This document shows, piece by piece, positions 1 through 41,669 of a DNA stretch of 41,669 nt. Position numbers and translations under genes: made by a program. Numbering within the stretch: the first letter of the stretch is position 1; the number at the start of each line of letters is the position of its first letter. Below the pieces are notes generated by a model. It did no database searches and was not told the origin of the DNA. It worked only from the letters and a program-made list of their open reading frames with translations. Source of the stretch: an uncultured Clostridia bacterium (lineage in GTDB: Bacteria; Bacillota; Clostridia; Christensenellales; CAG-917); NCBI GenBank assembly GCA_944360115.1, contig CALVTH010000012.1:1-41669 (forward strand), in the 5' to 3' direction.

Positions 1-1770
1 CGCCTGTACTTCGAAATAGGCGAATGAATACGGTCCCAAGGCAAATACCGCCGTGCCATCCGTAATGGTTGCATTGAGCGGCTTTCCGTCGGCAGAGCAT
101 TCCCAAACAGTACCCGATACGACAGTTCCGTTCGGAATATCCGCGCCGCTGATGTTTGTCACGATATTTTTACCCGTGTCGGCGCAGTTGGAAACAAGCA
201 TCCCGGTTGTTCCGTCTGATATATCGGTGACCGCGATCGCCCACAATCCATGCTCGGACGTAGTGACGCTGAGTTGCATCGGGGAAGTCATCGAATAGAG
301 TCGATCATATGCGCTCATCGCATACATACCTGACAGCGGTTGTAATGGTTCGTCTTTGTATTCTTCGAGCAGCTTGCGCATAAAAGAATTCAATGCCTCC
401 GCGCCGCCTGCCATATACGCTTCGATCAATTCGGAAAGACTTTCGTTGCCGATATCGAAGTACGGTTTGTAGTAAAGGCCGCACCACATACCGGTCATCT
501 GCGAATCGTAGTACAAAGCGGCGTCGACAGCCGAATTTTGGAGAGCGATCAGCGAGGCGGCAACATACGCCCCAGATTTGTTCGAAGAAATAATGCGGTA
601 GCTGTCAGCGAGAGATCCTTCGTCCCATCCCGATACGAAATTCCATTCGTCAAGTATGAGCAACGCATCTGAATAGCCGTGTTCCGCGAGCATATTTTTA
701 AAAACGGAATACTGATCGGAGTTGTATTGTTCAGGATCGCTACGATAGGCATGAACGGACAGAAAATCCAGAGGACAGCCCTTGACGGCTTTAAGAAAAG
801 CCCCGATGGTTTCGGTAGTACTTGTCGCAAGCGCCGGTCCTCCGATTTTGACTTGCTCCCCGAATTCTTTCCGGATAGCCTGCGCAGTTACGCGATATAA
901 TTCGTAATACTGTTCGGGAGTGCCGTTCCACATTGCCGGTTGATCGGGTTCGTTCCAGATCTCGTAAAATCGAATGCCATAGTCGTAAAAGTAGTGACGC
1001 ACGACTTCCGTGCAGATATTTGCCCACTTGACAATGTCTTCCGGGACTACGGTATAACCGCCTGAGCCCGTATGGTCTATGCTTTCTCCCAAACGGTAAA
1101 TGATCTCGGCATCCGGTACGGCGGTAAGTATCGATCGCACATATTCGTCCGTCTTATCGAAGTCGTAATTGGTTATGTCCTTTTCATCGGCGGAAAAGTC
1201 GGGGAAGACGCAGTGTATGTCGACATAGCCGTCTCTTCCGAACGGATATTCCGTGTCGTGCAAACGTACGAAAGGAGTTCCCATATTCGCAAAATATTCC
1301 GAAGCGTCGATATACGGCTCATCGAATATTCCGATACCGTTTACAGGACCGTTATTGATACCGTGAACAGGCTTCATTTTATCGGCAACGACAACGGATC
1401 CGTCGATCGCGATCGATGCGGACATATAACCGTTGTCGGCTTCGGAGATAGGTATGCGTCGCGCATAGAATGCCGTGTCGCCGTCGATCAGTGCGGGGAA
1501 GGTCGTTTTTTGTCCGGTGTAGTCAGCGTCGGAGTACCAACCGTCAAATACCATGCCCGCGACCGTAGGTACATCGGGACAGCTCACGGTGCCGTTTTCG
1601 ACTTTAACGGCACGATAAAGCGTGCCGTCTACATAAAACCACGCAGTACCGTCGCTGCGCCCGGGCGAAACAACAATTACGGAAACCGCTATGGCACCTC
1701 CCAGTAATATGGTCAATACGATTACAGCGACAGATAATGCGGCTATGACTTTTTTAGCGGTATCTTTCAT
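1..1770 (-). CDS. Membrane-anchored GH39-like glycoside hydrolase, C-terminus beyond the window
   Basis: The frame is open for 590 codons from the ATG at 1770 to the left edge, so the C-terminus is missing. A GGAGG site lies 5 nt before the ATG. Residues 8-36 form a hydrophobic signal anchor. Residues about 45-105 look like an InlB B-repeat (FDGWYSD, then TAFYARR). Residues from about 135 form a clan GH-A barrel: EIWNEPD at 270-276 gives the likely acid/base E274, and LDEWN at 373-377 gives the likely nucleophile E375, the arrangement seen in GH39 beta-xylosidases. Known of the family: retaining hydrolysis of beta-xylosides or related glycans. Inferred: it acts outside the cell, tethered to the membrane or wall. 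The substrate cannot be told. Its codon use is more AT-tolerant than that of its neighbours, which may reflect transfer. GH51 or GH30 are possible alternatives. Confidence 0.8.
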   Translation of the reverse strand, partial: MKDTAKKVIAALSVAVIVLTILLGGAIAVSVIVVSPGRSDGTAWFYVDGTLYRAVKVENGTVSCPDVPTVAGMVFDGWYSDADYTGQKTTFPALIDGDTAFYARRIPISEADNGYMSASIAIDGSVVVADKMKPVHGINNGPVNGIGIFDEPYIDASEYFANMGTPFVRLHDTEYPFGRDGYVDIHCVFPDFSADEKDITNYDFDKTDEYVRSILTAVPDAEIIYRLGESIDHTGSGGYTVVPEDIVKWANICTEVVRHYFYDYGIRFYEIWNEPDQPAMWNGTPEQYYELYRVTAQAIRKEFGEQVKIGGPALATSTTETIGAFLKAVKGCPLDFLSVHAYRSDPEQYNSDQYSVFKNMLAEHGYSDALLILDEWNFVSGWDEGSLADSYRIISSNKSGAYVAASLIALQNSAVDAALYYDSQMTGMWCGLYYKPYFDIGNESLSELIEAYMAGGAEALNSFMRKLLEEYKDEPLQPLSGMYAMSAYDRLYSMTSPMQLSVTTSEHGLWAIAVTDISDGTTGMLVSNCADTGKNIVTNISGADIPNGTVVSGTVWECSADGKPLNATITDGTAVFALGPYSFAYFEVQA

Positions 1771-1786
1771 TGACGCCTCCGTAAAA

Positions 1787-1815
1787 AGTATATCATATGA
1801 TCGCGTTAACATCAA
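1787..1815 (-). promoter_or_regulatory. Promoter of the GH39-like gene
   Basis: Read on the minus strand, TTGATG (1810-1815), 17 bp, then TATACT (1787-1792), 17 nt before the start codon. The spacer holds the 10-bp palindrome ATCATATGAT (1792-1801), which could be an operator. Confidence 0.55.
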
Positions 1816-2095
1816 GATTGCTCTACTTACAATAGCTTTCAGGCAATAAAAGACCGTGAGCCGAAAAACAGCTTCGGGAGCCCTTTACTATATCTGCGCT
1901 TGTCAGAAAAACTTTTATCCGCAATAAGCACGAGCAGGTGAGTTCAAAAACAAAAACTCTGCCGTAATGCAAAGGTCATGATATTGCTTGGATAAGGGGT
2001 CGTTGCCGTGCTGCTTTGATTTGTATGCTTATAAAAAAGTTTTTTGAATACGTCGAAAACTGTCGTGTTTGCGTGCTAAAACTTTTACAAATAGG

Positions 2096-2127
2096 AAGCG
2101 TATGGGTTATCTGAACTCATACGCTTA
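2096..2127. terminator. Hairpin, possible terminator
   Basis: Arms AAGCGTATGGGTT and AACTCATACGCTT pair over 13 bp with one G-U, and ATTTTCT follows on the plus strand. No plus-strand gene lies upstream, so it could end a small RNA or be a relic. Confidence 0.4.
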
Positions 2128-2225
2128 TTTTCTGCCGCTAATACCATTATTTAATGAGTGTCCATAAAATTGTGTCGCAACCGAAATATGCGTCGGGTGC
2201 GTCGTCCGCTTGCGGAAACAAAACT

Positions 2226-2251
2226 AAACCCCGTCCGCGGGGACGGGGTTT
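2226..2251 (-). terminator. Terminator of the HdeD-like gene
   Basis: Perfect 11-bp stem, AAACCCCGTCC with GGACGGGGTTT around a 4-nt loop, 23 bp beyond the stop codon of the minus-strand gene and followed on that strand by a T-rich run. Confidence 0.8.
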
Positions 2252-2273
2252 CGGTTTGCAGTTTGTCGTTGGA

Positions 2274-2789
2274 TCAGTCCTTTCTCTTGACGGCGTAGAA
2301 CAGTCTGCGGACGATGAGCACCACGCCGACGGCAATGCTGATTGCGCCGAGTGCGATGAAGATTTCCGCCGTGGACTCGAAGTAAGCCGCTATGAACAGC
2401 GCGCCCACGGTGAGGGCAAACAGGCATATCAGAATGACGAACACGCCGTAGACGCCCTTGATCGATTTGATGTTGACGAACAGTATGAACAGTCCGAACA
2501 ATATCGCCGCAACTCCGAGCATTATGAGAGTGGCATCGGGTTGCACGCAGGCGAGCACGATGAGCACGATACCTATCGCCGCTTCGATTGCGCCGACGAT
2601 GAAGTTCTTGTTGATGAGTTCCAGCAGACCGAGGACGGTAAGCACGGTGCCGATGGCGAGCATGGAAAGCACGATGGTGATTGCCGACTGAGAGTAGCAG
2701 AACAGCACGCCCACCACGCAGAATGCTATTGCCGCCAGCACATAATCGCTTTTGGCGTTGACGGTTGTGGATTTGGTTTTAGCGCTCAT
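2274..2789 (-). CDS. HdeD-like (DUF308) six-helix membrane protein
   Basis: 171 residues, almost all in hydrophobic segments. I count six likely transmembrane helices at about 16-35, 38-57, 65-83, 87-107, 117-135 and 140-160, with a basic C-terminal tail (RRLFYAVKRKD). Length and the short-loop three-plus-three helix pattern match the HdeD/DUF308 family. In enterobacteria HdeD is tied to acid resistance; no biochemical activity is known for most members, so no function is assigned. The start is set by an AGAGGTG site before the ATG. It has its own promoter (2828-2856) and terminator (2226-2251), so it appears to be a single-gene unit downstream of the ABC genes. Confidence 0.7.
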   Translation of the reverse strand: MSAKTKSTTVNAKSDYVLAAIAFCVVGVLFCYSQSAITIVLSMLAIGTVLTVLGLLELINKNFIVGAIEAAIGIVLIVLACVQPDATLIMLGVAAILFGLFILFVNIKSIKGVYGVFVILICLFALTVGALFIAAYFESTAEIFIALGAISIAVGVVLIVRRLFYAVKRKD

Positions 2790-2827
2790 AAAAACACCTC
2801 TTATAAAGTTTGTTTTTGTTCAGCAAT

Positions 2828-2856
2828 ATTATACGCTCCGTTTTTTGCAAAAACAA
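2828..2856 (-). promoter_or_regulatory. Promoter of the HdeD-like gene
   Basis: On the minus strand, TTGTTT (2851-2856), 17 bp, TATAAT (2828-2833). It lies between the permease stop and the start codon at 2789. Confidence 0.65.
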
Positions 2857-2865
2857 GAGCCGCCG

Positions 2866-5373
2866 TCAATTTGTTGCCGCCTTTCTTCTGCGCGTCCGCG
2901 CGGCGTTGCGTTTGCGTCGGACGGCGGCGAGAGCGAGGGGAGCGAGGTTGAATGTCGTCTGGCACAGCAACACGAGGGCGCAGGCGGCGAGCGCCACGGG
3001 CACAAGGGAGACTGCGGAGACATAGCCCGCGACATATTTGCCCAGCACGCGCGAGAAGGGTTCCAGGACTGAGGTTATCGCAAGCGCGTACACCGTGCCC
3101 GCCACGCCGCCGAGCAATATCGACGACAGCGCTTCGGCAAGGTGGAAGCGCGCGCTGTCCGAGGGCGCAAAGCCCGCAAGACGGAACAGTTCGCGTTCGC
3201 GTTTTCTCTCGGAGGACGAAACGGCGATGAGGTTTACCAGCCCCATTGCGGCGGCGACATAGATTATTGCTCCGAAAGACGACAGCAATCCGTCCATCGA
3301 GAAAGTGGTGGATTCCATATTGTAATTGTCGCCGTCGAAGACAAGCACGGTGTTGCCGTCGGCGTACTGCGCGAAATCTGCCGTCGTCGCGCCCGCCGCG
3401 TCTATGTAGACGATGGGCGCCTGCGGCGAGAATGTGTTGCACACATCGAAGCGCGTGTAGATGTACATATCGAAGTTGGACGCCGTATAGTCTATGCCCA
3501 CCACCGTCAACTCCCGCGGACTTATGTAGGCGTTGGCGAGAATGTAGGTGTCGCCTACGGAAAGCCCCAGCTCGTCGGCGATGTAGTAGCTGATTACCAC
3601 GGGGAAATCCTTGCTTTCGTCGTCGAAGCGCCGCACGGTGTCGTCGTCCGTGCCTTTACAGAATCTCCGCAGGTCGTCGCCGTTGCGCAGTCCTATAATC
3701 AGGGTGGAGTGGAAATTGGTGTCGGGGTGGTCGTCGATGAAACGGATTATCTTTTTTGTGGTGACATACACGGCGTCCACGCCGTCCATTGCGGAATACT
3801 TTACGAACGCTTCGTCCGCGTCGGCTTTCGTCTGTATGTTGTCGTCCACCACGACGATGTCGAACCCGAAGCGTTTTTGCGCGGGCGACGAGAGAACCTT
3901 GACGACATCAATCAGCATACTTGCCGTGAAAACGAAGGAAATGAGCAGGGCGAGGGCGGTCGCCGTGCGCGCCGCGAACGGCGCCGCCGTGGCGTTCTGC
4001 GCGGCGATGTAGGATGTGCCCGTACCGCGTATTTTGCCGTGCAGGAAGCAAAGGAAACGCACGGCGTAGGGCATGACCGTGGCGGTGAAGAGGCAGGCGC
4101 AGCACAAAAAGAGCACCATGAACGCATAGATTTCTTCGCCGTCGGAGAAGACGGGCGCGACGCCGAACGCCACCGTCGCCGCGGCAAAAACGGCGGGGAC
4201 GGCGGGGTGCGCCGCCCTCACGGGCTTGTCCTTTTCGGTGAGCAGACGCGCCGCCGACCGCGAAGCGAAAGAGGCGGACGCGGCGGCGGCAGTCGAAATG
4301 CCGACCGCAAAGGCGAGCAGGAACGCCACGGCGTATGTCCACGGTTCGGCGTCGAAAGAAAACGCGCCGGCAATGCGGAAGCCCGAGGTCAGACGGTCTA
4401 TCAGCAATTTGCCGAAGCCCAGCCCGACCAGCCCGCCGACGAGAGTGTAAACCGTCGTTTCGCCGAGCAGTATCGCCATACATTGCGCGGGCGTTGCGCC
4501 CGCCGCCTTGAAACGCACCAGTTCCTCGGAGCGCGCCCGCACGACGGAGGTGCACGACAGGCGCAGGAGCACGACCATGGTTACGATGATGAGTATGCCC
4601 GCCACAAGCACCGCCGGCATATTTTCCGCGGTGCGCGCCTCGGCGAAGTCCTCGGCGTACGAGCCGACATCGTCGTGTTCGCTCACCCTGAATCCCGCCG
4701 CGGCGATTTCGTCCGCCGTGCGCAAAGCGGTGTCGCGGTCCACGGGTGTGGTCACGCGCACGCTGAAAGTGGGCGCGAGGACGGTGTCGAGTTCCCGCTG
4801 GACGGCGAGTTTGGGGTAGGGATGCGAGAAATAATGTCCGTTGTCGGGCATAACGGCGGAGACCACCGCGTTGCCGACGGGCACGACGGAGAATGTGTCG
4901 CCGAGCGACAAGCCTGATTTTTCCGTGAAAAATTCGGACACGCACACGGGCGCGTAGCCCTCCGGCAATTCCTCCTCGGGCAAAGCGGCGCAGGGCACGG
5001 CGTCGTTGAGCGAATTGAACCTGTCGAGGTCGTCGGCGATGTAGATTTCGCACATAAGGTTGAACGACTCCGTCTTTGCCGCCACTTCGCCGTAGTCGAT
5101 TACGGCGCACCATTCATCGCCGAAAGCGCGGTCCAGAACGGGGAAAATGTCGTGATAATCCTTTGTGCCGTCTCCGATGACGACCTCGAAATAATATTGG
5201 GCGCTGCCGTAGGCCCTGCCGCTTATCAGCACATAGCAGTCGAAGAAAATGTCGGGCATTGCCAGCATAAGCACGATACACGCCGCCGTAATGACGACCG
5301 ACACGACGATAATCGCGGTCTGGACGGGGCGTTTGCCCATGCTTTTCAGAGTGTGCATGAGAATGACGGACAT
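2866..5373 (-). CDS. ABC transporter permease, FtsX/MacB type, two FtsX modules
   Basis: 835 residues. Membrane segments: one near the N-terminus (about 15-38), a cluster of six in the middle (about 255-470) and three near the C-terminus, with two large outward-facing domains between them (about 40-250 and 490-690). This is the 10-helix, double-FtsX plan of MacB-like and BceB/YtrF-like permeases, which work as mechanotransmitters or exporters of lipoproteins, peptides or antibiotics rather than as importers. The ATG at 5373 has a GAGGCG site and lies 9 bp after the ATPase stop, so the two are co-transcribed and should form one complex. The substrate is not evident, and no two-component system sits next to it as it would for a Bce-type detoxifier. 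Confidence 0.85.
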   Translation of the reverse strand: MSVILMHTLKSMGKRPVQTAIIVVSVVITAACIVLMLAMPDIFFDCYVLISGRAYGSAQYYFEVVIGDGTKDYHDIFPVLDRAFGDEWCAVIDYGEVAAKTESFNLMCEIYIADDLDRFNSLNDAVPCAALPEEELPEGYAPVCVSEFFTEKSGLSLGDTFSVVPVGNAVVSAVMPDNGHYFSHPYPKLAVQRELDTVLAPTFSVRVTTPVDRDTALRTADEIAAAGFRVSEHDDVGSYAEDFAEARTAENMPAVLVAGILIIVTMVVLLRLSCTSVVRARSEELVRFKAAGATPAQCMAILLGETTVYTLVGGLVGLGFGKLLIDRLTSGFRIAGAFSFDAEPWTYAVAFLLAFAVGISTAAAASASFASRSAARLLTEKDKPVRAAHPAVPAVFAAATVAFGVAPVFSDGEEIYAFMVLFLCCACLFTATVMPYAVRFLCFLHGKIRGTGTSYIAAQNATAAPFAARTATALALLISFVFTASMLIDVVKVLSSPAQKRFGFDIVVVDDNIQTKADADEAFVKYSAMDGVDAVYVTTKKIIRFIDDHPDTNFHSTLIIGLRNGDDLRRFCKGTDDDTVRRFDDESKDFPVVISYYIADELGLSVGDTYILANAYISPRELTVVGIDYTASNFDMYIYTRFDVCNTFSPQAPIVYIDAAGATTADFAQYADGNTVLVFDGDNYNMESTTFSMDGLLSSFGAIIYVAAAMGLVNLIAVSSSERKRERELFRLAGFAPSDSARFHLAEALSSILLGGVAGTVYALAITSVLEPFSRVLGKYVAGYVSAVSLVPVALAACALVLLCQTTFNLAPLALAAVRRKRNAARTRRRKAATN

Positions 5374-5382
5374 CGCGCGCCT

Positions 5383-6126
5383 CTAGGGATTGACCGCACC
5401 TGCGGCGGAAGCCGCCGCGTCGTCGGCGGGCAACGGGTCACCCGCGGGGTGTTCCGTCTTTTCGTCCGCGACGATTCTGCCGTCGGATATTCTTATGATA
5501 CGCCCGCCGTAAAGGGCGTTGCTTTCGCTGTGAGTAACCTGAATAATCGTGGTGCCGAATTCGGAATTGACCGTCGAAAGCAGTCGCATAACCTCTTCTG
5601 CGTTCCTGCTGTCGAGGTTGCCCGTCGGTTCGTCGAGGAAAATTATTTCGGGCTTGAAAATGAGCGCGCGGGCGATTGCGGCGCGCTGTTGCTCGCCGCC
5701 CGACATCTGCGAGGGGAGAGCGTGGCGGCGGTCGGCGATGCCCATGAAATCCAACAGCCCGTCAAGACGCGAAAGGACGGACTTTCTGGTCTTGCCCGCA
5801 AGGTACACGGGCACGAGAATGTTCTGTTCGGCTGTGAGATACGGGGCGAGGTTGAAGAACTGGAACACGAATCCGAGCTTTGTTCGGCGCAGTACGGCGA
5901 GTTGCTTCTCCTTCATGCGCGTGATGTCCGCGCCGTCCAGGAGCACGCTGCCTTCGGTGGGGCGTTCTATGCCGCCGAGAATGGAAAGCAGGGTGGTTTT
6001 GCCGCTGCCCGACGCTCCGAGCACGGACACGAATTCGCCGCGCTCTACGGACAAATCCACGCCGTCCAGAACCTTGACGGCGCCGTTGTAGGTGTGTCCG
6101 ACACCCCGTGCTTCTATAAGTGCCAT
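5383..6126 (-). CDS. ABC transporter ATP-binding protein, LolD/MacB family
   Basis: 247 residues from the ATG at 6126. Walker A GASGSGKT is at 37-44, the Q-loop near Q89, the signature SGGEQQ at 142-147, Walker B IIFLDE at 161-166 and the H-loop histidine at 199. The sequence is typical of LolD/MacB/BceA-type ATPases that pair with FtsX-fold permeases. An in-frame TTG at 6144 would add six residues, but the ribosome site GGGAGGGGG lies between it and the ATG, so the ATG is chosen. The last 35 residues are a low-complexity acidic, Ala/Pro-rich tail beyond the normal domain end. It energises the permease encoded just downstream. Confidence 0.92.
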   Translation of the reverse strand: MALIEARGVGHTYNGAVKVLDGVDLSVERGEFVSVLGASGSGKTTLLSILGGIERPTEGSVLLDGADITRMKEKQLAVLRRTKLGFVFQFFNLAPYLTAEQNILVPVYLAGKTRKSVLSRLDGLLDFMGIADRRHALPSQMSGGEQQRAAIARALIFKPEIIFLDEPTGNLDSRNAEEVMRLLSTVNSEFGTTIIQVTHSESNALYGGRIIRISDGRIVADEKTEHPAGDPLPADDAAASAAGAVNP

Positions 6127-6151
6127 TTCCCCCTCCCTTATCAAAAAGCGT

Positions 6152-6180
6152 ACTTTATCATCCGCAAAACGGATTGAAAA
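6152..6180 (-). promoter_or_regulatory. Possible promoter of the ABC operon
   Basis: On the minus strand, TTTTCA (6175-6180), 17 bp, TAAAGT (6152-6157) preceded by TGA, an extended -10. Each hexamer matches consensus only 4 of 6, so this is tentative. Confidence 0.35.
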
Positions 6181-6220
6181 GCGCGCATTGTGTCAATGTC
6201 CATGAGCGCGTCGCGCTCTT

Positions 6221-7780
6221 TCAGTCGGTGACCGAACGGATGAAACGCTCGAAGGCGTTCTGTCCGTCCTCGGTGTTTTTGAACACCGCGGTGGTGTCGA
6301 GGATTTTCTCGCAGGCTTCGTTGATATAGTCGGTGATGACATCGGCGGCTTTGTCCTCGGAGAGGGAAGTGCCGTTGTCGGAGGCCAGTTGCGCAATCAT
6401 GCCGAGATGTTTGTGCAGGGGGTGCGATTCGTCGGCGAGAGCCTTGAAGTCGAGGGGCGTCTTGCCCGTCAGCAGGTCTTTTATGCCTTCACATTCGCGT
6501 TGCAGTCTGCCGGGCAGTATGAACAGCCCCTGCACCTCGATTATGCCGATTGCCTCCTGCTTGATGTTGTGCAGTTCCTTGGCGGGGTGGAATATGCCGA
6601 AGGGGTGGTCGGCGTCCGTGCGGTTGTTGCGCAGGATGAGGTCTATGCGGTACAGACCGTCGTCGTTTATGCACGCAATCGGGGTGACGGCGTTGTGCGG
6701 AGTGACCGTGCCGTTGTCCTCGGTCTCGGCAAGTATGCCCACGCTGTCGTCGGAGTATTTCTCCCACGCGGCGCGGAAGCGTTCGGCGGCTTCGAGAAGT
6801 TGCGCGCGGTTTTTGCTTTCGAGACGGACGACGGAGTTGTACCAGTCGGCAATCGACACATTGACATCGGCGAAGTTGCGCATGAGGAAATGTTTGCGCG
6901 CGCCGCTTCTGAATATGGGCAACACCTTTTTGCCGCCCTGATAGTGGTCGTGGGCGAGAATGGAGCCGCCGACTATGGGCAGGGCGGCGTTGGAGCCGAT
7001 GAAATAGTCGGGGAAGAGGTCGACGAAGTCGAGCATACGGCGGAAGGTCGCCGCGCTGACGCACATCGGACGGTGCACCTGCGATATTGCGATGATGTGT
7101 TCCTCGAAATAGACATAGGGGGAGAACTGCATAAACCAGTTTTCGCCGTCGAGTTCAAAGGGGATTGTGCGCAGGGTCTGGCGGGCGGGGTGCGCGGCGT
7201 TGCCGGCAAAGCCCACATTCTCGGCGCACAGCAGACATTTGGGATAGCCCGTCTTTGCTTCCTTTGCGCGGCGCACTTCCTCGGGAGTCTTTTCGGGTTT
7301 GGCGAGGTTTATGGTGACGACGATGTCGCCGCGGGGATTCTCGTAGACCCACTTGATGTTTTTGTCGATGTCGGGACGGCGGATGTATCCGCAGTTCTCG
7401 GACAGTTTGCCCAGCCATTTCGCCGCTTCCATGGAGCCTTCGTATGCGGCGATGTTGTCGAATTTCTCGATGACGACGGAGGGCATGGGCGTCAGCAATC
7501 CCATGATCTTCGTCTCGAAAAGCAGCCTGTCGTTCTCGTCGCACAGCTTCTTGCGCACGGCGTACTCCGAGAGCGCGGCGAGCGGCTTATAGAAATCCTT
7601 GTCCGTCTCGTCGGGAGAGGGACGGACTTCGGCGGGTTCGGTCAGACCGAGAAGGTCGAGGAGAGCGTTTTCGACATATACGCTGTCGGCGCAGTCGAGC
7701 TCGAGATATTTTTCGGCATAGGACACGAGAATGGCGACATTGTTCCTGGCAATTTCCTCATAGGATTTGCGCGCAGACAT
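6221..7780 (-). CDS. galT: UDP-glucose--hexose-1-phosphate uridylyltransferase, class II
   Basis: 519 residues. It transfers UMP from UDP-glucose to galactose-1-phosphate in the Leloir pathway in the cytoplasm. The motif GGSILAHDHYQGG carries H277-D-H279, which replaces the H-P-H of class I enzymes; the second histidine should form the uridylyl intermediate. Length and the extended N-terminal helical region fit the Firmicutes class II family. I chose the ATG at 7780 because GGAGG stands before it; the frame stays open for 35 further codons upstream, but these are not family-like. It is divergent from galK, with promoters facing each other. No galE is seen in this window. Confidence 0.93.
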   Translation of the reverse strand: MSARKSYEEIARNNVAILVSYAEKYLELDCADSVYVENALLDLLGLTEPAEVRPSPDETDKDFYKPLAALSEYAVRKKLCDENDRLLFETKIMGLLTPMPSVVIEKFDNIAAYEGSMEAAKWLGKLSENCGYIRRPDIDKNIKWVYENPRGDIVVTINLAKPEKTPEEVRRAKEAKTGYPKCLLCAENVGFAGNAAHPARQTLRTIPFELDGENWFMQFSPYVYFEEHIIAISQVHRPMCVSAATFRRMLDFVDLFPDYFIGSNAALPIVGGSILAHDHYQGGKKVLPIFRSGARKHFLMRNFADVNVSIADWYNSVVRLESKNRAQLLEAAERFRAAWEKYSDDSVGILAETEDNGTVTPHNAVTPIACINDDGLYRIDLILRNNRTDADHPFGIFHPAKELHNIKQEAIGIIEVQGLFILPGRLQRECEGIKDLLTGKTPLDFKALADESHPLHKHLGMIAQLASDNGTSLSEDKAADVITDYINEACEKILDTTAVFKNTEDGQNAFERFIRSVTD

Positions 7781-7811
7781 AAAAGGGAACCTCCGAGCAA
7801 CCGCATTTTTC

Positions 7812-7840
7812 TTGCAAACGCAAGGGCGCTGTGGTATCAT
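7812..7840 (+). promoter_or_regulatory. Promoter of galK-lgt-pncB
   Basis: TTGCAA (7812-7817), 17 bp, TATCAT (7835-7840). The expected transcription start is near 7847, about 30 nt before the galK ATG. Confidence 0.6.
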
Positions 7841-7856
7841 CAAAAATGTATCTTTA

Positions 7857-7885
7857 ATTATATACGGAGATTGCGGCAATGGCAA
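7857..7885 (-). promoter_or_regulatory. Promoter of galT, facing the galK promoter
   Basis: On the minus strand, TTGCCA (7880-7885), 17 bp, TATAAT (7857-7862). The -35 overlaps the first codons of galK, and the expected start near 7850 falls within a few bases of the galK start. Confidence 0.55.
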
Positions 7886-9135
7886 CAGGTTGCGCGGCTT
7901 TTGGCGGCAAAAACTTTTCCCGATCCACCCTCGTCGCCCTTTACGGTGCGGACGCGGACAAGAACTCGCCGAGGTTCGGCGTGCTGGCTCGCCAGCACGA
8001 ACAGCTTTTCGGCGCCGCGTGCGCGGACTTCTTCTCGTCTCCAGGCAGAATAGAAATCGTCGGCAACCACACCGACCACAACGCGGGCAAGGTGCTCGCC
8101 GCCGCTATCAGCGTGGATACGCTTGCCGCCGTTTCTCCCCGCGCGGACGGCATAATCGAGGTCAAGTCCGAGGACTATCCCGCAATGCGCATTGACATCA
8201 ACGACATAGAGTTCAGGGCGGCGGAACTGGGCACTTCCACGGCGCTCATCAAGGGCGTGCTCGACTTCTACGAGAGGGCGGGGGCGGGCATAGGCGGCTT
8301 CACCGCCTGCATGAACTCCAATGTTCCCAAGGGCAGCGGCGTTTCTTCCTCCAGTTCCTTCGAACTCGTCATTGCGGAAATCCTCAATGTCTATTACAAC
8401 GGCGGCGCGCTCACTCCCGTGTTCAAGGCGCGCGCTTCGCAGTACGCCGAGAATGTCTATTTCGGCAAACCCTCGGGACTCATGGACCAGACGGCGATTG
8501 CCGTCGGCGGCGTCAATATGATTGACTTCCGCGATTTCGAGAATCCCGTCGTCGAGAGCGCGGACTGGAATTTCGACGACCTCGGCATTTTCGTCGTGGC
8601 GACGGGCGGCGACCACTCCGACCTCACCGACGACTATGCCGCCATTCCCGCCGAAATGAAGAGCGTTGCCGAGGCCCTCGGCGGCAAACTTCTGCGCGAC
8701 ATAGCCCCCGAAGATTTCTACAAGGCGGAGGATTCGTTGCGCGGCAAACTTTCCCCGCGAGCCCTGCTTCGAGCAGAGCATTACTATGAGGAGAATGTCC
8801 GCGTCGAGCAGGCCGAAGCGGCAATCGCGAACGGCGACGAAGCGGCGTTCCTAGCCGCGGTAAACGCCTCGGGCGAGAGCAGCGCGGTTAAACTTCAGAA
8901 CCTTTATTCCGAGCGCGGCGACAGAAGCATTGAGGAAGCGCTCGCGTTTGCGGGCACTCTCGACGGCGTCGCGGCAAAGCGCGTCCACGGCGGCGGTTTT
9001 GCCGGCACGATACTGCTTTTCGTCAGAAAGAGCAGTTTGCAGTCCGTAAAGAGCGCTCTCATCGCCCGTTTCGGCGAAAACAATGTTTTCGACCTCTCCG
9101 TGAGAAAGAGCGGAGCGTGCAGGATTGCGCTTTGA
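7879..9135 (+). CDS. galK: Galactokinase
   Basis: 418 residues of the GHMP kinase family, which phosphorylates galactose to galactose-1-phosphate. GRIEIVGNHTDHN at 56-68 is the galactokinase signature with N in place of the usual E (GEHTD); this variant occurs in clostridial relatives. The glycine/serine-rich ATP loop NVPKGSGVSSSSSFE follows at about 148-162, and the C-terminal GHMP motif VHGGGFAGT is near 372. The ATG has GGAG nine bases upstream. It supplies the substrate of the divergent galT. lgt follows after 36 bp with no terminator, so galK heads a galK-lgt-pncB transcript. A GHMP kinase for a related sugar is possible but less likely next to galT. Confidence 0.9.
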   Translation: MATGCAAFGGKNFSRSTLVALYGADADKNSPRFGVLARQHEQLFGAACADFFSSPGRIEIVGNHTDHNAGKVLAAAISVDTLAAVSPRADGIIEVKSEDYPAMRIDINDIEFRAAELGTSTALIKGVLDFYERAGAGIGGFTACMNSNVPKGSGVSSSSSFELVIAEILNVYYNGGALTPVFKARASQYAENVYFGKPSGLMDQTAIAVGGVNMIDFRDFENPVVESADWNFDDLGIFVVATGGDHSDLTDDYAAIPAEMKSVAEALGGKLLRDIAPEDFYKAEDSLRGKLSPRALLRAEHYYEENVRVEQAEAAIANGDEAAFLAAVNASGESSAVKLQNLYSERGDRSIEEALAFAGTLDGVAAKRVHGGGFAGTILLFVRKSSLQSVKSALIARFGENNVFDLSVRKSGACRIAL

Positions 9136-9171
9136 GCGCGAGACGGCTGCACATTGACGACAAGAGGTAAT

Positions 9172-10290
9172 ATGCTTTCGGCGATTGACAAGATTGCATT
9201 CACGATAGGCGGCGTGGAAATAGCGTGGTACGGGCTGATTATCGTATTCGGTATGATAGTCGGGCTTGCCATTGTCTGTTTCGAGTGCAAGCGCATAAAT
9301 TTGCAGACCGAGGACGCCATAGAGTTGTTCCTCTGGATGATACCGCTCGCCATAATCTTCGGCAGACTGGTGTATGTCATTCCGCGTGCCGACGAATATT
9401 TCCCCATAGAAAGCTGGGACGATTTCGTGCATTTCATAGCGGTGTGGGAAGGCGGCATAACCATCATCGGCGGTATTCTCGGCGGGCTCATCGGCGTGGT
9501 GATTTTCTCCTACCGTATGCGCAAGAAGTGCAATTTCGGCAATGTCGTCGACCTCGTCGTCGTGCCCGTGCTTGCGGGACAGATTATCGGCAGACTGGGC
9601 AATTTCGTCAACCAGGAGGCGTTCGGCATACCCATTTACGACGCGCGCTTGCAGCATTTCCCCATTGCCATATATCTTGACGACCCGCAGGGTTACGAGC
9701 ACAAATACGCCGAGATAGTGGAGAACAACACCCCAGGCTGGTTCGCCGCCACTTTCTTCTACGAAATGGTGTGGAACTTTATCGGCGCGGTGATATTCTT
9801 CGCGATATGGCGCAAGAACAAGCGTTTCCCCGGCATACTCGGTTTCTGCTATTTCTTCTGGTATTTCCTCGGCAGACTTATGCTCGAGCAGGTGCGTCTC
9901 GACGCCGTTCCCGTTACCGCCGTCGCTTGCGCCGTGCTCGTGCCCCTGGCACTCGTGGCGGGAGCGGCTTATATTCTGATTTGTATGACGCGCCAGAGTT
10001 TCCGCAAGGTGACTTCCGCGGCGGAAAACGGCACCCTCGGCATAACCGAACTCGACCGTTTCGATGTCGCAAATTACGCTTTCGCTCTCCGCGCGATAGC
10101 GCGCGGCGGCGCATTCTTCAGGTGGTTCTACGGCGCGAAGGACATCCCCGTCGTCGACCTTGCCACCGCCGATTACATCGTAAAACAGCGCACACCGTGG
10201 AAGATAAGGGGCAGACGCGCCTCGACGGCGGAGAGCGTTTCCGCGCCGACGGACGGTCCGTCCGCCGACGACAAAGGGGGCAAGGAATGA
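9172..10290 (+). CDS. lgt: Prolipoprotein diacylglyceryl transferase with long C-terminal tail
   Basis: 372 residues from the ATG at 9172, set by AAGAGG 4 nt before it; an upstream in-frame TTG at 9154 lacks a ribosome site. Lgt moves diacylglycerol from phosphatidylglycerol to the lipobox cysteine at the outer face of the membrane. The signature GRLGNFVNQEAFG lies near residues 140-152, and seven membrane segments are visible. Typical Lgt has about 260-290 residues; here about 90 polar, basic residues follow the last helix (near 279) and end in a Ser/Asp-rich tail. The function of the tail is unknown. It is co-transcribed with galK and overlaps pncB by 4 bp. Confidence 0.93.
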   Translation: MLSAIDKIAFTIGGVEIAWYGLIIVFGMIVGLAIVCFECKRINLQTEDAIELFLWMIPLAIIFGRLVYVIPRADEYFPIESWDDFVHFIAVWEGGITIIGGILGGLIGVVIFSYRMRKKCNFGNVVDLVVVPVLAGQIIGRLGNFVNQEAFGIPIYDARLQHFPIAIYLDDPQGYEHKYAEIVENNTPGWFAATFFYEMVWNFIGAVIFFAIWRKNKRFPGILGFCYFFWYFLGRLMLEQVRLDAVPVTAVACAVLVPLALVAGAAYILICMTRQSFRKVTSAAENGTLGITELDRFDVANYAFALRAIARGGAFFRWFYGAKDIPVVDLATADYIVKQRTPWKIRGRRASTAESVSAPTDGPSADDKGGKE

Positions 10291-11726
10291 GCTTTTCCAT
10301 CAGCGGCGAGCGCAATCTCACAATGCTCACCGATTTGTATCAACTCACTATGGCGAACGGTTATTTCGGGTGCGGGATGTACAACCGCCGCGCCGCGTTC
10401 GACCTTTTCTACCGCGGAAGCGGCGGATACTCCTACGCCGTGGCGGCGGGACTCGAGCAGGTGACGGAGTACATCCGCGACCTGCATTTCTCCGCCGACG
10501 ACATAGCCTACCTGCGCTCCCTCGGCATTTTCGGCGAGGAATTCCTCAAAGCGCTTGCCGATTTCCGTTTCACGGGCGACATCAAGGCCGTGCCCGAAGG
10601 CACGATTGTTTTCCCGGGCGAGCCCATTCTTTCCGTGCGCGCTCCGTTGTGGGAAGGACAGCTCGTCGAGACCGCGTTGCTCACGCTGGTCAATCATCAG
10701 ACTCTCATAGCCACGACGGCGGCAAGACTGTGCGCCTGCACCGACGCCGCCATTCTCGAGTTCGGTCTGCGCCGCGCGCAGGGCCCCGACGCCGGCGTTT
10801 ACGGCGCGCGGGCGGCGTACATCGGCGGGTGCCGTTCCACCTCCAATGTGCTTGCGGGGCAGATGTTCGGCATAGATGTCAAGGGCACTCACGCGCACAG
10901 CTGGGTCATGGCTTTCCCGTCCGAACTCGACGCCTTCCGCGCCTACGCCAAAGCGTACCCCGACGGTTGCCTGTTGCTCGTGGACACCTACGACACCCTC
11001 GGCAGCGGCGTGCCCAACGCAATCAGAGTTTTCGACGAACTCAAGGCGGCGGGACACAAGCCCGTGGGAATCCGTCTCGACAGCGGCGACCTTGCCTATC
11101 TCAGCCGCGAAGCGCGCAGAATGCTCGACGAAGCGGGGCACAAGGACTGCAAAATCTTCGTTTCCAACGACATCGACGAGAATGTTCTGTTGTCGCTCGG
11201 CGCGCAGCAGGCGGCGATAGATGTCTACGGCATCGGCACCAAACTCATCACCAGCTTCCACAACGCTTCCCTCGGCGGCGTGTACAAACTGTGCGCAATC
11301 GAGGAAAACGGCAGAATGGTGCCGCGTTGCAAGGTGTCCGACAGCCACGAGAAGACCACCAATCCCGGGCTCAAGAAAATCGTCAGAATCTACAAGGACG
11401 GTATGGCGGAAGCCGACCTCATCTGCCTTGAAAACGAGACGATAAACACCGACGAGCCCCTCACGATTTTCCACCCCGAGCACACCTATAAGCGCAAGAC
11501 CTTCCGCCGCTTCGAAATCAAGGAACTGCTGGTCGATGTGTTCAAGGACGGCAAACTTGTCTACGATTTGCCGTCGCTCGAGGACATCGGCAGAAATTAC
11601 GACCGTTCGTCGGCGGAATTCTTCCCCGAATACAAGCGCGTCGTCAACACGCAGTATTACAAGGTCGACCTCAGCGAGAAACTGTGGACGCTGCGCAACG
11701 AATTGCTCACCGAGGAGCACCGCTGA
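10287..11726 (+). CDS. pncB: Nicotinate phosphoribosyltransferase
   Basis: 479 residues. It makes nicotinate mononucleotide from nicotinate and PRPP for NAD salvage. The start NLTMLTDLYQLTMANGYF is the characteristic NAPRTase N-terminus (residues about 10-27), and the conserved blocks EFGLRRAQGPD (about 152-162), GTHAHSWVMAF (about 197-207) and GIRLDSGDL (about 258-266) follow. The ATG overlaps the lgt stop (ATGA) with GGGGG and AAGG upstream. The frame is open far upstream of this ATG only because it shadows lgt. A strong intrinsic terminator follows at 11825-11860. Confidence 0.95.
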   Translation: MSFSISGERNLTMLTDLYQLTMANGYFGCGMYNRRAAFDLFYRGSGGYSYAVAAGLEQVTEYIRDLHFSADDIAYLRSLGIFGEEFLKALADFRFTGDIKAVPEGTIVFPGEPILSVRAPLWEGQLVETALLTLVNHQTLIATTAARLCACTDAAILEFGLRRAQGPDAGVYGARAAYIGGCRSTSNVLAGQMFGIDVKGTHAHSWVMAFPSELDAFRAYAKAYPDGCLLLVDTYDTLGSGVPNAIRVFDELKAAGHKPVGIRLDSGDLAYLSREARRMLDEAGHKDCKIFVSNDIDENVLLSLGAQQAAIDVYGIGTKLITSFHNASLGGVYKLCAIEENGRMVPRCKVSDSHEKTTNPGLKKIVRIYKDGMAEADLICLENETINTDEPLTIFHPEHTYKRKTFRRFEIKELLVDVFKDGKLVYDLPSLEDIGRNYDRSSAEFFPEYKRVVNTQYYKVDLSEKLWTLRNELLTEEHR

Positions 11727-11824
11727 CCGCCGGCGCAACCCGAGCGGGCGTGACCTGCGGCGCGCGGGCATAACAAAAATCCGCAGGATTTCCCCTTTTT
11801 CCCGCTCCGACGGCAAAAAAACGC

Positions 11825-11860
11825 CTGTCCTTCCGTTTAATGTGGAGGGGCAGTTTTTTT
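11825..11860 (+). terminator. Terminator after pncB
   Basis: CTGTCCTTCC pairs with GGAGGGGCAG (two G-U pairs) around a 9-nt loop, then seven T. It ends only 13 bp before the next start codon at 11874, so the DivIVA-like gene is either expressed by read-through or controlled here. Confidence 0.75.
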
Positions 11861-11873
11861 GTGAGGAAGTTCT

Positions 11874-12677
11874 ATGAAAAAGAAAGCAAGGACAGCCCCG
11901 AGGTTTGCGCTGGTCAGGCGCGGTTACGATGTTCCGTCCGTCGAGGCGTACATAGGTCTGGAGCGCGAGAAAACCGACAAGGCGGGCGCGGAACAGAGGG
12001 AGAGGATAAGGTCTCTCACCGAGCGGTGCGACAAACTGACCGCCGAGCTCGAGCGCTACCGCACCCGCGAAGGGCAAATCAAGAACGCGCTCATTTCGGC
12101 GACCGAACAGGCGGAGCGCACGACGCTGGACATCAAGTTCCGTTTTGCAATGGAACTCAACCGCCTGCAGATTTTCCGCGCCAAATGGACCTCGGCATAC
12201 GAGGAAATAAAGGAACGATACAAGTTCGGCGGCGACGCGCTCAATATGGAATCGGTGGCGCTGTCGGTCAAGATAGAACTCGAAAAATTCCTCGCCGAGG
12301 AGTTTTCCGTCAACCGCGATGAGCCGCGCGACGAGACGGAAGCGGCTTTCCGCGACGAGGCGGAAAGGCTGGGCGCTTCGGAGAGCAAGGTGGAGGAACT
12401 TCGTCGCAAACTTTGCGAAGCGGCTCGCAAGAAAGAGGACGAAGCCGCCCGCGAAGCGTCGAAGAAACCCGCCGCAGACGCTCCTGCGGCGGACGGCGAG
12501 TGTTTCTTCCCCCGCGCATATTCCTCGGATTTGTTTTCGTCTCCGTCGGACGGTGCGCGTCCGTCGGGAGAGGAGGAAGGAGAGGGCGGCTTTTCACTTG
12601 AGGAGGCCTGCAACCCCACCGAAAGCCTTGCGGAAATATGCAGTTATCTGGGACTGGGCAGAAGACAGAACGCGTGA
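11874..12677 (+). CDS. DivIVA-like coiled-coil protein
   Basis: 267 residues. Residues 10-27 (FALVRRGYDVPSVEAYI) match the N-terminal membrane-binding/crossing segment of DivIVA-domain proteins (RGYD-x-x-x-V-x-x-Y/F). A charged coiled coil follows (about 28-75 and 80-125), then an acidic, Ala/Ser/Pro-rich linker and a short conserved-looking end (SLAEICSYLGLGRR). DivIVA proteins mark curved membrane at poles and septa; this one is likely a cell-division or envelope-scaffold member, but the family assignment rests mainly on the N-terminal motif. The ribosome site is GAGGAAG. It lies directly after the pncB terminator, and a terminator at 12838-12862 separates it from the convergent lipoprotein gene. 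Confidence 0.6.
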   Translation: MKKKARTAPRFALVRRGYDVPSVEAYIGLEREKTDKAGAEQRERIRSLTERCDKLTAELERYRTREGQIKNALISATEQAERTTLDIKFRFAMELNRLQIFRAKWTSAYEEIKERYKFGGDALNMESVALSVKIELEKFLAEEFSVNRDEPRDETEAAFRDEAERLGASESKVEELRRKLCEAARKKEDEAAREASKKPAADAPAADGECFFPRAYSSDLFSSPSDGARPSGEEEGEGGFSLEEACNPTESLAEICSYLGLGRRQNA

Positions 12678-12744
12678 CGCTCGCCGCGCGGAAAAGTGCG
12701 GCGAAGGTTATGCGGATGAAAAATGTGCGGTATCGGTTGAGACG

Positions 12745-12804
12745 GACGGAGCGTGCCGTCGCCCGACGGAATGTGCCGCCGTCTGACGGAATGTGCCCTC
12801 GGGC
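12745..12804. repeat. 20-bp tandem repeat, three copies
   Basis: Units at 12745, 12765 and 12785 share the core GACGGA(A/G)(T/C)GTGCC. The last two are identical over their first 13 bases. The array lies in the gap after the DivIVA-like gene. Confidence 0.75.
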
Positions 12805-12837
12805 AATGCGGGCGGGCGAACGCCGCCGCCCAAAACG

Positions 12838-12862
12838 AAAACGCCCTCGCAAGGGCGTTTTT
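12838..12862. terminator. Bidirectional terminator
   Basis: AAAACGCCCT pairs with AGGGCGTTTT around CGCA, with T or A tracts on both sides. It sits between two convergent genes and can serve both. Confidence 0.85.
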
Positions 12863-12884
12863 CCTCTTGTTTTGCGCGTCGTTT

Positions 12885-13808
12885 TTACAGGCTGATGTCG
12901 GTGAGGGTGTAGGTCACCCACGCCACGGAGCCGTCCGCCGCCTTGTAGGGTTCTTCCATTTTGACGAGGACATTGGTGAGATCCCAGCCCGCGCCGTCGC
13001 CCGTCACTATGGAGGTATCGCCGCCGTCGTTCACCACGCACTTAATGGGCGCGGTGGCATAGTAGAGATACTGCGACTCGCCGCTTATGGTGGTGGAACG
13101 GGAAATCCTGGTCTTGTAGCAGTCGAAAGAGAGCACGGAGTCGCCGTCGGCAATGCCTGTTGCCACGGATACGGTCTCGGAGACCGCGGCGGTCACGGTT
13201 ATCGCGCTCTGTTCGGCGGGAGTGACGAGGGCGAGTTTGAACGAGAAGGAGAAAGAACCGCTCATCTGACCGCCCACGCCGCGCAGGGTCTGGTGGAACT
13301 GCGCGTTGTCGTAATAGGGGGAGGAGAGAGAGACGGAGCCTTTGATGTCCTTGCCCGCGTCTTTGCCCGTATAGTTGAGGGTGGTGCCGTCGTAAGAGCC
13401 GTTCAGCTCGAATGTGACCTCGCCGCCCTTGGTTTCCTTGCGATAGGTGGCGACGGGCACGAGAAAGACATTGCCCTTGGAAAGTTCGAAATAACAGGCG
13501 GTGTCGATGACGGTGTCGCCCGCGTTCAGCGTGCCGGTGACGAGATAACCCGCGCCCGCGGAGGGCAGCACGGAAGCGCCGACCTGCACGGGCGAGCCGC
13601 TTTTGTAGCCGGTGATTTCGTTGACATAGGTGCCGGTGACATCCGCACCCGCGGCGTCCTTGTATTCCACCTTATAGGTGTATTTCTCGTGCGACCGCCA
13701 CACATTTTCGAGCTGCTGCTCGGTGGTGGCGTTGCTGCACGCGACGAGCACGCCCGCGACTGCGCCGATTACCGCTATGAGTGCAAAAAGCATTACGAGT
13801 TTTTTCAT
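12885..13808 (-). CDS. Predicted lipoprotein of unknown function
   Basis: 307 residues from the ATG at 13808 (MKKLVMLFALIAVIG). Residues 1-23 form a signal peptide ending in a lipobox, LVAC, so Cys24 should be lipidated by Lgt and anchored outside the membrane. The rest is rich in Thr, Ser, Gly and Tyr with alternating hydrophobic strands, which suggests a beta-sheet extracytoplasmic domain; I recognise no family. The frame extends 12 codons upstream of this ATG, but the signal peptide fixes the start. The -10 element lies only 9 bp from the ATG, so the mRNA may be leaderless even though GAGG is present in the DNA. Confidence 0.75.
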   Translation of the reverse strand: MKKLVMLFALIAVIGAVAGVLVACSNATTEQQLENVWRSHEKYTYKVEYKDAAGADVTGTYVNEITGYKSGSPVQVGASVLPSAGAGYLVTGTLNAGDTVIDTACYFELSKGNVFLVPVATYRKETKGGEVTFELNGSYDGTTLNYTGKDAGKDIKGSVSLSSPYYDNAQFHQTLRGVGGQMSGSFSFSFKLALVTPAEQSAITVTAAVSETVSVATGIADGDSVLSFDCYKTRISRSTTISGESQYLYYATAPIKCVVNDGGDTSIVTGDGAGWDLTNVLVKMEEPYKAADGSVAWVTYTLTDISL

Positions 13809-13817
13809 AGTGACCTC

Positions 13818-13846
13818 ATTATAACCCAAAAATGTGCGGGGCACAA
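13818..13846 (-). promoter_or_regulatory. Promoter of the lipoprotein gene
   Basis: On the minus strand, TTGTGC (13841-13846), 17 bp, TATAAT (13818-13823). The expected start is near 13811, within a few bases of the ATG at 13808. Confidence 0.6.
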
Positions 13847-14116
13847 CAAAAAATGACCACGCGCGCCATCAATAATGTCCGAAGCGGTCGTCGTGTCCTT
13901 TGCGCGCTTTCTCCGTCGTGGCTTTTGCACTCTTTCTCCGTCGCGCGCGTAGCGCGAGCGCACACGCCCACCCCCGCGCCCGTCTTTTTATCGGATGCGC
14001 GCGAACAAACAGGCGCGCCGCAGACCGCGCGTAATGAGTACGAAAAACTGAATCGCAAATCCACACCTGCAGAGCCGCTGCCGCCGAAGCCGTTCCGCGA
14101 GGTGCAATCCGAGTGA

Positions 14117-14146
14117 AAACATAATTTATATTTATAAATTATGTTT
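14117..14146. promoter_or_regulatory. 30-bp perfect inverted repeat upstream of addBA
   Basis: Arms AAACATAATTTATA and TATAAATTATGTTT (14 bp each) around TT. It is almost pure A+T in a GC-rich genome and abuts the expected -35 position (14144-14149) of the addB promoter. It could be an operator, UP element or cruciform. Confidence 0.75.
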
Positions 14147-14172
14147 ATTTTGTATTTGAGCTGTGTTATACT
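14144..14172 (+). promoter_or_regulatory. Promoter of addBA
   Basis: TATACT (14167-14172) with TTTATT (14144-14149) 17 bp upstream; the -35 is poor. The predicted transcription start falls on or next to the A of the addB ATG (14179), and there is no Shine-Dalgarno site, so translation is probably leaderless. Confidence 0.5.
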
Positions 14173-14178
14173 GGTCGT

Positions 14179-17100
14179 ATGAAGATTATCCTTTCCAACA
14201 CGGCGCACGACGCATACCGTTCCGTGCTCGACTGTCTCCGCAGGCGGTTGCCCGAGGGCGGCGAGCACATCGTCATCGTTCCCGACAAATTCACGGCTTC
14301 GTCCGAAAGGGGAGTCCTCGAGACCCTCGGGCTGGACGCGGCGTTCAATGTTTCGGTGACATCTTTCACGCGCCTTGCGGAAAAGACGGTGGGGCGCAGG
14401 ATAAAACGCTGTCTTACCCCGCAGGGCTCCGTCATGTTGCTTGCAAAGGTCATCGACGAAAAACGCGACGAAATGGTGTGTTACGGCAGGGCGGCGGGCG
14501 CAGTCGGCTTTGCCGAGGAGTTTTACGCCGCGCTGACCGCGGTGCGCAACAGCGGTATCACGCCCGACGAACTCCGCGCGGCGGCGGGGCGCGCCGCTCC
14601 CGCGCTGAAAGGCAAACTCAAGGACCTGTCGCTCATCTACGACGCCTATCTTGCCGCGCTGGCGGGCAGGCACAGCGATTCTTCCACCCGTCTCGAGTTC
14701 TTCGCCGACGCCCTGGACGGCGGGCTGAATATGCCGTATCATTTCTATGTCGTCGACTTTTACGATTTCAAGGCGCCGGAACTGCGCATACTGGCGGGAC
14801 TGTCGCGCACGGCGCTCTCCCTCACCGTGGGACTGGTGGGCGGCTTTGGCAATCCCAACCGCAGGATATATTGCGACGGGGTGGCGCGCACGCTGGCAAA
14901 AGTAGCGGACGGCGCGGAGACGGAATACGGCTCGGAGATGTTGCACCCCGTGTTGCAAGTCGTGTCCGAAAGGCTGTTCTCTTACGAGCCGCCCGAAAAT
15001 CCCGTGGAAAACGACGGCAAAGTGCGGCTGTTGCGCGCGGCGACGGTTGCCGACGAGGTCAAAAACCTGGTCACCGAAATCGCCGCAAAGGTGCGCGGCG
15101 GCGCGAGATACCGCGATTTCGAGGTGGTGCTCGTCACGCCCGACGAGTACAGGGACGAACTCAAGGCGGCGTTTCTGCGTTACGGAGTGCCGTTCTTCAT
15201 CGACACGCGCGAGCCGCTCGCCGAGCAGACCAAAGTGCGTTATCTGCTTTCCGCCATTGCCGCGGCAAGGAGCAATTTCGGCAGGGCGGAAGTGCTGGAT
15301 GTGGTCAAGAATCCTCTCTTTGCCGCCTGTTTCGGACTGACCGACGACGACATATTCGTGTTTGAGAATTACGCGCTGCGTTTCAATGCCGACCACAGCC
15401 GTTTCCGCGCTCCGTTCGTTCTCGGAGAGGGCGACGCGCTTGCGCGGTCGGAGAAGGTGCGCGAGGCGCTTTGCGAAGCGCTGTCGCCCTTTGCCGATTT
15501 CGGCGAGCGGGAGGCGGCGCAATTCGTGGACAGGGCGCGGCGTTTCCTCGACGGCGCCGAGGACGCGTTGCGCGCGCACAGCGCCCGTTTGACGGGAATG
15601 AGCCTTTATTACGCAAAATGTGCCGAACAAGTGGACGAAAAGACGAAAGAGGTGCTTGACGAGATAGAGTACGCTCTCGACGCCCGCGGCGGTCTCGGTT
15701 ATTTCGAGCGCATACTTCAATCCATGATAGGGTCGGTGAAAATCGCGCTGGTGCCCACATTCCTCGACGCCGTTTTCGTGGGCGACACGCACAGCCGTTA
15801 TCTGGGGCGCGGAGACATATACATACTGGGCGCCACCGTCGGCAGTCTGCCCGCCGCGCGCGAGGGCGGCGCGGTGATTACCGCCGCGGACGAGGAAGCC
15901 CTCGCCGACATCGGCGCAGAAATCAAACCTTCCCGCAAGAACCGGTTGTACACCGAACTCATGGAAATCGTCGAGATTATGAAACGCCCGCGCGGCGAAC
16001 TGGTCATATCCTATCCGCGCACGGCGGCGGGGGGCGAACAACGGGCGTCCACCGTCATATCCGAATTGTCGGGAATGATAGCCGACAACGGCAAGCGGCT
16101 TGCCGTCGCCGACATCGGCTTCGACGGCACGGAAAAACTGCGGGGCGCTGAGCGCGAGAGGGCGCTTGCGACGGTCTACTGCACGCCCGAAGCCTGCGCC
16201 TACGAGGTGCTCAAAGGACTGCGTACGGGCGGAGACGCCGAGGCGCGTGGGGCGGCGTTCCGTTTCCTGTCCGACAAAGGGCGCGCGCGCCTGAACAGGG
16301 TGTACGAGAGGAACATACAGCCGCAATCCGTGAAGGCGTCGGACGCGCGCGAGACGACGGTGTCCGCCAGCCGTCTCGAGAAATTCTTCGTCTGTCCGTA
16401 CCAGTATTTCTTCGCATACCGCGCGCGGTTGCAGAAGCGGCGGGAAGCGGGAATGGAAAGCACGGACAGCGGCACCCTCATACACGCCGTGGCGGAAAAA
16501 CTGTTCCGACTCATAGCCGCCGACAAGATTTCGCCCGACAACATCGAGAGTAAGACGCGGGAGATATTTGCCCGCGCGGTGGACGAGACGCCCGCGATTG
16601 CGGTTATGAAAGACGACCCCGCGACGGCGCGCAAACTCGCCCGACTTGCCGACGAGAGCGTGCGCACGGCGCGCGCGCTGTACACCATATACCTGCGCAG
16701 CGAGTACAAGCCGCGTTACATAGAAGCCGCGATAGGCGGCGAAATTCCCGCGCCCGAAATGCGTGCGGACGGCACCGTCGTCAGACTGGCGGGCAGAGTG
16801 GACCGCGTGGACGAGAAGGACGGGCGGTTCGTCGTCGTCGACTACAAGACCTACAAGAACGCGTCGCTTGCGGCGTCGGACATTTTCCTCGGCAAACGCA
16901 TACAGCTTTACCTCTACGCAGACGCCGTTGCCGCGGGCAACGGGTGGAAACCGTCGGGGGTGTTCTATATGCCGCTTTACAACAGTTTCACCGACGGCGC
17001 GTCCGTGCGTTTCAAATATCAGGGGCATGTCACGGCGAACGCCGACGAAGCGGCGAAGATAGACTCGGCGTTTGCCGACAATCCCGCCGAAAGCTCGTTG

Positions 17101-17409
17101 CCGTACAAGCTCAGCCGCAACGCCTTGTCTCCCTCGACTCACCTCACCGACGAGAATTTCGTGCAGATAGGGCAATATGTAAAGGCGCTTGCCGCCGACG
17201 GAGCGGCAAGGATAGTGCGCGGAGACATCGCTCCCGACCACACGCAGGGCGCGTGCAGATTCTGCGATTACGCCGACATCTGCGCCTATGCGGGAGAGAG
17301 CGGAAGGAAAGCCATTCCGCGTATGAAACTTGCCGACCTCACGCTCGAAAACCTGCCTCTCGTGTGGCGCGGGAACGGGGTCGGCGACGATGACGAGGAG
17401 GGCGTATGA
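14179..17409 (+). CDS. addB: AddB, helicase-nuclease subunit B
   Basis: 1076 residues. With AddA it processes double-strand DNA ends for recombination. The C-terminal nuclease shows FRVxR-type GRVDRVDEKDG and VVVDYKT (D888, K890 of the PD-(D/E)XK core). The iron-sulfur ligands are visible as C739 (FFVCPYQYFF) and C1026, C1029, C1035 (GACRFCDYADIC). The N-terminal helicase-like domain starts MKIILSNTAHDAYR where Bacillus AddB has a Walker A (GRSGSGKT); no P-loop is present here or in frame upstream. The start is the only ATG at the promoter; no ribosome site is seen. It overlaps addA by 4 bp. Confidence 0.93.
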   Translation: MKIILSNTAHDAYRSVLDCLRRRLPEGGEHIVIVPDKFTASSERGVLETLGLDAAFNVSVTSFTRLAEKTVGRRIKRCLTPQGSVMLLAKVIDEKRDEMVCYGRAAGAVGFAEEFYAALTAVRNSGITPDELRAAAGRAAPALKGKLKDLSLIYDAYLAALAGRHSDSSTRLEFFADALDGGLNMPYHFYVVDFYDFKAPELRILAGLSRTALSLTVGLVGGFGNPNRRIYCDGVARTLAKVADGAETEYGSEMLHPVLQVVSERLFSYEPPENPVENDGKVRLLRAATVADEVKNLVTEIAAKVRGGARYRDFEVVLVTPDEYRDELKAAFLRYGVPFFIDTREPLAEQTKVRYLLSAIAAARSNFGRAEVLDVVKNPLFAACFGLTDDDIFVFENYALRFNADHSRFRAPFVLGEGDALARSEKVREALCEALSPFADFGEREAAQFVDRARRFLDGAEDALRAHSARLTGMSLYYAKCAEQVDEKTKEVLDEIEYALDARGGLGYFERILQSMIGSVKIALVPTFLDAVFVGDTHSRYLGRGDIYILGATVGSLPAAREGGAVITAADEEALADIGAEIKPSRKNRLYTELMEIVEIMKRPRGELVISYPRTAAGGEQRASTVISELSGMIADNGKRLAVADIGFDGTEKLRGAERERALATVYCTPEACAYEVLKGLRTGGDAEARGAAFRFLSDKGRARLNRVYERNIQPQSVKASDARETTVSASRLEKFFVCPYQYFFAYRARLQKRREAGMESTDSGTLIHAVAEKLFRLIAADKISPDNIESKTREIFARAVDETPAIAVMKDDPATARKLARLADESVRTARALYTIYLRSEYKPRYIEAAIGGEIPAPEMRADGTVVRLAGRVDRVDEKDGRFVVVDYKTYKNASLAASDIFLGKRIQLYLYADAVAAGNGWKPSGVFYMPLYNSFTDGASVRFKYQGHVTANADEAAKIDSAFADNPAESSLPYKLSRNALSPSTHLTDENFVQIGQYVKALAADGAARIVRGDIAPDHTQGACRFCDYADICAYAGESGRKAIPRMKLADLTLENLPLVWRGNGVGDDDEEGV

Positions 17410-20400
17410 GCGACGACGGAGTGCGCGGCGGCGCGGACAACCGCTTCGGCAACGGCACGGACGGAGACGGGATTATGGAAGACAAAATGCAAATAAACGG
17501 TGTTGAAAGTCAAAAAACGGCGCATAAACAGCCTGATTGCGACAAATATGTCGGCAAAATCTTCGAGGGACTGACCGACGACCAGAAGACGGCGGTGTAC
17601 ACCGAGGGCAAGGTGCTGGTCACCGCCGCGGCGGGCACCGGCAAGACGCGCAGTATGATAGGGCGTATCGTCGGCAAGATTATGGACGGCGTGCCCATTC
17701 GCCGTATCCTCGTGCTGGTGTTCAACGAAGCCGCCGCCGCCGAAATCAAGGAGAGATTGCACGCCGCTCTGTTCGACGCGGCTTGCGTTTCGACGGGCGA
17801 AATGGGCAGGTATCTCCGCGACAGCATCGACGACCTCGGCAGCGCGCGCATAGGCACAATCGACTCTTTCTGCCGCTCCGTGATCAAGGAGAATTTCGAG
17901 CGGCTGGGCATATCGCCCGATTTCGAGGTGCTGGGCGACGAGGCGGAGAACGCTTATGTCCGCGAGGCGCTCGACGAGGTTTTCGCCGAGTATGCGGAAG
18001 CGGGCGACGAAGTTTTTCTGCAACTGTCCGACATACTTTCGCCGTCGCGCGAGGAGGAGGACTTCCGCGCCTGCATCAAGGGATTGCACGCCCTTTACGA
18101 GATTTTCCCGGACGGCAAGGAATTTCTCGGGCGGATAAAGGACAATTTCGGCACGGGCGAGGCTTTCAGGGACAAACTGTTTTCCGCCGCGGTGCGCACG
18201 CTGAACAGAGTCGCCGAAGTGTGCCGCGAGTGCATAGACCCGCTCGCCGCCGACGGACAGAATTCCTATGTCGAGCGCGCGTCGGATGTCGTTGCGTACT
18301 GCGACGCGTGCAGGGAGGGCGGCGTGGAAGCCCTGTGCCGTATCGCGGATTCCTACGAACTGACCAAGGGCATAAAGAAATCCAGAGTCGACACCCCCGA
18401 GGTGGAAGTGGTGAAATGCGCGGTGGACAAGTTCAAGGAAGTGATGGAGGAGTGGCGGGGTTTTGCGTGCGGCGACGGCGGACTGAAAGAGGAGCTGGAG
18501 CAAAACGCGCTTTACGCCGCGAAGCTGTGCGAACTGACGGAGGCTCTGGATGCGCGGCTCGCCGAAAAGAAACTCGCCGCCGCGGCGATGTCCTACGCCG
18601 ACCTGGAGCGTTACGCCGTGCGGTTGGTCAAGGAGGGGTGCGACCTCGCCTCGCGTTACGACTGCGTTTTCGTGGACGAATACCAGGATGTCAACAGGTT
18701 GCAGGAATTTCTCATAGACTCCGTCGTGCGCGACGACGCGTTTATGGTGGGCGATGTCAAGCAGAGCATATACGGATTCCGTCTCGCCGACCCGACGGTG
18801 TTCCTCGAAAAGGGGCGCGCGTACGAAGCGGGCGGCGGCAGACTCGTGAATTTCCGCCGCAATTTCCGCAGCGAGAGGGCAATCCTCAAATTCGTCAACG
18901 CGATATTCGACACGGTGATGACGGAGGACAGCGCGGACATCGACTACAAGGGCGACGGGCGTTTCGAGTTCGACGAGGAGGGAGTCTCCGTCGCCGACAA
19001 TGTGCAGGTGCACCTTTTCGGCATGAAAGGGTCGTCCGCCGAAAAGGAGAGGGAAGAGGGGCGGTTCATCGCCCGCGAAATAAAACGCCTTTACGGCAAA
19101 GCGCTCGACGAGGACGGCAAGCGGCTGGGGTACGGCGACTTCGTCGTGCTGTTCAGGGCGCGCGGCGCGAACGCCCGGCATGTGCTCGAAGGTATGCGCG
19201 AGGAAAATGTGCCCCTCGACGACAACGGATTTTCGTCGGCGGGCGCGGCGCCCGAACGCGAACTGGTCAACTTCCTGCGTGTGCTGGACAATCCGCGGCA
19301 GGACATTCCCCTTGCGGGCTTTATGCTGTCCTACTTCGGGACCTTTTCCGAGCAGGAACTTGCCGAAATCGCCGCGTCCCGCACGAAGGATGACGACCTC
19401 TACGACGCCGTTCTGCGGGCGGCGGAAAGGGACGATGCACTCGGCGTCAAAACATCCGAAATGCTGGCGATGTTGTCCGACTACCGTTTGCGCGCGTCCT
19501 TCAAGAGCGTGCCCGAACTGGTGCGGTCGATAATCACCGATTTTTCCTTCGACGCCTACGCCGAGTCGCTGGGCGAAGGTATGGCAGAGCGGCTGCGTTC
19601 GTTCGCGAGCGGAGTGCCGACAGGCGATTTCGAGTTCGGTCTGGGAAGATTTCTCGAAGTGTACGAGCGCGGCAGCGGAAAGGACAAGAGCGGTTCGACG
19701 GGCGGGGACAAGGTGCATATATCCACCTTCCACGGCTACAAGGGGCTGGAAGCCCCCGTCGTGTTCGTTGCGGCGACGCAACCCCGTTCGGGCGGCTGCA
19801 AAAAGGCGGGAAGCGATGTCCTGCGCGACAGTGCGGGCGGACTCGGGCTAAAGTTCTACGACATATTCGAGCGTACCGCGAGGGAGACCCTGTCGCGCAA
19901 AGCCGTCGGGGAATACATAGCCGAAAGGGAAGCCAAAGAGGAAATGCGACTGTTCTATGTCGCGTTGACCCGCGCCCGCAACTATCTTTATGTCACCGCT
20001 TCGCCCTCGGAAGCCTACCTCAAAAAGTTCGGCATAATGCCCGCGTTCGACCGCGCCAAATGCCCGCTGGACTACCTGTCGGAAGCCATATACAAGGACG
20101 CCCTTTCCGTGTTCGTGGCAAAGCATACCGAACCCGTTTCGGGGGCGACTCCGACGGAAAGCAGAGAATTGCCCGTGTTGCCCGAGGGAGCGGCGGCGGA
20201 CATAAATGCGGTGCGTGAGGCGGTCGGGTTTGTGTATCCGTACGCCGAGTCCACAACGCTTGCGGGCAAATACAGCGTGTCCGCGCTCGACGGTATAGAC
20301 GACGAGACGGTGGGGGCTTTCTCCGACAAAGCCGACGAAGGCACTCTCTATCACCGCGTCATGGAAGAAATAGATTTCGCCGCCGAAGGAGTTGAGGGCG

Positions 20401-20816
20401 TGCTTGCGGAATTCGAGAGGATGAAAGAGGAGGGCGTGCTGACGGAGGAGGAAGCGGCAAGCGTGGACGCCGCCGCCGTGGCGCGCTGTCTCGCCACCCC
20501 GGAAATGCAGGCGGCGCGCCGCAGCGTTTGCTATCGCGAAAAGCCTTTCCTCATGACCATGACCGCCCGCGAAGCGGGGCAGGGAGAGGGCGACGACAAG
20601 GTGGTGGTGCAGGGCGTCATAGACCTTGTGATAGACGGCGAACAAAAGATTCTTATCGACTTCAAGAACTCCGCGCTGAGAAGTGCGGAGGCAATGGAAA
20701 AATACAAAAAGCAACTTAAACTGTACAAAACGGCAGTTGAGCGCGCTTTACTTGCAAAAGTGGACAGAACTTTGCTTTATTCGTTCAAGCTGAACAGATT
20801 CGTGGAAATCGAGTGA
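17406..20816 (+). CDS. addA: AddA, helicase-nuclease subunit A
   Basis: 1136 residues, a UvrD-type 3'-5' helicase fused to a RecB-family nuclease. Walker A AAAGTGKT carries K80. Motif II is VDEYQD (423-428), motif IV NFRRNFRSE (near 480), motif V STFHGYKGLEAPVVF (near 775-790) and motif VI LFYVALTRARNYLYV (near 850). The C-terminal nuclease core is VIDLVIDGEQKILIDFKN, with D1085 and K1087. The ATG overlaps the addB stop (ATGA) with GAGGAGGG upstream; an internal ATG at 17475 also precedes the helicase domain but lacks comparable support. About 50 residues of unusual, glycine-rich N-terminus precede the core. No terminator is evident after the stop. Confidence 0.95.
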   Translation: MSDDGVRGGADNRFGNGTDGDGIMEDKMQINGVESQKTAHKQPDCDKYVGKIFEGLTDDQKTAVYTEGKVLVTAAAGTGKTRSMIGRIVGKIMDGVPIRRILVLVFNEAAAAEIKERLHAALFDAACVSTGEMGRYLRDSIDDLGSARIGTIDSFCRSVIKENFERLGISPDFEVLGDEAENAYVREALDEVFAEYAEAGDEVFLQLSDILSPSREEEDFRACIKGLHALYEIFPDGKEFLGRIKDNFGTGEAFRDKLFSAAVRTLNRVAEVCRECIDPLAADGQNSYVERASDVVAYCDACREGGVEALCRIADSYELTKGIKKSRVDTPEVEVVKCAVDKFKEVMEEWRGFACGDGGLKEELEQNALYAAKLCELTEALDARLAEKKLAAAAMSYADLERYAVRLVKEGCDLASRYDCVFVDEYQDVNRLQEFLIDSVVRDDAFMVGDVKQSIYGFRLADPTVFLEKGRAYEAGGGRLVNFRRNFRSERAILKFVNAIFDTVMTEDSADIDYKGDGRFEFDEEGVSVADNVQVHLFGMKGSSAEKEREEGRFIAREIKRLYGKALDEDGKRLGYGDFVVLFRARGANARHVLEGMREENVPLDDNGFSSAGAAPERELVNFLRVLDNPRQDIPLAGFMLSYFGTFSEQELAEIAASRTKDDDLYDAVLRAAERDDALGVKTSEMLAMLSDYRLRASFKSVPELVRSIITDFSFDAYAESLGEGMAERLRSFASGVPTGDFEFGLGRFLEVYERGSGKDKSGSTGGDKVHISTFHGYKGLEAPVVFVAATQPRSGGCKKAGSDVLRDSAGGLGLKFYDIFERTARETLSRKAVGEYIAEREAKEEMRLFYVALTRARNYLYVTASPSEAYLKKFGIMPAFDRAKCPLDYLSEAIYKDALSVFVAKHTEPVSGATPTESRELPVLPEGAAADINAVREAVGFVYPYAESTTLAGKYSVSALDGIDDETVGAFSDKADEGTLYHRVMEEIDFAAEGVEGVLAEFERMKEEGVLTEEEAASVDAAAVARCLATPEMQAARRSVCYREKPFLMTMTAREAGQGEGDDKVVVQGVIDLVIDGEQKILIDFKNSALRSAEAMEKYKKQLKLYKTAVERALLAKVDRTLLYSFKLNRFVEIE

Positions 20817-21147
20817 CGGAGCGTCGCACAACGCGTCGCGCTGTGCGGCGCGGAGCGCGAGCGCACCCGTCGTGAGCGCGGTACGCGGGCGGGCGGAGGA
20901 GAGCGCAGGCGGCGGGCGGCGTGCGTTGAGCGTGACCCGCTCGGGCGCGCAGTCAACCCGCCCGAATGGCGCCCCGAGTGCGGCGTGCGCCCTGCGCGAT
21001 GTGCGCGCACCTTACGCCTCGGCGGCACGCGCATTCCGCGCGTCTCGCGTATGTCGTAACAAATACGCACATAACGGTTGATTTTTCGCGCGCGTATGAT
21101 ATAATATTCCCGATAACCCGCGGCACGCGGCTTCCTCAGGAGACGAG
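20817..21147. other. GC-rich intergenic region with promoter
   Basis: No gene seen. The first 240 bp are very GC-rich with many CpG-type inverted repeats but no T run. The last 70 bp hold the promoter at 21078-21105 and the ribosome site of the next gene. Confidence 0.55.
21078..21105 (+). promoter_or_regulatory. Strong promoter with extended -10
   Basis: TTGATT (21078-21083), 16 bp, TATAAT (21100-21105) preceded by TGA. It drives the gene at 21148, which has AGGAGA before its ATG. Confidence 0.75.
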
Positions 21148-22932
21148 ATGGATTTCTTCAAGACGATTTTCGATGGACTTGTCGGGCTTTCCGAGAAGCT
21201 TCCTTCCGTCGAGGTCGGCGCGTTCGCCGTTGCGGCGTTCGTTGCGCTGATTCTCGCGGCGATCGTCATCGGTCTCACCTTCCTCGGCTCGGGAGCCGCC
21301 AGGTTCACGAGCGCCTGCCGCAGGGTGCTTGCCTATCTCGACGACGAGTCCGCCGTCACCGACGACAATGTCGCGGATTTCACCGCCGAGTGCTTCGGAG
21401 CCAAGGCTCCCGCCGCTTTGCGCGACGGGTGGGTGCAGTTCCTCGGAGTGCGCTTCGGCTATCCCGGCGAAATTGTCTCCGAAAGCGGCGTTTTCGACAA
21501 GGCAGTCAAGCGCAGAGTTAGTCTGCGCGCAAACATATTCATCGGCGTGGCTCTCATCCTCACCGCGTTGTTCGCGTTCTGGGGACTGGGCGCAATCGGC
21601 ACGGCGGGTGTCGGAGTGGTGCTGTGCGGCGGGCTGTTGCTCGCGGCGGTGGGCTACATCGTCCTCGTCGTCGTGGCGAAGAAGCAGTACGACGCCGCCC
21701 TCGCGATGTTCCGCGAAATGCAGGACGCCCTCGACGCCAAGGTGATGTTGCAGGTGGAACGCGATTATTCCGCCGACGCGTCGCCGCTCATCGAGATTGC
21801 TTCCGTGCTGGAAGGCATAGTGTCGCGCAACACGGCGCGCCCCGCGCCCGATTTTGATTTCTCCGTCAAGGAAGACGCCGCAGACGAGGCGACGGAGTCG
21901 GACGACAGCCGCGGCGCCGAAACGGAAGGGGAGACGCCCGTCTACGAAACACCCGACGAAGCAACCGCCGAAGCCTCCGCGGAGAGCGGAGCGGACGACG
22001 GAGCGGACGACATCGAAGAGTCTCACGCCGTTGCCGCCGAGGAAGTCGGCGAAACGGAAATCGAGAGACTTATCGCCGAAAAGGAAGCGACGGATGCCTG
22101 CGCGTGCGCAGATGCCGCGCCCGCGAGCGAAGCGCCTGCCGACGACGCTCCTTTGGAAGAGGTCGCCGAGGAGAGTGCGCTCGCCGAAGTTGTGCACGCC
22201 CCCGCGAGCGACGCGGGCGAAAAGGAAGGCGACGACGACCTCACGCAGGAGGACGGCTTTTTTCCCCTCGGGAGATATAACGGCGGACTGACTGCCGCCG
22301 CACTCTCGGCGGACGCCGAAGAAAACGACGAAGTGTACCGCGGTCAACCGACTGCGGAAGAAATAAAACACGAATACGAGGATGCTATGTTCGGAAGAAA
22401 GAAAAAAGAGCAGGCTCAAGTTGCAGTAGCGCAACCCGTCGATTACGACAACATGACCGTCGAGGCGGAACTCATCCCCGACGACGACGAGGACTATGTG
22501 CTCGTGCGTCCCGGCGTGCGTCCCGCGTCTCTCGAAGGGCTCAACATCGCGGTGCATCCCGCAAGCGAGTCTTCGGTCACGGTCTCTCTCGAACCCGAGG
22601 TCGTCTATGTCGAAGAAAACCTCGACGAGGGCGACGAGGATGTCAAGGCGCCCCGCCTTGCCAAACTTCCCCATCTTGTCGACTATGTGCTGACGATGAA
22701 GATTTCCCGCGGGATGAAGATAAGGGTGGCCATGCTTATGTTGCAGGCGTACAATGTCTTCAAGAACAGCCCCGAGAACAAAGCCATCGTCATTCAGTGC
22801 ATGACCAAGATCATCCAGTCCATTATGGCTGACAGGGCGGCGGAGAAAGCGGCAGCCGAGAAGGCGGCGGCAGAAGCGGCGGCAGCGGAGAAAGCGGCGG
22901 CGGACAAGACCGAGGACGCTCCCGCAGAATAA
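21148..22932 (+). CDS. Unrecognised membrane protein with acidic linker and Ala-rich tail
   Basis: 594 residues; I do not recognise a family. Residues about 25-47 form one membrane helix, then a soluble segment of about 80 residues, then two helices at about 128-148 and 150-174. A cytoplasmic-looking helical part (about 175-230) leads into a long, very acidic Ala/Glu/Asp-rich linker (about 245-400). Residues about 400-560 look more ordered (DEDYVLVRPGVRPASLEGL; an amphipathic C-terminal helix set KAIVIQCMTKIIQSIMADR). The end is a Lys/Glu/Ala repeat (EKAAAEKAAAEAAAAEKAAA). Inference: a membrane scaffold or tether. It has its own strong promoter and a terminator at 23066-23099, so it is monocistronic and probably well expressed. 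Confidence 0.7.
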   Translation: MDFFKTIFDGLVGLSEKLPSVEVGAFAVAAFVALILAAIVIGLTFLGSGAARFTSACRRVLAYLDDESAVTDDNVADFTAECFGAKAPAALRDGWVQFLGVRFGYPGEIVSESGVFDKAVKRRVSLRANIFIGVALILTALFAFWGLGAIGTAGVGVVLCGGLLLAAVGYIVLVVVAKKQYDAALAMFREMQDALDAKVMLQVERDYSADASPLIEIASVLEGIVSRNTARPAPDFDFSVKEDAADEATESDDSRGAETEGETPVYETPDEATAEASAESGADDGADDIEESHAVAAEEVGETEIERLIAEKEATDACACADAAPASEAPADDAPLEEVAEESALAEVVHAPASDAGEKEGDDDLTQEDGFFPLGRYNGGLTAAALSADAEENDEVYRGQPTAEEIKHEYEDAMFGRKKKEQAQVAVAQPVDYDNMTVEAELIPDDDEDYVLVRPGVRPASLEGLNIAVHPASESSVTVSLEPEVVYVEENLDEGDEDVKAPRLAKLPHLVDYVLTMKISRGMKIRVAMLMLQAYNVFKNSPENKAIVIQCMTKIIQSIMADRAAEKAAAEKAAAEAAAAEKAAADKTEDAPAE

Positions 22933-23065
22933 TCTCCGACGGGCAATTTTCGCAAAGGGGAGGCCGCGGCTTTCCCCGCGCGTGTTGCGTTTTCGCGCGG
23001 CGAAAACGCAGGCAGTCGGGTGCAAACGAGCAAGTTTACCGACGGCGAACCGCACCGATTCAGAC

Positions 23066-23099
23066 GACCGCACGGCGTACAGCCGCGCGGTCTTTTTTT
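23066..23099 (+). terminator. Terminator of the membrane-protein gene
   Basis: GACCGC-A-CGGC pairs with GCCG-C-GCGGTC around GTACA, followed by seven T. It lies 134 bp after the stop codon. Confidence 0.85.
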
Positions 23100-23182
23100 G
23101 TTTCTCCGTACATGTGAAAAAGGAAGGTTGCCCGACATATAAAGTCACGCCGAATTATGGAGAGGGAATCGGCGAAAATTCT

Positions 23183-23210
23183 AAAATACCCCGTTAGATA
23201 GCGGAAAACA
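23183..23210. repeat. Dispersed 28-bp repeat, copy 1
   Basis: Matches 41335-41362 at 24 of 28 positions; both begin AAAATACC and end in CGGAAAACA. The core TTAGATA is shared, and the 12-mer CCCCGTTAGATA recurs exactly in the hairpin at 27445-27469. Confidence 0.7.
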
Positions 23211-23230
23211 AAAAGCCGCTTTGACGCGGC
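23205..23230 (-). terminator. Terminator of corA
   Basis: On the minus strand, GCCGC and GCGGC pair around GTCAAA, followed by TTTTTGTTTT. It starts 63 bp beyond the corA stop and overlaps the dispersed repeat. Confidence 0.7.
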
Positions 23231-23293
23231 GTGTGTTTGTCTCGCGGACGTGGCGACATCCCGAAGCGGTTGAAAACAAGTCGATGAGTAAAA

Positions 23294-24253
23294 TTACTTG
23301 AGGAAGCGTTTCTTCCACAGCACTATGCCGGCAATCAGGCACACCACGACGGATATGCCGATGACCACCCAGAATCCCCATGTCTCGCCCTCGAAAGGCA
23401 CTCCCGTGTTCATGCCCCAGAAGGCGCCTATCATGCTCGGGATGGCGACCAGCAGGGTGAGGGAAGTCAGCACTTTCATGACGACATTCAGGTTGTTGGA
23501 AATGATGGAAGCGTAGGCGTCCATTGTGCCCGAAAGTATGTCGCGGTAGATGTTCGACATCTCGATTGCCTGTTTGTTTTCGATGACGACATCTTCCCAC
23601 AGGTCGAGGTCCTCTTCGAAGAATTTCACCGACTTGGGCAGGCGGTCCAGCACCACGCTGTTGGAGCGCAGGGAGGTGGAGATGTAGACCAGCGATTTTT
23701 CGAGGTCGAGCATTTCGATGAGTTCGGCGTTTTTCATCGATTTTTCCAGCTCGTTCTGCACGCGCTGGCTGGCGCGGTCTATCTGTTTGAGATAGTGCAG
23801 GAATTTCTTGGATATGGTGTACTGCAACTGGATGAGGAAACGGATGCGCTTGTGCAGGTTGATGTCCTTGACGAAGCGTGCCGACAGCATATCGTCGATG
23901 AGGCTGGTTTCCTCCAGACAGACGGTTATCATCGCGTCCGAGGTGGAGATGAAACCGAAAGGCAGGGTGGTGTAGGTGTAGTGATTTTCGTCTTCCACGG
24001 TGAAGGGAATGTCCGTGACGACGAGGACGGCGCCGGTGTCGTCGTCCTTTTCCACACGGGCGCGCTCCTCTTCGTCGAGGGCGGCTTTTATCATATCCTC
24101 GGCGACGCCCGTAGCGCGCGAAATCAGCTCGATTTCCTTGTCGGTGGGGTTGGACATGTGGATCCAATGATCGGCGAAATCGTAGCCCTCGAAGATGATG
24201 TCGGGGTCAACCGAAATGATGCATTTGTTGGCTTTCTTGTAAATCTGGAGCAT
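23294..24253 (-). CDS. corA: CorA-family magnesium transporter
   Basis: 319 residues. CorA forms a pentameric channel for Mg2+ (and Co2+) uptake across the membrane, gated by Mg2+ bound to its cytoplasmic domain. The N-terminal 250 residues are the cytoplasmic alpha/beta and long stalk-helix part. Two membrane helices follow at about 258-280 and 292-312, and the family hallmark GMN sits at 280-282 (WGMNTGVPF, the selectivity loop). The positively charged end KKRFLK is typical. The ATG at 24253 has AAAGGAGG upstream; nine earlier codons are in frame but lack support. Its leader carries a small ORF and a terminator-like hairpin (24275-24355). It is divergent from ppdK. Confidence 0.93.
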   Translation of the reverse strand: MLQIYKKANKCIISVDPDIIFEGYDFADHWIHMSNPTDKEIELISRATGVAEDMIKAALDEEERARVEKDDDTGAVLVVTDIPFTVEDENHYTYTTLPFGFISTSDAMITVCLEETSLIDDMLSARFVKDINLHKRIRFLIQLQYTISKKFLHYLKQIDRASQRVQNELEKSMKNAELIEMLDLEKSLVYISTSLRSNSVVLDRLPKSVKFFEEDLDLWEDVVIENKQAIEMSNIYRDILSGTMDAYASIISNNLNVVMKVLTSLTLLVAIPSMIGAFWGMNTGVPFEGETWGFWVVIGISVVVCLIAGIVLWKKRFLK

Positions 24254-24274
24254 AAGCGTTGCCTCCTTTGCGCG

Positions 24275-24318
24275 ACACAAAACGCCGCGTCGGAGGTTGC
24301 TCCTGACGCGTGCATTTT
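24275..24318 (-). terminator. Terminator-like hairpin (attenuator) in the corA leader
   Basis: On the minus strand the 5' arm runs AAAATGC-A-CGCGTC-A-GGAG (24318-24300), the loop is CAAC, and the 3' arm is CTCC-GACGCG-GCGTTTT (24295-24279). That gives 17 pairs (one G-U) with two bulged A, then GTGT. The 5' arm starts at the leader-ORF stop codon. The U tract is short, so termination strength is uncertain. Confidence 0.6.
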
Positions 24319-24355
24319 ATGGGAGTTGATGCCTACTTCGAGGGTCGGCGTCCAT
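24317..24355 (-). CDS. Putative 12-codon leader peptide of corA
   Basis: ATG at 24355, TAA at 24317-24319, peptide MDADPRSRHQLP. AGAGGTG (24361-24367) lies 5 nt upstream, a better ribosome site than most genes here. The ORF begins about 25 nt into the predicted transcript. Its stop codon overlaps the first pairs of the hairpin at 24275-24318, and its codons 2-3 (GACGCC) could pair with GCGTC in the 5' arm or GGCGTT in the 3' arm, giving a competing fold. The acidic-proline start recalls the enterobacterial MgtL peptide (MEPDP...), whose translation fails at low Mg2+ and so turns on mgtA. This is inference from position and pattern; no homology is claimed. Confidence 0.5.
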   Translation of the reverse strand: MDADPRSRHQLP

Positions 24356-24387
24356 TTTTGCACCTCTGAATGATTTTGTTCCACCTC

Positions 24388-24416
24388 ATACTATCAAAAA
24401 AAAATGCGAAAGGCAA
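24388..24416 (-). promoter_or_regulatory. Promoter of corA
   Basis: On the minus strand, TTGCCT (24411-24416), 17 bp containing a T9 run, TAGTAT (24388-24393). The start near 24381 gives a leader of about 128 nt. Confidence 0.65.
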
Positions 24417-24432
24417 CCGAAAAATCGTTGCC
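24412..24432. promoter_or_regulatory. Inverted repeat spanning both -35 elements
   Basis: GGCAAC, 9 bp, GTTGCC. Its two arms coincide with the -35 hexamers of the divergent corA and ppdK promoters, so a bound regulator would cover both; the symmetry may also simply come from two similar -35 boxes. Confidence 0.5.
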
Positions 24433-24456
24433 AAAGGTATCTTTTTTTGCTAGACT
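24428..24456 (+). promoter_or_regulatory. Promoter of ppdK
   Basis: TTGCCA (24428-24433), 17 bp with a T7 run, TAGACT (24451-24456). The start near 24463 gives a leader of about 120 nt. Confidence 0.65.
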
Positions 24457-24481
24457 CAAAGCGTCCTGACGCGCGCGTATT

Positions 24482-24499
24482 ACGGAGAATATTCTCCGT
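24482..24499. promoter_or_regulatory. 18-bp perfect palindrome in the ppdK leader
   Basis: ACGGAGAATATTCTCCGT, followed by TTTATATC, about 20-40 bp into the transcript. It could be an operator for a dimeric repressor or, as RNA, an early terminator-like hairpin. Confidence 0.6.
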
Positions 24500-24530
24500 T
24501 TTATATCACGCGACGCGCACGGACACGCCC

Positions 24531-24548
24531 GCCGCACGGGAGTGCGGC
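24531..24548 (+). other. GNRA-loop hairpin before ppdK
   Basis: GCCGCAC and GTGCGGC pair around the tetraloop GGGA, ending 34 bp before the ppdK ATG. Possibly an mRNA stabiliser. Confidence 0.45.
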
Positions 24549-24582
24549 GTTCCACACAAGTCAACAAAACCGGAGGTTTTCA

Positions 24583-27228
24583 ATGAAAAAGTTCGTTTAT
24601 CAGTTCAAGGAAGCAAGCCAGCTCGATTGCGACAGAAGAGCGCTTTTCGGCGGCAAAGGCGCCAACCTCGCCGAAATGACCAAGCTCGGTATGCCCGTGC
24701 CGCAAGGCTTCACCATCACCACCGAGGCGTGCACGCAGTACTACCTCGACGGTGAGAAAATCAGCGACGAGATTCAGGCGGAAATTATGGAAAACATCGC
24801 CAAACTCGAGAAACTCGTCGGCAAGGAGTTCGGCTCTCTCGACAATCCGCTTCTCGTTTCCGTCCGCTCCGGCGCACGCGCTTCGATGCCCGGCATGATG
24901 GACACCATCCTCAACCTCGGTCTCAACGACGAAGTCGTCGTCAGATTCGCCGAAAAGACGGGCAACCCCCGTTTTGCTTACGACAGCTACCGCCGCTTCA
25001 TTCAGATGTACTCCGATGTCGTCATGGAAGTCGGCAAGAAATATTTCGAACAGCTCATCGACGAGATGAAAGAGAAGAAGGGCGTCAAACTCGACACCGA
25101 ACTCGACGCCGACGACCTCAAGGCGCTCGCCGAGCAGTTCAAGGCCGAATACAAGGCCAAAATCGGCAAGGATTTCCCGCAGGATCCCAAGGAACAGCTC
25201 ATGGGCGCGGTCAAAGCCGTTTTCCGCAGCTGGAACAACGACCGTGCGGTTTACTACCGTCGTATGAACGACATCCCCGGCGACTGGGGCACCGCCGTCA
25301 ATGTCCAGATGATGGTGTTCGGCAACATGGGCGACACCTCCGGTACGGGCGTTGCGTTCTCCAGAAACCCCGCAACGGGCGAGAAGGGTCTCTTCGGCGA
25401 GTACCTCATGAACGCTCAGGGCGAAGATGTCGTCGCCGGCGTGCGCACTCCGTCCCCCATCTCCCACCTCAAGGACACCAACCCCAAGGTGTATGCCGAG
25501 TTCGTCGACATCGTCAAGAGACTGGAAGACCACTACAGGGATATGCAGGACATGGAGTTCACCATCGAGGAAGGCAAACTCTTCATGCTCCAGACCAGAA
25601 ACGGCAAGCGTACCGCGGCGGCGGCAGTCAAGATTGCCTGCGACCTCGTGGACGAGGGTATGCTCGACGAAAAGCAGGCTCTGCTTTCCCTCGACCCCAA
25701 ACAGCTTGACGCGCTCCTGCACCCCCGTTTCGACGAAGCGGCGTACAAGAAAGCCAAGCCCATCGGCAGAGCGCTTCCCGCTTCTCCCGGCGCTGCCTGC
25801 GGCAAAGTCGTGTTCACCGCAGAAGACGCCACCGACTGGGTCGTCAACAAGGGTGAAAAGAGAGTCGTCCTCGTCCGTCTCGAGACCTCTCCCGAAGACA
25901 TCGAAGGTATGCACTACGCGCAGGGTATCCTCACCGTTCGCGGCGGCATGACCTCTCACGCGGCGGTCGTTGCCCGCGGAATGGGCACCTGCTGCGTCTC
26001 CGGTTGCGGCGACATCAACATCAACGAAGAAAAGAAAGTGTTCACCCTCGGCGGAAAGACCTTCCACGAAGGAGACTGGATTTCCCTGAACGGTTCCACC
26101 GGCGAAATCTTCGCGGGCGAACTGCCCACCGTCGAAGCCGAACTTTCCGGTTATTTCGGCAGAATCATGGAATGGACGGACAAGTACCGTGCGCTCCATG
26201 TCAGGACCAACGCCGACACCCCGAGAGACGCCCGTCAGGCGCGTACTTTCGGCGCGGAAGGCATCGGTCTGTGCCGCACCGAACATATGTTCTTCGAGCC
26301 CGACAGAATCATGGCGATGCGTGAGATGATAGTCTCCGACACCGTCGAGAAGCGCGAAAAGGCGCTTGCCAAACTTCTGCCCATGCAGCAGGGCGACTTC
26401 GAAGCCCTCTACGAGGCTCTCGAAGGCACTCCCGTCACCATCCGCTTCCTCGACCCGCCGCTCCATGAGTTCGTGCCCACCGAAGAGGCCGACATCAAGG
26501 CGCTTGCCAAGGATATGGATATGACCGTCGACGCAGTCAAAGCCGTCATCACCGGTCTGCACGAGTTCAACCCCATGATGGGTCACAGAGGCTGCCGTCT
26601 CGCGGTCACCTATCCCGAAATCGCGGTCATGCAGACCAAGGCGGTCATGCAGGCGGCAATCGCGGTGCAGAAGAAGCACCCCGACTGGAAGATGGTCCCC
26701 GAAATCATGATTCCGCTCGTCGGCGAAATCAAAGAGCTTGCCTATGTCAAGGGCGTCGTGGTTTCCACCGCCGACAAGTGCCTTGCGGACGCAGGCGTGC
26801 AGATGAAGTATAAGGTCGGCACCATGATAGAGATCCCGCGTGCGGCGCTCACCGCCGACGCAATCGCCACCGAAGCGGAGTTCTTCTCATTCGGCACCAA
26901 CGACCTCACCCAGATGACCTTCGGTTTCAGCCGTGACGACGCAGGCAAGTTCCTGAACGCCTACTACGAGAAGAAGATTTACGAATCCGATCCCTTTGCC
27001 CGTCTCGACCAGGTCGGCGTCGGCAAACTCGTCAAGATGGCTGCCGAACTCGGCAGGGCAACCCGTCCCGACATTCACCTCGGCATCTGCGGTGAGCACG
27101 GCGGCGACCCCTCCACCATCGAGTTCTGCCACAATATCGGTCTCGATTATGTGTCCTGCTCGCCCTACCGTGTGCCCATCGCGCGTCTTGCCGCGGCACA
27201 GGCGAACATCAAGAACCCCAGAAAGTAA
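24583..27228 (+). CDS. ppdK: Pyruvate, phosphate dikinase
   Basis: 881 residues, the full family length. It interconverts pyruvate + ATP + phosphate and PEP + AMP + PPi in the cytoplasm, and in many anaerobes serves PPi-linked glycolysis. The N-terminal ATP-grasp domain starts LFGGKGANLAEMTKLGMPVP. The swivelling domain carries the catalytic histidine in GGMTSHAAVVARGMG (H459). The C-terminal PEP/pyruvate barrel carries the catalytic Cys836 in GICGEHGG, with the metal-binding stretch MIPLVGEIKEL near 708. The ribosome site is CCGGAGG. Codon use is strongly C-ending and smooth, as in a highly expressed gene. Terminator at 27255-27280. It is divergent from corA. Confidence 0.97.
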   Translation: MKKFVYQFKEASQLDCDRRALFGGKGANLAEMTKLGMPVPQGFTITTEACTQYYLDGEKISDEIQAEIMENIAKLEKLVGKEFGSLDNPLLVSVRSGARASMPGMMDTILNLGLNDEVVVRFAEKTGNPRFAYDSYRRFIQMYSDVVMEVGKKYFEQLIDEMKEKKGVKLDTELDADDLKALAEQFKAEYKAKIGKDFPQDPKEQLMGAVKAVFRSWNNDRAVYYRRMNDIPGDWGTAVNVQMMVFGNMGDTSGTGVAFSRNPATGEKGLFGEYLMNAQGEDVVAGVRTPSPISHLKDTNPKVYAEFVDIVKRLEDHYRDMQDMEFTIEEGKLFMLQTRNGKRTAAAAVKIACDLVDEGMLDEKQALLSLDPKQLDALLHPRFDEAAYKKAKPIGRALPASPGAACGKVVFTAEDATDWVVNKGEKRVVLVRLETSPEDIEGMHYAQGILTVRGGMTSHAAVVARGMGTCCVSGCGDININEEKKVFTLGGKTFHEGDWISLNGSTGEIFAGELPTVEAELSGYFGRIMEWTDKYRALHVRTNADTPRDARQARTFGAEGIGLCRTEHMFFEPDRIMAMREMIVSDTVEKREKALAKLLPMQQGDFEALYEALEGTPVTIRFLDPPLHEFVPTEEADIKALAKDMDMTVDAVKAVITGLHEFNPMMGHRGCRLAVTYPEIAVMQTKAVMQAAIAVQKKHPDWKMVPEIMIPLVGEIKELAYVKGVVVSTADKCLADAGVQMKYKVGTMIEIPRAALTADAIATEAEFFSFGTNDLTQMTFGFSRDDAGKFLNAYYEKKIYESDPFARLDQVGVGKLVKMAAELGRATRPDIHLGICGEHGGDPSTIEFCHNIGLDYVSCSPYRVPIARLAAAQANIKNPRK

Positions 27229-27254
27229 ACGCCCCGTTTACGCACAAAAGACGA

Positions 27255-27280
27255 AAAGCCCGCGGAAATCCGCGGGCTTT
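27255..27280 (+). terminator. Terminator of ppdK
   Basis: AAAGCCCGCGGA and TCCGCGGGCTTT form a perfect 12-bp stem around AA, 26 bp after the stop codon. Confidence 0.85.
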
Positions 27281-27329
27281 GCATTTGCCGCAAACAGCCG
27301 TGCGGCACGGACCTGTCATTCTTCGTGCA

Positions 27330-27392
27330 ACACAATCGGGGCGACCGATTGACCTGATTGGCGCGACACAATCGGGGCGACCGATTGACCTG
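27330..27392. repeat. 27-bp direct repeat, two copies 36 bp apart
   Basis: Identical units at 27330-27356 and 27366-27392. Each contains an inverted repeat, CAATCGG and CCGATTG around GGCGA, so each can fold alone. A degraded third half-unit (ACCTG then ATT) precedes them near 27311. Confidence 0.85.
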
Positions 27393-27444
27393 TACACCGC
27401 ATCACCGAGTCGGCGGGGAGGTGCCGAGGCGTTTTTTTCAAGCA

Positions 27445-27469
27445 AAAACCCCGTTAGATACGGGGTTTT
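27445..27469. terminator. Terminator of the OYE-family gene, probably bidirectional
   Basis: AAAACCCCGT and ACGGGGTTTT pair over 10 bp around TAGAT. On the minus strand it is followed by TTTTTGCTTG. Its loop side contains the CCCCGTTAGATA also found in the dispersed repeat at 23183. Confidence 0.75.
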
Positions 27470-27560
27470 GCGTTTGTTTGATTGTTGTTTGCTTTGCGGT
27501 TTCCGTCGGGGAAATCCGTGCGGAGCGCCGTTTGAACGGTCGGTCGGGCGACCGCGGAGG

Positions 27561-29615
27561 TCAGATTTTTTCGGCGATTTCCCACGCGCGCCACACCACC
27601 GTGCGGAGGTTGCCCACCTTCTCGGCGTCGCCGACGATGTGGATATGGCGGCCTTTCCTGACCAGCGGGGCGGGAGTGTAGCCCACGGACATAATAACCG
27701 TGTCCGCTTTCGGTTCCTTGCGCGAGCCGTCTTTCATCACGACGGTGACTTTGCCGTCGCCGATTTTCTCCACGCGGCTTTCGAGATAGACGGGCACTTT
27801 CTTCCAGTTGAAGAAATCGCGCAGATAAGAGGAGTTTGCAAGGCAGATTCCCGGGGTGGTTATGAGGTCGTTCATGGCTTCCACTATGACGGGGCGTTTG
27901 CCTTTGAGATAGAGGTCGTAGGCGATTTCGCAGCCGGTCAGTCCGCCGCCGATTATCACCACATCGTCGCCGACGGGTTTGGTGCCGTTGAGATACTCGA
28001 TGGCTTCCACCGCGGTCTCAGCGCCGGGGATGTTGAGCCTGCGGGGCTTGGCGCCCGTTGCGACGACGATTTCGTCGGCGTCGAGGGCGGAGATGTCCGT
28101 GATTTCGGTGCTGAATCTGACCTCGATGCCCAGTTTCTCTATCTGACGGCGGTACCATTCGATGAGTTCACGGTCCTTTTCCTTGAAAGAGGGCGCCGCC
28201 GCGGGAATGAATACGCCGCCGAGTCTGTCGGTCTTTTCGTAGATCGTGACGGAGTGTCCGCGCAGAGTGGCAACGCGCGCGACTTCCATTCCGCCCACGC
28301 CGCCGCCTATGACGGCTACTTTCTTTTTCTTCCTGGCGGGCACTATGTCGAAGCGGTGATTCTGCATTGTCAGCGGGTTGAGCGCGCATCGTGCCATGTG
28401 CCCCGCGTCGGTGAGCGGAGCGGTGTTGCCCGTGCCTTTGGCTTTGGACATGGTGAAACACCCGTTGTGACAGCAGATACAGGGCTGAATGTCCTCTTCG
28501 TTGCCGTCTTTGAGTTTCCTGACCCATGCGCCGTCGGTGAGGAACTGCCTCGCCACGCCCATGCCGTCGATTTTGCCTTCCTCGATTGCCTTTGCGGCGG
28601 TGACGGCGTTCATTCTGCCCGCGCACACGACGGGTATGTCGACGAATTTCTTGATGTGCGCCACATCGTCGAGGTTGCAGTTTTCGGGCATATAGGCTGG
28701 CGGATGCGCCCAGTACCACGCGTCGTAGGTGCCGTTGTCGGCGTTGAACATATCGTAGCCCGCGTCCTGAAGATATTTGGCGGCGCGTTCGCTTTCTTCC
28801 ATATCGCGCCCGATTTCCTCGTATTCCTCGCCGGGCAGGGCGCCCACGCAGAAGTCCTTGGTCTTGCTGACGACGGAATAGCGCAGAGAGACGGGATAGT
28901 CCTCGCCGCATTCGGCTTTTATGGCTCTCACCACTTCGACGGCGAAACGGTAGCGGTTCTCGAAACTGCCGCCGTAATCGTCGGTGCGTTTGTTGGTGTA
29001 TTTGAGCGTGAACTGGTCGAGCAGATAGCCCTCGTGCACGGCGTGCACCTCGACTCCGTCGACGCCGGCTTCCTTGCATTTCTTTGCCGTCAGCGCATAA
29101 GCGCGGATTATATCCTTGATTTCCTTTTCGGTGAGGGCGCGGCAGGTGACATCCTCGGTCCAGCGCGAGGGAAGTTCGCTGGGGGACGCTGAGATATAGG
29201 ACGGGTCGACGAAAGGTTTCATGAGCGCGCCGACGAATTTGTTTTTCATGGGCAGGGCGAGCATTTCGCTGAGCGCGAAAGACCTGCCGAATCCCGCCGT
29301 CAACTGCACGAAAAGCTTTGCGCCTGTCTTGTGGATTTCCTCCATATACGGCTTGAGTTTTCTGAACGCACCGTCGGCTTTGTAGAGCCATTGCCCGCCT
29401 ATGAGGTTGCGCAGGGGCGCGATACCGGGGATGATGAGACCCACTTCGTTGCGGGCGCGTTCGAGGAAAAAGTCGGCGGCGTCCTTGTCGAAATGGTGCG
29501 GCTCCATCCAGCCGAAGAGCGAAGTGCCGCCCATGGGACAGAGCACGACGCGGTTCTTGATTTCGACATCGCGGATTTTCCACGGCGTAAACAACGCCTT
29601 GTATTCAGCTCTCAT
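27561..29615 (-). CDS. NADH:flavin oxidoreductase, OYE-type with Fe-S and FAD domains
   Basis: 684 residues with the three-part plan of 2,4-dienoyl-CoA reductase, enoate reductase and BaiCD/BaiH. The N-terminal FMN barrel (LFTPWKIRDVEIKNRVV at about 8-24) includes HAVHEGYLLDQF. The [4Fe-4S] ligands are C-x2-C-x3-C (CICCHNGC) and a fourth Cys in ARCALNP, with a longer spacer (23 residues) than in FadH. The C-terminal FAD/NAD(P)H part has two dinucleotide folds, VAVIGGGVGGMEVA and VVIIGGGLTGCEIA. Family knowledge: NAD(P)H-dependent reduction of alpha,beta-unsaturated acyl or steroid substrates. The substrate cannot be read from the sequence. The ATG has GGAGG; it is monocistronic with a clear promoter and terminator. 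Confidence 0.88.
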   Translation of the reverse strand: MRAEYKALFTPWKIRDVEIKNRVVLCPMGGTSLFGWMEPHHFDKDAADFFLERARNEVGLIIPGIAPLRNLIGGQWLYKADGAFRKLKPYMEEIHKTGAKLFVQLTAGFGRSFALSEMLALPMKNKFVGALMKPFVDPSYISASPSELPSRWTEDVTCRALTEKEIKDIIRAYALTAKKCKEAGVDGVEVHAVHEGYLLDQFTLKYTNKRTDDYGGSFENRYRFAVEVVRAIKAECGEDYPVSLRYSVVSKTKDFCVGALPGEEYEEIGRDMEESERAAKYLQDAGYDMFNADNGTYDAWYWAHPPAYMPENCNLDDVAHIKKFVDIPVVCAGRMNAVTAAKAIEEGKIDGMGVARQFLTDGAWVRKLKDGNEEDIQPCICCHNGCFTMSKAKGTGNTAPLTDAGHMARCALNPLTMQNHRFDIVPARKKKKVAVIGGGVGGMEVARVATLRGHSVTIYEKTDRLGGVFIPAAAPSFKEKDRELIEWYRRQIEKLGIEVRFSTEITDISALDADEIVVATGAKPRRLNIPGAETAVEAIEYLNGTKPVGDDVVIIGGGLTGCEIAYDLYLKGKRPVIVEAMNDLITTPGICLANSSYLRDFFNWKKVPVYLESRVEKIGDGKVTVVMKDGSRKEPKADTVIMSVGYTPAPLVRKGRHIHIVGDAEKVGNLRTVVWRAWEIAEKI

Positions 29616-29647
29616 ATTTTGCCTCCGAAGCGTGATTGTTCACTTGA

Positions 29648-29676
29648 ATTATACTCCCGAAACGGCGGGGTGTAAA
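29648..29676 (-). promoter_or_regulatory. Promoter of the OYE-family gene
   Basis: On the minus strand, TTTACA (29671-29676), 17 bp, TATAAT (29648-29653), 33 bp before the start codon. Confidence 0.75.
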
Positions 29677-29887
29677 TACCGCAAAAAATGCGACGGCGCG
29701 GACGACGGCGGCGTCGCCGCGGTCGGTTTTGTGTCCGAGAAAGGCGCTTTGAAGCAATTTTGCGGTAAATTGAGGGTTTTCTTAGGAAAATGGGGAAAGT
29801 TTATCGTATATAAAAGAGAAAGAAGCGTACGCCGCGCGGGCGGAGTGCGCGCACGGAGGACGGCGACGCGTCGCGTCGCGCAGGAAA

Positions 29888-31753
29888 GTGGCAGGTTTTT
29901 CCGACCAATTCATCGGCGAACTGAAATACAAGAACGATATCGTGAGCGTGATATCGCAGTATGTTCCCCTCACCAGAAAGGGGAGCAAGTATTTCTGTTG
30001 TTGTCCTTTCCACAACGAAAAAACGGCTTCCATGTGCGTCAACTCCGACGGGCAGTATTACCATTGCTTCGGCTGCGGCGTCAGCGGCGATGTCATCACT
30101 TTCGTCATGGAAATGGAGTCGCTGTCCTATGTGGACGCCGTCAAGCTGCTTGCCGAGCGCGCCAACATGACCTTGCCCGAGTTCAAGGGCGACGCGGAAT
30201 ATCACAAGAAAAAGGAGCGCGGCGAGACCCTGCGCAACCTCATGCGCGACGCGGCGGCGTACTATCACGCCAATCTCGTGCGCGAGAACGAAGGCAGGGA
30301 AGCGCGCGCCTACCTCGACGGGCGCGGCATAACCGAGAACATACGCACGGCGTTCGGGCTCGGGTTGTCTCTCGGCTATGACCAACTGCAAGGATATATG
30401 CGCCGCAAAGGCTATGCGGTCAAGGACCTCGTCGCCTGCGGACTGGTCAACGGCGAGCGGCTTTCGGACGCTTTCGCGGGCAGAATCATCGTTCCCATTA
30501 TGGACGGCATGGGCAATGTGATCGCTTTCGGCGGGCGCATATACCGCGGCGAGGAGAATGTCGCGAAATACAAGAATTCCACCAACACCGTGCTCTTCGA
30601 CAAGAGCCGCACGGTGTACGGCGTGAACTTCGTGAAGAAAGAGAAAAAGCGCGTCACGGGGCTGAACGAAGTCATCCTCGTCGAGGGATACATGGATGTC
30701 ATAAGCCTGGCGGCGGGCGGCTTCCGCAACGCCGTGGCTTGCATGGGCACCGCGTTGACGCCATTGCAGGCGCGCGAAATAAAGAGGCTGGCTTCCACCG
30801 TGTTCGTGTGCTACGACGGTGATGCGGCGGGCAGAAAAGCCGCCATACGCAATGTCGACCCGCTCGTCGCCGAAGGACTGGAAGTCAGGGTGGTGTCGCT
30901 CGCCGACGGTTGCGACCCCGACGACACCATAAGGAAGGAAGGCGCGGACGGGTTTTCCCGCCGCCTGAAAGAGGCGTTGCCCGTGGTGGAATACAAACTG
31001 AAAGTGTGCGCGGATGCCTGCGATATGAACACGGCGACGGGGCGGGCGAAGTATGTCGCCGCCGCGCTCAATGTGCTTGCCAAAGTGGACGGAGAAGCCG
31101 AACGCGAAGTTTATTACAACGAAGTGTCATCAAAAAGCGGCGTTTCCGTCGATACGCTGAGACATCAGTTTGCGACGCGTGGCAGGAGCGCGACCACCGC
31201 ACGGGGACAGGAGACGGGCGCGAAGACGCGGGCGGCGAAGGACGCGAAGAGCGTGCGCGCGGCGCGGTTCGTGCTGAACGCCATGTTCCGCAAGTGCCAT
31301 TTCGCCGACACTTCGGACATAATTCCCGAGTGGTTGCCGAGCGACGAGACGAGGAAAATTTACGCGTGGATAGTCGCGCGCAACGCCGCCGAGGACGGTT
31401 TGCGCGGGGGCGGCTCCCGCGGAAGCGCGGAAAATTCCGACGGGGGAGACGGCGCGGTTGCGGCAGACACCGACATCTTCCGCGGCGGGGTGAGCAAGGA
31501 GGAACTGGACGCCGTGCTCGCCAGCGAGACGGAATTCGGCAAGGAGGGTTCGGCGGCGGAGAGCGCCGACGCCAGGTTCTACACCGATTGTCTCGTCGTT
31601 ATGGGCGACGCGTACATAGCCGGCAAAATCAAACAACTCACCGAAAGACACAAGGCATCGGCGGACGCCGCGGAACGCAACGAAATCGTGCGGCAGATCA
31701 CCGTATGGCAGCAAAAAGCGAAATCGAAAAATCCAAAGGATAAATTAGGATAA
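29888..31753 (+). CDS. dnaG: DNA primase
   Basis: 621 residues. It makes RNA primers at the replication fork with the DnaB helicase. The N-terminal zinc finger is C39-P-F-H42 with C60-F-G-C63 (CHC2 type). The TOPRIM core has ILVEGYMDV (E266) and CYDGDAAG (D310, D312). The C-terminal helicase-binding part is divergent, with a Gly/Ser/Asp-rich insertion near 505-530. The start is GTG at 29888, which fits the usual family beginning ([24 protein letters not shown]); AGGA is 2 nt upstream, an unusually short spacing. rpoD follows after 16 bp, the classical primase-sigma order. I see no clear promoter in the 5' gap, only AT-rich candidates near 29770-29814. Confidence 0.95.
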
Positions 31754-31769
31754 TCCGAGGAGGAGAAAT

Positions 31770-32816
31770 TTGGACAGAGAACAACTGTTGAAACAGGAAA
31801 TCGAAAAACTCATCGCTCACGCCCGCGAGAAGGGCAGCATCCCCGAAGAAGAGGTGATGACCCGTCTCGAACATCTCGGCGCGACCGCCGAGGACCTCGA
31901 GGGCGTGTTCAAGGCGCTCAACGACGAGAATATCACCGTGGTGTCCTCCACAAAGGACGACGAGGACATCGACAAGATCATCGAGGGCAATTTCGACGAT
32001 TCCGTCAAGATGTATCTCAAGGACATCGGCAAGGTGCCCCTGCTTTCCGCCGAAAAAGAGGTGGAACTGGCAAAGCGTATGGCGGAGGGCGACGAGGAAG
32101 CCAAGCGCACCCTCTCGGAAGCCAACCTGCGCCTTGTGGTGTCCATTGCGAAGAGGTATGTCGGGCGCGGTATGCAATTCCTCGACCTTATTCAGGAGGG
32201 CAACCTCGGACTTATGAAGGCGGTGGAGAAATTCGACTACACCCGCGGCTTCAAGTTCTCGACATATGCCACATGGTGGATAAGGCAGGCAATCACTCGC
32301 GCCATTGCCGACCAGGCGCGCACGATAAGAATCCCCGTGCACATGGTGGAAACCATAAACAAACAAGTGCGCGCAACGCGTCAGCTGTTGCAGAAACTGG
32401 GCAGAGAGCCCACGCCCGAGGAGATTGCCGAGTATCTCGGTTGCTCCGAGGAGCGCGTGCGCGAAATCCAGAAGATAGCGCAGGACCCCGTCTCCCTCGA
32501 AACGCCGATAGGCGAGGAAGAGGACAGTCATCTCGGCGATTTCATCGAGGACAACACGGCTTTGTCGCCTTCCGATGTCGCCGAGAGCAATATGCTGAAA
32601 GAGCAGCTGGTGCAGGTGCTCAACACCCTCACCCCCCGCGAGGAAAAGGTGCTGAGACTGCGTTACGGTCTCGACGACAGTCACCCCCGCACCCTCGAGG
32701 AAGTGGGCAAGGAATTCAATGTCACGCGTGAGCGTATCAGGCAGATAGAGGCGAAGGCGCTGCGCAAACTGCGTCATCCCAACCGTCTCAAGAAACTGAA
32801 GGATTTCGACAACTGA
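31770..32816 (+). CDS. rpoD: Primary RNA polymerase sigma factor (SigA/RpoD)
   Basis: 348 residues. Region 1.2 starts near 70 ([16 protein letters not shown]). Region 2 includes [38 protein letters not shown] and the -10 reading helix around [19 protein letters not shown] (about 162-180). Region 3 starts near [12 protein letters not shown]. Region 4 ends with the -35 reading helix-turn-helix [20 protein letters not shown] (about 306-325). The start is TTG at 31770 with AGGAGG 6-8 nt upstream; no ATG is near. It has a short region 1.1, as in Bacillota. Its presence agrees with the TTGxxx-N17-TATAAT promoters seen through the window. Confidence 0.97.
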
Positions 32817-32817
32817 T

Positions 32818-33489
32818 ATGCCCGTGAAGCTGGACGAAAGACTGTACGCGGCGGCGGTGCTGTGCCGTCCCGTCGAGGGCAGGACATTCTGCGATGTGGG
32901 GTGCGACCACGGCAAACTCGCCTGTCATCTGGCGGCGCTCGGCGCGTCGAAAGTCATCGCCACCGACATCAGCCGTCCCTCGCTCGCCAAGGCCGTGCGG
33001 CTCGCCGAGGAATTCGGCGTGGCGGACACCGTGGAGACGCGGGCGGGCGACGGGCTGGACATAGTGGCGGCGGACGAGGCGGATGTGGTGATAATCGCCG
33101 GAATGGGCGGCGACACCGTGTCCGAAATCGTCTCGCGTGCGGCGGGACAGGGCAAAATGTTCGCCCGCTATGTGCTGTCTCCCAACACGCACCCCGAAAA
33201 GGTGCGCGCGGGACTGTGCAAGGCGGGATACCGCATAACCGACGACGCGACGGTGAGCGCCGGCGGCAAGAATTACACGCTGATTGCGGCGGAGAGGGGA
33301 GCGGAAACCCTCGACGGACTGCAACTGTTGTTCGGCAAATTTTTCCGCACGGACGCGACTTTCCCCGCGAGAGCGCGCGCCGAAAAACTGCTGCTGGAGA
33401 GCAAACTCGGCAGTGCGCCCGCACACGCCAACGCGCGTTACGACGCGCTGGTGCAGGCGCTCGGAGAGGTGAAAGATGAAGATAAATGA
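32818..33489 (+). CDS. trmK: tRNA (adenine-22-N1)-methyltransferase
   Basis: 223 residues. TrmK methylates N1 of A22 in tRNA using S-adenosylmethionine. The AdoMet loop is CDVGCDHGKLACHL (about 25-38), followed by the acidic TDIS and the family motif IIAGMGGDTVSEIV (about 93-106). This gene is the usual neighbour downstream of sigA in Bacillota (YqfN), which strongly supports the call. The ATG is 1 bp after the rpoD stop; the only ribosome site is AAGGAT inside rpoD, so translational coupling is likely. It overlaps the next gene by 14 bp. Confidence 0.92.
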   Translation: MPVKLDERLYAAAVLCRPVEGRTFCDVGCDHGKLACHLAALGASKVIATDISRPSLAKAVRLAEEFGVADTVETRAGDGLDIVAADEADVVIIAGMGGDTVSEIVSRAAGQGKMFARYVLSPNTHPEKVRAGLCKAGYRITDDATVSAGGKNYTLIAAERGAETLDGLQLLFGKFFRTDATFPARARAEKLLLESKLGSAPAHANARYDALVQALGEVKDEDK

Positions 33490-34234
33490 CATCCTGCGTG
33501 CGGTGGAAGAAGCGGCTCCGGCGTATCTTGCCGAAGAGTGGGACAATGTGGGGCTTATGCTGGGGGACGGAGACGCCGAATGTACGGGCGTTGCCGTCAC
33601 TCTCGACTGCACGGCGGAGACCGCGGAAAAGGCGGCAGCGGAGGGCTGCAACCTCATCCTCTCTCATCATCCGCTGATATTCCGTCCGCTTTGCAATCTG
33701 GACTATTCCTCGTCGTCGGCACGGCTGATTGCCGCGCTTGTCAGGGGCGACATCGCAGTGTATTCCGCGCACACGAATCTCGACGCTTCCGCAAGCGGCG
33801 CCGGCGCGGAGATTGCCCGCAGGCTGGGCGGCAGCCCCGAGGTGGTCGGGTGCGGCTGTTACGCCGACATAGAGGAGAGGAGCGCGGTGCAACTGGCAAA
33901 GGATGTCGCGCGTTTGCTCGGAGACAAAACGGTGACGGTGACCTCGCCGGAGGGCAGGGTGCGTCGCGTTTACATCGTGTCGGGCGCGGGGTGCGACGAC
34001 GGCGGCTATGCCGCGGCCAAGGCGGACGCCGACGCGTTTGTGTGCGGAGAGGTGAAGCATCACATCGCCGTGCGCTCTGCGGAGGAAGGCTTCCCCGTGG
34101 TGGGATTCTCCCATTATTACAGCGAAACAATATGTTGTGATGTGCTTATCGACCTTATAAAGTCGCGTTTTTGCGGGCTCAAGGTTGTTGACGCACGGAA
34201 CGGCTGTCCTTATAAAACTTTGGAGGAACTATGA
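33476..34234 (+). CDS. Nif3-like dinuclear metal-centre protein (DUF34/YqfO family)
   Basis: 252 residues. Motifs are EEWDNVGLMLGD (about 20-31), the metal-binding LILSHHPLIFRP (about 60-71), YSAHTNLDAS (about 95-104) and the C-terminal SHYYSE, which supplies the remaining His/Glu ligands. It is annotated in databases as GTP cyclohydrolase 1 type 2 / NIF3; the true cellular role is unsettled. It is the short form, lacking the ~100-residue PII-like insertion found in Bacillus YqfO. GGAGAGG lies before the ATG. It overlaps trmK by 14 bp and the zinc-ribbon gene by 4 bp, so all are in one operon. Confidence 0.92.
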   Translation: MKINDILRAVEEAAPAYLAEEWDNVGLMLGDGDAECTGVAVTLDCTAETAEKAAAEGCNLILSHHPLIFRPLCNLDYSSSSARLIAALVRGDIAVYSAHTNLDASASGAGAEIARRLGGSPEVVGCGCYADIEERSAVQLAKDVARLLGDKTVTVTSPEGRVRRVYIVSGAGCDDGGYAAAKADADAFVCGEVKHHIAVRSAEEGFPVVGFSHYYSETICCDVLIDLIKSRFCGLKVVDARNGCPYKTLEEL

Positions 34235-34944
34235 AATTCGACAAAATTCTGGAGTATCAGAGCAAGGACCAGGAGTTGCTTGCGCTTGAAAACGAAGTGG
34301 CGAAAAGCAAGGAGCGCGTCGCGCTTATGACGGCAAAAGCCAAACTCGACGCCGCCACCGCGTCCGTCGGCAAACTGTCCAAGGAAGCGGCGGACATACT
34401 TGCCGCGCACGCCCGCCTCGCCGCCAAAGCCGAGGAACTCAACGCCGGGCTCGACGAGTTCAACGGCGTGCTCGACGGCACTCACAATGTCAACGAAGCC
34501 GATTATTACATCCGCCAGATAGGCGCAATCAGCGACGAAATCGCCGCCCTCGAAAAGGAAATCGCAAAGACGGGCGAGCGTATCGACGGTATCGGCGCGG
34601 AATACAAGCGCACCTGGGAGCAGGGCATCAAGGCCTCCGAGGCGTACAAGGCGGCGCACGCGGCGTACAACGCCTACATCGCCACCGTGCAGCCCAGGGT
34701 CAAGGCGCTGTCCGCCGAGCTCGAAGCCATAAAGAAGAGCGTGCCCGCCGAACTGCTCGAGATGTACGCTTCTCTGCGCGCGGCTAAGAAAATGCCGGCT
34801 TTCGTGCCTTACCGCACGGACGCGGGTACCTGCGGACGCTGTTTCATGGAGGTGTCGGGCGACACCCGCGGAAAACTCCGCAATCCCGGAGATTATGCGG
34901 AATGCCCGAACTGCCGCCGCATACTCTTTATTCCCGAAAACTGA
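34231..34944 (+). CDS. Coiled-coil zinc-ribbon protein (COG1579 family)
   Basis: 237 residues. Residues about 1-185 form a long helical hairpin coiled coil (rich in Lys, Glu, Ala). The C-terminal ribbon has CGRC (near 203) and CPNCRRIL (near 226), four cysteines for one Zn2+. The family (C4-type zinc ribbon, DUF164) is thought to bind nucleic acid or ribosome-associated partners; the exact function is unknown. It closes the dnaG-rpoD operon as in many Clostridia. The ATG overlaps the previous stop (ATGA) with TGGAGGAAC upstream. Confidence 0.9.
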   Translation: MKFDKILEYQSKDQELLALENEVAKSKERVALMTAKAKLDAATASVGKLSKEAADILAAHARLAAKAEELNAGLDEFNGVLDGTHNVNEADYYIRQIGAISDEIAALEKEIAKTGERIDGIGAEYKRTWEQGIKASEAYKAAHAAYNAYIATVQPRVKALSAELEAIKKSVPAELLEMYASLRAAKKMPAFVPYRTDAGTCGRCFMEVSGDTRGKLRNPGDYAECPNCRRILFIPEN

Positions 34945-34966
34945 CCCGACCGTGTCGGTCGCGTGA

Positions 34967-38020
<3,054 letters not shown>

Positions 38021-38052
38021 AACGCCGTCACTCGGCGACCCGCTTTGTCAGA

Positions 38053-38117
38053 CGCCCGCCCGCGAGCAGTCACATACGCCTGAGTATGTCCCTGTCCTCG
38101 GACGGGCGCTTCTTTTG
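38053..38117 (+). terminator. Probable terminator of lacZ
   Basis: CGCCCG-C-CCG-C-GAG pairs with CTC-GG-ACGGGCG; the large loop carries a second stem (ACATAC with GTATGT). TTCTTTTGTG follows. The two-tier fold is less clean than the others here. Confidence 0.55.
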
Positions 38118-38202
38118 TGTCTCATGCGAATGACGGTGTTTGTGGTCGGTGGCTTTTCGGCGGCGTCCGTTTGCGGAAATGTGCCCGGCAGGAAATAAAC
38201 AG

Positions 38203-38231
38203 TTGCGAAAAAACGCTTGCTGTGGTATATT
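38203..38231 (+). promoter_or_regulatory. Promoter of the tRNA-Leu gene
   Basis: TTGCGA (38203-38208), 17 bp, TATATT (38226-38231), 32 bp before the tRNA 5' end. Confidence 0.65.
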
Positions 38232-38263
38232 CATATCCGTGCCCGACACACCGTTCGGAGCGC

Positions 38264-38349
38264 GCCGCTGTGGCGGAACTGGCAGACGCCTACGACTCAA
38301 AATCGTATGGGTAACCCCCGTGTCGGTTCGAATCCGACCAGCGGCACCA
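38264..38349 (+). tRNA. tRNA-Leu, anticodon CAA
   Basis: 86 nt including encoded CCA. The acceptor stem GCCGCTG pairs with CAGCGGC. The D-arm GCGGAACTGGCAGACGC is typical of leucine tRNAs. The anticodon stem TACGA/TCGTA holds the loop CTCAAAA with CAA at 38298-38300. It has a long variable arm (class II) and a T-arm GTCGG-TTCGAAT-CCGAC. It reads UUG codons, which also serve as a start codon in rpoD. Confidence 0.97.
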
Positions 38350-38357
38350 ACAGACCG

Positions 38358-38392
38358 AACGACCTTTCCCGACCGAAAGGCCGTTCTTTTTT
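38358..38392 (+). terminator. Terminator of tRNA-Leu
   Basis: AACGACCTTTC pairs with GAAAGGCCGTT (one mismatch), then CTTTTTT. Confidence 0.75.
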
Positions 38393-38482
38393 GCCGTGAT
38401 TTTCGGCGTCAGCCGCGCCTGTCGCAGTCGACGGAGAGGGGAGTGCTCCACACTTAAAAATCGGGGAAAATATCCGCCGATA

Positions 38483-38511
38483 TTGACTGCGGACGGCGTC
38501 GGGGGTATAGT
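38483..38511 (+). promoter_or_regulatory. Promoter of the FMN-riboswitch transcript
   Basis: TTGACT (38483-38488), 17 bp, TATAGT (38506-38511), just upstream of the aptamer. Confidence 0.75.
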
Positions 38512-38520
38512 ATTCTCAAC

Positions 38521-38648
38521 GATATTCTTTGGGTGGGTTTTGACCCAACCGGCGGTAATGCCGCGAAAGCGGACGAGTCCGACAGCCCCATCAGCCGATA
38601 CGGTGAGATTCCGTAACCGCCTGTAAAGTCAGATTGGGAGAGAATATT
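38521..38648 (+). ncRNA. FMN riboswitch (RFN element)
   Basis: P1 is ATATTCT (38522-38528) with AGAATAT (38641-38647). Between them lie the conserved blocks AACCGGCGGTAA, GCGGACGAGTCCGAC, CAGCCGATACGGTGAGATTCC and GTAAAGTCAGATTGGGAGAG in the order of the RFN consensus. It binds flavin mononucleotide and should lower expression of the downstream transporter when FMN is plentiful. Confidence 0.93.
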
Positions 38649-38653
38649 ATCTC

Positions 38654-38678
38654 CCTTTGCGCTATGCAAAGGTTTTTT
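38654..38678 (+). terminator. Expression-platform terminator of the FMN riboswitch
   Basis: CCTTTGC and GCAAAGG pair perfectly around GCTAT, then TTTTTT. It stands between the aptamer and the ribosome site at about 38696-38700, so control is by premature termination. Confidence 0.88.
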
Positions 38679-38705
38679 CTTTTCCGCCCGTCCGCAGGAG
38701 TTTTT

Positions 38706-39344
38706 ATGCGTGAAAAAAGCAAAAGGACGGCGAAATTCGCGACCAAAACGGTGGTTTATTGCGCTCTTATGACGGCGCTTGTCACGATGGCGACGGTCAC
38801 CCTCGGTTTTCGCACGGGCGATTTCTTCTTCAACTGCGGCGACGCCGTCATATTCGTCACCGCGGCATTGCTGGGACCTTTGCCCGCGGCGGTGGCGGGC
38901 GGGCTGGGCTCTTTCTTTGCCGACCTTGCCGTTTATCCCGCCACGATGTTTTTCACGCTGATCATAAAAGGACTCGAAGGTCTTGTTTGCGGATTGCTGA
39001 TGTGTCTCTTCCGCAAAATTTCGGCAGGCAGGGTATTGTCGGCGCTTTGCAGTGCGGCGGCAATGACGGTGAGCGGAGCGTTGATGATGACCGGCTATTA
39101 TGTATGCAACTGCTTTTTCTACGGCACGCCCGTATCCGCGCTTGCGGCATTGCCCGCCGACGCCGTGCAGGCGGCGGCTTCCGTCGCTCTCGCCGCGGCG
39201 GTTCTGTACGGCCTCGGGCTTATAAAATTGCGCGACAGGCTGGGATTTGTAAAGCCCTCGGTGCCACCCGCGCCCGAGTACGTAAGAATGACCTCGGGCG
39301 GAAAAGACGTTGCCTACCGCGGCAACAATCCTGCCGACGACTGA
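38706..39344 (+). CDS. ECF transporter S component, riboflavin type
   Basis: 212 residues with about six membrane helices. CGDAVIFVTAALLGPLPAAVAGGLGSFFADLAVYP and IIKGLEGLVCGLLM match the COG4720/PF07155 family of energy-coupling-factor substrate subunits. Such proteins bind the vitamin in the membrane and share an EcfA-EcfA'-EcfT module encoded elsewhere. The FMN riboswitch directly upstream makes riboflavin (or a flavin precursor) the likely substrate, so it plays the role of RibU though it is of another subfamily. AGGAG precedes the ATG at 38706; the frame runs 24 codons further upstream into the terminator hairpin, which is not coding. The tail of about 35 residues is polar. Confidence 0.9.
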   Translation: MREKSKRTAKFATKTVVYCALMTALVTMATVTLGFRTGDFFFNCGDAVIFVTAALLGPLPAAVAGGLGSFFADLAVYPATMFFTLIIKGLEGLVCGLLMCLFRKISAGRVLSALCSAAAMTVSGALMMTGYYVCNCFFYGTPVSALAALPADAVQAAASVALAAAVLYGLGLIKLRDRLGFVKPSVPPAPEYVRMTSGGKDVAYRGNNPADD

Positions 39345-39400
39345 GCAACACAACCTTTGGGCGGATACGGAATAGCCGCAGAGACTTGACCCCAAAAGAA

Positions 39401-39426
39401 AAACGCACCGCGGTTGCGGTGCGTTT
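39401..39426. terminator. Bidirectional terminator between convergent genes
   Basis: AAACGCACCGC and GCGGTGCGTTT form a perfect 11-bp stem around GGTT. On the minus strand TTCTTTTGGGG continues the T tract, so it mainly serves the GGGtGRT operon. Confidence 0.85.
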
Positions 39427-39454
39427 GTCGTTATACCTTTCTATCGGGGTTCGA

Positions 39455-40459
39455 TTACTTGGTGAGGGCTTCCTGAACGGCGACCGCGCAAGCCACGGAA
39501 GCGCCGACCATGGGGTTGTTGCCCATGCCGATGAGACCCATCATCTCCACATGCGCGGGGACGGAGGACGAACCCGCGAACTGCGCGTCGGAGTGCATTC
39601 TGCCCATGGTGTCGGTCATGCCGTAGGAGGCGGGACCCGCCGCCATGTTGTCGGGGTGGAGCGTTCTGCCCGTGCCGCCGCCGCTGGCGACGGAGAAGTA
39701 TTTCTTGCCGTTTTCGATTGCCCATTTCTTATAGGTGCCCGCAACGGGGTGCTGGAAACGGGTGGGGTTGGTGGAGTTGCCCGTGATGGAGACATCCACG
39801 CCTTCGAGACGCATTATAGCCACGCCTTCGGTGACATCGTCCGCACCGTAGACGCGGACTGCGGCGCGTTCGCCCTTGGAGTATGCAGTCTCTTTGACGA
39901 CCTTGACTTCGCCGGTGTAGTAGTCCATTTTGGTCTGCACATAGGTGAAACCGTTGATGCGGCTGATGATGTACGCCGCGTCCTTGCCAAGACCGTTGAG
40001 GATGACCTTGAGGGGCTGTTTGCGGACCTTGTTGGCGGTTTTGGCAATGCCGATTGCGCCTTCTGCGGCGGCGAAAGATTCGTGACCCGCGAGGAACGCG
40101 AAGCACTTGGTCTCTTCGCGCAGAAGCATTGCGGCGAGGTTGCCGTGGCCGAGCCCGACGGCGCGCTGTTCGGCGACAGAACCGGGGATGCAGAAACTCT
40201 GCAGACCGATACCGATTGCGGCGGCGGCGTCAGCGGCGTTCTTGCAGTTTTTCTTGATTGCGATTGCGCAACCGACGGTATATGCCCACACCGCGTTTTC
40301 GAACGCTATGGGCTGCACGCCTTTGACGATGGCTTCGACATCGATGCCTTTCGCGTCGCAGACGGCTTTCGCGTCCTCGAGAGAGGCGATGCCGTACTCG
40401 GCAAGAGTCTTGTTGATTTTGTCAATTCTTCTTTCGTAACCTTCGAATCTGATGCTCAT
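39455..40459 (-). CDS. GGGtGRT protein, partner of a NifU-like scaffold
   Basis: 334 residues. Residues 260-266 (GGGTGRT) lie in the block SVASGGGTGRTLHPDNMAAG, the hallmark after which the family is named. Other blocks that look conserved are FCIPGSVAEQRAVGLGHGNLAA (residues 89-110; VGLGHGNLAA at its end), CFAFLAGHESFAAAEGA and SITGNSTNPTRFQHPVAGTYKKW. The protein has cysteines at 34, 64, 72, 90 and 119, and no signal or membrane segment, so it is cytoplasmic. No activity is known to me. It is translated from AGGAGG, 12 bp after the NifU-like gene, with which it forms a two-gene operon; a role in Fe-S or metal/cofactor handling is inference from that pairing only. Confidence 0.85.
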   Translation of the reverse strand: MSIRFEGYERRIDKINKTLAEYGIASLEDAKAVCDAKGIDVEAIVKGVQPIAFENAVWAYTVGCAIAIKKNCKNAADAAAAIGIGLQSFCIPGSVAEQRAVGLGHGNLAAMLLREETKCFAFLAGHESFAAAEGAIGIAKTANKVRKQPLKVILNGLGKDAAYIISRINGFTYVQTKMDYYTGEVKVVKETAYSKGERAAVRVYGADDVTEGVAIMRLEGVDVSITGNSTNPTRFQHPVAGTYKKWAIENGKKYFSVASGGGTGRTLHPDNMAAGPASYGMTDTMGRMHSDAQFAGSSSVPAHVEMMGLIGMGNNPMVGASVACAVAVQEALTK

Positions 40460-40471
40460 ACCTGCCTCCTC

Positions 40472-41164
40472 TTATTCTTTGCGGGGGTCGATATACGACA
40501 CGGCGTCGGCGTATCTGCCGTAAGTACCCGTGCTTTTCTTGAGGGCTTCGGCGGGATCGGTGCCTTTCTTGATAAGGTCCATCATGACGCCCAGACGCAC
40601 GAATTCGTAACCGATGATTTCCTTGTTCTCGTCAAGGGCAATCTTGGTGACATAGCCTTCCGCCATCTCAAGGTAACGGGGACCTTTCTTGAGAGTGGAG
40701 TACATGGTGCCGATCTGGCTGCGGAGACCCTTGCCGAGGTCTTCGAGACCTGCACCGATGGGCAGACCGTCTTCGGAGAATGCCGACTGGGTCCTGCCGT
40801 AGACAATCTGCAGGAACAGTTCGCGCATGGCGGTGTTGATGGCGTCGCACACGAGGTCGGTATTCAAGGCTTCGAGAATGGTCTTGCCGGGGAGAATTTC
40901 GGCGGCCATGGCGGCGGAGTGAGTCATGCCGGAGCAGCCGAGGGTTTCGACCAGGGCTTCCTGAATGACGCCGTCCTTGACATTGAGTGTGAGTTTGCAC
41001 GCACCCTGCTGAGGAGCGCACCAGCCGACGCCGTGGGTAAGACCGCAGATGTCCTTGACTTCCTTCGCCTGCACCCATTTGCCTTCTTCGGGGATGGGAG
41101 CGGGACCGTGGTTGGGCCCTTTGGCGACAGGACACATAATTTCAACTTCGTGAGAATATTGCAT
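40472..41164 (-). CDS. NifU/IscU-like iron-sulfur scaffold protein
   Basis: 230 residues. The part around residues 50-105 resembles the IscU/NifU N-terminal fold (CKLTLNVKDGVIQEALVETLGCSGMTHSAAMAAEILPG with GKTILEAL, shown as separate blocks: CKLTLNVKDGVI, VETLGCSGMTHS and ILPGKTILEAL). Cysteines at 11, 40, 49, 56 and 77 are candidates for cluster binding; the spacing is unlike canonical IscU, and a third late IscU-type Cys is absent. Residues from about 105 on form a second, longer domain not found in IscU. Its usual partner, the GGGtGRT protein, follows directly. GGAGGC precedes the ATG, and the promoter is at 41197-41225. Confidence 0.8.
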   Translation of the reverse strand: MQYSHEVEIMCPVAKGPNHGPAPIPEEGKWVQAKEVKDICGLTHGVGWCAPQQGACKLTLNVKDGVIQEALVETLGCSGMTHSAAMAAEILPGKTILEALNTDLVCDAINTAMRELFLQIVYGRTQSAFSEDGLPIGAGLEDLGKGLRSQIGTMYSTLKKGPRYLEMAEGYVTKIALDENKEIIGYEFVRLGVMMDLIKKGTDPAEALKKSTGTYGRYADAVSYIDPRKE

Positions 41165-41175
41165 ATATGCCTCCG

Positions 41176-41188
41176 TAACAAATTGTTA
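41176..41188. promoter_or_regulatory. Palindrome 1 of the NifU-like/GGGtGRT operator region
   Basis: TAACAAATTGTTA, a perfect odd palindrome between the transcription start (near 41190) and the ribosome site. AATTGTT recurs at 41328-41334 and 41368-41374. Confidence 0.55.
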
Positions 41189-41192
41189 TCCT

Positions 41193-41205
41193 GTGTATTA
41201 TACAC
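41193..41205. promoter_or_regulatory. Palindrome 2, on the -10 element
   Basis: GTGTATTATACAC, a perfect odd palindrome that contains the whole -10 hexamer. A regulator bound here would block transcription. Confidence 0.55.
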
Positions 41206-41225
41206 CAACCCCCGCGCGCATACAA
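41197..41225 (-). promoter_or_regulatory. Promoter of the NifU-like/GGGtGRT operon
   Basis: On the minus strand, TTGTAT (41220-41225), 17 bp, TATAAT (41197-41202), 32 bp before the start codon. Confidence 0.75.
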
Positions 41226-41334
41226 GCGAAAAGTGCAAACACTTCGCAGGTCGATTGTTTCCGAGAATGTATTTCGCAAAAAACGAAGAGGTAAAAAACG
41301 ACAAATTCGTACGTCAAACATCGACTTAATTGTT

Positions 41335-41362
41335 AAAATACCTGATTAGATAACGGAAAACA
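41335..41362. repeat. Dispersed 28-bp repeat, copy 2
   Basis: 24 of 28 positions match 23183-23210, same orientation on the plus strand, 18 kb away. Both are preceded within 6 bp by AATT. Confidence 0.7.
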
Positions 41363-41510
41363 GACCAAATTGTTGCACTCGAAAGTTTCCCGAATTCTTT
41401 GTTTCGCAACTCGGGTTTTTCTCGCTGTCAGTGAGGCACACGCGCGGGCGTGGTGTGTTTGTGTGCCAATCGTGTCAGCGACAGGTACGAATCCCTCTGC
41501 AAGATACGGG

Positions 41511-41535
41511 AAAACCCGCCGACGCGGCGGGTTTT
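41511..41535. terminator. Terminator-like hairpin
   Basis: AAAACCCGCCG and CGGCGGGTTTT form a perfect 11-bp stem around ACG. Neither strand has an evident gene upstream inside the window. Confidence 0.65.
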
Positions 41536-41586
41536 CACTGGCGGCGAGTTATCGCCTTTGTGCGAACTTAGAAAGTCAGATAAAGG

Positions 41587-41609
41587 AGCAGTCTCTTTGG
41601 ACTGCTTTT
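41587..41609 (+). terminator. Small terminator-like hairpin
   Basis: AGCAGTC and GACTGCT around TCTTTG, followed by TTT on the plus strand. No gene is seen to use it. Confidence 0.4.
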
Positions 41610-41669
41610 CTGTTTCCTTTACCGATTCGATTGAGTTGTTGTGCTTTTTGAGCGGATCGGAGAAGTAGT

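Follow-up and report, generated by a model that had tools for sequence, protein, structure and literature searches.

Enterobacterial leaders are the described case, so far, of Mg2+ being sensed through how stable a ribosome is during translation. Ribosomes of E. coli pause or are dislodged at early Asp or Glu residues that are neighbors or one apart, and in the case of MgtL (EPDP) this happens at low Mg2+ (PMC11282234, PMC11552253). Di-acidic residues by themselves are insufficient for the effect (PMC11282234). For mgtQ of Salmonella, Asp2 and Glu5 are proposed to destabilize the ribosome and thereby to expose the mgtB ribosome site, otherwise held in a stem-loop (PMC8092293).

We describe here a leader upstream of corA in Clostridia that resembles each of the nearest known systems in part. 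It shares with MgtL, the leader of mgtA in E. coli and Salmonella, an acidic and proline-containing start (EPDP in MgtL, D-x-D-P here) and, as we propose, a logic in which complete translation leads to OFF and early drop-off to ON. The two differ in output: the MgtL papers model it as Rho-dependent termination (PMC11282234, PMC11552253), whereas the output predicted here is sequestration of the Shine-Dalgarno sequence or, in relatives, intrinsic termination. Like the mgtQ uORF of Salmonella mgtCBRU, which has 8 codons with acidic codons 2 and 5, the leader is associated with predicted alternative stem-loops, one of which would make the ribosome site of a Mg2+ transporter inaccessible; in mgtQ, destabilization of the ribosome opens that site. 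However, mgtQ lies between two genes, has a PhoP promoter, controls mgtB and is found in enterobacteria only (PMC8092293), whereas the present leader is clostridial and heads a corA transcript that has a promoter of its own; no sequence similarity between them is shown. The enterobacterial uORF corL precedes the same downstream family and its translation is inverse to corA expression and Mg2+-dependent, but it has a UUG start, acts via Rho and is coupled to another RNA fold (PMC11552253). The M-box (ykoK) riboswitch, RF00380, serves the same Mg2+ transporter genes and in some Clostridia stands directly 5' of an acidic leader; unlike the leader it binds Mg2+ directly, without translation, and it is missing from the window genome. 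Finally, Mbox-uORF2 of Mycobacterium tuberculosis (Rv1805A) is a small ORF 3' of an M-box with a conserved N-terminus and one proline, but the peptide is called mycobacteria-specific and an acidic drop-off motif is not proposed for it (PMC12810186). A literature search confined to open-access PMC text brought up no account of leaders of this kind in Bacillota.

The corA leader and its genomic setting

The window, that is the whole stretch of DNA analyzed here, comprises 41.7 kb from a 1.49 Mb draft genome, and its nearest named relatives are uncultured Clostridia bacteria. The elements of the corA leader are listed in Table 1. The original prediction described a consensus-like promoter followed by a 12-codon ORF with a closely spaced ribosome site, and all of these elements are present as described and conserved. 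The comparison of relatives that it called for turned out in its favor, with ORF, ribosome site, promoter, spacing between stop codon and hairpin, and pairing all conserved. Each of the 23 family leaders examined has the promoter layout, 28-39 nt 5' of its ORF; the layout was not found in the more distant G058. The corA transcript is proposed to begin ~25 nt ahead of the mini-ORF. The ORF itself reads ATG-GAC-GCC-GAC-CCT-CGA-AGT-AGG-CAT-CAA-CTC-CCA-TAA, so that the peptide starts Met-Asp-Ala-Asp-Pro.

Table 1. Coordinates of corA and its leader elements in the window.
Feature	Position	Strand	Basis or remark
Promoter: -35 TTGCCT (24416-24411), 17 nt, TG-extended -10 TAGTAT (24393-24388)	24388..24416	(-)	layout common to family leaders
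Leader ORF Shine-Dalgarno AGAGGTG, 5 nt upstream of ORF	24361..24367	(-)	sequence; GAGGTG kept in most of family
Leader ORF MDADPRSRHQLP*, 12 aa, ATG 24355 to TAA 24319-24317	24317..24355	(-)	conserved; pN/pS
Predicted ON hairpin A:B (anti-sequestor), 5' arm A from leader stop codon	24276..24321	(-)	20 pairs, -28.2 kcal/mol
Predicted anti-Shine-Dalgarno CCUCC, in ON hairpin loop region	24292..24296	(-)	pairs corA Shine-Dalgarno in OFF fold; own vs swapped partners
Predicted OFF hairpin B:C (CGCGGCG, loop, UGUCGCG); B is part of ON hairpin 3' arm	24271..24289	(-)	same layout in 20 family leaders
corA Shine-Dalgarno GGAGG	24262..24266	(-)	4-5 of 5 nt paired in OFF fold in 19/20 species
corA, CorA-type Mg2+ transporter, 319 aa (ATG 24253, stop at 23294)	23294..24253	(-)	Pfam PF01544, 6e-50

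The corA gene and a pyruvate phosphate dikinase gene (24583-27228) are divergently oriented; 5' of the latter lies a perfect 18-bp palindrome, ACGGAGAATATTCTCCGT (24482-24499), a possible operator. Elsewhere in the window, positions 21148-22932 hold a 594-aa ORF that is rich in Ala and acidic residues and has no Pfam match.

No Rfam family was found at the corA leader, and the RF00380 covariance model gave no match at the locus or in the window genome. The window genome contains no Nramp protein above the cut-off, and its P-type ATPase matches to the MgtA-type model (TIGR01524) are all sub-threshold; CorA is therefore its sole recognized Mg2+ importer. With regard to possible modulators, no EttA orthologue above the cut-off was found in the window genome, and ribosomal protein L31 is encoded there. 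Both MgtE and the M-box are absent from all leader-bearing family genomes tested. Conversely, the family genomes that have MgtE (G011, G019, G020 and G017) either carry a corA without the leader or have no corA, and in G017 and G020 an M-box precedes mgtE. The leader is absent from some family corA genes (genus g3, G020 and G015), and G015 is an exception in having neither leader nor MgtE. The leader and the MgtE/M-box pair are thus complementary within the family, a pattern among related genomes rather than a set of independent events.

Selection acts on the start of the leader peptide

The mini-ORF precedes corA in all 9 congeners that have a corA match and in most of the family members examined, and a divergent form occurs across Clostridia. 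Family peptides include MDSDHRSCHPLP, MDSDYRSSHNPA, MEADARSSHHLP, MDADPRSSQPLQ, MDADPLSSNKN, MDADPYNSIYID and MDADPLSFFIS. A relaxed leader pattern finds exactly one match in 19 of 60 related genomes, each directly upstream of corA, and no match in the reversed control. The L017 (G012) leader stands in a shifted frame compared with its relatives and extends 6 codons further into the hairpin (MDADPGSCRSNNLYTHSL).

Comparison of synonymous and non-synonymous change reveals purifying selection on codons 2-7, only in the leader frame: pN/pS is 0.31 there, compared with 0.81 and 1.12 when the two alternative frames are read. For codons 8-12 the ratio is 0.95, and it is therefore the N-terminal residues, not the tail, that are selected as peptide. 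The ribosome site is likewise preserved in most of the family, and from this and the selection we infer that the leader is translated. Strong conservation of the RNA structure might suggest that the peptide is functionless and the ORF merely a by-product of that structure. We give this reading almost no credence, since the constraint is specific to frame 0, since lineages whose RNA differs nonetheless have the start codon, the ribosome site and the acidic start, and since none of 180 control genes has such an ORF.

The window leader has Asp2 and Asp4, the latter shared by 22 of 23 family members; congener G006 (MDSVPRS) has Val4 and a single acidic residue. The Asp-x-Asp of the leader fits the early acidic motif at which ribosomes pause on, or depart from, MgtL and other mRNAs (PMC11282234). 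Pro5 is present in the window leader and in 15/23 family members and is replaced in 6/9 congeners, by Tyr, His, Cys or Ala. Proline thus appears not to be essential. With Pro5 lost in these congeners, a single acid in G006 and a more constant Arg6-Ser7, the motif matches the known destabilizing sequence imperfectly. Codon 3 is Ser in 8/23 species, and the competing fold that had been envisaged through pairing of codons 2-3 with either hairpin arm is not conserved.

The variability at position 5 also bears on the idea that the ORF reads charged tRNA-Arg, tRNA-Asp or tRNA-Pro in a conventional amino-acid attenuator. An alternative RNA fold behind a short ORF is what such a device would look like, but the ORF lacks runs of a single codon, congeners exchange the Pro, and the genes downstream are Mg2+ transporters of three types with no amino-acid genes among them, making this reading extremely improbable.

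More constant than Pro5 is Arg6-Ser7 (CGA AGT; 24335-24340, minus strand), with codon 6 being CGA in 19/23 and Ser7 being AGT in 22/23 family leaders. Ribosome drop-off gives no explanation for this codon-level constraint. The fixed codons, better conserved than Pro5, would fit a genuine regulatory leader on which the ribosome does not leave but stalls within codons 4-8 (Asp-Pro-Arg-Ser being one candidate site), in response to Mg2+ or to a general slowing of translation, and operates the same RNA switch. Low Mg2+ does slow ribosomes generally, and in the predicted folds a ribosome at codon 4 frees arm A just as drop-off would. Classical stalling peptides, however, have at least ten residues in the tunnel when they act, whereas the conserved part of this leader is residues 2-7 only, and it is the early Asp-x-Asp that is common to leaders across Clostridia, not Arg-Ser. 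We therefore regard stalling as unlikely, and drop-off at the acidic start remains our preferred reading.

Predicted mutually exclusive folds would couple the leader to the corA ribosome site

Each leader was folded with and without the first ~10 nt past its stop codon. The ON hairpin keeps a fixed register: relative to the stop codon, arm A begins at -3 to +4 nt in all 20 of 20 species, and in the window the first pairs of the hairpin take in the stop codon. When arm A is covered, arm B is predicted to pair with C, and the CUCC-containing strand with the corA Shine-Dalgarno sequence, in the family. This downstream pairing of the 3' arm, with CCUCC against the Shine-Dalgarno sequence, is a competing fold absent from the original prediction. 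The stop-codon hairpin that had been predicted, with 17 pairs, is real and starts at the stop; its proposed role as an intrinsic attenuator is not borne out. In the window species and most of the family it corresponds instead to the ON, anti-sequestor hairpin, and it is the OFF hairpin that would hide the Shine-Dalgarno sequence. The TTTT that had been placed after it (24282-24279) lies within the 3' arm, is unconserved outside the genus and would make a poor terminator tail.

The stop-codon hairpin could in principle still be an intrinsic terminator that is disrupted by translation of the leader, and its GC-rich stem, with UUUUGUGU within and 3' of it in the window species, has something of that character. 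We consider this very improbable: the Us sit in a paired arm, the U-run does not persist outside the genus, and in G014, G058 and L055 the true terminator is a second hairpin to which the first is a competitor. Assignment of the hairpin to the intrinsic-terminator attenuators was likewise rejected, the unpaired conserved U-run of that class not being found here.

Both the ON and the OFF hairpin carry the mark of co-evolving partners. Own halves of the OFF hairpin pair at -22.1 kcal/mol and halves swapped between species at -18.5 kcal/mol, a difference reached in 0/20000 permutations that ignore kinship; for the ON hairpin the values are -19.5 and -13.7 kcal/mol, again with 0/20000 permutations and kinship ignored. 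A duplex test of the Shine-Dalgarno region against its 5' partner likewise favors own over swapped partners, also with kinship ignored. Individual pairings change together, as in GUUUUCUCC/GGAGGAAAC (G009), GGUCUCC/GGAGGCU (G018) and GAGUUUCC/GGAGGCUC (G024). The comparison of own and swapped halves needs no alignment and replaced formal pair counting on MAFFT alignments, which misplace the Shine-Dalgarno sequence because the spacers vary.

In the folding model of the window leader, a ribosome placed at codon 4 leaves the corA Shine-Dalgarno sequence unpaired with a probability of 0.30, and moving it to the stop codon lowers this to 0.00. The direction of the change is the same in 18/24 species, with an equilibrium effect that is modest in some. 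In four congeners (G009, G004, G008 and G001) the OFF fold dominates at equilibrium even when the leader is free (unpaired probability ~0), and there the switch would therefore be kinetic, that is co-transcriptional. On these models, control of corA in the window species and most of the family is most likely translational, by Shine-Dalgarno sequestration. Intrinsic terminators are predicted in some relatives only (G014, G058, L053, L055 and L116). A U-run trails the OFF hairpin B:C in G014 and G058, and strong terminator-like hairpins lie 3' of the ORF in L053, L055, L110 and L116. At L055, UAAGCCAU, which starts at the leader stop codon, and AUGGCUUA of the terminator 5' arm are complementary. 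One sensor thus appears to be joined to a translational or a transcriptional output, relative by relative.

Acidic leaders of Mg2+ transporter genes across Clostridia

Outside the family, 29-35 of 80 named corA loci have an acidic-proline mini-ORF with a Shine-Dalgarno sequence within 320 nt upstream, compared with 0.1-0.3% of dinucleotide shuffles; among 180 starts of other ORFs at these loci there is none. Examples are MDCDPGGSS in Ruminiclostridium, MDADPGEK in Acetobacterium and Eubacterium aggregans, MEGDPRGRSC at loci titled Ruthenibacterium, MDDYPSK in Pumilibacter and MDPDEDN in Christensenella UBA genomes.

A search made independently of corA, for GGAG, a gap and ATGGAYNNNGAYCCN in 293 genomes of the class, returned 45 places against ~18 in the reversed control. 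Thirty loci were inspected; a short ORF begins in 22, of which 14 lie ahead of Mg2+ transporters: CorA in 11, MgtE in 2, and in one an MgtE_N/CBS gene followed by an Nramp-type transporter. The mgtE cases are L153 and L164, and the MgtE_N/CBS and Nramp operon is that of L150/L185. The C-terminal part of the L149 leader, which precedes corA (GLFAVPFTSVV), resembles that of the leader of the Nramp-type operon at L150 (SLFAVPIVLPV), a likeness that suggests a shared RNA element or exchange of a module.

Several loci have an M-box 5' of the acidic ORF, both before corA (L080, L081, L094, L095, L102, L146-L148 and L159-L161) and before mgtE (L153 and L164). Such tandems may represent two-layer sensing of Mg2+ on one transcript. 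At L072 (2187-2501) an M-box is followed by a GTG ORF starting MDSSPLP, a one-acid leader variant outside the motif.

Discussion

The computational analysis shows the ORF, selection on its codons 2-7, both predicted folds, their fixed register with the stop codon, and the association with Mg2+ transporters and the M-box. We consider it likely that the window carries a Mg2+-responsive leader peptide that attenuates corA at the level of translation, acting through ribosomes that drop off early. In this reading the leader would be translated, would respond to Mg2+ and would shed its ribosome. At high Mg2+ the ribosome would translate M-D-A-D-P-R-S... through to the stop codon and, parked there, would cover arm A, such that B:C and CCUCC:GGAGG pair, switching corA OFF. 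When Mg2+ is low, the ribosome would be destabilized at about codons 2-7 by the acidic N-terminus of the nascent chain and would leave. Arms A and B would then pair once both are made, locking CCUCC in the A:B hairpin and opening the corA ribosome site (ON). The same logic would hold in those relatives where a B:C hairpin with a U-run acts as an intrinsic terminator. Of the MgtL-like logic first suggested for a Bacillota corA, the conserved acidic/proline leader and the exclusive folds set by ribosome position are retained, and the intrinsic hairpin as switch is not.

Assignment to MgtL proper was considered and rejected: the downstream gene is corA and the predicted output is Shine-Dalgarno sequestration. 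The leader is filed as a variant of acidic leader peptide control of Mg2+ transport and is not a member of the MgtL or corL family. More broadly, the balance of the evidence leans towards a widespread class of Mg2+-sensing leaders in Clostridia in which drop-off at an early acidic motif controls three unrelated transporters (CorA, MgtE and Nramp-type) by sequestration or intrinsic termination. Its members would often stand behind an M-box, so that Mg2+ is read twice per transcript, by RNA and by the ribosome.

The occurrence in Clostridia of the same early acidic motif, with unrelated RNA and sometimes beside an M-box, suggests that the ribosome is a convergent or an ancient Mg2+ sensor. These Clostridia probably sense low Mg2+ by ribosomes leaving the mRNA. 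If true, this would explain how CorA is controlled without an M-box where it is the only recognized Mg2+ importer, and the dozens of natural leader variants would offer a means of learning which residues make a ribosome fall off.
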